Below, in pieces: positions 1 through 64,000 of a DNA stretch of 64,000 nt. The notes under the pieces are model-generated. The model made no database searches and had not been told where the DNA came from. It saw nothing but the letters and a program-made list of their open reading frames with translations. Position 1 is the stretch's first letter; each line of letters begins with the position of its first letter. Source of the DNA: Leucobacter sp. UT-8R-CII-1-4 (GTDB taxonomy: Bacteria > Actinomycetota > Actinomycetes > Actinomycetales > Microbacteriaceae). The position numbers and the translations under genes were made by a program. The stretch is from positions 62,001 to 126,000 of the forward strand of contig NZ_JASCRS010000002.1 of NCBI RefSeq assembly GCF_030010235.1, read 5' to 3'.

Positions 1-681
1 GAAGCTTGACACCTCAAGCGGGTTGAACCAAGACAGCTCAGGCATGCGGCCCTCGGTGTTCGCTGAATCAGCTGCCCCGATGAACATCGCAATGATGAAC
101 CAGATGAGCACTGCGACCTGGAAGGTCACGGTAATGTACTGGAAAACCTTCGTCGAAGTCATACCGCGATACGAGATCACGGTTGCCATGGTCATAAAGC
201 CTAGGCAGACCAAGATGTTGATAAAGCGGTTTCCGGCGATATCGGCAATCGATGGGTCATTCGCAATGATCGCAATCGACTGGAACAAGAACTCGACGGC
301 AATACCGGCCAGGTTCGAAAGCACCAGCACGGTTGCAGCGATAAGGCCCCAACCTGCCATCCAGCCCACCCAAGGGCCGAAGGCACGTGAGGCCCAAGTG
401 AATGAAGTACCAGAGTCGGGCATCGCCGAGTTCAGTGAACGGTAACCAATAGCGACAAGCAACATCGGCAGGAAGCCTGCAAGGAAGATTGCTGGAGTCT
501 GGTAGCCGACTTCACTGGCTGCTGGTCCGACTGCCGAAGTAAGAGTGTATGCGGGTGCACACACCGAGAGACCGATCACAATGGCGCCTAGCACGCCTAC
601 GGTTCCCTGCGGCAGGCCCTTCCGACTAATACCTGTAACCGAATCAAGGGCCCGGGTAGGGGGGTCCGTCGTTGCTGCCAT
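1..681 (-). CDS. APC-family amino acid/amine permease, N-terminal part (runs off window)
   Basis: The reading frame begins with ATG at 681 and stays open to the left edge, so about 227 codons of the N-terminal half are visible. After a short polar N-terminus (MAATTDPPTRALDSVTG) it contains several hydrophobic spans typical of the amino acid-polyamine-organocation superfamily, including a GVLGAIVIGLSVCAPAYTL first helix and a segment GTSFTWASRAFGPWVGWMAG that matches the conserved helix 2-3 region. By family it should be a proton-coupled transporter of an amino acid or amine in the cytoplasmic membrane; the substrate cannot be told. It is the first of three APC permeases in the window (others at 49.2 and 56.6 kb). 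Confidence 0.85.
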   Translation of the reverse strand, partial: MAATTDPPTRALDSVTGISRKGLPQGTVGVLGAIVIGLSVCAPAYTLTSAVGPAASEVGYQTPAIFLAGFLPMLLVAIGYRSLNSAMPDSGTSFTWASRAFGPWVGWMAGWGLIAATVLVLSNLAGIAVEFLFQSIAIIANDPSIADIAGNRFINILVCLGFMTMATVISYRGMTSTKVFQYITVTFQVAVLIWFIIAMFIGAADSANTEGRMPELSWFNPLEVSSF

Positions 682-772
682 AGCATCTGCTCCGTTTCTC
701 AGACTGTGTAACCTGCCCGATTGTAGTCGCGGAAGATGAAAACGTCTAATGAACGGAATATTACCTACGAAT

Positions 773-1222
773 TTAGTCGCGTTTTAGCGAAATTGCTGAC
801 CGAATCGCCCTTCTAGCCCGCGAACGGTCGCCACATGCGTCGTAGACCAGACCGAGGCGTGCCCAGGCCCGCCAGCTCTCTGGATCTGCCTCAGTTTCGG
901 CGCGATAGTGATCAAACACCGAGTCAGCAACCTCACGGTCTGGCTTGCCCGTTGGCCCCGCCAAACCAAGATCATCTGGCAGTAAACCTTCGGCATCAAG
1001 CTGATCAACAATCGCCGTAGAACGAAACCCGAACATCAGCTCGCGAGCAAGCGCCCACGCGCCAATGAGTGGCAGCACAATCAGCGCCACGCCCATCGCA
1101 ATCGCGATCGGCGTGCCAGAGCCGAGCAGCGCAAATGCGCGCACGCCAGCAAACACAAAGTAGAGCACGAGCAGCACGCTCATGATCGATACGCCAATAA
1201 TGGCCCGGGTTCTTGCACTCAT
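773..1222 (-). CDS. Small membrane protein with a TPR-like C-terminal motif
   Basis: 149 residues. Two hydrophobic spans lie at roughly residues 8-30 and 38-60; the remaining half is soluble and ends with a tetratricopeptide-like motif (ESWRAWARLGLVYDACGD followed by an Ala/Arg-rich helix). The start codon overlaps the stop of dapB by four bases (ATGA), so it is translationally coupled to dapB and is the last gene of the M16 peptidase-dapB operon. I do not recognise a named family; a protein of this size downstream of dapB may be a membrane-anchored helper, but that is only positional inference. Confidence 0.75.
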   Translation of the reverse strand: MSARTRAIIGVSIMSVLLVLYFVFAGVRAFALLGSGTPIAIAMGVALIVLPLIGAWALARELMFGFRSTAIVDQLDAEGLLPDDLGLAGPTGKPDREVADSVFDHYRAETEADPESWRAWARLGLVYDACGDRSRARRAIRSAISLKRD

Positions 1223-1980
1223 GCGCGATCCACCGTCCCTAAACCAAGCACATGCTCAAGCCCAACCACGAGCCCCTCAAGAGTGCCAATAGCTTCAAGC
1301 GCAGCGCGAATACCCGCCTGATAGGAGTCTTTCGAATGGGTCACGTGCGTCACCACCAGCTCCTCGCCGGCTCCCCCAAAACGTACCTCTTGGCGAGCAA
1401 TCACACCCTGCATGCGCAGGCTGTGCACCGGCACCCCTGCAACCAGCTGGCCGCGTGCCGCCTGATCAGCAAACGGAGCCTCAACACCAGCACCGCCCTT
1501 GGCAGCCGCAATCAGTTCAGCCGTGCGAACAGCCGTGCCGCTCGGCGAATCAATCTTGCCCGCGTGATGGGCTTCAATGATCTCAATACTGTCGAAGTGT
1601 TTCGCCGCGATAGTTGCAAGCATTGTGCCTAGCACCGAGCCAAGCGAGAAATTCGGCACAACGAGAGCAGCAGCTCCGGGCTTGGCCGCAACGAAGTCTT
1701 GCAGCTCGTCAAGCTTTTCAGCTGACCAGCCACTCGTTCCGACGATCACTCGCTGCCCACGATCGAGCGCGCGCCGCACAATCTCTGGCGACACCTGCGG
1801 GTGGGTAACGTCGAAAAGCACTTGTGCCTGAGCGCCCTCGTTCTCGCCAGAGGCGCTTGTCAGGCGAGCTACCAGCTGAAAGTCTGGGTGTGCCTCGATA
1901 ACGTCACAGACGAAAGACCCGAGTCGGCCAGTTGCCCCGGTTACGGCAACCGTTGTAGGGCTTGTTGCGGTGTCACTCAT
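1219..1980 (-). CDS. dapB: 4-hydroxy-tetrahydrodipicolinate reductase
   Basis: 253 residues from ATG 1980. It reduces 4-hydroxy-tetrahydrodipicolinate with NAD(P)H in the diaminopimelate/lysine pathway, which also feeds peptidoglycan cross-links. Visible hallmarks are the Rossmann loop GATGRLG near the N-terminus and the catalytic signature EAHHAGKIDSPSGTA (His pair and Lys) in the middle. The frame is open further upstream, but ATG 1980 is preferred because it precedes the Rossmann strand by about ten residues and lies four bases after the upstream M16 gene stop, with a GGGG-rich ribosome site inside that gene's end. Length is normal for actinobacterial DapB. Confidence 0.95.
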   Translation of the reverse strand: MSDTATSPTTVAVTGATGRLGSFVCDVIEAHPDFQLVARLTSASGENEGAQAQVLFDVTHPQVSPEIVRRALDRGQRVIVGTSGWSAEKLDELQDFVAAKPGAAALVVPNFSLGSVLGTMLATIAAKHFDSIEIIEAHHAGKIDSPSGTAVRTAELIAAAKGGAGVEAPFADQAARGQLVAGVPVHSLRMQGVIARQEVRFGGAGEELVVTHVTHSKDSYQAGIRAALEAIGTLEGLVVGLEHVLGLGTVDRA

Positions 1981-1984
1981 GCGT

Positions 1985-3415
1985 TTAGCGTACCCCTGCC
2001 GTATTTGCGAAGGCGCTGCGCGAAACATCGCCAACAGCAACCACACTCTGCTCGCCAGCAGCCACGAACGCGGCGATCTTGCGAATATCGTCGCTCGTTA
2101 CCGCGTCGAATCGGGCCAGTGAAGTATCAAGCGTGAACAGCTCGCCGTTACCGAGCTCTGCACGGGCAAGACGCCCCATACGGGTGTCACTGTCTTCAAG
2201 CGCAAGCGCCGATGATCCAGCGATCTGACCGAGGGCGCGGTCGCGCTCGTCTTCGGTAATGCCATCGGCGGCAACCTTCTGCAGTTCTTCGCGCGCCAGT
2301 TCGAGCACCTGCCCTGCCTTTTCAGGCATGGTGCCTGCGTAAATGCCGAAGACTCCCCCGTCGCTGTAGCTCGCGCCAAACGAATACGCCGTGTAGGCCA
2401 GCCCACGCTTCTCACGAATTTCTTGGAAGAGTCGGCTCGACATGCCGCCGCCAAGCACCGAGTTCATCATGCCAAACGCGAAACGTCGTGGATCGCCAGC
2501 GCGAAGCGCACTCGTGCCGACCATCAGATTGATCTGCTCGCTTTCGCGCTCGATGAGGTGAATTGAAGCCTGGTCAAAGGCGCTGCTGCTGCCGGCGCTG
2601 CTGTCGTCTACGCTGCTGCCTGCCGCACTGCCGTCAACTGTCGTTTCGTCGACCGACGCAACTGCCCTGCGCTTCGGTGCCCGGTTCTCGTTTGTGTTCC
2701 AACGACCCCCGGCCAGATTCAGGGCAGCGACAACCTGGTCTACGAGGCGGTCGTGATCCACCGCGCCCGCGGCAGCGATAACAAGCGTCGACGGGTCATA
2801 CTGAGCGAAGTAGTGCGCCATCACATCGTCGCGGCGTGCCGCACGAATCGTGTCTGGGTTGCCGCCGATGGGTCGGCCCAGCGGGTGAGCGCCGAGTACT
2901 GCCTCAAAAAAGCGCTCGTTCGCAACATCGGAGAGGTCGTCAGCTGCCATTGCGAGCTCTTCGAGAATGACGCCGCGTTCGGTCTCGAACTCGCCCTCGT
3001 CGATCACCGAGTTGGTGACCATATCGGCGAGAGTTTCTACCGCACCATCAAGATCAACATCGCGTACCTTCGCGTAGTAGCACGTGTATTCTTTCGCGGT
3101 CAGCGCGTTATTTTCGGCGCCAATTCGATCGAAACTGGTCGCAATTTCGTAGGCGTTGCGCGTGGGAGTGCCCTTGAACAGTAGGTGCTCAAGAAAGTGG
3201 GTGCTGCCGAGACTGCCGGGCGCATCGCCGCGTTCAGCCTGCTCGTCGCGCGAGCCGATGCCCACCCAGAAACCAATCGTCGCCGAGCGCGAACCCGGCA
3301 TGTGTTCGGTGAGCACACGAAGCCCGCTCGGGTGTACGGTGCGCCGCATCAGCGCTCCGCCAAGATCGGCTTCGAGTTCGGGCTGGTCAAGGGGAAGAAT
3401 CAACGGTTCTGGCAC
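1985..3415 (-). CDS. M16-family zinc metalloprotease (processing-peptidase type)
   Basis: 476 residues from a GTG start. The inverted zinc motif HFLEH is present near residue 75, with the distal Glu helix (ERGVILEELAMAADD) about 75 residues later, so the N-terminal M16 domain looks catalytically intact; the C-terminal half is the usual inactive M16 domain. It belongs to the family found directly after pnp and before dapB in actinobacteria and Bacillus; substrates are generally unknown but it is presumed cytosolic. Odd feature: a low-complexity Ser/Ala/Asp/Gly linker (about 28 residues, encoded near 2573-2656) sits between the two domains. Likely cotranscribed with dapB, four bases away. Confidence 0.92.
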   Translation of the reverse strand: MPEPLILPLDQPELEADLGGALMRRTVHPSGLRVLTEHMPGSRSATIGFWVGIGSRDEQAERGDAPGSLGSTHFLEHLLFKGTPTRNAYEIATSFDRIGAENNALTAKEYTCYYAKVRDVDLDGAVETLADMVTNSVIDEGEFETERGVILEELAMAADDLSDVANERFFEAVLGAHPLGRPIGGNPDTIRAARRDDVMAHYFAQYDPSTLVIAAAGAVDHDRLVDQVVAALNLAGGRWNTNENRAPKRRAVASVDETTVDGSAAGSSVDDSSAGSSSAFDQASIHLIERESEQINLMVGTSALRAGDPRRFAFGMMNSVLGGGMSSRLFQEIREKRGLAYTAYSFGASYSDGGVFGIYAGTMPEKAGQVLELAREELQKVAADGITEDERDRALGQIAGSSALALEDSDTRMGRLARAELGNGELFTLDTSLARFDAVTSDDIRKIAAFVAAGEQSVVAVGDVSRSAFANTAGVR

Positions 3416-3472
3416 GCCTCTACCCTACTGGCTCGCCCATGCGAGATACCTCCGTCGAGATCGCCTCCTCTC

Positions 3473-3517
3473 ACCGAAACACACTGGTTTTTACGGGAAA
3501 TAGGGGTGTATCTCGGT
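3473..3517 (-). repeat. Dispersed intergenic repeat, copy A
   Basis: A 45-base stretch between the M16 peptidase gene and the pnp terminator that, read on the minus strand, matches copy C (42414-42458) at 36 of 45 positions by hand alignment, including a 22-base identical block (3473-3494 versus 42437-42458 reversed). It is AT-richer than its surroundings and is not part of any plausible gene. Next to it the phrase TCTCGGTGAA is repeated (3511 and 3530). See copies B and C. Confidence 0.75.
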
Positions 3518-3571
3518 GAAAGCACGCGATCTCGGTGAAGCAGCGCGCGGTGGATCGCATCGCCAGAACAG

Positions 3572-3611
3572 AAAACACCCCCGCACGCGGCGTGGCGTGC
3601 AGGGGTGTTTT
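3572..3611 (-). terminator. Terminator of pnp
   Basis: Inverted repeat of 17 bases (3572-3588 and 3595-3611) with one mismatch and a six-base loop, just after the pnp stop on the minus strand and followed in that direction by a T-run (TTTTCTGTTCT). Classical intrinsic terminator; the + strand side also ends in TTTTT, so it can act both ways. Confidence 0.85.
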
Positions 3612-3622
3612 TCTTGCGAGAG

Positions 3623-5902
3623 TTACTCGGCGGCTGCCTCTTCGGCTGGTGCCTCAGTTGCCTCTGCAGCAGCCTCTTCGAGCACTGGCTCGAGCGAGAG
3701 CTTGCCACGATCGTCAACCTTCGTGATCTTCACGAGGATCTTCTGACCGATCGAGAGCACATCGTCAACCGACTCGATACGCTTGCCACCGGCGAGCTTA
3801 CGAACCTCGCTGATGTGCAGCAGGCCGTCCTTGCCTGGAAGCAGCGACACGAATGCGCCAAACGCTGCGTTCTTCACAACCGTGCCAAGGTACTGCTCGC
3901 CAACCTCAGGGTTCTGTGGGTTTGCGATTGCGTTGACCTGTGCACGTGCAGCCTCAGCCGATGGGCCGTCGGTAGCGCCGATGTAGACGGTGCCGTCGTC
4001 ATCGATCGAGATCTCTGCGCCGGTCTCGTCCTGAATACCGTTGATGGTCTTGCCCTTAGGACCGATCAGCTCACCGATCTTGTCAACAGGAATGTTGACG
4101 GTGATCACGCGAGGAGCGGTTGGAGCCATCTCATCTGGGGTATCAATAGCGCGAGCCATGAAGTCGAGGATCTCGGTACGAGCCTGCTTCGCCTGTGCGA
4201 GTGCACCGGTCAGCACGTCTGAAGGGATGCCGTCGAGCTTGGTGTCGAGCTGCAGTGCAGTCACAAACTCCGAGGTACCAGCGACCTTGAAGTCCATGTC
4301 GCCGAGCGCGTCCTCAGCACCGAGGATATCGGTGAGAGCCTTGTAGCGACGCTCGCCGTTGACCTCGTCAGAAACGAGACCCATTGCGATACCGGCAACT
4401 GCGGCACGCAGTGGCACACCAGCGTTCAGCAGCGACAGAGTCGAAGCACAAACCGAACCCATCGAGGTCGAGCCGTTCGAACCCAGAGCCTCACTGACCT
4501 GGCGGATAGCGTATGGGAACTCCTCGCGGCTTGGCAGCACTGGCACGAGTGCACGCTCTGCCAAGAAGCCGTGGCCGATTTCGCGACGCTTCGGGCTACC
4601 AACACGGCCGGTCTCACCGGTCGAGTATGGCGGGAAGTTGTAGTGGTGCATGTAGCGCTTGCTGGTCGTTGGCGACAGCGAGTCGATCTGCTGCTCCATC
4701 TTCAGCATGTTCAGCGTGGTGACACCCATGATCTGGGTCTCGCCGCGCTGGAAGATAGCCGAGCCGTGCACGCGAGGAATAACCTGAACCTCTGCGTCGA
4801 GCGCGCGAACCTTGTCGAGCGGACGACCGTCGATACGTGCACCCTCGGTCAGTACGCGACCGCGCACAACCTTTTTGGTCACCGACTTGTATGCAGCCGA
4901 AACCTGGTCGCCGGCTTCAGCAGGCAGTTCGCCAGCCTCGACCTTTGCAGCGATAGCTTCCTTGACGCGAGCCTTGAGTGCATCGTCTGCATCCTGGCGC
5001 TCGATCTTGTCAGCGATCTGGTAGATGATGCCAAGCTCGGTCTCTGCAAGAGCCTCAACTGCTGCGTAAACCTCATCGGTGTAAGGCATGAAGACTGGGT
5101 AGTCTGCAATTTCCTTAGCCGACTGAGCAGCGAGCTGCTCCTGAGCCTTGACCAGCTGCGAGATGAAAGGCTTCGAAGCTTCGAGGCCCTGAGCCACAAC
5201 AGCCTCGTCAGGCTTCGTAGCGCCAGCCTTGATCAGGTTCCAAGAACCCTCGGTAGCTTCAGCCTCAACCATCATGATTGCGACATCTTCGCTGCCGTCA
5301 GCGTTCTTCACAACGCGGCCAGCAACCATCAGGTCGAAGACAGCTTCGCCAACCTGCTCAACGTTCGGGAATGCAACCCACTGGTCCGCAGCGCCTGCGA
5401 TACCAGGGATCAGCGCGAGGCGAACGCCTGCGATTGGGCCCGAGAATGGCAGACCCGAGATCTGAGTCGAAGCCGAAGCCGCGTTGATTGCAAGAGCGTC
5501 GTAGTACTCGCCTGGTGCGATCGAGAGCACGGTGACAACGATCTGCACCTCGTTGCGGAGGCCATCAACGAACGACGGGCGCAGTGGGCGGTCGATCAGA
5601 CGGCAAACCAGGATCGCCTCGGTCGATGGGCGACCTTCGCGACGGAAGAACGAACCGGGAATCTTGCCGGCAGCGTATGAGCGCTCTTCAACGTCAACGG
5701 TCAGTGGGAAGAAGTCGAAGTGCTCCTTCGGCTGCTTCGAGGCGCTGGTAGCGCTAAGCAGCATGGTTTCTTCGTCGAGGTATGCAGCAACAGCACCCTG
5801 TGCCTGCTGTGCAAGACGGCCAGTTTCGAAGCGAACGGTGCGCTTTCCGTACTTACCGTTGTCGAGGACAGCCTCGGCGAACTTGATTTCAGGACCCTCC
5901 AC
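3623..5902 (-). CDS. pnp: Polyribonucleotide nucleotidyltransferase (PNPase)
   Basis: 759 residues. Phosphorolytic 3'-5' exoribonuclease of the cytoplasm that also acts in RNA turnover and tailing. Two RNase PH-like domains are seen (about residues 10-230 and 320-560, including [11 protein letters not shown] and [22 protein letters not shown]), then a KH domain ([20 protein letters not shown]) and an S1 domain ([26 protein letters not shown]), ending in a Glu/Ala-rich tail of about 20 residues. The frame is open to 6010, but GTG 5902 is chosen because AAAGGAG lies directly upstream and the protein then begins VEGPEIKF, the usual start of the family. It is monocistronic here; rpsO, its frequent neighbour, is not adjacent. 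Confidence 0.97.
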
Positions 5903-5912
5903 GGGATCTCCT
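5903..5912 (-). promoter_or_regulatory. Ribosome binding site deciding the pnp start
   Basis: On the minus strand AAAGGAGATCCC directly precedes GTG 5902; the longer frame starting at 6010 has no comparable site. This supports the shorter PNPase. Confidence 0.75.
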
Positions 5913-6178
5913 TTACTCACGTGAGCACTCGGCAGTCCCGACCGCGAAGCGAATGCTGCGCTCGGTCGTGGATGCTGATGTTCAGTAGAAGACTGCTCTG
6001 CGTGCGTCACAATTGCGGCTCAGAGAAACCCACCACCGAAGACCAGCCCGCCAGCGTGCTCGGTTCATCGTTGATGCAGACACGGCTGCAAAAGCACACG
6101 TCCACACCACAAGGCTACCAGTCCAGGCCCAGAAACGCCCGTGTCTTTGTGTCACCGCGCGGCACGTACACTCGAATC

Positions 6179-6520
6179 ATGCGCCGTCTCTCCCCCGCAC
6201 TCGGCAACGTCGCGACAATCGCCTTGATCGCTTTGCCTATTGCGCTCGCCGCGGTACTCAATCAAACACTTCGTCCGTACCTCGCTGAGCGTCTCGGTGG
6301 AACCCCGCACGCATCTGGTGGCTGGAGTCGCGGCAGTTACCTGGCTTCAAATCGGTGGTGGGAGTTCGACGCTGCAACGCAGCTCAAACACCCGCTACTC
6401 ACCACCTATCTTGAGCAGTGGGATGGCCTTTACCTCGCTGCTGGTGGGATTCTTTCGGTAATCATCGCCAGCATTGTCTTTTATCTGGCAGCACGCACAA
6501 AAACCAAACGATCCGAGTGA
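6179..6520 (+). CDS. Small two-helix membrane protein of unknown function
   Basis: 113 residues from ATG 6179. A hydrophobic segment at about residues 8-26 and a second at about 85-105 flank a polar middle with several Trp residues (GGWSRGSYLASNRWWEF); the C-terminus is basic (KTKRSE). Topology suggests both ends inside and the middle outside. It is divergent from pnp and convergent with serA; its stop codon lies within the stem of the shared terminator. No family recognised. Confidence 0.7.
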   Translation: MRRLSPALGNVATIALIALPIALAAVLNQTLRPYLAERLGGTPHASGGWSRGSYLASNRWWEFDAATQLKHPLLTTYLEQWDGLYLAAGGILSVIIASIVFYLAARTKTKRSE

Positions 6521-6548
6521 GGCAACATTGCGCCTCACTCGGATCGTT
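6507..6548. terminator. Bidirectional terminator between the small membrane gene and serA
   Basis: Perfect 17-base inverted repeat (6507-6523 and 6532-6548) with an eight-base loop. It serves both convergent genes, and the stop codon of the + strand gene is inside the left arm. Confidence 0.85.
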
Positions 6549-6572
6549 AGATTGAGTTCGTTCAATCAGAAC

Positions 6573-8165
6573 TTATAGCTCTACGACGTCTACTGTGCGC
6601 AGCACGTCAGCACCGATTGCTGCACCAAGCTGCTCGATCACGTCTGCTGGTACAGCAGAGTCAACCGAGAGCACTGAGAGCGCAGTGCCCTTCTTAGCGT
6701 CACGAGCGATCTGCAGACCGGCGATGTTCACACCGGCGTCACCAAGCAGCCCACCGTAGGCGGCGACGATGCCTGGGCGATCCTCGTAGCTGAAGATAAC
6801 GAGGTGCTCGCTGATTGGCAGCTCAAGGTCGTAACCGTTGATCTCGATAATCTTTTCAACCTGCTTTGGCCCGGTCAGAGTGCCCGACACCGAAAGCTGG
6901 TGGCCCTCTGCAGTGGTGCCGCGCAGCGTGATCACGTTGCGGTAGCTCTCTGAAGCGGCGTCGACGCTGAAACGAACCTCAACCCCGCGCTGCTCTGCGA
7001 TAAGCGGAGCGTTCACGTACGAAACCGGCTCGCTAACAACCTGCGAGAACAGGCCCTTGAGCGCAGCTAGACGCAATACCTGCACATTGTGCTCGCTCAG
7101 TTCGCCGTGCACCTCAACGTCGAGTGAAGTGATTGGGCCAGCAGCGAGACCCGCAAAAATCTGGCCGAGCTTTTCGGTGAGCGGCAGGCCGGGCTTCACG
7201 TACTCGTTGATGGTGCCACCGGCAACGTTCACGGCATCTGGCACCAGCTCGCCCGCGAGCGCGAGGCGAACCGACTTTGCAACCGAGATACCGGCCTTCT
7301 CCTGAGCTTCTTCGGTCGAAGCGCCAAGGTGCGGTGTGACGTTAATCTTCGGGTGCGCGGTGAGCACAGTGTCTTTCGGCGGCTCCTGCACGAACACGTC
7401 GAGTGCAGCGCCAGCAATCTCACCAGCGTCAAGAGCAGCAACCAGGGCTTCTTCGTCAATCAGACCGCCGCGGGCAACGTTCACCACGTATGCGGTTGGC
7501 TTCATCGCCTTGAGCTGAGCTTCACCGATCATGCCGAGCGTCTCCGGGGTGCGTGGCATGTGAATGGTGAGGAAGTCGGCGCGTGCAACCAGCTCGTCGA
7601 GTTCGACCAGCTCGGCACCGAGCTGTGCGGCACGAGCGGCCGGAATGTATGGGTCGTACGCGATGATGTCAACGCCGAAGCCGCGCAGACGCTCCGCGAC
7701 AAGGGCACCGATGCGGCCGAGTCCGACGATACCGATCGTCTTTTCGTACAGCTCGGTTCCGGTGAACGAGGATCGCTTCCACTCACCCGCGCTGAGCGAG
7801 CCGTGGGCACGCTGCAAGTGACGGGCGAGGCCAAGGATGTGCGAGACAGTAAGCTCTGCCGCACTGATGATGTTCGAGGTTGGTGCGTTAACGACCATGA
7901 CACCGGCCTGCGTTGCAGCCTTGATGTCAACGTTGTCAAGGCCCACTCCAGCGCGGGCGATGACCTTGAGCTGAGGAGCCCAGCTCAGCGCTTCTTCGTC
8001 AATCTGAGTTGCCGAGCGCACGAGCACAGCATCGGCGTTGGCAAGCGCGTCACGGAGCGCCGCACGATCCGTGCCATCGACGTTGCGCACGTCGAAGTCC
8101 GGGCCAAGAGCGGCGATCGTAGCGGGTGAAAGTTCTTCTGCGAGTAGCACGACCGGCGCGGGCAT
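6573..8165 (-). CDS. serA: D-3-phosphoglycerate dehydrogenase
   Basis: 530 residues, the long actinobacterial form (the Mycobacterium enzyme is of similar size). It oxidises 3-phosphoglycerate to 3-phosphohydroxypyruvate, first step of serine synthesis. Seen: substrate-binding N-terminus (VRSATQIDEEAL, ARAGVGLDNVDI), NAD-binding core with GIVGLGRIGALVAERL, VNVARGGLIDEEAL and the HLGASTEEAQ catalytic His region, then the intervening domain (about residues 320-450) and a C-terminal ACT domain (SYEDRPGIVAAYGGLLGDAGVNIAGLQIAR) that normally mediates serine feedback. Monocistronic, bounded by hairpin terminators on both sides. Confidence 0.97.
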   Translation of the reverse strand: MPAPVVLLAEELSPATIAALGPDFDVRNVDGTDRAALRDALANADAVLVRSATQIDEEALSWAPQLKVIARAGVGLDNVDIKAATQAGVMVVNAPTSNIISAAELTVSHILGLARHLQRAHGSLSAGEWKRSSFTGTELYEKTIGIVGLGRIGALVAERLRGFGVDIIAYDPYIPAARAAQLGAELVELDELVARADFLTIHMPRTPETLGMIGEAQLKAMKPTAYVVNVARGGLIDEEALVAALDAGEIAGAALDVFVQEPPKDTVLTAHPKINVTPHLGASTEEAQEKAGISVAKSVRLALAGELVPDAVNVAGGTINEYVKPGLPLTEKLGQIFAGLAAGPITSLDVEVHGELSEHNVQVLRLAALKGLFSQVVSEPVSYVNAPLIAEQRGVEVRFSVDAASESYRNVITLRGTTAEGHQLSVSGTLTGPKQVEKIIEINGYDLELPISEHLVIFSYEDRPGIVAAYGGLLGDAGVNIAGLQIARDAKKGTALSVLSVDSAVPADVIEQLGAAIGADVLRTVDVVEL

Positions 8166-8189
8166 TAGGAAATATTCCTCCGAGAACGA

Positions 8190-8223
8190 GTGGTGGGGTG
8201 CACGGATTCGCGCACCCCACCAC
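8190..8223 (-). terminator. Terminator after the two-gene membrane operon
   Basis: Perfect 12-base inverted repeat (8190-8201, 8212-8223) with a ten-base loop in the short gap between the 8251-8571 gene and serA, both on the minus strand. It would separate the two transcription units. Confidence 0.7.
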
Positions 8224-8250
8224 TCTACTAGTGCTCGCTTACTGCAAGCC

Positions 8251-8571
8251 TCACATGAAGAACGAAGTCGGCGGAATGATCAGCGAGACTTCAAGCTGAA
8301 TCGCTGCGACAACAGAGAGACCGGTTGCAAGCAACAGCAGTCTTGCGCTGCCCTTGCGTTTGATGCCCGCAAGCAGCGCGACCAAGAAACCTACGGGAGG
8401 TAGGCACACACCAAACCACAGCCAGAACCAGCCAGCGGGATTCAGTTCAAGTCCGAGCTGGCTCGCCATTTCTGGCAGCTGCGTCATATTTCCGATTGCG
8501 GCGATCACCATAAAAACGTAGAGTCCGGTGATCACGGCAAACAGCACCCATCCGGTGATTGTTTTCGCCAT
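8251..8571 (-). CDS. Membrane protein of unknown function, three hydrophobic spans
   Basis: 106 residues starting MAKTITGWVLFAVITGLYVF. Hydrophobic spans lie at about residues 5-27, 45-65 and 74-98. The start ATG shares one base with the stop of the upstream gene (TAATG), so the pair is translationally coupled. No enzymatic motif; unrecognised family. Confidence 0.75.
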   Translation of the reverse strand: MAKTITGWVLFAVITGLYVFMVIAAIGNMTQLPEMASQLGLELNPAGWFWLWFGVCLPPVGFLVALLAGIKRKGSARLLLLATGLSVVAAIQLEVSLIIPPTSFFM

Positions 8572-9044
8572 TAGAACATTCCCCCGAACATCGGCAGCGG
8601 TACCAGCAGCACGAGGCCGATCAGCAGCCAGATCAGCATGCGCGAGACCTTGGCGCCACGGCACAGCACAAGAACCGTAATAAACCAGAAAGCTGGCGCA
8701 AATGGAGCGAGGTAGTAAATAACTTGCTGCAACGCGCCGCCAAGCGAGCCACTGGTGTCAACAACTGCCGCGTTGGTCGCGGCAACCGCGCCTGCCCAGC
8801 TAAACCAAACGTACATGAACAGCAGATAGAGACCGCCAAGCAGCCCGAGCAGCACGAGCGCCACATTCGACAGCTGCGCGCGCCCCTCACCTGCTACGGC
8901 CTCACCGTTTGCGGCATCAACCGCATCGCCTACAGAATCTTCAACGGGAACGGCAGAGGCTTTGGCCGCTTCGGCCTGCCCTTCGACCGTCCAACCACTC
9001 GCTATCGAGCTTTCGCGAGCGGATTGCTCGTTGTCTTTGACCAT
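8571..9044 (-). CDS. Membrane protein with a long polar N-terminal tail
   Basis: 157 residues. The first about 58 residues are polar and Glu/Ala/Ser-rich, followed by three hydrophobic spans (about 60-82, 100-125 and 130-152) ending in LLVPLPMFGGMF. First gene of a two-gene operon with the coupled downstream membrane gene. I do not recognise it; the two proteins may form a complex, judging only from coupling and similar size. Confidence 0.72.
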   Translation of the reverse strand: MVKDNEQSARESSIASGWTVEGQAEAAKASAVPVEDSVGDAVDAANGEAVAGEGRAQLSNVALVLLGLLGGLYLLFMYVWFSWAGAVAATNAAVVDTSGSLGGALQQVIYYLAPFAPAFWFITVLVLCRGAKVSRMLIWLLIGLVLLVPLPMFGGMF

Positions 9045-9137
9045 AAGTACAAGACTATTCCAGCCTGCCTGAGACGACGATCCGAGCTACACTTACCAAC
9101 AGAATTTCCGACACTTATGCGCCATAGAAGGAGCACC

Positions 9138-10004
9138 ATGTCTGACGATGCAACACCCAAGAAGAAAGTCGTCAGGGTCGAGCCTGCTGCCTCGCAGCCA
9201 GACGGATCCCCCGATACCCCTGTCTGGAAACCCAACGAAGAAGCCAAAGGCCAGGCGAACAAACTGCGCATCTTCGCTTGGATCGGCTGGCTGCTAGCGA
9301 TCGCAACAGAAGCGGTGCTCATTTTCTGGGTACTGCGTCAGTGGGCTGAGCGCAGTGACACTGCCAATATGTGGCTACTTATCGGCGGCATCGTACTCAC
9401 CGGTATTTTCGCGAGCGTAGGCTCCGTGTTCTGGAAGAAAGCAAACCGTCTCGATCCAGCGTCGAAAAAAGACACTGTTCGATTTTTCGTGCAGAACCAA
9501 CTCGGCGCAATCATGTCAGTCGTAGCGTTTTTGCCATTGATCATTCTGATCTTCATGAACAAAGACATGGACGGCAAGCAGAAAGCTATTGCCGGATCAA
9601 TCGGCGTAGTGGTTGCCGCTATCGCAGTATTCGCGTTCGGCGCAGACTACAGCCCACCGTCGCAAGAGCAGTACGCCGAAGAAGAAAACATCATGGTGCA
9701 GCTCACCGGCAAAGATGAAGTTGTCTGGGTCAAGGGCGGCAAGGTGTTTCACGTCTGCGATGCTGTGCCAGACGTGAACAAGGAGTCGAAAGACGGCCAA
9801 ATCTACGTTGGCACTGTCGCTGACGCGCACGCTGCAGGTAAAGACCGACTCACTCAGCGCTGGGAAAGCGAAGCAGTGAAATACTGCGGTTACACCCAGG
9901 AGCAGGTTGACGCGGTAAACCTCGGTCTCACTCAGCCAGTCAACGAAGAGACCGAAGCAACGACAAGCGAAGAGAACGAAACCGAAGCCGAAACCGCCGA
10001 GTAA
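9138..10004 (+). CDS. Polytopic membrane protein with a paired-Cys C-terminal domain
   Basis: 288 residues from ATG 9138, which has a GAAGGAG ribosome site; the longer open frame upstream has none and overlaps the divergent gene. A lysine-rich N-terminus is followed by four hydrophobic spans (about residues 45-66, 78-100, 122-140 and 150-168). The C-terminal domain carries two Cys residues (FHVCDAVPDVN and EAVKYCGYTQEQV) that could form a disulfide, and ends in a strongly acidic Glu/Thr tail. The charge pattern leaves the side of this domain uncertain. Unrecognised family; monocistronic. Confidence 0.75.
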   Translation: MSDDATPKKKVVRVEPAASQPDGSPDTPVWKPNEEAKGQANKLRIFAWIGWLLAIATEAVLIFWVLRQWAERSDTANMWLLIGGIVLTGIFASVGSVFWKKANRLDPASKKDTVRFFVQNQLGAIMSVVAFLPLIILIFMNKDMDGKQKAIAGSIGVVVAAIAVFAFGADYSPPSQEQYAEEENIMVQLTGKDEVVWVKGGKVFHVCDAVPDVNKESKDGQIYVGTVADAHAAGKDRLTQRWESEAVKYCGYTQEQVDAVNLGLTQPVNEETEATTSEENETEAETAE

Positions 10005-10018
10005 TAGCTCATGCGTCA

Positions 10019-10053
10019 TTGTGTGGCGCCCGGGCAAAACCGGCGCCACACAA
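10019..10053. terminator. Bidirectional terminator
   Basis: Perfect 12-base inverted repeat (10019-10030 and 10042-10053) with an 11-base loop between convergent genes ending at 10004 and 10063. Confidence 0.8.
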
Positions 10054-10062
10054 TCTCAGAAA

Positions 10063-10377
10063 CTATTCGACCCGCTGCACTCGCTCGCGATACGAACTGA
10101 CGTTGTTGCCATCGATCTTCTTGCGCTTGGTGCCGTGCACCTCGTCAACTTTGTTGTCGTTCCCGGTGACCGGTTGCGACTCAATCACGGTCTCGCGCTC
10201 GAAATTGTGCGACTTATCGGTATTGCGGTAATACCGAAACAGCATTCCGTAGAGCGCAACACCAGCGGCGGGGCCGGCAAGCAGCAGCCAACCTCCACCG
10301 TCTTCATCTTGCGCGTTCGATTCGGCCAGAAATGTGTTCACCAGCGTCACCGCTTGCATTAGCCAGATCATGCTCAC
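10063..10377 (-). CDS. Small membrane protein at the end of the SPFH/zinc-ribbon operon
   Basis: 104 residues. An N-terminal hydrophobic stretch (about 1-18) and a second helix (GWLLLAGPAAGVALYGMLFRYY, about 29-50) are followed by a highly charged soluble tail of about 50 residues. Its start overlaps the zinc-ribbon gene stop by four bases (ATGA), so the two are coupled. It occupies the position of ydjH in the Bacillus ydjGHI operon but is much shorter and shows no TPM-domain features, so it should not be called YdjH. Confidence 0.75.
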   Translation of the reverse strand: MSMIWLMQAVTLVNTFLAESNAQDEDGGGWLLLAGPAAGVALYGMLFRYYRNTDKSHNFERETVIESQPVTGNDNKVDEVHGTKRKKIDGNNVSSYRERVQRVE

Positions 10378-11762
10378 GCCGTCACCACCAAAAATGCAAT
10401 CACAATCGCCTCAATAATCGTGCCCGTGGTCAGTGCAGCAGCCAAGAGTCGTGCACGCGAAACCGGCACACTGCCCATGGTTTCACCGGTGCGACCATTC
10501 ACCGCGATGTAGTGGACCATGCCTTTGCCGCCTTCTTCGTGATAGTACGAATACAGCCACACGGGGAGATACATTGAGACCCATCGGGTGCCGTGAACCT
10601 CAAGCTTCTCGTAGTCCCAGCGCACGCCTCGGTCATATCCCGCCACCGACTTATGCACTTCTGACCGCGCAATCGAGAGCATCTGACTCTCGAGTTCTGG
10701 GCGCACGGTCTCCACATTCTGATCGCGTTTTTCAGAGGTGAAACCCGTGAGATAGCTCGCATTGAACTCAACCGCATTTTTCGTATCAAACGGCAGAATC
10801 GCGTTAATCACGTTATTCGTGTTCACGAACACGTCCATGTTCGCACGCTCGGCAGAAGACTCGATTGTCAGGTCGTCAACCGTGAAATCAACGTGCCTGC
10901 TCACCTGATAAACATCGGCGTTGTAGAACGTCTCTTGGTCGTTGCCACTGCCCCGCGTATAACTGCCAGTTTGCACCTCGCCGTGCCCCCAAACATCGGC
11001 GCTTGCGTTGCCGTCAACCACGAGGTACGGCAGATACACACCCACCACGTTTTCAGGACTGAACTCGCGCACGAACCTGCGGTGGGCGAAGGTCTTGCGT
11101 TTGCCTGCGAAGGCGCGAATCGCTTCGACAGCCTGCTCGTGGGTAAGCGAGAAAGGCAAGACTGCGTCTGGTACCGCACCGTTTGGCACCTGATTGTTTA
11201 CGGTCAGCAGATTGCGGCACCAGTGGCAGCGCGCAGACATCGCACTTGCGATGTTCAGTACTACTTCTGAACCGCAAGCTCCACACTTGAGTGTGAGCAG
11301 ATCACCCAGGTCGGCATTGATCTGCGACGCACCGCTGCCGACTGTCGTGCCGCGCAGCTCAGAAAGCGGGGTCTCGTCAAAGATCTTGCCCTCAACGGTC
11401 TGCTCAGACCATTCGTAGCGGCAAAACAGACAGATCAGCATGCCGGTCGAAGGGCGAAGCTGAATCTCAGTCGAACCGCACCTTGGGCAGCGGTTAATGC
11501 CGTCTCCAAGTCGCTGGTTTTGGGTACGAACCTCGCCGTTCTCGTCATTTAGCGTTGGATCGCCCAGCGTCGCGGCAGAACCGTCCGGTTCCGCTGGCTG
11601 CGCATGCGCCGCAGTGGGTGCTGCACCGTCAGCGGGTGCTGTCCCCTGCGAGGGAGCCGCAGGCGTTGCGGATGCTGCCGCGGTGGCTGCGGTCTCGGCA
11701 GAGTCCGCAACCACCGGCTCGTGCTGCCCTTCGGGGCCACCAAACGGCGGTTGCGCGCTCAT
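10374..11762 (-). CDS. TFIIB-type double zinc-ribbon membrane protein (YdjG-like)
   Basis: 462 residues. An Ala/Pro-rich disordered N-terminus (about 1-85) precedes two zinc ribbons: CPRCG paired with CLFC (about residues 91-113) and CGACG paired with CHWC (about 162-186). A long soluble domain follows and the C-terminus is one hydrophobic helix (AAALTTGTIIEAIVIAFLVV). The layout resembles Bacillus subtilis YdjG, which with YdjH and YdjI recruits PspA to stressed membranes; this analogy is from domain order and from the adjacent SPFH gene. Likely role: membrane-associated scaffold in envelope stress. No pspA gene is nearby. Confidence 0.82.
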   Translation of the reverse strand: MSAQPPFGGPEGQHEPVVADSAETAATAAASATPAAPSQGTAPADGAAPTAAHAQPAEPDGSAATLGDPTLNDENGEVRTQNQRLGDGINRCPRCGSTEIQLRPSTGMLICLFCRYEWSEQTVEGKIFDETPLSELRGTTVGSGASQINADLGDLLTLKCGACGSEVVLNIASAMSARCHWCRNLLTVNNQVPNGAVPDAVLPFSLTHEQAVEAIRAFAGKRKTFAHRRFVREFSPENVVGVYLPYLVVDGNASADVWGHGEVQTGSYTRGSGNDQETFYNADVYQVSRHVDFTVDDLTIESSAERANMDVFVNTNNVINAILPFDTKNAVEFNASYLTGFTSEKRDQNVETVRPELESQMLSIARSEVHKSVAGYDRGVRWDYEKLEVHGTRWVSMYLPVWLYSYYHEEGGKGMVHYIAVNGRTGETMGSVPVSRARLLAAALTTGTIIEAIVIAFLVVTA

Positions 11763-11794
11763 CGTTGCACGCTCATCTCCGTGTGCCCTCTCGG

Positions 11795-12991
11795 TTACAG
11801 GCCAAGTGCCTTAGCTTTAGCCGCGTCGTAGTCTTCCTGTGTGATCAGGCCCGCATCAAGCATTTCCTTGAACTTGGCAAGCTTTGCCAGTGGGTCTTCT
11901 GCGGCAGGCTCAGCAGGCGCTGCCGGAGCGGCAGGAGCCGCCGGGGTGCCCTGCGCGCCCACACCGGGCACCGGCTGCTGCAATCCACCGAGTCCGGTCG
12001 AGTTCGCAGCCATGCCCATTCCGAAGAGCCCACCTGCACCGGCGTTGTCGCCAGCTGCCTCAAAACCTGCCGCCACAGAAGCCTGCAGGTTCGAGTTGCC
12101 ACGAGCACCCGAGAGTGCATCGGCACGCTGCACGTTCTTCAGCAGTTCGCGGGTTGGCTCATCGTATTCGATGGCCATAATCGCGGTGCTAACAATGCTC
12201 AGGCCACGGTTTGTTGACCACTGGTAGTTCTGCTCAACTGCAGCCGAAAGGCTCTGCGCAAAACCGACGGAGTCCTGCTGAATCTTGGTGATTCGGTTGC
12301 CCTTCGCAGGATCGTTTGTGTAGAGCGAGAACGCGGGCGCGAGCGATCCAACGACCTCGTTGAACAGCTGTGATGCAGCATCATTTTCAATATCAGTGAA
12401 ATCAAACACACGGCCCGGCTCAAGATACGCCGCTGGCAGGTAGTTCTTCACAAACAGAATCGGATCAATGATCTTGAGCGTGTAGGTGCCTCGGGTTACC
12501 GCGCCAACCTGGGCGTTCATGTAGGCGTCGTCCCAGTAGATTTCTGACTGGGTGCCGAAACGGTTGTTTGGCAGCTCCTTGAGCGTCACGAAGTAGGCGC
12601 GCTGCTGCGAGCTTGGGCGCCCGCCAAACTTGAAACGCTCCCACGAAGTGGTGATCAACGGGCTCACAAAACCATTGCCCGCGAAGATTGACTGCGAATC
12701 CTGCGCCTCAGAGTTCCACTCGTAGGCACCGGCTTCTGCCGCAAAACCGGTGACTGCACCGTCCTGCAACAGAATCAGTCCATAGCCCTCAGGCACCAGG
12801 ATCTTGCTGCCGTTCGAGATTACGCCGTCTGATCCGCGCGTATTCGAACCTCGACCGGCGTTCTGCCCCTGCTGCACTGCCGCAAACACGGCAGCCGTAG
12901 GTGCAAGACCGCTCGGCACGGTGTAAAAGTCTTTCCACTGATCCGCAAGCGTGCCGCCGAGAGCGCCGATTGCTGCCTGAATGAGTCCCAT
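11795..12991 (-). CDS. SPFH-domain protein with C-terminal SHOCT motif (YdjI/virion-core-like)
   Basis: 398 residues. The body (about 50-290) is an SPFH/Band 7-like fold of the YdjI type, recognisable from the ILVPEGYGLILLQDGAVTGF strand and the following VSPLITTSWERFKFGGRP region. A Gly/Pro/Ala-rich linker leads to a SHOCT motif at the very C-terminus (DPLAKLAKFKEMLDAG then LITQEDYDAAKAKALGL), a short oligomerisation module. It has no transmembrane helix. First gene of a three-gene operon with the zinc-ribbon and small membrane genes. Confidence 0.85.
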   Translation of the reverse strand: MGLIQAAIGALGGTLADQWKDFYTVPSGLAPTAAVFAAVQQGQNAGRGSNTRGSDGVISNGSKILVPEGYGLILLQDGAVTGFAAEAGAYEWNSEAQDSQSIFAGNGFVSPLITTSWERFKFGGRPSSQQRAYFVTLKELPNNRFGTQSEIYWDDAYMNAQVGAVTRGTYTLKIIDPILFVKNYLPAAYLEPGRVFDFTDIENDAASQLFNEVVGSLAPAFSLYTNDPAKGNRITKIQQDSVGFAQSLSAAVEQNYQWSTNRGLSIVSTAIMAIEYDEPTRELLKNVQRADALSGARGNSNLQASVAAGFEAAGDNAGAGGLFGMGMAANSTGLGGLQQPVPGVGAQGTPAAPAAPAAPAEPAAEDPLAKLAKFKEMLDAGLITQEDYDAAKAKALGL

Positions 12992-13174
12992 GTGTGCATC
13001 CTCACAGAATTGCCGAATGGCAGGTGATCAAAATGTTGCTCTCAGCCTAGCGAGCAGAAACGCTGCAAACTAGGGATTTTGCCGAGGAAAAGCTGCCAGT
13101 CAGTATTTCGGCCGCGTGATTCACGTACTTATACAGAATTCGCTTCAGGGCAACGCTGGATCCCCCAGCCAACA

Positions 13175-13207
13175 ACAAACCCCCGAGGCGCTGCCCCGGG
13201 GGTTTGT
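13175..13207 (-). terminator. Terminator of ilvC
   Basis: Perfect 11-base inverted repeat (13175-13185, 13197-13207) with an 11-base loop immediately downstream of the ilvC stop, followed on the minus strand by TTGTTGGC. Confidence 0.8.
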
Positions 13208-13233
13208 AAATACGCTAGTGCGCGGAACGAGCC

Positions 13234-14277
<1,044 letters not shown>

Positions 14278-14448
14278 TTATTTCTTGGTTTGTGTAAATC
14301 TTTGATCTGGTTGTCGCACTTGCGGCGAGAAACCGACCACCGTATTCAGTATGGCGCTGAATTTGGCTATTCAGTTGTTGATCCTGCGACTCGCTGCGCT
14401 CGCGCAGGAGGACGGGTGTAGCGGGTCGCAGGCGACGGGTTTCGCCCG

Positions 14449-14958
14449 TCAGTTCTTGTAAACGCGTTCGGTCATGCTCTTCGAGCCACGACCAACCGCG
14501 ATCAGACCAGACTGAGCAATTTCCTTAATGCCGTACTGCTCAAGCACGCGCAGGAACGCCTGAATCTTGCCGGAGTCACCGGTGACCTCGATAACGAGCG
14601 CATCAGTAACCACGTCAACAACGCGGGCACGGAACAGATTCACTGCCTCGAGCACGTGAGAACGGGTCTGGTGATCCACGCGAACCTTGATCAGCATGTG
14701 CTCGCGCTGCACCGACTGAGCTTCTTCAAGCTCAACAATCTTGATGACGTTCACGAGCTTGTTGAGCTGCTTGGTAACCTGCTCGATCTGCACATCATCT
14801 TCGTCAACGACGACGGTGATGCGAGAAAGGCCCGCAACCTCGGTTGGACCCACCGCGAGCGATTCAATATTGAAACCGCGGCGAGCGAACAGGCCCGCAA
14901 CGCGGGTGAGCAGGCCTGGCTTGTCTTCTACTAGCAGACTGAGAACGTGACGGCTCAT
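14449..14958 (-). CDS. ilvN: Acetolactate synthase regulatory small subunit
   Basis: 169 residues. Regulatory partner of IlvB: an N-terminal ACT domain (SLLVEDKPGLLTRVAGLFARRGFNIESLAVG) binds valine for feedback inhibition, and a C-terminal domain contains the conserved RELALIKV-like segment (REHMLIKVRVD) and the QSGLIAVGRG motif. It starts three bases after the ilvB stop with GGAGGAG as ribosome site within the ilvB end, so the two subunits are translated together. Confidence 0.96.
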   Translation of the reverse strand: MSRHVLSLLVEDKPGLLTRVAGLFARRGFNIESLAVGPTEVAGLSRITVVVDEDDVQIEQVTKQLNKLVNVIKIVELEEAQSVQREHMLIKVRVDHQTRSHVLEAVNLFRARVVDVVTDALVIEVTGDSGKIQAFLRVLEQYGIKEIAQSGLIAVGRGSKSMTERVYKN

Positions 14959-14961
14959 GGC

Positions 14962-16752
14962 TTACTCCTCCTCCCACTGTGGGGCGTGTTCGAGTGCGTA
15001 CTGAATATCGCTGTTGCTGGTGCCCTGGCGAACCATCGGCCACACCATCGAGTCCGAGCTCACGACGAACTCGATCACCACTGGGCGATCGTTGGTCTCA
15101 AGCGCGAGCTTGATCGCATCGTCGATCTGGTCTTCGCGCTCAACACGAATCGAGAGGCAACCGTAGGCTTCGCCGAGCTTCACAAAATCGGGAATACGCG
15201 CGGTGCCATGACCGGTGTTCAGCTCTGAGTTCGAGTAGCGACCATCGTAGATCAGGGTCTGCCACTGGCGAATCATGCCGAGCGACGAGTTGTTGATCAC
15301 AGCAACCTTGATCGGAATGTTGTTCACCGTGCAGGTGGCAAGCTCCTGATTGGTCATCTGGAAGCAACCGTCACCGTCGATAGCCCAAACCACACGGTCC
15401 GGCTCGGCAACCTTCGCACCCATGGCAGCCGGAACCGCGTAGCCCATGGTGCCCGCACCGCCCGAGTTCAACCAAGAGTTGGGCCGCTCGTACTTAATGA
15501 ACTGCGCAGCCCACATCTGGTGCTGGCCAACACCTGCAACATAGATGCCTTCAGGCCCGGTAAGTTCACCAATACGCTGGATCACCTGCTGTGGTGCAAG
15601 CAGTCCATCGCTCGTAGGCGCGTAGCCGAGCGGGAACTTCTCCTGCAGATCATGCAGGTGCTCCCACCATGCACTGATGTCGGCAAAATCACGGCCAATC
15701 TTCGAGGTGGAGATAGCAGCGATCAGGTCGCTGATTACCTCGCCCGCGTCGCCAACAATTGGCACATCTGCCGCACGAATCTTGCCGATCTCTGCGGGAT
15801 CAATGTCGGCATGGATTACCTTGGCGTCGGGCGCAAAGAGTGCAGCCTTGCCGGTCACGCGGTCATCGAAACGAGCACCGATTGTGATCAGCAGATCAGA
15901 CTCCTGCAGGGCGAGAACTGCAGGCACGGTGCCGTGCATTCCTGGCATGCCGAGATGTTGAGGATGCGAGTCGGGGAAGACACCGCGAGCCATCAGCGTC
16001 GTCACCACAGGGGCACCAACGAGTTCTGCCAGTTGCAACATCTCTTCTGACGCACCGGCGCGGCCAACGCCACCACCGATGTAGAAGACCGGGCGTTCAG
16101 ACTCAGCAATCAGTTCGGCTGCTGCCTGAATCTGCTTGCTATTTGCCTTGGTGATCGGGCGGTAGCCGGAAAGCTCTACGCGTGGATCCCAAACAAAGTC
16201 GAACTCTGCCTCTTGCGCGTCCTTCGTGATGTCAACAAGCACTGGGCCTGGGCGGCCAGTGTTTGCGATCTCGTAGGCTGCAGCAATTGCCTTTGGAATA
16301 TCTTCAGCCTTCTTCACCAAGAACGAGTGCTTGGTGATTGGCATGGTGATGCCAACAATGTCGACCTCTTGGAAAGCGTCAGACCCCATCAAATGCGAGA
16401 ACACCTGGCCGGTGATCGCAAGCAGCGGCACAGAGTCCATGTAAGCGTCGCCAATGGCGGTGACCAGGTTGGTGGCGCCAGGGCCTGAGGTAGCGATGCA
16501 GACACCAACCTTGCCGCTTGCCGCGGCAAAGCCCTCGGCGGCATGGCCGCCGCCCTGCTCGTGACGCACCAAGATGTGTCGCAGGTCATTGTCTTCGTTC
16601 AGCGCATCGTACAGCGGAAGCACGGCTCCGCCGGGAAGTCCAAAGACATCACTGACACCGAGCAATTCAAGGCTGCGCAGAACAGCCTGTGCTCCTGTCA
16701 TACGATCGCTTCGAGGTTTGTCTTGGTACCCAGTACTCGTATCCGAGTTCAT
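14962..16752 (-). CDS. ilvB: Acetolactate synthase catalytic large subunit
   Basis: 596 residues. Thiamine-diphosphate and FAD enzyme that condenses two pyruvates, or pyruvate with 2-oxobutyrate. Seen: the catalytic Glu region [16 protein letters not shown] near residue 65, the FAD-binding middle domain (about 210-360), and the C-terminal ThDP motif [15 protein letters not shown] with the later Asn ([13 protein letters not shown]). Full length for the family. Cotranscribed with ilvN. Upstream on the minus strand there is a 21-codon ORF (16819-16754) without branched-chain codon enrichment, so no leader-peptide attenuation is evident. Confidence 0.97.
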
Positions 16753-16842
16753 TTCATACTTTCTGTGCTGGATTTCTGGAACGCGTAGCTATCAGGCGTG
16801 GCGTAAATGATTCCCGCATCGCGGGTAAAACGAAACGCGCAC

Positions 16843-18534
16843 CTATCCGGTGATTGCGCCTTCAGAGGCGCTGCGAACGAGTTTGGCGTACTTAGCCAGT
16901 ACACCACGCGTGTAGCGAGGAGGAAGCGGAGCCCATGCTGCTCGGCGGGCTTCAAGCTCGGCGGGATCAACCAGAATGTCGAGCGTCTTCGCGGCGATAT
17001 CGACCCGAATCAGGTCACCGTCGCGCACCAGAGCAATCGGACCTCCGTCTGAAGCCTCTGGTGCAATGTGTCCGATACACAGTCCGGTTGTGCCGCCTGA
17101 GAATCGTCCGTCGGTCAATAGTAGTACATCTTTGCCGAGCCCCGCGCCTTTAATCGCCGCAGTGATCGCAAGCATCTCACGCATACCGGGGCCACCCTTA
17201 GGGCCCTCGTAGCGAATGACGACAATATCGCCCTTGCCGATCTTGCCCTCGGTGAGCGCATCCATTGCGGCCCGCTCCCGGTCAAACACCCGCGCAGGGC
17301 CCTCAAACAGCTCAGCGTCAAAGCCAGCAGTCTTCACCACTGCGCCTTCAACGGCGAGGCTACCGTGCAGAATCGTGAGGCCGCCGTTTGCGTGCAGCGG
17401 ATCATCAAGCTTACGAATCACCTTGCCATCGAGCGGAGTGTCGACATCGGCGAGGTTCTCAGCAACTGTCTTGCCAGTCACAGTGAGCGCGTCACCATGC
17501 AGCAAACCAGCATCGAGCATGGCCTTCATGATCACGGGCATGCCACCGACGCGATCAAAGTCCTGGGCGACGTACTGGCCGAATGGCTTCATGTCTGCCA
17601 GGTGCGGGGTTTTTGCACCGATTCGCGTGAAGTCGTCAAGCGTCAACTCGACCTCTGCTTCGCGAGCGATTGCGAGCAGGTGAAGCACGGCGTTCGTGGA
17701 TCCACCGAGCACCATAGCCACAGCAATCGCGTTTTCGAATGCCTTGCGGGTCAGAATGTCGCGAGCGGTGATGCCGAGACGCAGCATGTTCACTACCGCC
17801 TCGCCCGAACGGTGCGCAAAATAGTCGCGTCGACGGTCGGCACTTGGTGGGGCCGCCGATCCCGGCAGGCTCATGCCGAGCGCTTCTGCAACACAGGCCA
17901 TCGTGTTTGCGGTGTACATGCCACCGCAAGCGCCCTCGCCTGGCGCGATAGCGCACTCGACCCGCTTCAGGTCTTCTTCGCTCATTGTGCCGGCCTTGCA
18001 CGCACCGACCGCTTCAAAAGCGTCGATGATGGTGACCTGCTTCTCAGTGCCGTCGCTGAGCTTCACCCAGCCGGGCGCGATGGATCCAGCGTAGAGAAAT
18101 ACCGAGGCAAGATCGAGACGAGCTGCCGCCATCAACATGCCAGGCAGTGACTTATCGCAACCGGCGAGCACCACCGTGCCGTCGAGCCGCTCTGCCATGA
18201 CCACTGTTTCGACGGAGTCTGCAATGACCTCGCGTGAGACCAGCGAGTAATGCATACCCTCGTGGCCCATTGAAATGCCATCGCTGACCGAAATCGTGCC
18301 AAATTGCAGCGGGTATCCCCCGCCTGCGTGCACGCCCTCTTTGGCCCCCTGGGCAAGCCGGTCAAGGCTCAGGTTGCAGGGAGTGATTTCGTTCCATGAG
18401 CTGGCAATACCGATCTGGGGTTTATCCCAGTCCTCATCACCCATGCCGACTGCACGCAGCATGCCGCGTGCTGCGGCCTTTTCGATGCCGTCCGTGACGT
18501 CGCGACTGCGAGGCTTCATATCAATCTCTGACAT
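16843..18534 (-). CDS. ilvD: Dihydroxy-acid dehydratase
   Basis: 563 residues from ATG 18534 ([16 protein letters not shown]), the usual start of actinobacterial IlvD; the open frame runs nine codons further but that adds a non-conserved lead. Fe-S enzyme that dehydrates 2,3-dihydroxy acids to the 2-oxo acid precursors of valine and isoleucine. Seen: [18 protein letters not shown] and [12 protein letters not shown] with cluster-ligand Cys residues, and the C-terminal [18 protein letters not shown] signature. It lies 90 bases upstream of ilvB on the same strand, so an ilvD-ilvB-ilvN-ilvC unit is plausible, with a small CCCGC-GAT-GCGGG hairpin in the gap. Confidence 0.96.
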
Positions 18535-18595
18535 GAGGATTAGTCTAGCCTCGTCACACATTCTGATGGCGTATACCGCTTACAGCTGCGCTAGG

Positions 18596-18634
18596 CGCGG
18601 ATCGCAGCGGCGCAATCGGCCGCTGCGATCCGCG
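18596..18634 (-). terminator. Terminator of the RCC1-repeat gene
   Basis: Perfect 16-base inverted repeat (18596-18611, 18619-18634) with a seven-base loop directly after the stop of the surface protein gene and before ilvD. Confidence 0.85.
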
Positions 18635-18642
18635 AACAAGCC

Positions 18643-20559
18643 TTAGCCGTTACCCCGGGCCTTGCGACGCGCGTTGCCTGCGACTATCGAGGCACCCAGC
18701 AGTGCGAGAAGTGCCCCTGTTCCAGCGAGCCAGGCAAGATCTGGGCCGCCAGTATTTGACAGATTGTCTCGCCCGTCCTGATTGGTTTCGTTTCCGTCTC
18801 CGCTCGCCACGGTCACCGTAAACAACTGTGAAACAGTGATGGCATTTGCGTCGGTCCAGCTCACGGTGAACTGATAGGTGCCTGCTCCAAGACCGGTGCT
18901 GTCAAAAATGATGCCGCTTGGAGTCACAGTGACAGCTGATTCGATCCCGTCGGGTGAAGTCACCACCGGCTCATCTGTAATTTCGGCATCGCCTTCGGTT
19001 ACCGTGACTGCGAAGGTATGGCTTTCACCTGGTGCGATTGTGACCTCAGTTGCGCCACCGATGGTGATCTGCGGGCCTTCAGGAGGCACATCAGTGTACA
19101 AAAACCCATTCTGATAGGTCACGGGTGTCATCGCGAACCCGTTGAGGGTCCAACCAACGGAGACATCAACCTGCCCAGCCACATGCGCTGGTGTGACCGC
19201 CGTAAACCGTCCAGGAACGGTGTTTGTTACTGAAGTTGCTGCGACGCCATCAAAATCTGCCGAGACCGCAGCATGTTGCAAAAGCACTTTTGTAGGCGCA
19301 CGCAACAGAAAATAATCTCCAGTTCCGATGCCTGCTTGGCCATTGATATTGAGACCCCAGCTGTAGAGCAGCCCATCTGAACCGAGCGCGTAGGCGGTGA
19401 AACCGCCACCAATCACTTGAATGAAGTCAACACCGTTCGGCGTCGGCACCAGGCCCGGAACACTGCGGTTCGTACCACTTTGGTCGAGCTGAAAATACTG
19501 GTTGAATCCCCAGGAGTACCACTGCAAGTCGTCGCCGAGCACATACACCGATGCGACCGAAGTTGAGATTGCGCTGTAGGAGTTGACCCCAGGCGGCAAG
19601 AGTGTGGCTTGCGGAGTACTCACCGTGGTCGTCTGAGAAGCATCTGATTGCCCACCAGTACCGAGGGCACCAGCCGCGTCCGAGCCCCATGAATACAGCA
19701 CACCCTGCTCGTCAAGCGCGAATCCGTTGTTGTAGGCGGCCGCAATCTTCGAAACCACAGTACCGCCTGGTAACGCGACTGGAACGGGCGTTGTCACTAA
19801 AAGTTGCGCATCATACGTCGTGCCAGCGCCAAGTTGATGGGAAGTGTTCAGTCCCCAGGAATACAGCACACCATCGTCGCCAAGGGCATAGGCTGTACTT
19901 CCACCAGCGGCAAACTGCGTAAAAGCGGTCACGCCTAGCGGCAAGGTAACAGCGACCGGGGCACCCCTGTTGGTGGTGCTGCCGTCACCAAGCTGGCCTC
20001 CGAGGTTTTTCCCCCAGCTGTATAGCGCACCGTCATCGCCCATAGCGAGCACGAAACTATCGCCAAGCGAGAACTCGGTGAACCCGGTCACGCCGGGTGG
20101 CATCTGCACTGTAGTGAGCGTCTGCGCCGCGAAAGTTCCGTCACCAAGCTCCCCGAATGTGCCCTGACCAGTGGCATAAATGTTTCCGTCGTCGCCAAGC
20201 ACCATTGCAAAGCTGCCGCTGCTGCCGTAGTGGATAACATTCACGCCGACCGGTTCGCTCATCGGCATCGGGGACTCGATATCTACGGACGAGTTGAGCT
20301 GCGAGACGCTCGCACCCCAGCTGAACGCTTCACCGGTACTTGCTCTAAAAAAGGCACCCGAGGAGCCAGCTTCAAAGGTGTCAACTACTACCTGCGGCGT
20401 CACAATAGTGACACTGCTACCGCCTGCGGTCGGCCCAAAACTCGGAGTCACGGGCGCGACCGCTTGTGCTGGCCCGGCAAGGGTGAGTGTGAACGAAAGC
20501 GCGACCGCGAGTCCAGCTGCACTGATCCACCGTGTACGAGAAGTGAAAGTTGCTGTCAT
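18643..20559 (-). CDS. Secreted RCC1-repeat surface protein with sortase-type anchor
   Basis: 638 residues from ATG 20559 (GGTGAG ribosome site four bases before). A signal peptide (residues 1 to about 34, ending GPAQA) leads into an IPT/TIG-like strand (SFGPTAGGSSVTI). Residues about 60-430 contain repeated RCC1/ATS1 units with the phrase G-x-LYSWG (for example GDDGVLYSWGLNTSHQLGAG), expected to fold as a beta-propeller. An Ig-like region (about 470-590) follows. The C-terminus has NLSNTGG, a hydrophobic helix and RRKARGNG, a sortase signal of the LPXTG/LAXTG type. Likely wall-anchored; ligand unknown. Monocistronic. Confidence 0.88.
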   Translation of the reverse strand: MTATFTSRTRWISAAGLAVALSFTLTLAGPAQAVAPVTPSFGPTAGGSSVTIVTPQVVVDTFEAGSSGAFFRASTGEAFSWGASVSQLNSSVDIESPMPMSEPVGVNVIHYGSSGSFAMVLGDDGNIYATGQGTFGELGDGTFAAQTLTTVQMPPGVTGFTEFSLGDSFVLAMGDDGALYSWGKNLGGQLGDGSTTNRGAPVAVTLPLGVTAFTQFAAGGSTAYALGDDGVLYSWGLNTSHQLGAGTTYDAQLLVTTPVPVALPGGTVVSKIAAAYNNGFALDEQGVLYSWGSDAAGALGTGGQSDASQTTTVSTPQATLLPPGVNSYSAISTSVASVYVLGDDLQWYSWGFNQYFQLDQSGTNRSVPGLVPTPNGVDFIQVIGGGFTAYALGSDGLLYSWGLNINGQAGIGTGDYFLLRAPTKVLLQHAAVSADFDGVAATSVTNTVPGRFTAVTPAHVAGQVDVSVGWTLNGFAMTPVTYQNGFLYTDVPPEGPQITIGGATEVTIAPGESHTFAVTVTEGDAEITDEPVVTSPDGIESAVTVTPSGIIFDSTGLGAGTYQFTVSWTDANAITVSQLFTVTVASGDGNETNQDGRDNLSNTGGPDLAWLAGTGALLALLGASIVAGNARRKARGNG

Positions 20560-20615
20560 GCTCACCAAGTTACGAAGGCACGCTCAACCTCCACAATGGA
20601 ACCACGCAAACATAA

Positions 20616-20646
20616 GTAGTGCCACTCAAAAATTGAGTGGCACTAC
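20616..20646 (-). terminator. Hairpin downstream of the small membrane gene
   Basis: Perfect 13-base inverted repeat (20616-20628, 20634-20646) with a five-base loop, between the 20714-20944 gene and the RCC1 gene, followed on the minus strand by TTATGTTTG. Probably a terminator for the small gene. Confidence 0.7.
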
Positions 20647-20713
20647 AAAAAGTTGTTCGATTATCGCCTCAGACTTGCAAGCAAAACGCTCACGTCAGAG
20701 AGATTCGCGAAAG

Positions 20714-20944
20714 TTACTTGCCGATCGCTGGCAGCCAAGCAAATGGCAGCATCAGACCAACAAACATCGCAGCGAGGCCGCCGCTGAAGAACCAAAGGTC
20801 AGCCGCCTCCGCTTCGAAGGCGCAACCCAGCAGGTACATGCCACCGAAGACCAGAATGGCCGAGACAACAAATACCAGCGCTGTAACCGCGCTGACCGAG
20901 CCCTGTGAGCTCTCTTCAAACAGTGCTTCGTTCTGCTTCGCCAT
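20714..20944 (-). CDS. Small membrane protein of unknown function
   Basis: 76 residues from ATG 20944, chosen for the AAAGGT ribosome site just upstream; the frame is open to 21001 without a better site. Two hydrophobic helices (about residues 17-40 and 50-70) separated by a short acidic loop (EAEAADLW). No family recognised. Confidence 0.65.
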   Translation of the reverse strand: MAKQNEALFEESSQGSVSAVTALVFVVSAILVFGGMYLLGCAFEAEAADLWFFSGGLAAMFVGLMLPFAWLPAIGK

Positions 20945-21046
20945 TGCTGACCTTTCTTGACACCCAAAAGTTTTGCGGGCTTTCGCCCAAAACATCCTCA
21001 AGCAGCCTACCTCACATTACGGGCGTTGAAGAGCTAGGCTGAATTC

Positions 21047-21307
21047 ATGTCTATCGGCAAGTACCTCACGAACATGGGCGTCATCGGTGCACTGATCGGT
21101 GCGATTGGTACCGCACGCCAAACACAACAGATGCCCAAAGACTGGCGCCGCTACATTGTCTGGGTTATCTGGGCAGCCGGATTGGCACTCGCAATCGCTG
21201 GGGTGGCGAAGCAGGCCGACGACGAGCGCCACGAAGAAGAGCTTCAAGAGTTGGATCGTCAGCAGCGCGAGGCAGCAAAGGCGTTGAAGGCGCAACGCAA
21301 GGGTTAA
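21047..21307 (+). CDS. Small single-helix membrane protein with charged coiled-coil-like tail
   Basis: 86 residues. A Gly/Ile-rich N-terminal stretch (GVIGALIGAIGTA), then a helix at about residues 36-55 (YIVWVIWAAGLALAIAGVA) and a 30-residue highly charged C-terminus rich in Glu, Gln, Arg and Lys that looks helical. It is divergent from the 20714-20944 gene. No family recognised. Confidence 0.65.
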   Translation: MSIGKYLTNMGVIGALIGAIGTARQTQQMPKDWRRYIVWVIWAAGLALAIAGVAKQADDERHEEELQELDRQQREAAKALKAQRKG

Positions 21308-21530
21308 GCCGCAGCACCGGCACTTAAGGCTTGAGGCTTGACATCAGCACTTCAGCGCGTTTGTTGGGACGCAGGCGTTAAACGTACTGCACCAAACTTC
21401 GCTCGACTCACGGCCGAATGCAGGCGAAATACCTTGAGAAATTCGGCCGACGCGCCGGTGAACACCTGCCGATTTTTCACCGCCGCAAAAGTCGTGCTAA
21501 GTTATAACCCGTTGCCAAGCACGGCAGCAG

Positions 21531-21603
<73 letters not shown>

Positions 21604-21610
21604 CAGATTG

Positions 21611-21638
21611 CCCCGGAATCATTGATTCCGGGGTTTTT
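21611..21638 (+). terminator. Terminator of tRNA-Lys
   Basis: Ten-base perfect stem (21611-21620, 21624-21633) with loop ATT followed by TTTTT; a textbook intrinsic terminator seven bases after the tRNA. Confidence 0.9.
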
Positions 21639-21747
21639 GCTGTTTCCGGGGCCCTCCTCACTCTCGCAATCTTCCCGGTATGCCCGGAGCTATGCCGGAA
21701 ATGCTCACCCCCGACTCATCTGTCTTCGCCGAAATCGCCTGACTTTA

Positions 21748-21791
21748 CCGGGATCGCCCGGTATTTACTGGGAGAAGGAGTCGATTTCGGT
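21748..21791 (+). repeat. Dispersed intergenic repeat, copy B (diverged)
   Basis: 44 bases that align without gaps to copy C (42415-42458) at 31 of 44 positions, conserved mainly at the ends (CCG-GATCGCC at the left and TTTCGGT at the right). More degenerate than copy A. Confidence 0.55.
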
Positions 21792-21828
21792 AAATCCAGG
21801 CGATCTCAGCGTTGTGCGGGTGGGCTGG

Positions 21829-21873
21829 CGAGCGGGCACAGTTCGAGCGGGCACAGTTCGAGCGAGCACAGAA
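21829..21873 (+). repeat. Three tandem 15-base repeats
   Basis: Two identical units CGAGCGGGCACAGTT (21829-21843, 21844-21858) followed by a third with three changes (21859-21873), about 105 bases before hisN. Could be polymerase slippage or spaced regulator sites in the hisN promoter. Confidence 0.8.
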
Positions 21874-21979
21874 CACTGTTCGGGCGAGAGCGGACGGGCG
21901 GGTTTGCACGAGCGATAGGATTCGATAGTCGGGCGCGAGACTGGCATTGCGCCCCGCAGACAGCCATGAAAGGCAAACG

Positions 21980-22780
21980 ATGACCTCCGAGGCCACCTCC
22001 TTCTCCCCCGATCTTGCATTCGCGCTTGAGCTTGCAGATCTCGCTGACTCAATCTCGCTGCCGAGATTCCGTTCGGCAGACCTGCGCATCGACACCAAGC
22101 CCGATCGCAGCTACGTCACCGACGCCGATCTTGCAGTAGAACGGGCCCTGCGCGAGCAAATCGAAGCTCAGCGCCCAGGCGATGGTTTCTTTGGCGAAGA
22201 GTCAGGGCGGGCCGAAGGCGGCGAAAGACGCTGGATCCTCGACCCGATCGATGGCACCTCAAACTTTTTGCGTGGAGTGCCCAACTGGGCAACCCTCATC
22301 GCACTTGAAGTGAGTGGTGTGCCCACAATTGGCGTGGTTTCGGCACCAGCATTTGGAATGCGCTGGTATGCAGAACTCGGAAGCGGCGCTTGGCGCCTCG
22401 ACCAGGGTGCCGCCCCGCGGCAGATGCGAGTCTCTGGCGTACAAGATCTTGAGCACGCTTCGCTCAGTTTTCAGAGTATTGAGCAGTGGCGACTGGCCGG
22501 TTATCTGGATTCACTTCTCGAACTTGAGAAGCAGACTTGGCGCGATCGCGCCTACGGCGATATGTGGTCATACATGTTGCTCGCCGAGGGCCTTATCGAC
22601 ATTGTGGCAGAGTTCGACGTGAAGCCTTACGACCTCGCCGCCCTTGCGCCGATTGTGCGCGAGGCAGGTGGGCGTTTTAGCGATATCGATGGCAATGACA
22701 CCGTTTGGGGTGGCAGTTCACTCGCAAGCAATGGTCTGGTGCACGAGGCCAGCCTCAAGGTTATTCACTCGGTTCGCTAG
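21980..22780 (+). CDS. hisN: Inositol-monophosphatase-family phosphatase, probable histidinol-phosphatase
   Basis: 266 residues from ATG 21980 (ribosome site AAAGG). Mg2+-dependent lithium-sensitive phosphatase fold. Seen: the metal-binding EESG (FFGEESG), WILDPIDGTSNFLRGVPNW, and the late Asp in EFDVKPYDLAALAPIVREAGG. In actinobacteria proteins of this type with the GTSNFLRGVP variant usually act as histidinol-phosphate phosphatase, the penultimate histidine step; inositol-1-phosphatase is the alternative. It stands alone and is convergent with the marR-type gene. Confidence 0.85.
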   Translation: MTSEATSFSPDLAFALELADLADSISLPRFRSADLRIDTKPDRSYVTDADLAVERALREQIEAQRPGDGFFGEESGRAEGGERRWILDPIDGTSNFLRGVPNWATLIALEVSGVPTIGVVSAPAFGMRWYAELGSGAWRLDQGAAPRQMRVSGVQDLEHASLSFQSIEQWRLAGYLDSLLELEKQTWRDRAYGDMWSYMLLAEGLIDIVAEFDVKPYDLAALAPIVREAGGRFSDIDGNDTVWGGSSLASNGLVHEASLKVIHSVR

Positions 22781-22837
22781 CGAACGCCTACCGGCACGGC
22801 AAGAGCGCGCAGCAAGCTCAGAGCAAGCTTCGTGGGC

Positions 22838-23365
22838 TCAATCTTTGTCGATGATCTGTTCGGGCGCGGCAAGGCAACTGCCGTTTGGCGCTGCAAGGTT
22901 GCCGGGATCTAGCTGTGCGAGCACGCGCCCCAGCGCCTCAGACATAGCTGCGACCTGGGCCGGCTCAAGCACGTCGAACACCTGTTTGCGTACCTCTTCA
23001 ACGTGAGCTGGGGCTTGTTTCGCAAGGTGGGCAAGTCCCGCCTCGGTGAGCACGGCATTGGTTGCGCGCCCATCATTCGGGCAGGCTTCACGGCGCACCC
23101 AGCCCTGCTTTTCAAGGCGGGTGACTACGTGGGAGAGGCGCGAGAGTGAGGAGTTTGACCAGCGCGCCAGGTCACTCATGAGGCGCGTGTGGTTATCAGC
23201 TTCAGAAAGCATCGCGAGTACGTGGTACTCAAAGAACGAGAGACCCGCGTCGCGCTTGAGTTGAGATTCGAGTACGCCGGGCATCAAGAAGGTGACACCA
23301 ACGAGTCGCATCCACATTTCGCGCTCTTGCTGACTCAGCCAACGTGGCTCTTCGTTCGCGCTCAT
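22838..23365 (-). CDS. MarR-family transcriptional regulator
   Basis: 175 residues from ATG 23365 (MSANEEPRWL, ribosome site GAGG). Cytoplasmic dimeric winged-helix repressor. The DNA-binding domain spans about 50-125, with recognition helix NSSLSRLSHVVTRLEKQGWVRR and the wing DGRATNAVLTEAG. It is divergent from the IclR-type gene, 79 bases between starts, so its operator probably lies in that AT-rich gap. Target unknown. Confidence 0.9.
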   Translation of the reverse strand: MSANEEPRWLSQQEREMWMRLVGVTFLMPGVLESQLKRDAGLSFFEYHVLAMLSEADNHTRLMSDLARWSNSSLSRLSHVVTRLEKQGWVRREACPNDGRATNAVLTEAGLAHLAKQAPAHVEEVRKQVFDVLEPAQVAAMSEALGRVLAQLDPGNLAAPNGSCLAAPEQIIDKD

Positions 23366-23444
23366 CTCAAACCTCAAATTCCAAGAATTACTTTACGCTT
23401 CAACTATACATCGCTCTACGCGTCCAATACAGCACAATAGACTC

Positions 23445-24164
23445 GTGACCACAAGTTCGAACGATCAGCCACGCGTTGCTGGCTCACAAACCCTCGATCG
23501 CGGCCTACGCGCCCTCGAGCTTCTCTCCGAAGCAGCAGAGCCGCTCTCAATTGCCAGCCTCGCGCAACAGCTCGGCGTGCACCGATCCAGCGCATACCGG
23601 GTGCTACGCACCCTCGAAGAGCACCGTTTCGTGGTGCGCGACGAAGCCGGCATGATCAGACTTGGCCCCCGTCTCGCCGCACTCGGCCGAGGCGCAGCAG
23701 AGTCGTTGCAGCAGGCCGCCCTGCCAGAACTCAGCGAAATCGCAAACGCGTTCGGCTTCACAAGTTTCATCGCCATGCTCGATCACGATGAGGCAGTCAC
23801 GCTACTCAGTGTCGAACCAACCCACGGCCACGCCACCGTCGCTCAACGCCCCGGCGTAAAACACCCGCTCACCCGCGGCGCACCAGGCTATGCCATTGAA
23901 TCTTCACTAAACCCCGCCGAACACCGCACAGTCTTCGCAGGCGAACCACTCAGCGAAGCCGCCGCACAGGTTCGCGGCCGCGGGTTTGCAATCAGTCAAG
24001 ACGAGGTGATTCCGGGCCTCACCTCGGTTGCGGTGCCCTTGCGAGTCATCAACGAGCCGCCATCGGCACTCGCCATCGTTTGCATCGGCCTGCCCGACAA
24101 TATTGAGTCACTGGCGAGTGCGCTGCGCGAGGCGGCGCTGCGCATCGAACGCGCAGCGCACTAA
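23445..24164 (+). CDS. IclR-family transcriptional regulator
   Basis: 239 residues, GTG start. The N-terminal winged helix (LDRGLRALELLSEAAEPLSIASLAQQLGVHRSSAYRVLRTLEEH) is followed by the IclR effector-binding domain (about 85-235), with the typical RGFAISQDEVIPGLTSVAVPL segment. Such proteins usually control an adjacent catabolic gene in response to a small acid; the candidate target is the thiamine-diphosphate enzyme 216 bases downstream on the same strand. Confidence 0.92.
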   Translation: MTTSSNDQPRVAGSQTLDRGLRALELLSEAAEPLSIASLAQQLGVHRSSAYRVLRTLEEHRFVVRDEAGMIRLGPRLAALGRGAAESLQQAALPELSEIANAFGFTSFIAMLDHDEAVTLLSVEPTHGHATVAQRPGVKHPLTRGAPGYAIESSLNPAEHRTVFAGEPLSEAAAQVRGRGFAISQDEVIPGLTSVAVPLRVINEPPSALAIVCIGLPDNIESLASALREAALRIERAAH

Positions 24165-24336
24165 ACAGAAAGCACCCCGAGCGCTGGGCGATCCAACGCG
24201 AAAAGCGCACACGATCGCGAGCTGCAATTTTTGACCCCGAACGAGTGATAAGCTGCTTCCGTCCAGCGTGGTGCACCTCCAGGTGGCCGCTCAAGGCGCT
24301 CGAAAAAGGGGTGCTGCTGCCGGGTCACGGCGAGAC

Positions 24337-24362
24337 ATATACGGTTCCCCCAATTCGTATAT
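24337..24362 (+). promoter_or_regulatory. Inverted repeat upstream of the thiamine-diphosphate enzyme
   Basis: Perfect seven-base arms ATATACG (24337-24343) and CGTATAT (24356-24362) spaced by 12 bases, ending 18 bases before ATG 24381. The position, overlapping the likely transcript start, fits a repressor operator; the half-site resembles the ATCGTATA elements at the hpa genes. Confidence 0.45.
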
Positions 24363-24380
24363 TTCACCGCAAGGATCGTT

Positions 24381-26186
24381 ATGACCACGCTCGCTGAAGC
24401 TGTTGCTTCAATTCTCGTTCGCCACGCAGACCACGCTTTTGGCCTGATGGGCAACGGAAACGCGCATCTCATGGACGCACTCACTAAGCGCGGCATGCCC
24501 ATAAGCGTGGTGCGCCACGAGGTTGCTACGGTTGCCTCGGCCGACGCATACGGCCGCGTCACTGGCAAGCTGGCCATCGCCACCGCAACCTATGGCGCTG
24601 GCTATACCAATACCATGACCGGTCTTGCTGAGGCCGCGCAGGCACGCACTCCACTCTTGCTCGTGGTTGGCGACGCGCCACAGGCAGGTCTTCGCCCGTG
24701 GGATATTGACCAGGAAATGGCTGCGGCTGCCGTCGGCGTGCGCACCTATATTGTGCAGCCGGACAGCGTTGCCGAAACCGTGGAGCGCGCAGTTGCGGCA
24801 GCGATTCGCCGTCGCAGCCCGGTAGTGATCGCACTCCCCTACGATCTGGTGAGCACTGTGGTCGACCAGACACCTGCCGAGGCAGCAGCCCCGACGGGTA
24901 TCGACCTTAATGATCCGAGCACTATGCAATCGCTCGCCGCAGCAACACTGCCGAGCGCAAACGCGAACACAGAAGCGAACGCAAACGCCGTAAGCGATGC
25001 CGGTTCAAGCGGCCACTCGCGCTACCTCTTCCCCACCGCAGCTTCAAGCGCAGAGATTGACAGCGCGGTAGCAACACTTGCCGCCGCTGCACGTCCCGTG
25101 GTTCTCGCCGGTCACGGAGCCTGGGTTGCTGGTGCCGATGCAGAGCTTGATTTGATTGCCGACCGCCTCGGTGCGCTCACCGCCTCGACGGCGCTCGGCC
25201 AAGGTATTTTCGCGAAGCCCGAGTTTCACCTTGGCATTACCGGCGGCTTTGGCCAAGAAGCGGCCATGCAGGTGATCGAAGAGGCAGATGTTGTGCTTGT
25301 TGTCGGCGCGAGCCTGAACCAGTTCACCATGCGTTTTGGTGATCTTTTTGGTGCCGGGACCAAGGTGATCCGAATCGACCGTGACCCAGTAAACGCCCCG
25401 AAGACTGCGCACGAAATCGAACACTTGCTGCTGCGTGGTGATGCTCGCGAACTGCTGGGATCGCTGCTCTCACGACTGGGTGCCGCTCCCGCGGGTCAGC
25501 CGGGTTGGCGCGGCAGCATCACCGGCCTCGAGTCAGGTGGCGCATTGCGTGTGCGCGATCGCGGCGAGAGCGGTGCCGATGGGCTGTGTGCCGATGGTCG
25601 CCTCGATCCGCGGGCGGTCGCTGCGCGCCTGGCCGAATTGCTCCCGGAAGACCGTCACGTCACCTCAGATGGCGGCCACTTCATCGGCTGGGCGAACATG
25701 TTCTGGCCAGTCGCATCGCCTGAGCGCATGATCATGGTGGGCACCGCTTTCCAGAGCATTGGCCTCGGCTTTTCAACGGTCGCTGGCGTGGCAGCTGCTG
25801 CGCCCGAGAGCACCGTTGTCGTGACCACCGGCGACGGCGGCGGTCTCATGGCAATTGCCGATCTCGAAACCACCATTCGCACCACAAAGAGCTGTGCCAT
25901 CGTGGTCTGGAACGACGGAGCCTATGGTGCCGAAATTCACCTCTATGGGGCGATGGGTCTCGATGAGACTCCGATGCGAATTCCTGGCGTTAACTTCGCG
26001 GGCATGGCTGCCGCGCTCGGCGCGACCGGAGTCTCAGTGAACACGCTCTCAGATCTTGACGCATTGAGTGATTGGCGCGAAGCGGGGGCGACGGGCACTA
26101 TTCTGCTCGACTGCCGTGTTTCGAGCACCGTGGTTGCGCCCTACCAGCGCGAGATTCAAAAGGTCAACGGCCTCGACGTCGAGTAA
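24381..26186 (+). CDS. Thiamine-diphosphate-dependent enzyme of the acetolactate synthase/decarboxylase superfamily
   Basis: 601 residues. Three-domain layout: Pyr domain with catalytic Glu (VVRHEVATVASADAYGR, about residue 40-60), central domain (about 215-380, VVLAGHGAWVAGADAELD), and PP domain with GDGGGLMAIADLET and Asn-containing VVWNDGAYGAE, so the cofactor site is intact. It is clearly distinct from IlvB in the window and has an Ala/Asn-rich insertion near residue 190-215. Family members include benzoylformate, phenylpyruvate and oxalyl-CoA decarboxylases and sugar-acid enzymes; the substrate cannot be assigned. An IclR regulator sits directly upstream. Confidence 0.8.
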   Translation: MTTLAEAVASILVRHADHAFGLMGNGNAHLMDALTKRGMPISVVRHEVATVASADAYGRVTGKLAIATATYGAGYTNTMTGLAEAAQARTPLLLVVGDAPQAGLRPWDIDQEMAAAAVGVRTYIVQPDSVAETVERAVAAAIRRRSPVVIALPYDLVSTVVDQTPAEAAAPTGIDLNDPSTMQSLAAATLPSANANTEANANAVSDAGSSGHSRYLFPTAASSAEIDSAVATLAAAARPVVLAGHGAWVAGADAELDLIADRLGALTASTALGQGIFAKPEFHLGITGGFGQEAAMQVIEEADVVLVVGASLNQFTMRFGDLFGAGTKVIRIDRDPVNAPKTAHEIEHLLLRGDARELLGSLLSRLGAAPAGQPGWRGSITGLESGGALRVRDRGESGADGLCADGRLDPRAVAARLAELLPEDRHVTSDGGHFIGWANMFWPVASPERMIMVGTAFQSIGLGFSTVAGVAAAAPESTVVVTTGDGGGLMAIADLETTIRTTKSCAIVVWNDGAYGAEIHLYGAMGLDETPMRIPGVNFAGMAAALGATGVSVNTLSDLDALSDWREAGATGTILLDCRVSSTVVAPYQREIQKVNGLDVE

Positions 26187-26197
26187 AAAGTGAAGTT

Positions 26198-26235
26198 TTG
26201 TGTGCGTTGGATCGCATTCGCGCCAGCGCACACAA
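26198..26235. terminator. Bidirectional terminator
   Basis: Thirteen-base inverted repeat with one G-U type mismatch (26198-26210, 26223-26235), between the convergent thiamine-diphosphate enzyme and deaminase genes. The left arm carries the recurring GCGTTGGATCGC word. Confidence 0.75.
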
Positions 26236-26249
26236 CACTCCGAGGGCGT

Positions 26250-26705
26250 CTAGTAGTCGATGCGTTCGGTGTTTTGTTGCCACGCTTGGAACGGGTGCAG
26301 ACGCGCGTCGCTCGCGAGGTGATGGTATTCGAACGGCGTGCTTTCGCTGCGAATGTGTTCGTAGAATGCACGGTCGTCGAAGCCTGCCTCGGCGGCTTCT
26401 TCGGCGCTCGCCGCGTAGACCAGACGGTCGACTCTGGCCCACATGCTCGCGCTCAGGCACATCGGGCATGGCTCGCATGATGAGTACAGGGTTGCACCGG
26501 TGAGGTCATGCGTGCCGAGCGCTTGGCCGGCGTTGCGCAGTGCCATCACTTCAGCGTGGGCGCTTGGGTCGTGGTTGAGGGTTACCGCGTTGGTGCCCTC
26601 GAAGATTTGCCCGTCTGCGGTGACCAGCACTGCTCCGAATGGGCCGCCGCCGCTCACGGCACTTTTGGCTGCGATTTCGATGGCACGCTGAAGGTACTCG
26701 GTCAT
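26250..26705 (-). CDS. Nucleoside/nucleobase deaminase, probably guanine deaminase
   Basis: 151 residues of the cytidine/deoxycytidylate deaminase fold. Zinc ligands are visible as His50 and catalytic Glu52 in HAEVMALRNAG and Cys80/Cys83 in SCEPCPMC. The C-terminus FDDRAFYEHI and the final aromatic WQQNTERIDY resemble bacterial GuaD, which converts guanine to xanthine, rather than TadA, whose RNA-binding C-terminus is different. Monocistronic. Confidence 0.85.
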   Translation of the reverse strand: MTEYLQRAIEIAAKSAVSGGGPFGAVLVTADGQIFEGTNAVTLNHDPSAHAEVMALRNAGQALGTHDLTGATLYSSCEPCPMCLSASMWARVDRLVYAASAEEAAEAGFDDRAFYEHIRSESTPFEYHHLASDARLHPFQAWQQNTERIDY

Positions 26706-26789
26706 TGCACTCCCTCTGAGCAGTATTTGCTCCGACTGAGTGTAATGTCATCTGCTCGAAATATACCGAGTATGCGGCACCATTCGCGC

Positions 26790-28436
26790 CTAACGCGCAG
26801 ATTCATTGCCACCCTGATTTGGCCTCGCATCAGCTTCTCCCTTACGTGGCCAATACGACAGCGCGCGCTCAGCCATTGCCGTAATTGTGAGTGAGGGGTT
26901 CACACCCGGATTTGCCGGCACCGCGGCACCATCAACGACGTGCAAACCCGGGTAATTCCATACCCGGTGGTACTCGTCAACAACTCCCTGCTCGACAGAA
27001 GCCGAAACCACTGCCCCACCGAGAAAGTGTGCAGTGAGCGGAATACCGAACACCTCTGGCCAAGAACCACGAGCTTCGGCGCGCACCCCCGAAGCCTGCT
27101 GCAGGCGGGCTGCAATCGCCTTCACTGCCGTATGCGCGCCGGGAAGATAGCTCGGGTTTGGCTCGCCCTCGCCCTGAGCGCTCGTAAGGCCAGGCTTGAT
27201 CAGCCCGCCGAGACGTCGTTTCAGCGAAAGCGTCAAAGAGTTGTCGGCGTTCTGCATCACGAGCGCAATCACACCACGCTCGCTCCAACGCCTGAGCGAA
27301 GACAACCGCAACGCAGTGAGCGGAGCTCGCACAAGCTGCCGCACAAGCGACCCCAGCCGTGCAGCAAGACCGCGGTCACCGGGCACCAGCACAGTAGCAA
27401 GCATGCCCATAAGATTCGAGCCAGGCCCATAGCGCACGTTTTCAACGTGAGTGCGTTCATCAATATGAAACGAAGTGGTGATCGCCACGCCACTGGCAAG
27501 CCCCATCGTTTCGGGCACATCAACCGCCACTGCACCGTCGAGGGCCTCAGAATTTGTTCGGGTAAGCGAGCCTAGAGTCGAGGACAGTTTCGGCAGCGCT
27601 CCCGAGCCCTTCATGCGGTGCAACAATTGCTGCGTACCCCAAGTGCCTCCGGCAAAGATCACCTGCTCCGCGCTCACCCGCTTCACCCGCCTATTGACGA
27701 GCGAACCGCTCTGCGCAGTAGTCACGTTAAAGCCGCCACCGCGTCTTGGCACAACCTCGGTCACAGTCCGCAGGGGCTCAATTGTCACCCCCCGCCGCTC
27801 CGCGAGCGCCAAGTAATTCTTCATAAGCGTATTCTTCGCCCCCACACGACAACCCACCATGCAGTTGCCGCAGAACGTGCAGCCAGTACGATCTGGGCCG
27901 TCACCGCCAAAAAACGGATCTGGCACGCTCACCCCAGGCGCACCATAAAACACTCCGGTTGGCGCGAGACGAAACGAGGCTTCAACACCAAGATCTTCGG
28001 CAGCACCACGCATCATCTCTTCTACCGGGCCAGCTGCCGGGTACTTATCGACAACGCCGAGCATGCGAGACGCAGTGCGGTAGTGCGGCGCAAGCTCAGC
28101 TTGCCAGTCGCCCGAAGGCCACTGTCGATCCGCAAAAAATTCACTGCCCGGCTGGTACAGCGTGTTCGCATAGTTAAGCGATCCACCGCCAACCCCAGCA
28201 CCGGCCAAAATCATGACGTGCGGCAGCCGATGAATTCTCTGCACCCCAAAACAGCCGAGATTTGGTGCCCAGAGATAGCGCCGAACATCCCAGTTCGTTT
28301 TCGCAAAATCGTTGTCCTCAAAACGACGGCCAGCCTCATACACATGCACTCGGTAACCCTTTTCAGCCAGCCGCAACGCTGCGACCGAACCGCCAAACCC
28401 CGACCCGACAATTACCACATCGTGATCAAAACTCAT
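26790..28436 (-). CDS. GMC-type FAD oxidoreductase (cholesterol-oxidase/ChoD-like)
   Basis: 548 residues. The N-terminal FAD loop is GSGFGGSVAALRLAEKGYRVHVYEAGRR, followed by AGAGVGGGSLNYANTLYQP and a Cys-rich stretch GCTFCGNCMVGCRVGAKNT (four Cys in the C-x2-C-x3-C pattern), and the GMC C-terminal NPGVNPSLTITAMAERAL. This is the subgroup that includes mycobacterial ChoD; true sterol oxidation is unproven. It overlaps the diacylglycerol kinase gene by four bases (ATGA), so is part of the lipid-type operon 26790-31007. Confidence 0.88.
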   Translation of the reverse strand: MSFDHDVVIVGSGFGGSVAALRLAEKGYRVHVYEAGRRFEDNDFAKTNWDVRRYLWAPNLGCFGVQRIHRLPHVMILAGAGVGGGSLNYANTLYQPGSEFFADRQWPSGDWQAELAPHYRTASRMLGVVDKYPAAGPVEEMMRGAAEDLGVEASFRLAPTGVFYGAPGVSVPDPFFGGDGPDRTGCTFCGNCMVGCRVGAKNTLMKNYLALAERRGVTIEPLRTVTEVVPRRGGGFNVTTAQSGSLVNRRVKRVSAEQVIFAGGTWGTQQLLHRMKGSGALPKLSSTLGSLTRTNSEALDGAVAVDVPETMGLASGVAITTSFHIDERTHVENVRYGPGSNLMGMLATVLVPGDRGLAARLGSLVRQLVRAPLTALRLSSLRRWSERGVIALVMQNADNSLTLSLKRRLGGLIKPGLTSAQGEGEPNPSYLPGAHTAVKAIAARLQQASGVRAEARGSWPEVFGIPLTAHFLGGAVVSASVEQGVVDEYHRVWNYPGLHVVDGAAVPANPGVNPSLTITAMAERALSYWPRKGEADARPNQGGNESAR

Positions 28437-29356
28437 TGCTGCTCCCTTGCCGCCATTACCGCGAGTGCACCCGGCACCGCCTCGACTAGAACTGTTTCGG
28501 TACCGATGCGCTCGCCGTCAGCGTAGACGATCAGACCGGGAGCACTGATTTCGACCCGCTCACAGCGAGCAGTGAACACCTCCGGCCGCTTGGTGTGTGT
28601 GCCCGCAAGCAGCATCGGGAAAAAGCGCAGCAAACGCAAGCGTCCGATCGCAGCAACGTGACTGAGGTCAAGTTTTCCGTCTTGGGGGTCAGCGTCTGGG
28701 CAGATCGGCATGCCGCCGCCATAGCTGCGCGTGTTCCCAACGGCCAGCAGAATTCCGGGGCGTTGGATCGCCGGGCCCCCATCGATTGACACCGTGAAAC
28801 GCAACGACTGAAGCCGCAACAGTTCAATCACGAGCGCGAGGTAATAGCGGGCCGCTCCACGCGGCCAACGCAATTGGTTGGTGCGCTCACTCACTCGAGC
28901 ATCGAACCCAAGCGCGGCGACAGTGAGTACGTGGGTGCTGCGTTCAGGGCAGTGCACCTTTGCCACATCGATACGCGCTGGCGTGCCGCGTAGGGCAAGT
29001 TCTGCGGCCTGAGCCGCTGCTGCTGGGCTGCCGTAAGGAATACCGAGCGCACGCACAAAGTCATTGCCAGTACCAGCCGGCACCATCACCACCGGCACGC
29101 TCGAATGCACGAGCTCATCAAGCACAGCAGTCAGTGTGCCGTCGCCGCCAACCACCACAAGCGCCGCCGGCCCTTCGGCGAGCGCTTCAGCGGCCAGGCG
29201 TCGTGATTCTTCGGCAGAGCTCCCGCTGCGCACGCTCACGTCTGCACCGAGTTCACGCAATCGTGTCTCTGCTGCGCGGGCAGCCGCCCCACCACGGCCT
29301 TTACCTGAGGTGGGGTTCACCAGCATGATTAGCCGCGGGGCGGCCTGGTCAGCCAA
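28433..29356 (-). CDS. Diacylglycerol/lipid kinase (DagK/YegS family)
   Basis: 307 residues. The catalytic domain shows the N-terminal NPTSGKGRGG, the nucleotide-binding VVGGDGTLTAVLDEL and VPAGTGNDFVRALG motifs, and the C-terminal beta-rich domain ends with the Asp-containing VYADGERIG. It phosphorylates diacylglycerol or a related lipid. It overlaps its upstream neighbour by eight bases and its downstream neighbour by four, so the three minus-strand genes are tightly coupled. Confidence 0.92.
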   Translation of the reverse strand: MADQAAPRLIMLVNPTSGKGRGGAAARAAETRLRELGADVSVRSGSSAEESRRLAAEALAEGPAALVVVGGDGTLTAVLDELVHSSVPVVMVPAGTGNDFVRALGIPYGSPAAAAQAAELALRGTPARIDVAKVHCPERSTHVLTVAALGFDARVSERTNQLRWPRGAARYYLALVIELLRLQSLRFTVSIDGGPAIQRPGILLAVGNTRSYGGGMPICPDADPQDGKLDLSHVAAIGRLRLLRFFPMLLAGTHTKRPEVFTARCERVEISAPGLIVYADGERIGTETVLVEAVPGALAVMAAREQQ

Positions 29357-31007
29357 TCACGGCTCCCGGGTTCATAATGCCGCTCGGGTCAAGTTCAGCC
29401 TTCACTGCCCGCAGAATTCGCACCCCAGCCTCACCGATTTCCTGTTTGATCCACGGCGCATGATCACGACCGACTCCGTGGTGGTGGCTGAGTGTGCCGC
29501 CATTGGCAACAATAGTGTCGTTCACGCTGGCTTTCACCTTTGCCCACACTTCGAGGTCATCGCCCGGAATACCCGCCGCAATTGTGAAGTAGAGCGCAGC
29601 ACCGCTCGGGTAAATGTGCGAAACGTGGCAGAGCACCATCGCTTTTGCGCCGTGTTCGGCGAAGCCGTCCTGCAATGCAGCGGTCACTCGTTCTTTTAGG
29701 GTGTGCAGGCCCGTCCAGGTGGTGGCGGTTTCGAGTGTCTCGCAGAAGACGCCGTGGTCGAGCAGTGAATCACGAAGGTACGGTGCGCCAAAGCGCCCGT
29801 TGATCCATGATTCAGCTGGCGCCGAGCCTTCAGAGCTTGCGCCGACCCGCTTCAGAATCTCAGCCGTTGCAGCGTGCCTTGCCGCAACGTCAGCCGGATC
29901 CCCCTCGAATACCGTTACGGCGCTGCATCCCTTGCTGAGGGCTTTACCGATTTTGCCGTGCTGCGCGAGGCTCACGCTCGTCTCGGCTTCATCTGAGAGG
30001 CGAATCACGGTGGGCCTCGTGCGCAACTGAGCTACCTGGCGCAGTGCTTCAGCACCGGTCTCAAAGTCGGGGAAGCTCCAGGCCTCGAAACTGCGGGTCG
30101 CGGGCTGTGGGTGCACTCGCAAGACCAATTCGGTGATGATGCCGAAGATGCCCTCTGACCCGAGGAAGAGTTTTGTGAGGTCGGGCCCAACTGAGCTGCC
30201 GGGTGAGACGCCAAAGGTAAATTCACCGCTTGGCGTAGCGACGCGCATTCCGAGCACCATGTCGTCGAAGCGGCCGTTGCCTGACGAGTTTTGGCCTGAT
30301 GAGCGTGCGGCAGCGAACCCGCCGAGGGTTGCGTACAGGAAGCTTTGCGGAAAATGCCCCAGTTCGTATCCGTGTTGGCCAAGCAGCCGTTCAGCCTCTG
30401 GGCCAGTGGTTCCAGCGAACATTCGCGCTTGGCCACTTACCTCGTCGAGTGAGATGAGCCCGCTCATTCGTGTCAGGTCGATTGCGACCACTGCACGGTG
30501 CGAACCGCGTTCTGGGTCGAGCGCGCCTACAACGCTCGTGCCGCCGCCAAACGGGATCACCGCGATATCGCGTTCGGCCGCTGCCCTGAGGAGTGCGAGC
30601 ACTTCTTCGTGTGTTGCTGGGGACAGCACACCATCTGGGGTGTCTTGCGCTGAGGCGCGCTTGCGCAACAGGTCTGGGGTCGAGCGTCCGCCAGCGTGCC
30701 GCAGCCGAGATTCGTTGTCGACACCGAGGTGAGTTTCGCCGATGACCGTCGCAAATGCTGCCCGGTCTTCGGCGCTGAGTGCGCTCGCCGCAACGGCAAC
30801 TTTGTCGATCGCTGTCGCTGGTGCGGGCTTTTGAATTCGGCCGAGTTTTAGCGGCAGCAGTGTGCGCAGGGCAAGTGGTAGCTGCTTTGCAAGCGCTGGA
30901 TCGCCCCACCCATTCCATCGAAGTGGTGCCGTGGGCGGCTGGTTAATTGGCGCTCCGACCGTGTTCGCGGTCGCGGTTGAATCTTTCGATGCATCTTTGG
31001 CACTCAT
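29349..31007 (-). CDS. FAD-linked oxidase resembling alkyldihydroxyacetonephosphate synthase
   Basis: 552 residues. A PCMH-type FAD domain is clear (VIPFGGGTSVVGAL, YATLGGFAAARSSGQNSSGNGRFDDMVLGMRV), and the C-terminal cap has the triple-His signature LSHHHGVGRDHAPW that in AGPS lines the active site. AGPS swaps the acyl group of acyl-DHAP for a fatty alcohol in ether-lipid synthesis; bacterial relatives such as Mycobacterium Rv2251 are unproven. The gene is divergent from a TetR regulator and glpD, an arrangement that matches Rv2249c-Rv2252 in outline. Confidence 0.85.
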   Translation of the reverse strand: MSAKDASKDSTATANTVGAPINQPPTAPLRWNGWGDPALAKQLPLALRTLLPLKLGRIQKPAPATAIDKVAVAASALSAEDRAAFATVIGETHLGVDNESRLRHAGGRSTPDLLRKRASAQDTPDGVLSPATHEEVLALLRAAAERDIAVIPFGGGTSVVGALDPERGSHRAVVAIDLTRMSGLISLDEVSGQARMFAGTTGPEAERLLGQHGYELGHFPQSFLYATLGGFAAARSSGQNSSGNGRFDDMVLGMRVATPSGEFTFGVSPGSSVGPDLTKLFLGSEGIFGIITELVLRVHPQPATRSFEAWSFPDFETGAEALRQVAQLRTRPTVIRLSDEAETSVSLAQHGKIGKALSKGCSAVTVFEGDPADVAARHAATAEILKRVGASSEGSAPAESWINGRFGAPYLRDSLLDHGVFCETLETATTWTGLHTLKERVTAALQDGFAEHGAKAMVLCHVSHIYPSGAALYFTIAAGIPGDDLEVWAKVKASVNDTIVANGGTLSHHHGVGRDHAPWIKQEIGEAGVRILRAVKAELDPSGIMNPGAVIG

Positions 31008-31027
31008 GCGTTACAGTGTGACACATT

Positions 31028-31669
31028 ATGGAAAACCGTCAAGCAGCAATTCTTGCAGAGCCCACTGAAACGTCGGCACTTGAGCTACCCGCCGGCTTCG
31101 CACCTCCTGCCTGGGACGAGATCGAACTGCACGTTCTCGAAACCACGGCAGCCATGATTGCTGCCCGGGGCATTGACGGCGTCACCCTCACCGCGCTCTC
31201 GCGAGAGTCAAAAGTGAGTCGCCCCACCATCTACCGCCGCTGGAGCGGAATCGATGAAATTGTTCGCGCCGCACTCCTGCGCACCACAATCACCATCTTC
31301 GAACGCCTCGGCAAGCTCCCAGGCAACCGCCAAGAACTCAGTGACGCCGTAGTGCGCTACTCAATGCTCTTCCGCGAAGACCCGCTCTTTAGTCGACTAC
31401 TCGAACGCGAACCAGAAGTCTTCACCAGATACAGCCTGCAACGCATCGGCTCAAGTCAGCGCTACATGCTGCGCTGGATCGAGGCCGCAGTTGCCGCCGG
31501 TCAAGCTGACGGCTCGGTTCGCCCAGGTAGCGCCGCCGACATCGCCGTAATGCTGCTGCTCATTGCGCAATCAGCAACACTCTCGCATCGCACCGTTGCC
31601 CCGCTGATTGGCGAGGCAGATCTTGATAGGCAGCTCGGTGCTGCCGTGGACGGATACCTCAGGCCATGA
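31028..31669 (+). CDS. TetR-family transcriptional regulator
   Basis: 213 residues. The N-terminal HTH is at about residues 35-80 (MIAARGIDGVTLTALSRESKVSRPTIYRRWSG). Only 20 bases separate its start from the start of the divergent AGPS-like gene, so it must sit on a shared promoter and is likely to control both directions. Its stop overlaps the glpD start by four bases (ATGA). Confidence 0.9.
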   Translation: MENRQAAILAEPTETSALELPAGFAPPAWDEIELHVLETTAAMIAARGIDGVTLTALSRESKVSRPTIYRRWSGIDEIVRAALLRTTITIFERLGKLPGNRQELSDAVVRYSMLFREDPLFSRLLEREPEVFTRYSLQRIGSSQRYMLRWIEAAVAAGQADGSVRPGSAADIAVMLLLIAQSATLSHRTVAPLIGEADLDRQLGAAVDGYLRP

Positions 31670-33186
31670 CTCACCCGGCAGCCCCAAGCCCCCAGCACTC
31701 CTCACTCCTCAACGCACAGCGGCGATCCAGCGAGTTACATGAACTCGCCAGCGGCGAGCGCGAAGTAGACATGCTCGTGATCGGCGGTGGAGTCACAGGT
31801 GCGGGAGTTGCCCTTGATGCTGCGAGCCGAGGATTCAGTGTGGTGCTCGCCGAAGCCCACGATCTAGCCTTCGGTACAAGTCGCTGGAGTTCAAAGCTGG
31901 TGCACGGCGGGCTGCGCTATCTCGCTTCGGGTGATGTCGCGGTAGCGCGTGAAAGCGCCCGAGAGCGTCACCTACTCATGACAAAGATCGCGCCTCATCT
32001 CAGTCACGCGCTCCCCCAGTTACTGCCCCACCTGCCAGGAGTAACTCCCACTCAACGCGCGCTCACACGGGTCGGTTTCATGCTTGGCGACGGGTTGCGG
32101 CGCTGGGCAGGCACACCTTCGACACTGCTTCCAGGACCCAAACGGGTTACCGCGGCCGAGGCGCTTCGTTTGGCTCCTGCATTGCGCCAAGAAGGCCTCC
32201 GCGGTGGTGTCGTCAGCGCAGACGGCCAGCTTGAAGACGACGCCAAGCTCGTAACCGCAATCGCGCGCACGGCCGCGAGCTATGGCGCACACATTCTCAC
32301 CGGCATGTCAGCGAGCGACGCAACTGGCGCTGGCGCTCTCCTCACCGACCAGCAGAGCGGTGAGTCATTTCGACTGCGAGCGCGCTCGGTAGTGAATGCG
32401 ACCGGAGTTTGGGCCGCCGAAATTGACCCAGATATTCAACTTCGCCCGAGTCGCGGCACCCATCTGGTGGTTTCTGCCGAGAGCCTCGGCAACCCGAGCG
32501 CAGCGCTCACGGTGCCGCATCCCGGTTCTGTGAGCCGATTTGTCTTTGCCCTACCGCAGCGACTTGGCAGGGTATTTATCGGCCTGACCGACGAAGATGC
32601 GCCCGGCCCAGTGCCCGACGTGCCCACAGCGAGCGAGACTGAGATCGACTTTCTGCTCAGCACCGTCTCAACAGTGCTTGAACGGCCGCTGGGCCGAGCT
32701 GACGTACTCGGCACATTTGCTGGCCTTCGGCCGCTCATCTCTACCGGTGCAAGCGAGTCAACCGCCGACATCTCACGCCGCCACCACGTAGCCGTCTCGT
32801 CACGGGGTGTAGTCAATGTGTTGGGCGGCAAGCTCACCACCTACCGGGCAATGGCAGAAGACGCGGTAGATCTTGCCTGCCGCACGGCGGGCCTGAGTGA
32901 CCCCGGATGTGTCACCACCCAGATTGCACTGGTCGGCGCACCCGGATCATCCCTGCCACCAGCCGAAGAACGAGCGCTTCTGGCCAAGGCCTGCACTCGC
33001 CCCGAAGAACAGATTGCTCCGGGCATCGCGGTAACACGCGCAGAAATCGCATACGCGGTGCGTGCAGAGGGCGCGCTCACTGCGGCAGATGTGCTTGATC
33101 GGCGCACCAGAATCGGGCTCGTCGCAGCCGACCGCGAAGCCGCGTTTGCCGAAGCTTCTGAGCTTGTCGCAGAGTCGCTTCGCTAA
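31666..33186 (+). CDS. glpD: Aerobic glycerol-3-phosphate dehydrogenase
   Basis: 506 residues. FAD enzyme that oxidises sn-glycerol-3-phosphate to dihydroxyacetone phosphate and passes electrons to quinone at the membrane. Seen: the N-terminal GGGVTGAGVALDAASRGF, SRWSSKLVHGGLRYLASGD and the substrate region RPSRGTHLVV and LGGKLTTYRAMAED. Coupled to the tetR gene. Product DHAP would feed the AGPS-like enzyme opposite, which gives the cluster a common theme. Confidence 0.94.
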   Translation: MTHPAAPSPQHSSLLNAQRRSSELHELASGEREVDMLVIGGGVTGAGVALDAASRGFSVVLAEAHDLAFGTSRWSSKLVHGGLRYLASGDVAVARESARERHLLMTKIAPHLSHALPQLLPHLPGVTPTQRALTRVGFMLGDGLRRWAGTPSTLLPGPKRVTAAEALRLAPALRQEGLRGGVVSADGQLEDDAKLVTAIARTAASYGAHILTGMSASDATGAGALLTDQQSGESFRLRARSVVNATGVWAAEIDPDIQLRPSRGTHLVVSAESLGNPSAALTVPHPGSVSRFVFALPQRLGRVFIGLTDEDAPGPVPDVPTASETEIDFLLSTVSTVLERPLGRADVLGTFAGLRPLISTGASESTADISRRHHVAVSSRGVVNVLGGKLTTYRAMAEDAVDLACRTAGLSDPGCVTTQIALVGAPGSSLPPAEERALLAKACTRPEEQIAPGIAVTRAEIAYAVRAEGALTAADVLDRRTRIGLVAADREAAFAEASELVAESLR

Positions 33187-33340
33187 CTCATACACGCGCC
33201 TTCGCCCACACCGCCGCTGCGCACAGAAAGCTGATCGAGCGTCGAACTTTTCGGCATACCATTTTCTTCACGATCTGATAGCTTGGGCGCAGTCATGTTT
33301 GCTGAGCCTCTAGGAATCGGCTAGCATGCCTGACATAACC

Positions 33341-33352
33341 GAACAATTGTTC
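33341..33352. promoter_or_regulatory. Palindrome GAACAATTGTTC upstream of the AraC-type gene
   Basis: Perfect 12-base palindrome 46 bases before the AraC-type start. A nearly identical word, GAACAATGTTC, occurs at 50732-50742. Candidate binding site for a TetR-type or similar dimeric regulator. Confidence 0.45.
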
Positions 33353-33397
33353 AGTTAGCCGCTCAACGAAGCCCGGCCTTGCCACGAGGTGATAATC

Positions 33398-34342
33398 ATG
33401 CAGCACTCGCTCGACGTTGCGCCAAGTGTGACGCACGCTGAAAGTCTTGATTCGTTCAGGTCAGCAGTGAACTCTTCGTTCGTGCCGCTCCAGGTTGAAA
33501 GCGAAGCGGGCGGCCCGTTTCAGGCAACCCTCTCGGCAGCTGGCGCTGACGGCGTGGTGTTCACCGAAGTACGCGCGAAGCCGCAGCTAGTACGACGCAC
33601 CGAAGAGACGATTGAGAGTGGTGGTAGTGGCTACTACAAGGTGAGCCTGCTACTTTCCGGCTCGGGCATCCTGATCCAAGATGGTCGCGAAATCATCATG
33701 AATCCGGGCGATATGTCCTTCTACGACACGTCACGGCCCTACTCGCTACTGTTCAACGAGACCTTTCGAAACCTCATCATGATGTTCCCGAAGGATCGCC
33801 TGGAGTTTCCAACGATCCTCACCGATTCGCTGACCGCTGTCTCCCTCGGTGAACAGCACCACCTTGCAAAGGTGATTGCGCCCTTCATCGCGCAAGCCTC
33901 ACCGCAACTGCCTATGCTGCCCTCGCTCGCAAGAACAAAACTCGCACACACCAGTCTTGATCTCATCAACACCATGCTGTCTGCGATTCTCGACGTCGAA
34001 AACAGCCCCCGCAGCCCACACGAAGTACTGCTGCAAAAGATTTACGGTCACATCAACACAAATCTCGGTTCGCCAACACTCTCACCCGGCAGCATCGCCG
34101 CAGCACACTACATCTCAGTGCGACACCTGCACGCACTGTTTGCCGAACACGACACCACCGTCTCAACCGTCATCAAACAGCGTCGCCTCGAGCACGCACG
34201 GGCAGACCTCACCGACCCAGCATTCTCAACAAAAACCGTGGCAGCCATTGCCGCACGCTGGGGATTCGTTGACGCCGCACACTTTAGCCGGGTCTTCAAA
34301 CAGCACTATGGCGTGTCGCCGAGCGAGCTGCGTGCGCTCTAA
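33398..34342 (+). CDS. AraC-family transcriptional activator (FeaR-like)
   Basis: 314 residues from ATG 33398, which has GAGGTGAT upstream; a GTG three codons earlier lies within that site. The N-terminal half (about 15-185) is the AraC_binding_2-type sensor (YYKVSLLLSGSGILIQDGREIIMNPGDMSFYDTSRPY), and the C-terminal half has two HTH motifs (SPGSIAAAHYISVRHLHALF and TVAAIAARWGFVDAAHFSRVFKQHYGVSPSE). Escherichia coli FeaR, which activates amine oxidase and arylacetaldehyde dehydrogenase, is built this way; the same two enzymes follow here, so an analogous role is likely. Confidence 0.88.
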   Translation: MQHSLDVAPSVTHAESLDSFRSAVNSSFVPLQVESEAGGPFQATLSAAGADGVVFTEVRAKPQLVRRTEETIESGGSGYYKVSLLLSGSGILIQDGREIIMNPGDMSFYDTSRPYSLLFNETFRNLIMMFPKDRLEFPTILTDSLTAVSLGEQHHLAKVIAPFIAQASPQLPMLPSLARTKLAHTSLDLINTMLSAILDVENSPRSPHEVLLQKIYGHINTNLGSPTLSPGSIAAAHYISVRHLHALFAEHDTTVSTVIKQRRLEHARADLTDPAFSTKTVAAIAARWGFVDAAHFSRVFKQHYGVSPSELRAL

Positions 34343-34561
34343 GGCAATTTCGCCCGCACGATAGGCGATCCAACGCCCTGAATCTGCTGCGCCCCAGGCG
34401 CACACTTGTGCGCCAAAACGCGGCAAAACAGGCTCGACCGGGCCGCCAGCGCCCGACCCTTGTCTACGCGTGCACGACCGGTCACGGAATCCCCCGCAGC
34501 GAACCCCGCTCCGAAATACTGGAGTCACTGGCAGCCCCAGTTTCGCTAAGTGAGGAATTCA

Positions 34562-36619
34562 ATGACGCATACTCCCGACACCACGCATACCCGCGGAAAG
34601 CGCGTGAGCACCCCGCTCGAAGCGCAGCATCCGCTCGACCCGCTGAACGCAGGCGAAATCGCAACCGTGCGCAAGACACTCGAGGCCGCCGGCCTGATGA
34701 CCGAGCACGTGCGCATGGCAATGCTGCTCGCGGTCGACCCAAGCAAGGCGACACTTGCCAAATGGAAGCCAGGAAAGGCGTTCGAACGCCGCGCCCTCGC
34801 CACCCTGCTCGATCGCTCAGACGCCACACACACCGAGGTACTGGTATCGATCACCAAGCAGAGCGTTGTATCGCAGAAAGTACTGCCGAACACCCCTGAG
34901 CGTGGCCAAGCCGCCGTGCTCATGGAAGAGTTCTTCGAGGTTGGCGACATCGTCAAGGCAAACCCCGAATGGCGTGCCTCAATGGAACGCCGCGGTTACG
35001 GCGAATACATCGACACCGCGTTCTGCTCACCGCTCGCCCCCGGCTACTTCGAAGAAGAGACCGAAGATGCGGGCCGCCGCTACCTGCGCTCACTCACCTA
35101 CCTGATTCCGAACGAGGGCGACAGCCCGTGGGCCCACCCAGTCGAAGGCCTGATCGTGAAGGTCGACATGACCGAACGCAAGGTGTTCAAGGTCTACGAC
35201 GACCCGAACGCCGCCGCCACCCCAATGGCACACGGCAACTACGACATCGAAACCCAGGGCCCAGCACGCACAAGCCTCAAGCCGATCGACATCACCATGC
35301 CTGAGGGGCCAAGCTTCTCAGTCGACGGCAACAATGTGCAGTGGGAAAACTGGAAGATGCACATCGGCTTCAACTCACGTGAAGGCCTCGTGCTCAACAA
35401 CGTGTCCTGGCGCGATGGCGACGAGGATCGCCCAGTGCTCACCCGCGCCAGCGTGCCAGAGATGGTGGTGCCCTACGGCGATGTTGACGAAACCCGCTAC
35501 TGGGTCAGTTACTTCGACGCTGGCGAATACCTGCTCGGCCGCAACGCAAACCCGCTATCGCTGGGTTGCGATTGCCTCGGCGTGATCCACTACTTCGATG
35601 GATTCGTGAACGACGATCACGGCAACCCGGTCAAGCTCGACCAGGTCATCTGCATGCACGAGGAAGACTACGGCATTCAGTGGAAGCACACCGATCTTGA
35701 CGGAAAACCCGACACCCGTCGAAGCCGCCGCCTCGTGGTGAGCTACTTCGCGACCGTTGGCAACTACGACTACGGATTCTTCTGGTACTTCTACCTCGAT
35801 GGTTCGATCCAGGTCGAAGCCAAGGCAACCGGCGTGGTCTTCGCCGGCTCGGGCATTCCCGGAGCCGCGAACGCGCACAACACTGAGATGGCACCCGGCC
35901 TGCTCGCCCCCGTGCACCAGCACATCTTCTCGGCACGTCTTGACGTTGCCATCGACGGCGAAGACAACACCCTGCACGAAATCGAGGCAGTGCCGATCCC
36001 GCGTGGCCCACTGAACCCACGCGGAAACGCCTTCACCTGGTCAAACACCCAGCTGAAAGACGAGCAATCAGCGCAGCGCATGGCGAACGGGCTTGCCAGC
36101 CGTGTTTGGGAGGTGCGCAGCGCGCATCGCACCAACCACACCGGAAAGCCGACCGCATACTGGCTCATTCCAGAAGGCAAGTCGGTGCTGCTCGCACAGC
36201 CAGATTCATCGGTATACGCCCGCGCGAACTTCGCTACGAAGCACCTCTGGGGTACCCAATACCATGCCGAAGAACTCTACCCAGCAGGCACCTTCCCGAG
36301 CCAAAGCTCGGGCTGGCAGGGGCTCCCAACCTGGACCAAAAAGAATCGCAGCCTCGACGGTGAAGACATCGTGCTCTGGCACCAGTTCGGGCCAACACAC
36401 TTCCCGCGCACCGAAGACTGGCCGGTAATGCCGGTTGACTACTCGGGCTTCTGGTTCAAACCACACGGTTTCCTCGACCACAACCCGACGATGGATCTGC
36501 CCCTCGACGCACGCTCATCATGCGAAATGACCGAATCAGGCTGCTGCTCTAGCGGTGGTTGCGGTTGCTGCGCAGACGACTGCAAGTGCGGTGGCAACCC
36601 CTGCGGCTGCGGCAAGTAA
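34562..36619 (+). CDS. Copper-containing primary amine oxidase with Cys-rich C-terminal tail
   Basis: 685 residues from ATG 34562 (ribosome site GTGAGGAA). Oxidises primary amines to aldehydes with release of ammonia and H2O2. Seen: N-terminal N2/N3 domains, the catalytic base region YFDAGEYLLG, the topaquinone precursor Tyr402 in TVGNYDYG, copper ligands HQH and the third His in FGPTHFPRTEDWPVMP. It is closest in form to Arthrobacter phenylethylamine/histamine oxidases, which end soon after this last motif. Here about 33 extra residues carry ten Cys (CC, CxC, CGCC and CKC type pairs), resembling a metallothionein. No signal peptide is evident, so probably cytoplasmic. Confidence 0.93.
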   Translation: MTHTPDTTHTRGKRVSTPLEAQHPLDPLNAGEIATVRKTLEAAGLMTEHVRMAMLLAVDPSKATLAKWKPGKAFERRALATLLDRSDATHTEVLVSITKQSVVSQKVLPNTPERGQAAVLMEEFFEVGDIVKANPEWRASMERRGYGEYIDTAFCSPLAPGYFEEETEDAGRRYLRSLTYLIPNEGDSPWAHPVEGLIVKVDMTERKVFKVYDDPNAAATPMAHGNYDIETQGPARTSLKPIDITMPEGPSFSVDGNNVQWENWKMHIGFNSREGLVLNNVSWRDGDEDRPVLTRASVPEMVVPYGDVDETRYWVSYFDAGEYLLGRNANPLSLGCDCLGVIHYFDGFVNDDHGNPVKLDQVICMHEEDYGIQWKHTDLDGKPDTRRSRRLVVSYFATVGNYDYGFFWYFYLDGSIQVEAKATGVVFAGSGIPGAANAHNTEMAPGLLAPVHQHIFSARLDVAIDGEDNTLHEIEAVPIPRGPLNPRGNAFTWSNTQLKDEQSAQRMANGLASRVWEVRSAHRTNHTGKPTAYWLIPEGKSVLLAQPDSSVYARANFATKHLWGTQYHAEELYPAGTFPSQSSGWQGLPTWTKKNRSLDGEDIVLWHQFGPTHFPRTEDWPVMPVDYSGFWFKPHGFLDHNPTMDLPLDARSSCEMTESGCCSSGGCGCCADDCKCGGNPCGCGK

Positions 36620-36665
36620 CGCTGATTTCACTTTTCACAAATTCATCTCTTTAAGGAGAACCCAG

Positions 36666-38069
36666 ATGTACACCTACGAAACCCTGCTCGCTGCCATCAC
36701 TGTTGAGGGCGGCCGCGAAGTACACAACCCAGCGACCGGCGAACTGATTGGCCGCGTGCCAACACACACCGCTGCCGACGTAGACGCAGCAATCGACCGT
36801 GCCGAAGCCGCTCAGCCTGCCTGGGCTGCCCTCAGCGACGAAGAACGCGTTGGATACATGAACAAGATCGCCGACGCGATTGAGGCAAACGCCGAAGCTC
36901 TCGCCGAGCTGCTCTCGCGTGAGCAGGGCAAACCGCTCAACGGCCCGAACGCTCGCTTCGAGGTCGGCGGCTGTGTTGCGTGGACCCGTGTGCCAGCAGG
37001 CACCCCGCTGCCGGTTGAGGTCGTCGTCGACGATGGCGAGACCTATGCAGAAATGCACTACCGCCCGCTCGGAGTTGTCGGCGCAATCACCCCGTGGAAC
37101 TGGCCGATGATGATCGCCATCTGGCAGATCATTCCATCGTTGCGCATGGGCAACACCGTGGTATCGAAGCCTTCCGAGTACACCACCCTCTCGGGCCTCG
37201 CACTCAACCACATTCTCAACACTGTGCTGCCTGCTGGCGTGCTCGAGACCGTGGCCGGTGCCGGCGACCTTGGCGCGCGCCTCGTCGAAAGCGACAAGAT
37301 CGCAAAGATCATGTTCACCGGTTCGACCCGTACCGGCAAGAAGATCATCGAAGCAAGCTCGGGCAATGTGAAGCGACTCACCCTCGAACTCGGTGGCAAC
37401 GATGCCGGTATCGTGCTCGACGATGTCGATCCGAAGGCAATTGCTGAGGGCCTTTTCTGGGGTGCATTCATCAACACCGGCCAGACCTGCGCGGCGCTCA
37501 AGCGTCTCTACGTGCCAGACTCGATCTACGACGAAGTGGTGAACGAGCTCGCTGCCTTCGCTGCACAGATGCCAATGGGCCAGGGCCTCGACGAGCAGAA
37601 CGTGCTCGGACCGCTGCAGAACGAAATGCAGTTCAATGTGGTGGATCGCCTGGTCGAGTCTGCAAAGGCGTCTGGCGCTCGCGTCGTCATGGGCGGCAAC
37701 CCCGACCGCGATGCAACGGGCTACTTCTACCCAACGACGCTGATCGCGGACATCGATCCAGCGAACGAACTCGTCACCGAAGAGCAGTTCGGCCCAGCTC
37801 TGCCAATTATTCGCTACAGCGATCTCGACGAAGCGATTCGTATGGCAAACGAGCTCGAGGTTGGCCTCGGCGGTTCAGTATGGTCGTCGGATCGCGACCG
37901 CGCTCGCGCAGTCGCAGCTCGTGTGCAGGCCGGCACTGTGTGGATCAACTCACACGGCACCATCAACCCGTTCGTGCCATTTGGTGGCGCGAAGCAGTCG
38001 GGCTATGGTCAGGAGTTCGGCGTCGCCGGTCTCAAGGCCGTCGCACAGCCGCAGGTGATCCAGGGCTAA
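36666..38069 (+). CDS. Aldehyde dehydrogenase for the amine-oxidase product
   Basis: 467 residues from ATG 36666 (AAGGAGAA ribosome site). NAD(P)-dependent ALDH fold: ITPWNWPMMIAIWQI, the FTGSTRTGKKI cofactor loop, the general-base Glu in LELGGNDAG and catalytic Cys275 in NTGQTCAALKR. It begins 46 bases after the amine oxidase and is surely in the same operon. Expected to turn arylacetaldehyde into arylacetate, as FeaB does. Slightly short for ALDH, owing to a trimmed N-terminus. Confidence 0.92.
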   Translation: MYTYETLLAAITVEGGREVHNPATGELIGRVPTHTAADVDAAIDRAEAAQPAWAALSDEERVGYMNKIADAIEANAEALAELLSREQGKPLNGPNARFEVGGCVAWTRVPAGTPLPVEVVVDDGETYAEMHYRPLGVVGAITPWNWPMMIAIWQIIPSLRMGNTVVSKPSEYTTLSGLALNHILNTVLPAGVLETVAGAGDLGARLVESDKIAKIMFTGSTRTGKKIIEASSGNVKRLTLELGGNDAGIVLDDVDPKAIAEGLFWGAFINTGQTCAALKRLYVPDSIYDEVVNELAAFAAQMPMGQGLDEQNVLGPLQNEMQFNVVDRLVESAKASGARVVMGGNPDRDATGYFYPTTLIADIDPANELVTEEQFGPALPIIRYSDLDEAIRMANELEVGLGGSVWSSDRDRARAVAARVQAGTVWINSHGTINPFVPFGGAKQSGYGQEFGVAGLKAVAQPQVIQG

Positions 38070-38084
38070 CCCATACCGCCGAGT

Positions 38085-38121
38085 CGCCCCGTTCGCCAAG
38101 CTTGACTTGGTGGGCGGGGCG
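38085..38121 (+). terminator. Hairpin after the aldehyde dehydrogenase gene
   Basis: Sixteen-base arms (38085-38100, 38106-38121) with three mismatched or wobble positions and a five-base loop, 15 bases after the stop codon. Terminator-like but without a T-run. Confidence 0.55.
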
Positions 38122-38208
38122 CTCTGCTATCTACGACCGCTGCCAGCCGTCTTGGGTTCGCAGTTTTACACCCGTCCTCCCGGCGCTGCAGACTGACGTG
38201 GGCACAAC

Positions 38209-38247
38209 AAAAGCACCCGCCCCTCGAAGTGAGTGGCGGGTGCTTTT
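38209..38247. terminator. Bidirectional terminator between ALDH and helicase genes
   Basis: Perfect 13-base inverted repeat AAAAGCACCCGCC/GGCGGGTGCTTTT (38209-38221, 38235-38247) with a 13-base loop. The stem carries an A-run on one side and a T-run on the other, so it works for both convergent units. Confidence 0.88.
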
Positions 38248-38267
38248 AAGTTAGTTCGACCGGCTAG

Positions 38268-40622
38268 TTACCAGCGCGGCTTACGCTTGCCATCGGCGCG
38301 GTTCGATCCACCGTCGCGACGATCGTAGCCACCGTCACGGCCGCCCCGATCGTTGCGGTCGTAACCACCACGGTCTCCGCCGTAGCCGCCACGGTCACCG
38401 CCACGATCATTGCGACCGTAACCACCGTCACGACCGCCACCGTAGCCACCACGGTCGCCGCCGCGATCGTTGCGGCCATAGCCACCATCACGACCACCGC
38501 GGTCGCCACCGTATCCACCGCGATCTCCACGGTCGCCACGGTCGCGGCCGTAACCACCGCGATCGCCGCCACGATCATTGCGACCGTAACCACCGTCGCG
38601 TCCACCACGGTCGTAGCCTCCACGGTCACCGCCGCGACCGCCGCGATCGCCACCGCGGTCGTAACCGCCCTTTGGTCCACGATCTTCCTTGAGGCCGATC
38701 AGCTGGCCACTGATGCGCACATCAGCAAGGCGTTCCTTAGCTTCAGCGCTCAGGTTCTTTGGCAGCTCGACAAGCGAGAAGTCATCACGAATCTGAATAC
38801 GACCGAAATCGTCACGCGAAAGGCCACCCTCGTTAGCAATTGCGCCAACAATCTGACCCGGCTTCACACGCTGACGGTGGCCCACATCGATGCGGTACAT
38901 CTGCAGGTCGTCGCGACGCTCACGAGGCTCACGGTCTTCGCGATCACGACGCTCGAAACGGTCGCCACGATCACGGCCGCCACGACCGTCTTCGTCGTCC
39001 AGGAAGCGCTTTGCCTGGGCGCGGTCACGAGCAAACTTCTCGTCGTCAGCTTCGTTGAGCAGCAGCGGGGTCTTGCCCTGCGCAACCACAGCAAGCGCCG
39101 AAGCAACATCAGTTTCAGGCACATCATGGTGACGCACATAGTGCGCGATGATGTCGCGGAACGCTTCGATACGGCTCGTCTCATCAAGTGCTGCAGTGAT
39201 CGCATCGTCAAAGCGTGACAGACGTGTCGCGTTCACCTCGGCAACGCCTGGCAGCTGCATCTGAGTGAGTGGCTGCTTGGTGGCCTTCTCAATCGACTTC
39301 AGCATGCGGCGCTCGCGTGGGGTGACGAAGCTGATCGCGTCGCCGGTACGGCCAGCGCGGCCGGTACGGCCAATACGGTGCACGTAGCTTTCGGTGTCGA
39401 TCGGCAGGTCGTAGTTGATGACGTGGCTGATCCGCTCAACATCGAGACCGCGAGCGGCGACGTCGGTTGCTACCAGCACGTCGAGTTTGCCGTCCTTGAG
39501 TGACTGCACGGTGCGTTCACGCACATTCTGCGGAATGTCACCGTTGATGGCTGCTGCCGAGTAGCCGCGGGCACGCAGCTTCTCAGCCACTTGCTCGCTG
39601 TCACCACGGGTACGGGTGAACACGATCAGGCCGTCGAAGTCTTCGACCTCGAGTACGCGGGTGAGCGCATCAAGCTTCTGCATGTACGAGACCACGATGT
39701 AGCGCTGGGTAATGTTTGCGCTGGTCTGGGTCTTGCCTGCGATCTTCACTTCTTGAGGATCGTTCAGGTACTGCTGCGAGATGCGACGGATCTGCGCTGG
39801 CATGGTTGCAGAGAAGAGCGCGACCTGCTTGCTGTCTGGGGTGTCAGCAAGGATTGTCTCTACGTCTTCGGCGAAGCCCATCTTGAGCATCTCGTCGGCC
39901 TCGTCAAGCACGAGGTACTTGATCTGAGTGAGGTCGAGCGAACCACGCTTGAGGTGGTCCATGATGCGGCCTGGCGTGCCGACGACGATATCAACGCCGC
40001 GGCGCAGCGCGCTCAGCTGCTGGCCGTATGCCTGGCCACCGTAGACGGGCAGCAGGTGCACGTTTGGCAGCTGGGTGGCGTAGCTCTCGAATGCTTCGCA
40101 CACCTGGAGCGCGAGCTCACGGGTTGGCGCAAGCACGAGTGCCTGCGGCACTCCCTGGCCTGGCTCGATACGGCTCAGAATCGGCAGCGCGAACGCTGCG
40201 GTCTTGCCGGTACCGGTCTGGGCGAGGCCGACAACGTCGCGGCCCTGCAGCAGCACAGGAATAGTTGCTTCCTGGATTGCCGATGGGGTCTCGTAACCGA
40301 CCTTCTTGATTGCGCTCAGCACGCGCTCGTCAAGGCCGAGCTTATCGAAGCCGTTGCGAGGCGCTTCTTCAGCTGCCGGCTCAGCAGCTTCTTCGGCAGC
40401 TTCTGGGGCCTCTTCTGCAGCGGCAGCGATCTGCTCAGCTGCGGCTTCTGGTTCAGCGGCCGATTCAGTTTCAGCTGCTTCTGGAGTCTTAGTCGTGGTC
40501 GTGGGTTCCGCGTCGCTATCGGTGTGTACCGGCGCCTGCGAAAGCTCCGCTTCCGAAATATCGGAGTGGTTCTGGTCAGCCGCGCGGTCGTCGCCTGCGG
40601 CGGCTTCGTTATTCTGCATCAT
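38268..40622 (-). CDS. DEAD-box RNA helicase with RGG/YGG-rich tail
   Basis: 784 residues. An acidic Glu/Ala-rich N-terminus (about 1-90) precedes the helicase core: Q-motif region ([31 protein letters not shown]), [19 protein letters not shown], and HRIGRTGR. A DbpA-type RNA-binding domain follows (about 555-630, [26 protein letters not shown]), and the last about 145 residues are imperfect repeats of [14 protein letters not shown] type, expected to be disordered and RNA-binding. Resembles CsdA/DeaD and CshA, which unwind structured RNA in the cold and in ribosome assembly. It sits between the amine and hpa genes in the opposite direction. Confidence 0.95.
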
Positions 40623-40735
40623 TCGATTCTACTCCCTTATAAGAAACACCGGTTGACCGCCAGCTTTCTTCACAGTTTCAGCCGCGCATTTTGGCAGGGA
40701 GGTCCCCCGCGACACCCATAGCCACGACACCCTAA

Positions 40736-40747
40736 ATCGTATACGAT
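40736..40747 (+). promoter_or_regulatory. Palindrome ATCGTATACGAT upstream of hpaH
   Basis: Perfect 12-base palindrome 33 bases before the hpaH start, the right place for a repressor site on the promoter. FCD-type GntR regulators bind palindromes of this shape, and such a regulator is encoded in the cluster (44140-44823). The word ATCGTATA recurs before hpaG at 42537. Confidence 0.6.
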
Positions 40748-40780
40748 CGTGTCAGAACGCCGATATCCAATGGAGGCCAC

Positions 40781-41566
40781 GTGCTCGATCAGACGACAAG
40801 AGAAACCATCGCCGAAGAGCTCGTGCGTGCAGACCGGGAACGAGCTGTGCTCCCCCGACTGACCGCACGCTACCCCGAGATGCAAATCGAGGATTCTTAC
40901 GCGATTCAAAAGATCTGGAGCGATCGACGCATCGCCGCAGGCGCTCGCCTAGTAGGCCACAAGATTGGCCTCACCTCAAAAGTGATGCAGGTTGCAACCG
41001 GCATCACCGAGCCAGACTACGGCGTCATTCACGACGATATGGTCTTCGAATCTGGTTCGGTACTTGAATTCGATCGCTTCTCGAATGTGCGCATCGAGGT
41101 CGAACTCGCTTTTGTCCTCTCAAAGCCGCTCTCTGGCCCAAACACCACCATTTTTGATGTGCTCGACGCCACCGCCTATGTTGTGCCAGCGCTTGAGGTA
41201 CTGAATTCACACCTCGAACTTGAGGGCCGCACCATTGTCGACACCATCAGTGACAATGCCGCGATGGGCGCGATGGTGATCGGCGGGCGACCTGTGAAGG
41301 TCGACGAAACTGATCTTCGCTGGGTTTCTTCGCTGCTCTACCGCAACGAAACCATTGAAGATTCGGGTGTCGCGGGCGCGATTCTTGGTCACCCAGCGAT
41401 GGGTGTCGCCTGGCTCGCGAACAAGTTGGCACAGCATGGTCAGTCACTTGATGCTGGCGAAATCATTCTCGCTGGATCATTCACCAAGCCAATGTGGGTG
41501 GAACGTGGCGACACCGTGCACGCCGAGTACAGCGGTCTGGGGTCGGTGACATGCCGATTCGTCTAG
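40781..41566 (+). CDS. hpaH: 2-oxo-hept-3-ene-1,7-dioate hydratase
   Basis: 261 residues, GTG start with GGAGG eight bases upstream. Hydratase of the FAH-like 4-oxalocrotonate decarboxylase/OHED hydratase family, giving 4-hydroxy-2-oxoheptanedioate in homoprotocatechuate catabolism. Seen: VGHKIGLTSKVMQ, the metal-binding IEVELAFVLSKPL, and EVLNSHLELEGRTIVDTISDNAAMG. First gene of the hpa cluster; its end overlaps hpaI by 16 bases. Confidence 0.92.
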   Translation: MLDQTTRETIAEELVRADRERAVLPRLTARYPEMQIEDSYAIQKIWSDRRIAAGARLVGHKIGLTSKVMQVATGITEPDYGVIHDDMVFESGSVLEFDRFSNVRIEVELAFVLSKPLSGPNTTIFDVLDATAYVVPALEVLNSHLELEGRTIVDTISDNAAMGAMVIGGRPVKVDETDLRWVSSLLYRNETIEDSGVAGAILGHPAMGVAWLANKLAQHGQSLDAGEIILAGSFTKPMWVERGDTVHAEYSGLGSVTCRFV

Positions 41567-42390
41567 AGCTCCCACCGACATTTGTTCAACGTATGGCCAC
41601 GGTGGATCGCCCACTGATTGGCCTGTGGGCCTGTGCGGGCAGCGCCGTCACTGCCGAGATCGTGGCCGGCAGTGGCTGCGACTGGGTGCTGATTGACGCC
41701 GAGCACTCACCAAACACACTCGAGACGCTGCTTGCTCAGCTGCATGCAGTTTCGGCTTACCCGGTCGCTCCGCTCGTGCGGGTGCCATTCGGGGAGACAG
41801 TGATCATTAAGCAGGTGCTTGACCTTGGCGCACAGAACTTGCTGGTGCCGATGGTTGACACCCCTGAGCACGCGGCCGAGGTCGTGCGCGCGGTGCACTA
41901 CCCCGGACGTGGAGTGCGCGGGGTAGGTTCAGCGCTGGCCCGCTCGTCGCGATGGAACCGGGTAGAGCAGTATCTCGCCCGGGCAAGCGAGACCATCAGT
42001 CTCACTGTGCAGATCGAATCGGCAGAGGCGGTCGCGAATGTTGAGGCGATTGCTGCCACCGAGGGTGTTGACGCGCTTTTTGTCGGCCCGTCAGACTTGG
42101 CCGCTTCAATGGGCTATCTCGGGCAGCAGAGCCATCCGGAGGTGATTGACGCCGTGTTGCGCTCGATTGCCGCCGGTGTCGCTGCAGGAAAGCCGGTTGG
42201 CGTGAATGCCTTTGTGTCTGCCGACGCCGATCGCTATATCGCTGCCGGTGCGTCGTTTGTTGCCGTTGGCGCGGATGTGGCGATCCTCGCCCGCCAAAGC
42301 GAAGCGCTCGTTGATCGCTTCGCCGTGGACGCAACCGCCTCTGGCGCCACCCCAAGCGCCACCCAAACTCCACCGCGAGCTTCGTACTGA
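41551..42390 (+). CDS. hpaI: 4-hydroxy-2-oxoheptanedioate aldolase
   Basis: 279 residues from ATG 41551; the frame is open upstream inside hpaH, but the product then begins MPIRLELPPTFVQRM, as in the family. Class II pyruvate aldolase that splits 4-hydroxy-2-oxoheptanedioate to pyruvate and succinate semialdehyde. Seen: VLIDAEHSPNT, the arginine in APLVRVPFG, the metal ligands in VQIESAEAV and VGPSDLAASMG. The C-terminal 20 residues are a Thr/Pro/Ala tail without conservation. Confidence 0.92.
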   Translation: MPIRLELPPTFVQRMATVDRPLIGLWACAGSAVTAEIVAGSGCDWVLIDAEHSPNTLETLLAQLHAVSAYPVAPLVRVPFGETVIIKQVLDLGAQNLLVPMVDTPEHAAEVVRAVHYPGRGVRGVGSALARSSRWNRVEQYLARASETISLTVQIESAEAVANVEAIAATEGVDALFVGPSDLAASMGYLGQQSHPEVIDAVLRSIAAGVAAGKPVGVNAFVSADADRYIAAGASFVAVGADVAILARQSEALVDRFAVDATASGATPSATQTPPRASY

Positions 42391-42413
42391 TGCCGCCGAG
42401 ACGCACTGGTTTT

Positions 42414-42458
42414 GCCGAGATCGCCTTGTATTTGCGGTAAAAACCAGTGTGTTTCGGT
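42414..42458 (+). repeat. Dispersed intergenic repeat, copy C
   Basis: Between hpaI and hpaG. Core 42414-42458 matches copy A (3473-3517, minus strand) at 36 of 45 positions and copy B at 31 of 44. Here the element is longer: ACGCACTGGTTTT (42401-42413) forms a stem with AAAACCAGTGTGT (42440-42452, one mismatch), and AACCAGTGTGTTTCGG recurs as a direct repeat at 42461-42476 with two changes. Confidence 0.75.
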
Positions 42459-42535
42459 ACAACCAGTGCGTTTCGACGCAATAGGGCGGCCCGCCCACAG
42501 CAGTGCAGCAGCACACCCTTCACAAAGCCAGACAG

Positions 42536-42558
42536 ATCGTATATCATTTCAGATATAA
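42536..42558 (+). promoter_or_regulatory. ATCGTATA-type operator candidate upstream of hpaG
   Basis: GATCGTATAT followed eight bases later by ATATAACGA forms an imperfect inverted repeat whose left half shares eight bases with the palindrome before hpaH. Placed 33 bases before the hpaG start; candidate GntR-regulator site. Confidence 0.45.
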
Positions 42559-42590
42559 CGACGAAGTAGATGAGAGCGCATAGGCAAAAC

Positions 42591-44111
42591 ATGAGCAATC
42601 AGCAGAGCAACCTGGGTATCAACACCCCCGGCAAGATCATCGCCGTGCACCTGAATTACCCCTCGCGCATCGCACAGCGCGGTCGCACCCCCGAGTTTCC
42701 GAGCTACTTCTTCAAACCAGCCAGCTCACTCGCAGCCACAGGCGGCACCGTCGAACGGCCACTCGGCACCGAACTTCTCGCATTCGAGGGTGAAGTCGCA
42801 CTCGTAATTGGCAAACCAGCGCGCTGGGTCTCCCCCGAAGACGGTTGGCAGCATGTGGCGCAGATCACCGCGGCCAACGACCTCGGCCTCTACGATCTGC
42901 GCGCAGCAGACAAAGGCTCAAACGTGCGCAACAAGGGCGGCGACGGCTACACACCGATCGGGCCAGTAGCGTTGAGCACAGACGGCATCGGCCAAGATCA
43001 GTGGCGCGTGCGCACCTGGGTCAACGGTGAACTCGTGCAGAACGACACGAGCGACACCCTCAAATTCTCATTCGGGCAGCTCGTTGCCGACCTCTCACAG
43101 CACATGACGCTCGAGACCGGCGACGTCATTCTCACCGGCACTCCAGCCGGCAGCTCGGTGCTCGTACCAGGCGATGTCGTCGAAGTTGAGGTTGACGCAC
43201 CAACAGCGCCCGGCGCGCCAAGCACCGGCCGCCTCGTCACAACCGTCACCCAGGGCACACACGCTTTCGGCGACTTCGGCAACACACCAAAGGTTGATGA
43301 TCTACAGCGCATCGAAGCCTGGGGTTCCGAAGCAGAGCACACGGCAGCGGTTGCAGCCGGCCGCGCCACCCCGCTCGAAAGCGCCGCAGACAGCACAAGC
43401 AACCCCGCAAGCAGCCCGCTCACCACAGAGATTCGTGAGCTACTCAGCGGCGTCGCAGTTGCCACGGTCTCGGCAGCACTGCGCAAGCGCGGCTACGTCG
43501 ACATCTTCATTGATGGCGTGCACCCAAACCACGAGGGCGATCAGATCCTTGGCACCGCAAAGACCCTGCGTTTCATTCCGTTCCGCCCAGACCTGTTTAA
43601 GGCACACGGCGGCGGATTCAATGCCCAAAAGCGCGCCTTCGACACGGTAAACGAGGGTGAAGTGCTCGTTGTTGAAGCTCGCGGTGAACGCGGCACCGGC
43701 ACCGTAGGTGACGTGCTCGCACTGCGCGCTCAGGTGCGCGGCGCAGCAGGCATCGTCACCGACGGCGGCGTGCGCGACTACGCAGCCGTACAAGAATTCG
43801 ACATTCCTGTCTTCTCACAGGGCGCACACCCGAGCGTGCTCGGTCGACGCCACGTGCCGTGGGAGACCGACGTCACAATCGCATGCGGCGGCGCAGCCGT
43901 GCAGCCGGGCGACATCATCATGGGTGACCGCGACGGTGTCATTGTGATCCCTCCGTTCCTACTCGACGAGGTAGCTCGCGAATCAGCCGCGCAAGAAACA
44001 GCAGATGCTTGGGTAGCGGAACAGGTAGCCAAGGGCGCAGCAGTCGACGGCCTCTTTCCAATGAACGCCGAGTGGAAGGCCCGCTACGAGGCCGAAACCG
44101 GCAAAGCCTAG
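42591..44111 (+). CDS. hpaG: Fusion of an HpaG-type FAH domain and an RraA-like aldolase/decarboxylase domain
   Basis: 506 residues from ATG 42591 (an in-frame ATG at 42570 is possible). Residues about 12-230 are a fumarylacetoacetate-hydrolase fold with metal ligands in AFEGEVALVIGKP and ANDLGLYDLRAAD and the LTGTPAGSSVLVPGDVVEVEV end, as in HpaG isomerase/decarboxylase. After a Ser/Ala-rich linker, residues about 275-500 form an RraA/HMG-aldolase-like domain with the metal-site DGGVRD (Arg395, Asp396) and GDVLALRAQVRGAAGIVTDGG. Enterobacterial HpaG has two FAH domains instead. It should convert 5-carboxymethyl-2-hydroxymuconate to oxoheptenedioate; the RraA part may supply the decarboxylation. 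Confidence 0.85.
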   Translation: MSNQQSNLGINTPGKIIAVHLNYPSRIAQRGRTPEFPSYFFKPASSLAATGGTVERPLGTELLAFEGEVALVIGKPARWVSPEDGWQHVAQITAANDLGLYDLRAADKGSNVRNKGGDGYTPIGPVALSTDGIGQDQWRVRTWVNGELVQNDTSDTLKFSFGQLVADLSQHMTLETGDVILTGTPAGSSVLVPGDVVEVEVDAPTAPGAPSTGRLVTTVTQGTHAFGDFGNTPKVDDLQRIEAWGSEAEHTAAVAAGRATPLESAADSTSNPASSPLTTEIRELLSGVAVATVSAALRKRGYVDIFIDGVHPNHEGDQILGTAKTLRFIPFRPDLFKAHGGGFNAQKRAFDTVNEGEVLVVEARGERGTGTVGDVLALRAQVRGAAGIVTDGGVRDYAAVQEFDIPVFSQGAHPSVLGRRHVPWETDVTIACGGAAVQPGDIIMGDRDGVIVIPPFLLDEVARESAAQETADAWVAEQVAKGAAVDGLFPMNAEWKARYEAETGKA

Positions 44112-44139
44112 GCGAGAGATAGAGCACAAGGCACAGCAC

Positions 44140-44823
44140 ATGAGCAGCGAATCAAAAAGTGAGCAGGCATACCGCCTGGTACGCAGCCGCATCGATAGCG
44201 GCCAGTACGTACCAGGCTACCGCCTGGTGCTCGCGCCCATCGCCGCGGAGCTTGGCATGTCAGTGGTACCGGTACGCGAAGCGATCCGGCGCCTCGAGGC
44301 CGAGCAACTGGTGACGTTCGAGCGCAACGTCGGCGCGCAAGTCTCGCTCGTGAAAGAGACCGAGTATCTGCACACCATGCAGACCCTCGCACTCGTGGAA
44401 GGGGCCGCCACCGCGCTCGCGGCGCCCAACATCTCGGCAGATCAGATCCGCAGAGCTCGCGCCATCAACAACACGATGATCGAGTCGCTCAGTGCGTTTG
44501 ATCCAGCGCGATTTACCGAACTGAACCTCGAATTTCACAGTGTGCTCTTCGAAAGCTGCCCGAACCCGCACATTCTTGACCTCGTGCATCGCGGCTGGAA
44601 CCGCATGAAGGTGCTGCGAAATTCTTCGTTCAGCTTCGTGCCCGGCCGCGCGCAGCAGTCAGTTGAAGAACATGAGCGGATCTTGCAACTGATCGAGCAG
44701 CGGGCTGACCCCGCTGAAATCGAAGCGGTAGCACGCGCGCACCGCACCGCGACCCTCGACGCAGTACTCGCTTACTCGGACGAGCAGCACCGAGCAAACG
44801 AACGCGTGCCGGCGAGCGCCTAA
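44140..44823 (+). CDS. GntR-family (FCD) transcriptional regulator of the hpa cluster
   Basis: 227 residues. The winged helix is at residues about 5-70 (RLVLAPIAAELGMSVVPVREAIRRLEAEQLVTFERN) and the all-helical FCD effector domain follows (about 85-215) with the metal-site Asp/His pattern (ELNLEFHSVLF, HRTATLDAVLAY). It starts 28 bases after hpaG and precedes hpaE on the same strand. It is the likely repressor for the ATCGTATA sites at hpaH and hpaG. It is unrelated to the MarR-type HpaR of enterobacteria. Confidence 0.9.
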   Translation: MSSESKSEQAYRLVRSRIDSGQYVPGYRLVLAPIAAELGMSVVPVREAIRRLEAEQLVTFERNVGAQVSLVKETEYLHTMQTLALVEGAATALAAPNISADQIRRARAINNTMIESLSAFDPARFTELNLEFHSVLFESCPNPHILDLVHRGWNRMKVLRNSSFSFVPGRAQQSVEEHERILQLIEQRADPAEIEAVARAHRTATLDAVLAYSDEQHRANERVPASA

Positions 44824-44883
44824 TTCTGCACCACCAACACTTTTCTAAAACGTAATTCATCCAACTATCTGACTGGAGAAATA

Positions 44884-46383
44884 ATGACCCACATTAAGCC
44901 CACCGGGCTCCCCGAGAAGATCCAGCACTTTATCGACGGCAAGTTCGTTGATTCAATCGGTGGCGAGGAGTTTGACGTAATCGAACCCGTCACCAACGAG
45001 GTCTACATCAAGTCGGCATCGGCTCAGCCCGCCGATGTAGAGCTCGCTGTCGCCGCAGCGAAGCGCGCGTTCAAAGAGGGTCCATGGCCGACCATGCTGC
45101 CACGCGAGCGCTCGCGCATTCTGCACAAGATCGCCGACATTATCGAGACCCGCGACGACCAGCTCGCACTCATCGAAAGCTGGGACTCAGGCCTGCCAAT
45201 CACTCAGGCAAAGGGCCAGGCGCGACGCGCTGCTGAGAACTTCCGTTTCTTTGCAGACCTCATCGTTTCGCAGCACGACAACGTCACGAAGGTTCCCGGC
45301 CGCCAGATCAACTACGTAAACCGCAAGCCAATCGGCGTCGCCGGCTTGATCACCCCCTGGAACGTTCCGTTCATGCAGGAGTCGTGGAAGCTCGCGCCCG
45401 CGATTGCAACCGGCAACACTGTTGTGCTCAAACCAGCAAGCTACACCCCACTTTCGGCAGCACTCTGGCCAGAGATCTTCCGCGAGGCCGGTCTGCCAGA
45501 CGGTGTCTTCAACCTGATCCTTGGCTCGGGTGGCGTCGCCGGCGACGCGCTCGTGAAGCACCCAGATGTGCCACTGATCTCCTTCACAGGTGACAGCTCA
45601 ACTGGTGCGATGCTCTCGACCAACGCGGCTCCTTTCCTGAAGGGTCTCTCACTCGAACTTGGCGGCAAGAGCCCCTCGATCGTGTTCGCAGACGCAGACC
45701 TCGAAGAGGCACTCGACGCCACCGTGTTCAGCGTGTTCAGCCTGAACGGTGAGCGCTGCACCGCAGGTTCGCGCGTGCTCGTTGAGCGCTCGATCTACGA
45801 CGATTTCGTGGCACGCTACGCAGAGCGTGCGAAGAACATTGTGGTCGGCTTGCCTTCTGATCCAGCGACCGAAGTTGGTGCACTTGTACACCCAAGCCAC
45901 TTCGAAAAGGTGATGAGCTACGTCGAGATCGGCAAGTCCGAGGGCCGCCTTGTTGCCGGTGGCGGTCGCCCAGAGGGCTTCCCCGAGGGCAACTACGTGG
46001 CGCCAACGGTGTTCGCTGATGTGGCGCCAGACGCACGTATCTTCCAGGAAGAAATCTTCGGCCCGGTCGTCGCGATCACCCCGTTCGACACCGACGAAGA
46101 AGCTCTTGAGCTCGCAAACGACACCAAGTACGGCCTCGCAGCCTACGTCTGGACCTCGAACCTGAAGCGCGCACACAACTTTGCGCACGGCATCGAGTCG
46201 GGCATGGTGTGGCTGAACTCGAACAACGTTCGCGACCTGCGCACCCCGTTCGGCGGCGTGAAGGCATCGGGCCTTGGCCGTGAGGGCGGCTACCGCTCGA
46301 TCGACTTCTACACCACGCAGCAGTCGATTCAGGTCACCCTGAATGAGGCGCACTCGCCTCGCTTCGGCGCGGGCGGCAAGTAA
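44884..46383 (+). CDS. hpaE: 5-carboxymethyl-2-hydroxymuconate semialdehyde dehydrogenase
   Basis: 499 residues (ribosome site TGGAGAA). NAD-dependent ALDH that oxidises the ring-cleavage product to the dicarboxylate. Seen: AGLITPWNVPFMQESWKLAPAI, the FTGDSSTGAM cofactor loop, LELGGKSPSIVFADADLEEAL, and catalytic Cys292 in NGERCTAGSR. Context between the GntR regulator and hpaD supports the specific role. It shares low similarity in frame and motifs with the 36666-38069 ALDH, so they are not recent duplicates. Confidence 0.93.
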   Translation: MTHIKPTGLPEKIQHFIDGKFVDSIGGEEFDVIEPVTNEVYIKSASAQPADVELAVAAAKRAFKEGPWPTMLPRERSRILHKIADIIETRDDQLALIESWDSGLPITQAKGQARRAAENFRFFADLIVSQHDNVTKVPGRQINYVNRKPIGVAGLITPWNVPFMQESWKLAPAIATGNTVVLKPASYTPLSAALWPEIFREAGLPDGVFNLILGSGGVAGDALVKHPDVPLISFTGDSSTGAMLSTNAAPFLKGLSLELGGKSPSIVFADADLEEALDATVFSVFSLNGERCTAGSRVLVERSIYDDFVARYAERAKNIVVGLPSDPATEVGALVHPSHFEKVMSYVEIGKSEGRLVAGGGRPEGFPEGNYVAPTVFADVAPDARIFQEEIFGPVVAITPFDTDEEALELANDTKYGLAAYVWTSNLKRAHNFAHGIESGMVWLNSNNVRDLRTPFGGVKASGLGREGGYRSIDFYTTQQSIQVTLNEAHSPRFGAGGK

Positions 46384-46443
46384 GCCCTAGCGGGCCCGGC
46401 AAGGAGCCGGCGGCAGCCGTGTCCAAATTCCATCGCGATCTTT

Positions 46444-46481
46444 CGGTTTCGGGATGTGCACAATCGCATATCCCGAAACCG
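46444..46481 (+). promoter_or_regulatory. Strong inverted repeat between hpaE and hpaD
   Basis: Perfect 12-base arms CGGTTTCGGGAT/ATCCCGAAACCG (46444-46455, 46470-46481) with a 14-base loop, 61 bases after hpaE and 85 bases before hpaD. No T-run follows, so it could be a terminator, an mRNA-stabilising or processing hairpin, or an operator for a promoter of hpaD. Confidence 0.6.
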
Positions 46482-46566
46482 CGAGAACACAGGATCTGAA
46501 CACCGGCACCACCTCCGCACACAGACATCCACACGATTTACACACCATTACGCAAGGAAGCAGATC

Positions 46567-47709
46567 ATGGCAAAGCTCAATCAGAGTGACAAAACCTCAT
46601 CGGGTTTCTGGGTCACCAAAGAGGCACCCATTGAAACCAACAACCCAGTAGCGACCCCTACTTCGCCAGCACCAGATATTCTGCGCTGCGCCTACATGGA
46701 GCTCGTGGTCACTGACCTCGCCGCTTCGCGCCACTTCTACGTCGACGTGCTCGGCCTGTATGTGACCGAAGAGGACGATGAGACCATCTACCTTCGCTCG
46801 ACCGAAGAGTTCATTCACCACAACCTCGTGCTGCGCAAGGGCCCAGTCGCGGCAGTAGCAGTGTTCTCGTACCGCGTGCGTTCGGCCGAAGATCTCGACA
46901 AGGCAGTCGCGTTCTATACTGAGCTCGGTTGCGATGTACGCCGCAAGACCGAGGGCTTCGTCAAGGGAATCGGCGATTCGGTTCGTGTCGTTGATCCGCT
47001 CGGTTTCCCGTACGAGTTCTTCTTCCAGACCGAGCACGTTGAGCGCCTGTCGTGGCGTTACGATCTGCACACTCCGGGTGAGCTTGTGCGTCTTGACCAC
47101 TTCAACCAGGTTACCCCTGACGTGCCTCGCGCCGTGCGCCACTACCAGGATCTCGGCTTCCGCGTTACCGAGGACATTCAGGACGAAGAGGGCACCGTCT
47201 ACGCGGCTTGGCTTCGCCGCAAGCCAACCGTGCACGACACCGCTGCCACCGGTGGCGACGGTCCGCGAATGCACCACGTTGCGTTCGCGACCCACGAGAA
47301 GCACAACATTCTCGCAATCTGCGACAAGCTTGGCGCACTGCGTATGTCTGACCGTATCGAACGCGGCCCAGGCCGCCACGGCGTCTCGAACGCGTTCTAC
47401 CTGTACATCCTCGATCCAGACGGTCACCGCGTCGAGATCTACACCCAGGATTACTACACCGGCGACCCGGACAACCCTGTTGTCACCTGGGATGTGCATG
47501 ACAACCAGCGTCGCGACTGGTGGGGCAACCCGGTTGTTCCTTCGTGGTACACCGAGGCTTCGCTTGTGCTCGACCTCGACGGCAAGCCACAGCCAGTGAT
47601 CGCCCGTACCGACAACAGCGAAATGGCTGTCACCATCGGCGCCGACGGTTTCTCGTACACCCGTGAGGGCGACGAGGTGAAGGGCTTCAAGCTCGGCGAA
47701 ACGCTCTAG
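46567..47709 (+). CDS. hpaD: Homoprotocatechuate (3,4-dihydroxyphenylacetate) 2,3-dioxygenase
   Basis: 380 residues from ATG 46567 (GGAAG ribosome site). Type I extradiol dioxygenase of the Brevibacterium HPCD / Arthrobacter MndD type, with two repeats of vicinal-oxygen-chelate modules. Metal ligands are His178 (RLDHFNQ), His237 (MHHVAFAT) and Glu290 (HRVEIYT), and the acid-base His223 (TVHDTAA) is present; these line up with HPCD numbers plus 23, reflecting a 23-residue longer N-terminus. Iron or manganese cannot be told from sequence. Cleaves the ring proximal to the acetate side chain. Confidence 0.95.
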   Translation: MAKLNQSDKTSSGFWVTKEAPIETNNPVATPTSPAPDILRCAYMELVVTDLAASRHFYVDVLGLYVTEEDDETIYLRSTEEFIHHNLVLRKGPVAAVAVFSYRVRSAEDLDKAVAFYTELGCDVRRKTEGFVKGIGDSVRVVDPLGFPYEFFFQTEHVERLSWRYDLHTPGELVRLDHFNQVTPDVPRAVRHYQDLGFRVTEDIQDEEGTVYAAWLRRKPTVHDTAATGGDGPRMHHVAFATHEKHNILAICDKLGALRMSDRIERGPGRHGVSNAFYLYILDPDGHRVEIYTQDYYTGDPDNPVVTWDVHDNQRRDWWGNPVVPSWYTEASLVLDLDGKPQPVIARTDNSEMAVTIGADGFSYTREGDEVKGFKLGETL

Positions 47710-47725
47710 GCAATCACCGAATTTG

Positions 47726-47768
47726 GCCGGGTGTGCTGTTCCCCCACGGAGCGGTGCACCCGGCTTTT
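47726..47768 (+). terminator. Terminator of hpaD
   Basis: Eight-base stem GCCGGGTG/CACCCGGC (47726-47733, 47757-47764) with further weak pairing and TTTT directly after. It closes the hpa cluster. Confidence 0.75.
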
Positions 47769-47805
47769 GCGTTGGATCGCCGGGCCCGGCTGCGTGACGC
47801 AGAGT

Positions 47806-48345
47806 CTAGTGCGACATCAGCAACATGGCGATGAGCATGGCAGCCATCGCACCCATCTCGACCGCCATGAGACGCTGACGACCGGCAATAGCGCGCACAA
47901 GAAACCAGAGCAATACCGCGCTCAAGAGCCAGGCCAACACAATCGGCACCGCGAGAAAAGCGGATCCACCGTGCCCAGTGTGCCCTGAAGCCGCGGCGTT
48001 CGTTCCCGAGTGCCCGAGCACGAGCCAGCCCATCACAGGGTAGGCCAGGGCTGCCGCGATCATGGCACCCGAGGCGCTGTGCCGCGCCGAGGCTGCCGGC
48101 GGTGCGGCCTCGAGCTTGGCGAGCTGGCGTGGCTCAAGTCTCATTTGCAGCCCGATCAGCATGCCACTCACCATGAGCGCGATTGCCCAAAGCATTGGCG
48201 GCACAAGTGACAGTGCGGCCAGGTCGATCATTGCGATGAGCATGAGTGCTGCCGCAGAAATGGCGATCCACCGCCGAGAATATAGGGCACCACCGAGACA
48301 CGCGGCACCCGACGCTACCATTACGGCGCTCGCGAGAGGAATCAT
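47806..48345 (-). CDS. Polytopic membrane protein of unknown function, His-containing loop
   Basis: 179 residues from ATG 48345, with GGGAGGT directly upstream; the open frame continues upstream without a site. About five hydrophobic helices (residues 5-25, 26-45, 48-66, 95-112, 125-175 in two). A loop HSGTNAAASGHTGHGGS carries three His and faces outward by the charge pattern. Met and Ala rich C-terminus. Small His-rich polytopic proteins of this sort appear near metal genes, but nothing here proves that. No family recognised. Confidence 0.7.
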   Translation of the reverse strand: MIPLASAVMVASGAACLGGALYSRRWIAISAAALMLIAMIDLAALSLVPPMLWAIALMVSGMLIGLQMRLEPRQLAKLEAAPPAASARHSASGAMIAAALAYPVMGWLVLGHSGTNAAASGHTGHGGSAFLAVPIVLAWLLSAVLLWFLVRAIAGRQRLMAVEMGAMAAMLIAMLLMSH

Positions 48346-48486
48346 GGTGGTACCTCCCCCTCGCGGCCCCGCGGTGCATCGTTGCCGAGCACACGCGCGC
48401 TCGTTGTTTTCTATCTTGGCGTGAGAACTGCTGCGGCAGCGTGGTTCTCGCTTGGCGTGCGCGCTGAGCACAGCACTGCGCCCGCT

Positions 48487-48558
48487 TGGTCAAGTGGTCA
48501 TGCGGTCAAGAGGCCGAGCGGTCGGGCGGTCGGGCGGTCAAGCGACCGGGTGGTCAAG
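48487..48558. repeat. Tandem GGTCGGGC/GGTCAAG-type repeats
   Basis: Seven-to-eight-base words built on GCGGTC (GGTCAAG, GGTCATGC, GGTCGGGC, GGTCGGGC, GGTCAAG) repeated over about 70 bases between the membrane gene and the end of the TetR gene. Likely simple-sequence expansion; no gene lies in it. Confidence 0.65.
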
Positions 48559-48581
48559 CTCCAGCCGAACCGCGGGTCGCG

Positions 48582-49199
48582 CTAGTGCGTGGCGTCTGCA
48601 CCAGGCCAACGCACCCCTAGCGCGAGTTCGGCGTAGCTGCGCACCGCAGCTCGGCACTCTTCGCGCGGGGTCGGATCGCCAGCGAGCGGGTAAAGGTCGT
48701 AGGCATCTTCGAGCGCAACAAGATTTCGCGCGATCATGCCCGCCGGTGAGGCAAGGGTGAACTCGCCTGTGCCCGCACCAATCTCGATCAATGCACGGTA
48801 GAGCATTATCTGCCGTTCGGTGAGCGCACGGTGCACTGGTCGATACTCGGGATACTCACCGAGCAATGCGACACTCTCATAGACCTGGCGCAACTCATCA
48901 CTGATCTGGTCAGGTACACCCGCCTCAATCATTGCGAACACGCGCTCAGTGGCGCTTACTGGGCGGTCGAGAATGGCTTGCCGTTGCTCGGCGAACTGAT
49001 TCATCGCGCCGGCGATTGCCGTCATCTGCAATTCGTTCAGCGTCGCAAAGTAGTGCAGCACATTTGCGGGACTCATCTCAGCTTCTGCCGCGACTGCTCG
49101 TACATTGATCGCACGGCGAGGATTCGCTCGAGCGACGCGCCAGAACGCCTGGATGATTTCATCCCGGCGTTCTAGGCGTCTGCGCGCTGTTGCGTTCAC
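48582..49199 (-). CDS. TetR-family transcriptional regulator
   Basis: 205 residues, GTG start. N-terminal HTH at about residues 10-55 (INVRAVAAEAEMSPANVLHYFATLNELQ), then the helical TetR ligand domain. Nine bases separate its start from the end of the permease gene upstream on the same strand, so it is cotranscribed with the permease and probably regulates it from the divergent promoter region 50694-50845. Confidence 0.88.
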   Translation of the reverse strand: MNATARRRLERRDEIIQAFWRVARANPRRAINVRAVAAEAEMSPANVLHYFATLNELQMTAIAGAMNQFAEQRQAILDRPVSATERVFAMIEAGVPDQISDELRQVYESVALLGEYPEYRPVHRALTERQIMLYRALIEIGAGTGEFTLASPAGMIARNLVALEDAYDLYPLAGDPTPREECRAAVRSYAELALGVRWPGADATH

Positions 49200-49208
49200 G
49201 GCACCAGC

Positions 49209-50693
49209 TTATTCGTTTGCTTCGGCTGCTTGCACTGTGACGCTCTCGGTGAGTCCGGCGTAGTAGTTGGGCTTGCGCTTTTTCAGCACGAGGCCAACCA
49301 CGATGCCGCCGATAAACAGGATTGGAGTTGGCAAAAGCAGCACCTGGTTGATTGGCCCCTCAAGGCCGGTCACAATTTCGAAGTTTGTCACGATCAGGAA
49401 GTAACCGATAATCAAGCCGATGGCTCCAATTGCGGGGGCGATGGTGACTCGCCAAACGCTGTGTCCGCGGCGATCCTTAATGAAGTACCAGAACACTGCA
49501 ACCGCAGCACAGGCTTGCGCAAAGACAAGCCCCTGTACGCCCGTCGCGTAGGTCCATAGCGCGAGTCCGAGAAAAGGATCAGCGTTGAGCGCGATAGCAA
49601 TGACAACTGCGACTAGCGAGATTGCGGAGAGGGTGAGACTTGAAACGGCTGGGGCGCCGGTGCGCGGTGAGGTGCGGCTGAGGGCGCGTGGGAGCAGTCC
49701 TTCACGTCCGAGCGAGAAGAAGTAGCGAGTGCAGGCGTTGTGGAAGGAAAGCACGCAGGCGAAAAAGCTGGTCACGATCAGAATTTTCATCACGAATGCT
49801 GCCCAGGCTCCTGCGAGGTCACCGGTACCGGCAATCACCATGGTTTCGAACGCGTCACTGCGTGCGAGTTCGACCACGCCGTCGGCTCCGAAGGCGACGG
49901 TGAGAATCCAGAAGGTGAAGGCGTAGAAAAGCGCTAGAAACGCGACTGCGATGATCGTGGCCCGTGGCACCGTGCGCTCGGGGCGTTTTGCTTCTTCAGC
50001 GTAGATCGCGGTGCTCTCAAAGCCGAGGTATGCACCAAAGCCCATCACAAACAGAGCTCCTGCACCGGTTGCGAAGAAGACATTCTGCGGGTCGAATGAG
50101 GCAAAGCTCCATTGCTCTGGGCCACCGTTTGCGAGCGCTGCGAAGGCGAGCACGAGCAAGATGCCCACTTCGAGGGTGAGCAGCACCGCGAGCACTTTCG
50201 CGCCTACATCGATTTTGTTGTAGCCAAGAATGGCGACGATGATGACCGCCGCAATCGAGTAGAAGCCCCAGGGCAGGTCGAGGCCGAAGAGCTCTAAGAA
50301 TGTGAACTGCGCGAAGAATCCGATAAAGCCGTAGAAGCAGATCACCAATGCGATGTAGGCGAAAACGGTCACCGATGAAACGGCTAGGCCAACCGGTTTG
50401 CCGAGCCCTTTAGAAACATAGGCGTAAAAAGCGCCAGCATTTCGAACGCTTTTTGACATGGCGGTAAAGCCCAGCGCGAAGCAAATGAGCACTGCTCCGG
50501 CGAACAGAATCGCTCCTGGAGCCCCGATGCCACCCATACGAAACGAGGTCACCGCGCCGCTTACTACGACGGTGAGTGGAGCTGCCGCCGAGATCACAAA
50601 AAAGACGATGTCCCAGGTGCCTAGCCGGTTTTTTGCGAGGGTTGCGTTTGGCGATCCCCCGCCCGGCTCCGTTGAAATTGTGGTGGCGTTCAT
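49209..50693 (-). CDS. APC-family amino acid/amine permease
   Basis: 494 residues with about 12 to 13 hydrophobic spans. Signature elements are the first helix (GTWDIVFFVISAAAPLTVVV), the ARNAGAFYAYVSKGLG-type segment (RNAGAFYAYVSKGLGKPVG) and FGAYLGFESTAIYAEEAKRPERTVPRA. It shares many of these phrases with the permease at 56603-58078 (NAGxFYAxxxKGLGK, GFExTAxxxEEAKxPxxTxPRA), so the two are paralogs. Divergent from the peptidase genes; likely imports an amino acid, peptide product or amine. Confidence 0.92.
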   Translation of the reverse strand: MNATTISTEPGGGSPNATLAKNRLGTWDIVFFVISAAAPLTVVVSGAVTSFRMGGIGAPGAILFAGAVLICFALGFTAMSKSVRNAGAFYAYVSKGLGKPVGLAVSSVTVFAYIALVICFYGFIGFFAQFTFLELFGLDLPWGFYSIAAVIIVAILGYNKIDVGAKVLAVLLTLEVGILLVLAFAALANGGPEQWSFASFDPQNVFFATGAGALFVMGFGAYLGFESTAIYAEEAKRPERTVPRATIIAVAFLALFYAFTFWILTVAFGADGVVELARSDAFETMVIAGTGDLAGAWAAFVMKILIVTSFFACVLSFHNACTRYFFSLGREGLLPRALSRTSPRTGAPAVSSLTLSAISLVAVVIAIALNADPFLGLALWTYATGVQGLVFAQACAAVAVFWYFIKDRRGHSVWRVTIAPAIGAIGLIIGYFLIVTNFEIVTGLEGPINQVLLLPTPILFIGGIVVGLVLKKRKPNYYAGLTESVTVQAAEANE

Positions 50694-50731
50694 GTCAGAC
50701 TCCTTTGTCTCCCCTTAGCCTCTTATCATTA

Positions 50732-50742
50732 GAACAATGTTC
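50732..50742. promoter_or_regulatory. Operator candidate GAACAATGTTC (first of two)
   Basis: In the 152-base divergent region between the permease and the P1 peptidase. An 11-base palindrome; a related AAACAACGTTC lies at 50798-50808 near the peptidase start. Both resemble GAACAATTGTTC at 33341. One of the two flanking TetR proteins could bind here. Confidence 0.5.
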
Positions 50743-50797
50743 AGAAGCTTTCATTTTTGTACAGGCCTGGCATAGTCTAAACACAAGATCTAATATT

Positions 50798-50808
50798 AAA
50801 CAACGTTC
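50798..50808. promoter_or_regulatory. Operator candidate AAACAACGTTC (second of two)
   Basis: Seven or more of its bases match the palindrome at 50732; lies 37 bases before the peptidase ATG, so binding would block that promoter. Spacing of the two sites is 66 bases. Confidence 0.4.
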
Positions 50809-50845
50809 AATCTTTTTGAATTTGCTAAGAGAACTCGAGAGGTCA

Positions 50846-51973
50846 ATGACAGATCCAGCAGCACCCTCACCACTGCGCGCGCGCGATTTCAATATCCCCT
50901 TCGACGGCGAACCGGGCAAACACAATGCAATCACCGACGTGCCGGGACTGGAGGTAGGCTTCTGCACACTCGTTTCAGATGACCCGGTCGTCGCAAGAAC
51001 GGGAGTCACAGCCATTCTGCCGAGAGGTAAAGAACGCGCTGGATCACCCTGCGCTGCAGGTATTGCAGTCTTGAACGGCAATGGCGAACTCACCGGCCGC
51101 AGCTGGATCGAAGAATCTGGCCAGCTGCAGGCACCCATCGCCATCACCAACTCGCACGCGGTCGGCGCGGTCCACAGCGGCATCGACCGCTGGATGGCAG
51201 AGCACCACCCACACACTGCTGCGGCCTGGATGCTGCCCGTTGTTGGTGAAACCTGGGACGGCTACCTCAACTCAATCAATGCCGAAACAGTGCAAGCAGA
51301 ACATGCCGCCGCGGCGCTCAATGCAGCCGCAATCGGCCCAGTCGCCGAGGGAAACGTAGGCGGAGGCACCGGGATGAACTGCTACGGCTTTAAGGGCGGT
51401 ACCGGAACAGCCTCACGAATCGTGCACGGCCTCGACCGCGACTACACCGTTGGCGTGCTACTGCAAGCAAACTTTGGTTCACGCAACGAGCTCAAAGTTG
51501 CCGGTCGACCACTTGGCCGAGAATCTGCCGCACCAAATCCCATGGATCAGGGTGATTGGTTTGCGCGCGAGGCAGGCTTCGGAGAAGCCACACCTGGTGC
51601 CGGCAGCATAATTGTCGTCGTTGCAACCGACGCCCCCCTGCTGCCAGACCAGTGCCGAGCTCTGGCACGCAGAGTGCCGCTCGGACTTGCCCGCACCGGC
51701 ACCACCGCGAGTCATTTTTCAGGCGACATTTTTCTTGCATTTTCTACCGCCAACGAGGGATCACTCACCTCACGCATGGGCACGAAGACCGGCAGCATCG
51801 AACATCTAGAGGTGCTGAGCTGGGGCGGTATCGATCCGCTGTATGCCGCAACCGTCGAAGCCGTCGAAGAAGCTGTGGTCAACGCACTCATCGCAGCGCG
51901 CGACACCGTCGGGCGCGACGGCCACGCAAGCTACGCACTGCCGCATGATGAGATTCGAGCCGCTTTTCAGTAG
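50846..51973 (+). CDS. P1-family peptidase (DmpA/beta-aminopeptidase type)
   Basis: 375 residues from ATG 50846 (GAGAGGTC ribosome site); the frame is open far upstream into the divergent gene. Members self-cleave to give two chains with a new N-terminal Ser or Thr nucleophile and remove N-terminal residues, often D- or beta-amino acids. Seen: the start motif KHNAITDVPGLEVG, GGGTGMNCYGFKGGTGTASR and the segment RTGTTASHFSGDIFLAFSTAN containing the expected cleavage site (Ser289 is the candidate). It is divergent from an APC permease and 216 bases before an M19 dipeptidase. Confidence 0.9.
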   Translation: MTDPAAPSPLRARDFNIPFDGEPGKHNAITDVPGLEVGFCTLVSDDPVVARTGVTAILPRGKERAGSPCAAGIAVLNGNGELTGRSWIEESGQLQAPIAITNSHAVGAVHSGIDRWMAEHHPHTAAAWMLPVVGETWDGYLNSINAETVQAEHAAAALNAAAIGPVAEGNVGGGTGMNCYGFKGGTGTASRIVHGLDRDYTVGVLLQANFGSRNELKVAGRPLGRESAAPNPMDQGDWFAREAGFGEATPGAGSIIVVVATDAPLLPDQCRALARRVPLGLARTGTTASHFSGDIFLAFSTANEGSLTSRMGTKTGSIEHLEVLSWGGIDPLYAATVEAVEEAVVNALIAARDTVGRDGHASYALPHDEIRAAFQ

Positions 51974-52189
51974 TAGCGGCAAGATTGACTTGCCCGTAAG
52001 AACTCGGGGCGGCGCCCGCGACGCATCTTCGCTCACGCGACAGAACGAGAGACCGATAGCTCGCCGTCACGAAAGCGAGATTGGGCGATTCGGCCCGCTT
52101 TTGACCACACTTCTGGTGCCCGCGAACAGATGCACAACACAGAGTCCCTGGCAGAATTGATCTATTGGTCAAAAGCGAAAGAGAACTCA

Positions 52190-53245
52190 ATGATGAACGA
52201 GCTGCACAGTCGCGCCATCGTCGCCGACACCCACAACGACCTGCTGATGGGCGTCGCTGCAAGACACCCGCGCGACTGGGCCAAGTTCTTTCGTGCTCGC
52301 TGGCTGCCACAGCTACAAGCTGGCGGCGTGAAACTTCAAGTATTGCCGGTGTTCATCGACGAGGTCTATCGCTTCGAGGGTGCGCTCAGACAGACTATGC
52401 GAATGGTGGAAGCCGCGCACGTGCTCGCAGAAGGCAACGCCGACACCGTGAGCCTCTGCACCAACGGAGCAGAAATTGATGCTGCACTCGCCGCAGACAA
52501 GATCGCGCTTGTGCTCGCCCTCGAAAGCGCGCCCGGCGTTGGCGAAGACATTCACTTACTCGACACGCTTTCGCGCCTAGGCGTGCGAGTTGCCTCGCTC
52601 GCGCACTTCGGCCGCACACCCCTCGCCGACGGCAGCGCGGAAGACGCTGCGGGCAGCGCACTCACGGGGCTCGGCGTAGAGGCGGTCGCTGAGATGAATC
52701 GGCTCGGAATGATCTTTGACGTGAGTCACCTCGGCAAGCGAGGCGTGGACCACGTACTCGAGCTGAGCAAGCGCCCGATCATGGCCACCCATTCCTCTGC
52801 ACGCGCGCTCTATGATCACCACCGCAACCTCAGCGACGTGCACCTGCGCGCTATCGCCGATGGCAATGGGATTGTCTGCGTGAACTTCTTTGCACCGTAT
52901 TTGCATGCCACAGACCGCACTGTTGACCCGATCATTGACCATATTGAGCACATCGTTGGGGTCGCTGGGATTGAGCGGGTTGGTCTTGGCCCAGACTTTG
53001 TGAAAGAAGTGATCGAGGAAACAACTCCCCCATGCTGCGAGCCGGACTCGCCCTCCGCAGATAGTTTTGTGCCCGGGCTCGAGGGTCCGTCTGGGTTACC
53101 GATGGTCACCGCAAGAATGCAAGAGCGAGGCTGGCAAGAGGCAGACATCCGCGCCGTATTGGGCGAGAACGTGCATCGCTTTTTTCAGCGAGAACTTGGC
53201 GTAACTTCGGCCAACTATCGCTCAAGCGGCGCCACTCTCAGCTAA
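52190..53245 (+). CDS. Renal-dipeptidase-type membrane dipeptidase (M19)
   Basis: 351 residues from the ATG-ATG pair at 52190 (AAAGAGAA upstream). Zinc dipeptidase, often acting on dipeptides with a D-amino acid at the second position. Metal-site motifs: VADTHNDLLMG near the N-terminus, DVSHLGKRGVDHVLELSKRPIMATHSSARAL and RVGLGPDFVKEVIEE. In many family members the site reads GSDFDG; here Gly-Pro-Asp-Phe retains the Asp. No signal peptide is seen, so a cytoplasmic enzyme. With the P1 peptidase upstream it suggests peptide salvage. Confidence 0.9.
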   Translation: MMNELHSRAIVADTHNDLLMGVAARHPRDWAKFFRARWLPQLQAGGVKLQVLPVFIDEVYRFEGALRQTMRMVEAAHVLAEGNADTVSLCTNGAEIDAALAADKIALVLALESAPGVGEDIHLLDTLSRLGVRVASLAHFGRTPLADGSAEDAAGSALTGLGVEAVAEMNRLGMIFDVSHLGKRGVDHVLELSKRPIMATHSSARALYDHHRNLSDVHLRAIADGNGIVCVNFFAPYLHATDRTVDPIIDHIEHIVGVAGIERVGLGPDFVKEVIEETTPPCCEPDSPSADSFVPGLEGPSGLPMVTARMQERGWQEADIRAVLGENVHRFFQRELGVTSANYRSSGATLS

Positions 53246-53279
53246 TTCGCGGCGCGCACGTCAGGTTCTTTCGCGCAGT

Positions 53280-53936
53280 GTGGTTGACTGGCTTCAGTTA
53301 GCCGACATTCACCGTTCGAAAGTGCAAATCTTGACAAAACAAGCTCTGGGCCTGCGTGAACGAAATCGAATTCGCACACGCGAAGAGATTCTGACTGCGA
53401 TGTCACTTTTGCTTGGCGATCAGCCATTTGAGTCGATCACCGTCGATGAGGTTGCGCAGCAAGCTGGTGTGTCCAGGGGCACGATCTACACGTATTTTCC
53501 AGACGGCAGGGATCAGCTGGTTCGCGATGCCTATCAGCGCATTGCCGAGCAGGTGACCGCTGAGGGCGCTGAGCGCCGGACGACACACCAGGACACCACC
53601 GAACGAATTGTTGCGTTGGCTAGCGCGCTTGCCGAGATCTCGGCGACGCCAGAGGGCCGGTTTTATGGGTTAATCGGTTCTGCACTTTTTGGGCCGCTTG
53701 GCGGCGTGACCGGAGCTGCGTCAGGAAGCTTTCGCAACCATCTCAGCGAAGATCTGGCCGCGGCCGATGCCGAAGGCCGGCTTGCTCCAGGCCTCGCGGT
53801 TGACGAGACCGTGGTGCTGTTTTCTGGCGCACTGCGCGAGCTTGGCCAGACGGCCGCTCGTGAGCCCGATCGCGTGCCAGCGTTGCTAGATGGGCTTCGG
53901 GCACTCTGCCGGGCGATCCTCGCCCCCGCTGACTAA
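53280..53936 (+). CDS. TetR-family transcriptional regulator
   Basis: 218 residues from GTG 53280; later in-frame starts at GTG 53322 and TTG 53331 give a more typical TetR length of about 200 and none has a strong ribosome site, so the start is uncertain. HTH at about residues 38-82 (MSLLLGDQPFESITVDEVAQQAGVSRGTIYTYFPDG). It follows the peptidase genes on the same strand, and its stop shares bases with the stop of the convergent kinase gene (CTAA, 53933-53936). Confidence 0.87.
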   Translation: MVDWLQLADIHRSKVQILTKQALGLRERNRIRTREEILTAMSLLLGDQPFESITVDEVAQQAGVSRGTIYTYFPDGRDQLVRDAYQRIAEQVTAEGAERRTTHQDTTERIVALASALAEISATPEGRFYGLIGSALFGPLGGVTGAASGSFRNHLSEDLAAADAEGRLAPGLAVDETVVLFSGALRELGQTAAREPDRVPALLDGLRALCRAILAPAD

Positions 53937-54934
53937 GAGTTCAGCGAAGCTTCAAGCTCTGCCGCGAGCCGCACCACAAGCGGCACGATTTCTTCGATCA
54001 GGAAGGCCGCGGTCTCGGTTTCTGGCCTGGTCGCAGCCCATCCGAGGTAGGTGTATCCCCTGGCGACCAAGAACAGGTCGAGCAGCGCCTCTTCTTCAGC
54101 GCTCAGCTCGCGCTCGGCACGGTAGCCCGCGAGCAATCCCGCGCGATAGGCCGAAAACTCTGGGTGATCGTAGAAGAAGAACAGCGGCGTGGCGAGGTCA
54201 AACAGGTACCAACCGTCACCAAAATCATCGAAATCGATAACGACAAGTTCTTCGCCACTGACAAGCACATTTTCGGGCGTGAAGTCGGCGTGAATTGTGC
54301 CGTAGCGCGAAGCGTCTGTTCCGTATTTTGCAAGCGCTCGAATCATTATTTCTCGTGTGCGCTGCAATTGTGCGTGCGCTGCAGCATCAAGGCCTGGAAC
54401 GCTCAGCGCATCACCCCAAAGCGCTTTTTTGCCGACCAGGCCCTCTGCGTCCCACGGTGCGCGCGGAAAACTACGCGCGCCAGCCAGTTCATGGGCAACA
54501 TGATGCATTCGCGCCGCGATGCCACCCATGACATAGAAATGACTGGCTTGAAGCTGATCGTTGTGCGCTTCGTTCTCTGTGCTTCCGAGTTCGCGGGATC
54601 CTTCAAGCCAGCGCTGGGCGTCGACCACAACCTCGGTTTCACCGTCGCTCACCAGCGCCGTGAACTCGCCTGCCGCAGTCGGCACAAGTCGAACTACCGG
54701 AAAACCTCGCTCGGCAAGCAACTCAATGAATTCGGATTCCGCGGCAATCTCGTGCTGTGCGCGATAACCGGGTCGGTGCAGTCGAAGTGCAATCGGGCCC
54801 TCTGGTGTATCGGCACGAAACACCGTGTTCTCTCGCATTTTGATGAAAGTAAGCGGCACGGTTTCGGCGTTAAAACCAAACTCCGTGAGCGCGAGACGGG
54901 CAAGAACTAGCGAGTTCGCTTCGTTGAGAGCCAT
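53933..54934 (-). CDS. APH-fold small-molecule kinase, hydroxylysine-kinase-like
   Basis: 333 residues from ATG 54934 (AAAGGTGA ribosome site). The aminoglycoside phosphotransferase/homoserine kinase II fold is shown by the catalytic IHADFTPENVLVSG and the metal-binding VIDFDDFGDGWYLFDLA. It is divergent from a PLP enzyme resembling ethanolamine-phosphate or phosphohydroxylysine phospho-lyase, and the animal hydroxylysine kinase has the same fold, so a kinase that prepares the phospho-lyase substrate is likely. Homoserine or another amino-alcohol are alternatives. A role in antibiotic resistance is unlikely in this setting. Confidence 0.8.
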   Translation of the reverse strand: MALNEANSLVLARLALTEFGFNAETVPLTFIKMRENTVFRADTPEGPIALRLHRPGYRAQHEIAAESEFIELLAERGFPVVRLVPTAAGEFTALVSDGETEVVVDAQRWLEGSRELGSTENEAHNDQLQASHFYVMGGIAARMHHVAHELAGARSFPRAPWDAEGLVGKKALWGDALSVPGLDAAAHAQLQRTREIMIRALAKYGTDASRYGTIHADFTPENVLVSGEELVVIDFDDFGDGWYLFDLATPLFFFYDHPEFSAYRAGLLAGYRAERELSAEEEALLDLFLVARGYTYLGWAATRPETETAAFLIEEIVPLVVRLAAELEASLNS

Positions 54935-55168
54935 GTTCACCTTTCGACATTGAGAGCGTGAGTTCTCGCGAAGAAGTGCAAGGTTTGCAGCTTCGCTTCA
55001 GCACTTGATACAGAATCTCTATCTGCGAGAGTAGTGCCCCGAAAAATATTTGTAAACACCTTGTTCATTTTTTGCGCTCTGAATATAGTTATTGCATGTC
55101 GCATGTACGGCGCCGCAATCGCAGCACCCAACAATGCGACACAACGGCCCATGCGAACGGAGCATCGA

Positions 55169-56461
55169 ATGACAGAGAACCGCGAAATCAATACAGCATC
55201 GCTGCTTGAACGCCGCAAGCGCACACTCGGCTCTCACACGCCACTCTTCTACGACACCCCGCTCCAATTAGTAAGCGGCGAAGGCGTATGGCTGCGGGCA
55301 ATCGATGGTTCCAGTTATCTCGACGCGTACAACAATGTCCCACACGTGGGCCACGCGCATCCAGCAATCGCAGATGCCGTGTCTCAGCAAATGCGCAAAC
55401 TCGCATTGAACACTCGCTACCTCAACAATCGAGTCGTTGACTATTCAGAAGCGCTCCTCGACACCTTCGGGCCGACACTCAATAGAGTCTCCTTCGGCAA
55501 CAGCGGCTCTGAAGCAAACGAATTGGCCATCAGAATGGCGCGCTTTCAAAGCGGCAACACTGGCCTCATCATGAGCGACTACAGCTACCACGGCACCACC
55601 ATCACGCTCGCCCAGGCCACAACTGGCCTGCAAACCAGCGAACCCATGGGAGAAAACGTCGGCCTGATCCGCATTCCCGACGCAACCGGACTCGACGAAG
55701 CCGCCACAGCGAAACTGCTCGAAAGCGCACTCGCCGAGGTAGACACCGTGATTGCGTCACTGCAAAGCTCAGGCTTTGGCGTGGCCGCGGTACTTTTTGA
55801 TCCGCTCTTCTCAACCGAAGGTCTGGTCAAAGTACCAGCCGGATACGTTGAGGGACTGGTGCAGCGCGTGCACGCTGCAGGTGGTCTCTACATTGCCGAC
55901 GAGGTGCAATCCGGCTTCGGCAGAATCGGGCGCCTCATGTGGGGGCACGAGTTGTTTGACGCGACACCAGACATTGTCACCATGGGCAAACCAATGGGCA
56001 ATGGTCACCCCCTCGGCGCAACAGTCATGGGGGCACAACTACTCGAAGACTTCGGCTCCGAAAACATGTTCTTCAACACATTCGCGGGCAACCCAGTGTC
56101 TTCTGCAGCAGGCCACGCCGTGCTCAACGTGATGGCGGACGAAGGCCTGATGCCCCGCGCGGCAGCGAACGGCGCGCTCCTCAAACGCGAACTCAGCCGC
56201 GAACTGACTGGCAACCCACGCATCGACGAGGTTCGCGGCGACGGCCTATTCGCCGGCATGCGGTTCACAGATCCACTCAGCGGCGCCGCAGATCCAGCGA
56301 CCGCGAAACGTGTCGTCGAAGACATGTACCGCGACGGCGTGCTGATTAGCAGGGTCGGTCGCAACGATGAAGTACTGAAAATTCGCCCGCCACTGGCCTT
56401 TGAAGAGTCAGACGCTGAGCTGTTGGTGAACAAACTCAGCCGCATCATCGGCGAGCTCTAA
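55169..56461 (+). CDS. Class III PLP enzyme, phospho-lyase/aminotransferase
   Basis: 430 residues from ATG 55169 (ACGGAG ribosome site); the long open frame upstream has no site. Fold type I PLP protein. The N-terminus has YNNVPHVGHAHPAIADAVS and LNTRYLNNRVVDYSEALL, and the PLP lysine is Lys274 in TMGKPMGNGHPLGATVMG. These phrases are those of the AGXT2L family, which in animals splits phosphoethanolamine or phosphohydroxylysine to ammonia, phosphate and an aldehyde, rather than of ordinary omega-transaminases. The divergent kinase supports that reading. A plain aminotransferase cannot be ruled out. Confidence 0.85.
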   Translation: MTENREINTASLLERRKRTLGSHTPLFYDTPLQLVSGEGVWLRAIDGSSYLDAYNNVPHVGHAHPAIADAVSQQMRKLALNTRYLNNRVVDYSEALLDTFGPTLNRVSFGNSGSEANELAIRMARFQSGNTGLIMSDYSYHGTTITLAQATTGLQTSEPMGENVGLIRIPDATGLDEAATAKLLESALAEVDTVIASLQSSGFGVAAVLFDPLFSTEGLVKVPAGYVEGLVQRVHAAGGLYIADEVQSGFGRIGRLMWGHELFDATPDIVTMGKPMGNGHPLGATVMGAQLLEDFGSENMFFNTFAGNPVSSAAGHAVLNVMADEGLMPRAAANGALLKRELSRELTGNPRIDEVRGDGLFAGMRFTDPLSGAADPATAKRVVEDMYRDGVLISRVGRNDEVLKIRPPLAFEESDAELLVNKLSRIIGEL

Positions 56462-56602
56462 ACCCCCAAATGATTGCCTCAGAGTGCGGGGACTAGCCTC
56501 TGTGCGCAACACTGCACACAGAGTATAGACACGGCGTCAACCGTCGTGATTCACTTTCGTCGACTCAATGGCTGAGTTGATACTCCAACGAAGGAGACTT
56601 CT

Positions 56603-58078
56603 ATGGCAGAAGCAAATACCGATCTCGCCCGAAATAAACTCGGCGTCGGTTCAATCGTTTTCTTGGTGCTTGCCGCTGTCGCTCCGGTCACGGTGCTGAT
56701 TGTCGTGCTGCCCCTCGCAATTTCCCTCGGTAATGGCGGCGGTGTACCAATCTCTATCCTTCTGGTTGCAGCAGCGCTGCTGCTCTTCGCCGTCGGATAC
56801 GCTCAGATCACCAAAGAACTCACCAACGCTGGCGGGTTCTATGCGATCGCAGTGAAGGGTCTTGGCAAAACTGCCGGACTGATCACCGGACTTATCGCCA
56901 CTATTGGTTACAACGCGTTCGTCGCGGGCGCACTCGGCACCATCGGCTTTTTCGCCGGCATGGTGGTCGTGCCAGAACTCACCGGTGGCGCCGTCACCCT
57001 TGACTGGTTCTGGACAGGACTCGTGCTCTTCGTGGTCGTGTTCCTGCTGGCCCGCTCTGGCATTCACGTGAGCGCAATCGTGCTGGGCGTCGCGCTCGTG
57101 CTCGAAATTTTGCTCGTGTTTGCGTTCGGGCTCGCCGTGCTGTTCCGCACCGGTTTCGACCTCGCAATTTTCACCCCTGAAATCATTACCGGCGGTTCAC
57201 TCTGGATCGGTTTGCTGCTTGCAGCAACCGCGTTCATCGGCTTCGAGGCAACGGCGCTCTTCGGCGAAGAAGCGAAAGAACCACGAAAGACCATTCCGCG
57301 TGCGACCTTCGTCGCAATCATCGTGATTGGTCTCATGCACGCCTTCGCGGCTTGGGCAATTGTGAGCGCGCTCGGCCTCAAAGAAGCTCAGGGTGTTGCC
57401 CTTGAGCACATGGAAGCCGGCGACCTGACCCAGACCATTATCGCTGAGTACCTTGGCGAGTTTGGCGTGATCGTCGCCCTGATCCTTGTGGTCATCAGTC
57501 TCTTTGCTGCACAGCTTGCGTTCCACAACTCGGCAGGCCGTTACCTGTTCTCGCTCGGTCGTGCACATGTGCTGCCGTCGTGGCTCGCAAAAACCAATTC
57601 AAAGGGCTCGCCAGAACGCGCACTCATTACGAACTTCGTGTTCGCAGTAATCATCGCCGCGATCTTCCGCTACACCTTCCCAGAACTGCCGTCGATCCTG
57701 ACGCTGGTACCGGTTGGCCTCGGCTTCGCAACCCTCTCCATCATGATCGTTCAGGCGATCGCAGCGCTTTCGGTCGTCGCATACTTCCGCAAGCGCCGCG
57801 ATCCTCGTATTCTCAGCACTCTGATTGCACCAGGGCTCGGTTTTATCGCCCTCGCAATCTTCAGTGTGATGGCAATCGTGAATTTCGCGACCGTTGCTGG
57901 CTCTGACGAGCCATACGTTCTGGTACTGCCGTGGATCCTGGTCGCTGCCGTGATCGGTGGCATCGCCTATGGCGCATACCTGAAGTCGAAAAAGCCAGCA
58001 ATCTACGCCGGACTCTCAGACGACCTTGAGAAGTTCGACGAAGAGCTCGCCGAAGCTACCGCAGAGCAACAGGACTAA
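56603..58078 (+). CDS. APC-family amino acid/amine permease
   Basis: 491 residues (GAAGGAG ribosome site), about 12 hydrophobic spans. Conserved phrases include NAGGFYAIAVKGLGK, the TAFIGFEATALFGEEAKEPRKTIPRA loop and SRYLF-type helix (NSAGRYLFSLGRAHVLPSWL). It lies 142 bases after the PLP enzyme and nine bases before an SDR, so it should import the substrate for this operon. The C-terminal 25 residues are acidic. Confidence 0.92.
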   Translation: MAEANTDLARNKLGVGSIVFLVLAAVAPVTVLIVVLPLAISLGNGGGVPISILLVAAALLLFAVGYAQITKELTNAGGFYAIAVKGLGKTAGLITGLIATIGYNAFVAGALGTIGFFAGMVVVPELTGGAVTLDWFWTGLVLFVVVFLLARSGIHVSAIVLGVALVLEILLVFAFGLAVLFRTGFDLAIFTPEIITGGSLWIGLLLAATAFIGFEATALFGEEAKEPRKTIPRATFVAIIVIGLMHAFAAWAIVSALGLKEAQGVALEHMEAGDLTQTIIAEYLGEFGVIVALILVVISLFAAQLAFHNSAGRYLFSLGRAHVLPSWLAKTNSKGSPERALITNFVFAVIIAAIFRYTFPELPSILTLVPVGLGFATLSIMIVQAIAALSVVAYFRKRRDPRILSTLIAPGLGFIALAIFSVMAIVNFATVAGSDEPYVLVLPWILVAAVIGGIAYGAYLKSKKPAIYAGLSDDLEKFDEELAEATAEQQD

Positions 58079-58086
58079 CGATCACT

Positions 58087-58875
58087 ATGACTGACACGCA
58101 CGAGCGTGTCACGCTGGGCCTCCCCCGACGCGTCGCCATCACCGGCGGCGCGTCGGGGATCGGCCTTGCGTGCGCAGAGCTCTTTATTGGCACGGGTGCA
58201 GACGTTGCGCTGATTGGCCGTTCACAGGAGAAGTTGGATCACGCCGCCACCAAACTCGCCGCGCTAGCGACAGGTGATGCCAAAGTTCTGGCGATTTCAG
58301 CGAGTGTCTCTGACGAAGCTGCCATGAACGCTGCACTGCACACGGTGGCTGAAGCGTTCGGCGGGCTGGACGCCCTCGTTGTCTCCGCGGGAGTCGCTCT
58401 AGAAACCGGCAACCTCGTGCCAGAAGCCTCAGTGCGAGCTTTTCGCGAGACGCTTGAGGTGAATGTGCTCGGCGCATTTATCGCGGCGAAAGCGGCGCTG
58501 CCCCACTTTGGCACTGCCGAACAACCAAGCATCACGATTGTCGGCTCAGATTCTGGCTTTGTTGCCGTGCCAGGCATGGTGGCCTACAACGCATCAAAGG
58601 GCGCGGTCGTGCAGCTGACGCGCGCTCTCGCGGTTGAACTCTATGAGACTCACGGGGTGCGCGTAAACAGTGTTGCGCCCTCTATCGTTGACACTCCAAT
58701 GGCCCGTCACGACCTAGGCGACGAGGCACTCGACCAAGCAAGTTTTCCGCTACAGCGAGCAGAAGATGTGGCCTGGTCGATTGCGTATCTCGCCAGTAAA
58801 CGTGCCCGCGCAATCAACGGCCACACCATGCTCTCCGATTTCGGATACACCGGAATGTCGTCGTTCCCGGCCTAA
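58087..58875 (+). CDS. Short-chain dehydrogenase/reductase
   Basis: 262 residues. Classical SDR: cofactor loop [14 protein letters not shown], the AGVALE segment in place of NNAG, catalytic Ser (TIVGSDSG) and YNASKGA (Tyr-x-x-x-Lys). The operon with the PLP enzyme and permease suggests it reduces or oxidises the aldehyde formed there. Its stop overlaps the stop of the convergent ung gene by four bases (CTAA). Confidence 0.9.
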
Positions 58876-59579
58876 GCGAGGTTCCAGTTCACCACTTCGG
58901 CCCCCTGCGCCACGAGCGCATCATTTGCCCGGCTAAACGGTTTCGAACCAAAAAAGCCACGCGAAGCAGAGAGCGGTGAGGGGTGTGCGCTTTCGATCAG
59001 GGGCAGCCCCGGCAGCATTGGCGCGAGCTTTCGCGCGTCGTTGCCCCACAGAATAGCTACCAGCGGGCCACCACGCTCAGCAAGCGCACGAATCGCGCAA
59101 TCTGTCACGGCTTCCCAGCCTCTGCGCCGGTGTGATCCAGCGTCGCCCGCCCGAACCGTGAGCACCCGGTTCAGCAGCAACACACCGTGCTCCGTCCACT
59201 GTGTGAGGTCACCGTGCTGTGCCGGCGCAATACCCAGATCGTCGTGCAGTTCACGATACATATTCGAAAGGCTGCGTGGGATCGGGCGCACTTCAGGCGC
59301 CGTTGCGAAAGAAAGACCGATCGGGTGCCCTGGGGTTGGGTACGGGTCTTGCCCAACAATCAACACGCGCACACTGGCAAGTGGCTGCGCAAACGCAGCA
59401 AGAATTCGATCGCGCGCCGGCAACACCGTATGCCCTGCGGCGCGATCCTCGTCTAAAAAGCTGCTCAATTCATTGAGCTGCTGCTGAACCGGAGCCAGTG
59501 CTTCTGCCCAGTCGGCAGCGATCGTTCCGCTGGCTGCGAGATCTCGCAGGTTCATTTCGCCGGACACACCCTCGCTCAT
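58872..59579 (-). CDS. ung: Uracil-DNA glycosylase, family 1
   Basis: 235 residues. Removes uracil from DNA in base excision repair. Motifs: [16 protein letters not shown] with the catalytic Asp of family 1, [12 protein letters not shown], and [14 protein letters not shown] with the catalytic His. Normal length. The start overlaps the stop of the upstream SDR by four bases (ATGA), so the two are coupled, though no functional link is obvious. Confidence 0.96.
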
Positions 59580-60355
59580 GCTTTTGCTTCGAGCGGCCCG
59601 CGATGCGTATGAAACACGCTCGACTGCGCGACAGGACGCAACACGATCAGGTCTTGGTTCACGTGGCGCGGCTGTTCAACGGCGCCCGTGAGCACCTGCG
59701 CGACGTCTTCGGCGGTGAGTGGCGTGACGTTTTCGTAAGGCTTTTGCGCGGCAGACGCATCGCCGCGCAAACGGTTCAGCGTGAACTCTTCGGTGTGCAC
59801 GAGACCCGGCGCTACCTCAATCACGCGGATCGGTTCACCTGCGAGTTCAAGGCGCAGCACATTGGTGACGGCGTGAGCCGCAAACTTTGCAGCGTTGTAT
59901 CCGCCGCCGCCCGGGTACGCATCGTGTCCTGCGGTAGAGGTGAGATTGACAATCGAGGCCCAATTCTCGCCGTCTGATGCTCGCACTGCGTTGCGCAGCA
60001 CCGGCAGAATCGCCGCGGTCACATTGCGCAGACCAATCACATTGACCTCAAACATCTGCCGCCAATCGTCATTTGAAGAGTGCTCAACTGACTCGGTACC
60101 GAGTGCGCCACCGGCGTTGTTTACGAGGGCGATTGCGCCTCCGGTAGCGGCGACCTCATTCGCCAATGCTATTACCTGAGCCTCGTCGGTCACATCACAA
60201 ACGATCGTGTGCGCTCCGGTCTCCGCGGCGAGCGCGGCGAGGCGATCCGCTCGTCGAGCAACCGCGACGGTTTGCCAACCAAGCTCAGCGAATCTACGTA
60301 CCGTCGCCGCCCCGATTCCCGAACTTGCGCCCGTGACAACTACTCGCTTCAGCAT
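59576..60355 (-). CDS. Short-chain dehydrogenase/reductase
   Basis: 259 residues. Seen: [22 protein letters not shown], the NNAGGALG segment, catalytic Ser ([10 protein letters not shown]) and YNAAKFA with the Tyr-x-x-x-Lys pair. This group (NADP-preferring YdfG-like enzymes acting on 3-hydroxy acids) is common in actinobacteria; substrate unknown. First gene of a two-gene unit with ung. Confidence 0.9.
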
Positions 60356-60368
60356 GATGGCTCCTCAC

Positions 60369-60387
60369 CGCGACCCTCATGGTCGCG
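60369..60387 (-). promoter_or_regulatory. Hairpin in the leader just upstream of the SDR gene
   Basis: Seven-base stem CGCGACC/GGTCGCG with a five-base loop, ending 14 bases before the SDR start and directly before its GAGGAG ribosome site. It could slow initiation or be chance. Confidence 0.4.
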
Positions 60388-60613
60388 CTTTTACACCTGC
60401 CAATACTACTGAGCGCAGACACGATTTACCGCGTTATTGCCCGCGCAAAGCCGCAAAAGATTTGCTAGCTAGTTGTCGTTTATGACACCCTGTGTCGGCC
60501 CTGTTTGCTGAATCTATTGACTACTCCATACGCTTGAACCACGCAGCAATTGCGCCCCCGATTTTTTGTATTTTTCACCACTTAGCACTCAGCGCATTCA
60601 CTAGGAGAATCTC

Positions 60614-61942
60614 ATGAGCGATCAGACCAGCTGGAACTTTGAAACCAAGCAGATCCATGCAGGCCAGCAGCCAGACCCAGTGACGGGTTCACGCGCACTG
60701 CCAATCCACCAGACCACCGCATATGTGTTCGAGAACACCGACCAGGCCGCGAACCGCTTCGCACTCGCCGAACTCGGCCCGATCTACACCCGCATCACCA
60801 ACCCAACCCAAGATGTCGCCGAGCAGCGCATTGCCGCGCTCGAAGGCGGCACCGCGGCACTTCTGCTTTCGAGTGGCCAGGCTGCCTCGACCTACGCGGT
60901 ACTGAATATCGCGCAGGCAGGCGACCACTTCGTTTCGTCATCTTCGATCTACGGCGGCACCTACAACCTCTTCAAGTACACCCTCGCAAAGCTCGGCATC
61001 GAGGTCACTTTCGTTGAGGACCAGGACGATCCAGCTGCTTGGCAGCGCGCAGTTCGCCCAAACACCAAGCTCTTCTTTGCTGAGTCGATCGCAAACCCAC
61101 GCTCAAACGTGCTCGACATTCAGGCAGTAGCCGATGTGGCACACGAAAACGGCGTGCCGCTGATCATCGATAACACCGTCGCGAGCCCCTACCTGGTGCG
61201 CCCGCTCGAGCACGGCGCTGACATCGTGCTGCATTCGGCAACCAAGTTCCTCGGCGGCCACGGCACCACCCTTGGCGGCGTGATCGTTGACGGCGGCAAG
61301 TTCCCATGGTCGCAGCACGCAGAGCGCTTCCCTGGTCTGAACACCCCAGACGCTTCATACAATGGCGTGGTGTACACGCAGGCCGTTGGTGACCCGATCG
61401 CGTTCATCATCAAGGCGCGCGTGCAACTGCTGCGCGACCTCGGCTCGGCCATCGCACCGCAGAGCGCTTGGCAGCTGCTGCAGGGTATTGAAACCCTCTC
61501 ACTGCGTATCGAGCGCCACGTACAGAATGCACAGAATGTTGCGGAGTGGCTCGATGAGCACGCAGATGTGGCAACCACCTGGTACTCAGGACTGCCAACC
61601 TCACCGTGGTACGCCACCGCCAACAAGTACGCGCCAAAGGGTGTTGGTGCGGTGCTCTCGTTTGAGCTGAAGGGCGGCGTTGACGCTGGTAAGGCGTTCG
61701 TGAACAACCTGGCACTCTTCAGCCACGTTGCAAATATTGGCGATGTGCGTTCGCTTGTGATTCACCCGGCTTCGACCACTCACTCACAGCTCACACCTGA
61801 GCAGCAGCTGACTGCTGGCGTTACCCCGGGCCTGATCCGCCTATCGATCGGCCTTGAGCACATCGACGACATCAAGGCTGATCTTGAGGTCGGTTTTGCT
61901 GCGGCACGCGAGGTAGTTGCGAAGGCACGCGCTCAGGCGTAA
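60614..61942 (+). CDS. metY: O-acetylhomoserine sulfhydrylase
   Basis: 442 residues (TAGGAGAA ribosome site). PLP enzyme that makes homocysteine from O-acetylhomoserine and sulfide. Seen: PLP Lys211 in [38 protein letters not shown] and [38 protein letters not shown]. Length over 420 and the [10 protein letters not shown] phrase separate it from cystathionine gamma-synthase. The 258-base leader before it shows no recognisable SAM riboswitch. It precedes metX, which makes its substrate. Confidence 0.95.
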
Positions 61943-61962
61943 GTCTCGCTGTCACAAACGGG

Positions 61963-62001
61963 ACCGCTCCACGTCGATTTGATCGATTGTGGGGCGGTTT
62001 T
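61963..62001 (+). terminator. Terminator of metY
   Basis: Ten-base stem ACCGCTCCAC/GTGGGGCGGT (61963-61972, 61989-61998) with one G-U pair, extended inward by CGTCGA/TCGATT, followed by TTTTGTG. It sits 20 bases after metY and would partly separate it from metX. Confidence 0.8.
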
Positions 62002-62069
62002 GTGTGTATTCGGGGTGTGCCCCGTAATAATTGCGCGCTGATCAGCTTTCTCGACCAGAATAGTGAGCT

Positions 62070-63275
62070 ATGGACTGGCAGACGCCCGAGGACTCGTTCC
62101 CGACGGATTTCATTACCGACGCACAGCTTCGAGCACTCATCGGACGCCCGCCAATCAGTGGCGCATGGCGAGACGGCGATCCCATTGGCGACCGCAAGTT
62201 CGCCCAGATTGGGTCGCTCAGCACTGAAGCCGGCGAAACAATTCCGCATGTGCGTATGTCGTACGAGAGCTTCGGTGAGCTGAATGCTGCCGGCGACAAT
62301 GCGATTCTCGTTTTTCACGCGCTCACCGGCGATAGTCATTTGGTGGGCCGCGCGGCTCCCGGGCACCCCACTGATGGCTGGTGGGCTGAGATAGTCGGGC
62401 CAGGCAAGGTGCTCGACACTGACAAGTACTTTATCGTCGCACCGAATGTGCTTGGTGGCTGCCAGGGTTCTACGGGACCGGCGAGCCTCGATCCGGAGGG
62501 TCGAGAGTGGGGCGGGCGTTTTCCGTACTTGACCATTCGTGATCAGGTACAGGCAACCGCTGCATTCGTTGACACCATTGGCATCAAGAAGTTCGCGGCC
62601 GTCATTGGCGGATCGATGGGCGGCATGCACGCGCTCGAATGGGAGTTGATGTTCCCGGGCCGAACCGAAAAGCTCGCGGTGATTGCAGCTCCCCCGGTAA
62701 CCACCGCCGATCAGATCGGCCTCAACCTGGTGCAGCTTGAGGCGATCCGTTCTGACCCGGCCTGGCGCGGCGGCAATTACTACGACGCCCCCGACGGTAT
62801 TGGCCCGCACCATGGCTTAGCTACTGCTCGCCGGCTCGCCCTACTCAACTACCGCAGCAATACTGAGCTTGACGAACGTTTTGGTCGAGCCTGGCAGTCG
62901 GCGGTGAGCCCGCTCGGTGGCGGCGGACGATTCGCTGTCGAGAGCTATCTTGATTTCCACGGCAACAAGTTCACTCGACGTTTCGACGCGAATAGCTATT
63001 TGACGCTTGTGCAAGCCATGAACTCACACGATGTTGGCCGAGGCCGCGGCGGGGTCGAAGCTGCGCTTTCGAAGATCACCTTGCCTACCCTGGTGATGGG
63101 CATTCCAAGCGACCGTCTTTTCACTCTCGACGGGCAAGACGTTATCGCGGAGCATTCACCGGGCAATCTTGACGGCGAACTGGCGACGCGTCTCGACAGC
63201 CCCTTTGGTCATGACGCCTTCTTGATCGAGTTCGAGCGGGTCGGCGAGGAGCTGTCTCGCCTGCTCGCCCTCTAA
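62070..63275 (+). CDS. metX: Homoserine O-acetyltransferase
   Basis: 401 residues. Alpha/beta-hydrolase that acetylates homoserine. Seen: FHALTGDSH, the nucleophile elbow GGSMGGMHALEW, and the late acid and base in IPSDRLFTLDGQDVI and GHDAFLIE. Length is typical of MetX. The two genes in sequence give the direct sulfhydrylation route to methionine. Confidence 0.95.
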   Translation: MDWQTPEDSFPTDFITDAQLRALIGRPPISGAWRDGDPIGDRKFAQIGSLSTEAGETIPHVRMSYESFGELNAAGDNAILVFHALTGDSHLVGRAAPGHPTDGWWAEIVGPGKVLDTDKYFIVAPNVLGGCQGSTGPASLDPEGREWGGRFPYLTIRDQVQATAAFVDTIGIKKFAAVIGGSMGGMHALEWELMFPGRTEKLAVIAAPPVTTADQIGLNLVQLEAIRSDPAWRGGNYYDAPDGIGPHHGLATARRLALLNYRSNTELDERFGRAWQSAVSPLGGGGRFAVESYLDFHGNKFTRRFDANSYLTLVQAMNSHDVGRGRGGVEAALSKITLPTLVMGIPSDRLFTLDGQDVIAEHSPGNLDGELATRLDSPFGHDAFLIEFERVGEELSRLLAL

Positions 63276-64000
63276 GCTGCGGGGCTGCGACATCAACTTC
63301 ACCAACTATGCTTTGCCGCACGAAGGAGAAATCAACCCAATAGTGCCTACCGCCCGATCCTGCCACCGGCACCTGAATTTCGAACTCGATACCGAGTCTG
63401 GCGAGCTGCAATCGGCTCACACTCTCCGCCACAGAATCAGCACGAGGATCGCCCAGCGCAATCACTGACTGTGCTCTACGCGCTCCTCGTTCTCCCGGCA
63501 TATTGCTCAACAGCCCAGCCTGCGCGAGTTTCCATTCGAGAGCTTGCGGCTCGATGCAATCACGTTGTGTTCCGAATGGCACTCGTAAACCCGCGTCGAG
63601 CGCCCCGATCGCCGCTTCGACATTTGCAAACCGCGCAAGGTCGACCATTGTCTTTGACAAGGTCGTCACAAAAAGACCGCCAATTTCGACGACATCGCTC
63701 TCCCCTATCGAGCGAGAGCTGTGCCGCATTATTTGTGACGTGCTGCGACCGCAGCGGCCATCAGGAATGCGTAGGTGCACCCGTTCATCTCGCAACCCGA
63801 ACAGGGGTAGCCCCCAGATCGCAGCTGCAGCGGTGTGGCAGAACACAGGCCGTTGGGAATGCGACTGCGCCGAAACCGCGAGCACCCGCATGAGCAGGCG
63901 ATCCTCGGCGAACAACTTTTGCCAATACTCGCCCAAGACATAGTTTCCCGGAACTACTCGTACGAGCGCTTGCGCATTCAGCTGCTCTGAGAGTTGCCGT
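63142..64000 (-). CDS. AbiEi/DUF559-like protein, C-terminally damaged and cut by the window edge
   Basis: The frame is open from the right edge (…NAQALVRVVPGNYVLGEYWQKL) to 63142. N-terminal half shows the AbiEi-type winged-helix layout (LLMRVLAVSAQSHSQRPVFCHTAAAAIWGLP, VEIGGLFVTTLSKTMVDLARFAN), and the second half enters a DUF559-like PD-(D/E)XK nuclease strand (HYWVDFSFVRQSIVGEVD). After GEVD, at about 63290, the sequence turns into Arg-rich antisense of the metX end, so the nuclease core is missing. Probably a decayed remnant, with its end inside the metX tail. Confidence 0.6.
   Translation of the reverse strand, partial: RQLSEQLNAQALVRVVPGNYVLGEYWQKLFAEDRLLMRVLAVSAQSHSQRPVFCHTAAAAIWGLPLFGLRDERVHLRIPDGRCGRSTSQIMRHSSRSIGESDVVEIGGLFVTTLSKTMVDLARFANVEAAIGALDAGLRVPFGTQRDCIEPQALEWKLAQAGLLSNMPGERGARRAQSVIALGDPRADSVAESVSRLQLARLGIEFEIQVPVAGSGGRHYWVDFSFVRQSIVGEVDVAAPQLRGRAGETAPRRPARTRSRRRHDQRGCRDASPVRRQDCPVNAPR

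Follow-up and report, generated by a model that had tools for sequence, protein, structure and literature searches.

The oxidase locus

The window, which is the whole stretch of 64,000 nucleotides from Leucobacter sp. UT-8R-CII-1-4 that was analysed, contains a copper amine oxidase (CAO) gene that lies between genes for an AraC-type regulator and an aldehyde dehydrogenase (Table 1). A GTG at position 34550 is an alternative start for the oxidase frame, which closes with LPLDARSSCEMTESGCCSSGGCGCCADDCKCGGNPCGCGK and a stop codon. Pfam domain analysis of the oxidase returned AGAO-like_N2 (PF21994), Cu_amine_oxidN3 (PF02728) and Cu_amine_oxid (PF01179), the last with an E value of 1.3e-145. The NCBIfam model PRK11504.1 scored 815.6 bits (cut-off, 651), and the nearest solved relative was the Arthrobacter globiformis phenylethylamine oxidase AGAO (PDB 1av4; E value, 4e-181). 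N401-Y402-D403, H452, H454 and H613 did not vary across a 39-sequence alignment; the tyrosine of the Asn-Tyr-Asp motif is the residue that becomes topaquinone (TPQ), and the His are the copper ligands. The Asn-Tyr-Asp motif of TPQ is given in PMC3382800. Judged by whole-enzyme Pfam and NCBIfam matches above cut-off and by these residues, the protein belongs to the AGAO-type CAO family. No hydrophobic stretch of the kind sought in an exported CAO was seen when the N-terminus (MTHTPDTTHTRGKRVSTPLEAQHPLDPL) was read by eye, and the enzyme apparently is cytosolic.

The aldehyde dehydrogenase would oxidize the aldehyde product of the amine oxidase, and the AraC-type protein is a possible regulator of the pair. 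The window also holds a DEAD-box RNA helicase-like ORF (38268-40622, minus strand) with a long C-terminal tail of Gly/Arg/Asp/Tyr repeat units, as read from its translation.

Table 1. Positions of the features discussed in the text
Feature	Position	Strand	Remarks
AraC-type regulator	33389..34342	+	Pfam AraC_binding_2, HTH_18; upstream of the oxidase
AGAO-type copper amine oxidase (primary-amine oxidase)	34562..36619	+	685 aa
CxC motif in the enzyme domain	35567..35575	+	C336-D-C338 (LGCDCLG)
C364	35651..35653	+	Suggested disulfide partner of C338
C-terminal tail, ten Cys	36515..36616	+	Residues 652-685; C-x6-CC-x4-CGCC-x3-CxC-x4-CxC-GK
Aldehyde dehydrogenase	36666..38069	+	Pfam Aldedh, E 2.1e-143; begins 46 bases downstream of the oxidase
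Genes directly downstream of plasmid AGAO-type CAOs	L283:8016-8732, L284:8015-8878, L285:6982-7704, L286:7049-7699		Caa3_CtaG, DsbD_2, partial PpoB2

A ten-Cys tail outside the enzyme domain

The Pfam enzyme domain stops at residue 644, and the tail (SSCEMTESGCCSSGGCGCCADDCKCGGNPCGCGK) lies outside it. Its Cys are residues 654, 661, 662, 667, 669, 670, 674, 676, 681 and 683 (nucleotides 36521-36610), and the remainder of the protein has four (155, 336, 338 and 364). AlphaFold2 modeled the oxidase with a mean pLDDT of 82.9 and gave values below 50 for residues 646-685, which are predicted to be disordered.

Ten Cys in 30 residues, arranged in CC and CxC groups, is a metallothionein composition. 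Searches with the tail against Pfam, NCBIfam and the PDB returned no match, including to any metallothionein family; the single row from these searches was a glycine-zipper model on a relative's tail, with an E value of 0.12 that is below the cut-off. We thus describe the tail as metallothionein-like in composition alone and do not file it as a metallothionein. In our reading, the long form may be parsed as a CC followed by three x3-4/CxC units, of which Microbacterium tails have one.

Conservation of the tail in Leucobacter and its relatives

Relatives of the oxidase were collected from 54 genomes of the genus (37 matched) and from the best 80 of 557 loci in named genomes. Two of the 110 loci (L028 and L030) were left out for a missing C-terminus, giving 108, and the genus rows consisted of 30 loci and 20 paralogues, with fragments left out. 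Among 28 same-genus orthologues with a readable end, ten Cys were present in 21 and nine in 3, the first Cys alone being missing from the latter. The short-tailed orthologues (L008, L020, L022 and L024) have two or three Cys each, and none of the 28 has four to eight. Long tails, with nine or ten Cys, were present in relatives that are 63 to 92% identical; beyond Leucobacter the long form was found in Kocuria coralli, two Agrococcus assemblies and Agromyces italicus. Near relatives without it include Gulosibacter chungangensis (83 to 84% identical), with SCHC, and L. tardus, with ACC..HH.

Nine core Cys occupy identical alignment positions, with no amino acid change, in 28 distinct tails that were chosen for having at least nine Cys, a choice that in part guarantees the invariance of the Cys. 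It does not guarantee the fixed spacing or the missing intermediates. The pN/pS ratio of the same 28 tails was 0.77 in the spacers and 0.19 in the preceding anchor motif. This combination of kept Cys and drifting spacers is the pattern that ligands on a string would leave.

We also considered where the tail might have come from. That it is a recent frameshift product, which the first-pass annotation had named as grounds for dismissing it, or a result of read-through is excluded by the 24 of 28 same-genus orthologues that carry nine or ten Cys in frame and by eight short-tailed relatives, in which no Cys-rich reading frame is hidden past the stop. A protein search found no second copy of the tail in its own genome, in which a loose DNA pattern of the tail, with two mismatches allowed, matched 22 places, compared with 8 for a control. 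A profile built from 20 long tails gave eight hits in 398 genomes of the family. Five were CAOs, and the three weak ones (L125-L127; E values of 0.0009 to 0.007) fell in frames without a Cys-rich small protein. A stand-alone metallothionein was rejected as the source of the tail, no convincing copy having been found off a CAO in these 398 genomes. Many Leucobacter genomes have a second CAO (L205-L224) that is 35 to 44% identical and often has a shorter tail, such as SCCxGGxCxCEH.

Tail Cys in AGAO-type and exported oxidases

In order to compare the two classes of enzyme, CAOs were collected with the Pfam model from 396 genomes of the phylum (37 matched) and 297 of the order (63 matched). All AGAO-type places (84 from the order and 33 from the phylum, four of them shared) and 21 full-length exported-type places were examined, with partial hits unused. 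Further rows came from the relatives described above, 20 Leucobacter paralogues and 18 of 91 matching plasmid records. L156, which is the window itself, was dropped, and removal of duplicates reduced 279 rows to 257. The label "AGAO-type, leaderless" was assigned by family and by inspection of the N-terminus, with no signal-peptide program, and four rows that passed the hydrophobicity threshold (L147, L166, L232 and L245) were kept as AGAO-type; their open frames probably begin ahead of the true start. L157 and L276 were assigned to the exported class on visual inspection of the N-terminus. The 27 exported rows, which have signal-like N-termini, are 20 fetched actinobacterial sequences, L157 and six proteobacterial sequences, including a TynA.

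Tail Cys was found in 226 of 230 distinct AGAO-type enzymes, and the last 25 residues of the 27 exported enzymes contained no Cys. A doublet (C.?[CH] or H.?C) occurred in the whole tail of 223 of the 230; because whole tails can exceed 25 residues, the corresponding AGAO-type counts for the last 25 are 215 with a doublet and 218 with a Cys. In the part of the sample found with the Pfam model, both Cys and doublet were present in 110 of 112 AGAO-type enzymes, compared with Cys in 0 of 21 exported ones. Plasmid-borne AGAO-type enzymes had a tail Cys in 10 of 12 cases and a doublet in 7 of 12, three of the ten with Cys having no doublet. The control was a set of 281 flanking open frames of at least 250 codons, which are mechanical open frames, not verified genes. 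Of these, 14 have a doublet and 67 have some Cys within the final 25 residues.

The number of Cys per AGAO-type tail (n = 230) was one in 72, two in 51, three in 27, four in 40, five or six in 8, nine or ten in 28 and none in 4. Across 213 AGAO-type proteins, Cys makes up 14.2% of tails and 0.9% of bodies. This is above chance and, together with the recurrence of the tail in relatives, bears out the first-pass observation of a ten-Cys tail past the last oxidase motif; the Cys are in frame and span residues 654-683. His is 2.5-fold enriched in the tails, and Ile, Leu, Val, Phe, Trp and Tyr each account for less than 1% of the tails of these 213 proteins. Typical ends are NGHCHHGG, SHCHG, ACH, ACCH, CCGGGACSCAH and HCPPGQCGCAH. 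The four AGAO-type enzymes without tail Cys are L135 (His only), L249 (His-rich, in a frame that continues to the end of its stretch) and the haloarchaeal L270 and L274. These two differ in this from the enzyme of another haloarchaeon, Natrinema (L269), which has three tail Cys. AGAO-type enzymes were found in several phyla, and proteobacterial and Paenibacillus members also have tail Cys.

The Escherichia coli amine oxidase has only five residues past the aligned end. Six actinobacterial enzymes of a distant exported type (L185-L188, L194 and L200) continue for 183 to 211 residues past the Pfam domain and resemble a cell-surface or membrane anchor in closing with a hydrophobic stretch and a charged terminus; in L185, L194 and L200 this region contains two Cys each, none of them in the last 25 residues. 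On these comparisons of sequence, the Leucobacter tail carries to an extreme a feature that is general among AGAO-type enzymes.

An additional Cys in the enzyme body

The body of the enzyme also differs between the classes. In an alignment of the first 240 distinct rows, on which the body Cys were counted, the C336 position is Cys in 213 of 213 AGAO-type enzymes and in none of 27 exported ones. The C338 and C364 positions are Cys in all 213 and, in each case, in 26 of the 27. The aligned Cys is present in L135 and L270 too, in which the motif is not spelled exactly GCxC. Since C336 is restricted to AGAO-type enzymes in this alignment, this extra body Cys travels with the tail. The Hansenula amine oxidase has a disulfide, Cys338-Cys364, that is said to be conserved (PMC9547800); C338 and C364 of the Leucobacter oxidase stand at these positions and would form the suggested pair.

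In a quick tree of 138 rows, in which long branches were flagged, the exported enzymes all lie on one side of one branch. Because a single branch parts them from the AGAO-type enzymes, compartment and ancestry are confounded, and a repeated evolutionary association of the tail with compartment is not supported, there being one change on the tree. Common ancestry alone could explain the link between tail and compartment. It would explain less well that the tail has been rewritten in length, ligand number and spacing with its soft-metal ligands retained.

Copper supply context

The Leucobacter genome has four HMA matches and no Csp-type (DUF326) or PpoB2 match. Two of the HMA matches are in short, CopZ-like frames (76 and 85 aa), and the other two are in long frames. 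Outside the window, at G000:C5:324518-326999, lies a possible copper cluster, in which a short HMA frame, a match to Caa3_CtaG and a 763-aa frame with an HMA match fall within 2.5 kb. No copper gene was found among 11 scanned ORFs neighboring the CAO in the window. In 48 actinobacterial genomes, compared by eye, no PpoB2 match (present in 8 of 48) or Caa3_CtaG match (42 of 48) adjoins a CAO gene, and these copper genes were likewise rejected as neighbors there.

On four proteobacterial plasmids, which were chosen for copper-related-looking annotation, the gene after the AGAO-type CAO matches Caa3_CtaG in two cases, DsbD_2 in another and PpoB2 in the fourth (Sinorhizobium sp. B11), where the match is partial and covers 53 residues. 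These proteins are possible copper suppliers, to judge from their family matches. Pfam gave no match to the hypothetical proteins encoded downstream of the CAO on two actinobacterial plasmids.

Comparison with known systems

The first-pass annotation had set the Leucobacter oxidase apart from known bacterial amine oxidases, which it held to end without a Cys tail. This was wrong, in that crystallised AGAO (638 aa in PDB 1av4) likewise ends in a Cys/His tail, SQSGSHCHG. AGAO resembles the Leucobacter oxidase in family, domain order, the body CxC and the lack of a visible signal peptide, but its tail has one Cys and two His, compared with ten Cys in Leucobacter. The tail is missing from many PDB chains: the chain sequences of 65 of 106 matched AGAO entries end at residue 628, before it, whether by construct or by deposit, and the oxidase fold thus would not need the tail. 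No function is assigned to it in passages of the review PMC3382800. Among the literature matches listed, which came mostly from outside subscription journals, there was no description of a Cys-rich C-terminal tail on a copper amine oxidase.

Thiol-rich proteins that handle copper offer further comparisons. The metallothioneins SmtA and MymT are short, Cys-rich and free-standing and contain CC and CxC groups. PMC7558416 mentions SmtA as well as a copper metallothionein of mycobacteria. Unlike these, the Leucobacter Cys module is fused to a copper enzyme, and it has no Pfam metallothionein match. CCS, the copper chaperone for SOD1, is a separate eukaryotic protein in which a CxC-bearing domain hands Cu(I) to the enzyme. 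Its thiols are on another protein, whereas those of the Leucobacter oxidase are in cis, and the resemblance would be one of idea only. The cytosolic storage protein Csp3 holds Cu(I) with many thiols and is reported to help load CotA in Bacillus subtilis (PMC9484137). Csp3 proteins are separate, folded four-helix bundles, and the corresponding match is absent from the Leucobacter genome. A dedicated copper supplier for one oxidase is exemplified by PpoB2 (COG5486), which is reported to transfer copper to the tyrosinase of Marinomonas (PMC2855505); in contrast to an in-cis tail, it is a separate membrane protein, with no match in the Leucobacter genome.

Discussion

Bacteria are said hardly to use copper in the cytosol, where this metal, unlike zinc, is scarce. 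An oxidase with an open three-His site in such a compartment would be at risk of taking the wrong metal. The site of apo-AGAO and apo-HPAO is blocked by Zn(II), which Cu(II) does not displace, and Cu(I) supports TPQ formation in HPAO, AGAO being then untested in this respect (PMC3382800). We propose that the disordered, thiol-rich tail is an in-cis Cu(I)-capture device that would feed the active site and guard it against zinc, and we consider the chances that this is right to be evenly balanced. The tail would take Cu(I) in the cytosol, probably from a CopZ-type chaperone, and hold it in a metallothionein-like cluster of its thiols. It would then raise the local copper supply for the three-His site, so that the active-site tyrosine could mature to topaquinone before zinc fills the site. 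In Leucobacter and a few neighbors, the minimal AGAO-type tail, mostly of one to four Cys and in many cases with His, would have grown to a CC and three CxC. We infer the cytosolic location, Cu(I) binding, the source of the copper, its delivery to the active site and the protection from zinc.

Counted in favor of copper loading are the distribution of tail Cys and doublets, the lack of intermediate Cys numbers among same-genus orthologues, the drift of the spacers, the pLDDT values, the CxC Cys, the behavior of AGAO and HPAO toward zinc and copper, the HMA matches, the missing Csp-type match and the plasmid neighbors. Counted against it are the AGAO chain sequences that stop before the tail, the partly built-in invariance of the Cys, the four Cys-less AGAO-type tails, the plasmid-borne tails with Cys and no doublet, the short-tailed near relatives, the single split of the tree, and the lack of a copper gene beside the CAO in the window or beside actinobacterial CAOs. 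Also against it is that TPQ forms in vitro by self-processing when the site is supplied with copper and oxygen, and that the AGAO apo-enzyme, even in the crystal, matures unaided when copper is added (PMC3382800). The in-cis chaperone suggested by the first-pass annotation is partly supported and appears the best fit among the ideas raised there, given soft-metal ligands that are kept, spacers that drift, predicted disorder and an AGAO-type distribution. Taken together, the sequences suggest, but do not prove, that the tail helps the oxidase to obtain copper. A broader proposal, that AGAO-type CAOs are widespread cytosolic cuproenzymes of bacteria and some archaea with their own copper loader (the tail and the body CxC Cys), and that the Leucobacter tail is a fused metallothionein, is made more tentatively, and we rate it at somewhat under an even chance.

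The same thiols might serve the cell and not the enzyme. As a metal buffer, the tail would be a metallothionein riding on an abundant enzyme, one that shields the cell against copper or zinc and supplies nothing to the active site. A stretch of 30 residues with ten Cys that stay in place while the spacers drift does look metallothionein-like, and the genome has no Csp-type match; however, short forms such as HCH, CCH and ACH have too few ligands for a store, with one Cys in 72 of 230 tails and none in 4, and the long-tail profile gave no convincing copy off a CAO in the family genomes. We consider a buffer unlikely. A thiol redox role, in which the tail Cys would form, reduce or shuffle the C338-C364 disulfide in the reducing cytosol or absorb the H2O2 product, would account for the retention of the disulfide Cys in AGAO-type enzymes and the addition of C336, and both H2O2 as the oxidase product and the redox-type CC and CxC motifs fit it. 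But the enrichment of His and the many one-Cys tails with His neighbors suit metal better than thiol exchange, and 26 of 27 exported CAOs keep both disulfide Cys without a Cys tail, so that to us this role is about as improbable as a buffer.

Fixed Cys spacing within the Leucobacter long form could point instead to a structural zinc knuckle, an iron-sulfur site or a protein-docking handle, the first two of which had also been raised in the first pass. Ligand number and spacing, which range over HCH, CCH, CxCxH and ten Cys, change among lineages, however, and the tail is predicted to be disordered without metal and has no convincing match in Pfam, NCBIfam or the PDB; such a role has, in our estimate, a slim chance. 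Freely varying spacers and the short tails of some near relatives are what a functionless, neutral low-complexity Gly/Cys extension would give. That reading is already disfavored by the conservation of Cys, which is present in 226 of 230 tails and numbers nine or ten in 24 of 28 same-genus orthologues and four to eight in none, and we regard it as very improbable.

Of these several ideas, then, copper loading seems the best, with the contrast to known enzymes corrected. If the tail loads copper, it would offer a small part that can be taken away in order to study how an enzyme in the bacterial cytosol acquires copper and not zinc. Work with recombinant AGAO-type enzymes would be affected as well, given the 65 of 106 matched AGAO entries without the tail in the chain sequence. 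If the tail is idle, one would still have to explain why its Cys have been kept across phyla. If a class of self-loading cytosolic oxidases does exist, copper use in the bacterial cytosol would be common, with selectivity over zinc built into the enzyme.
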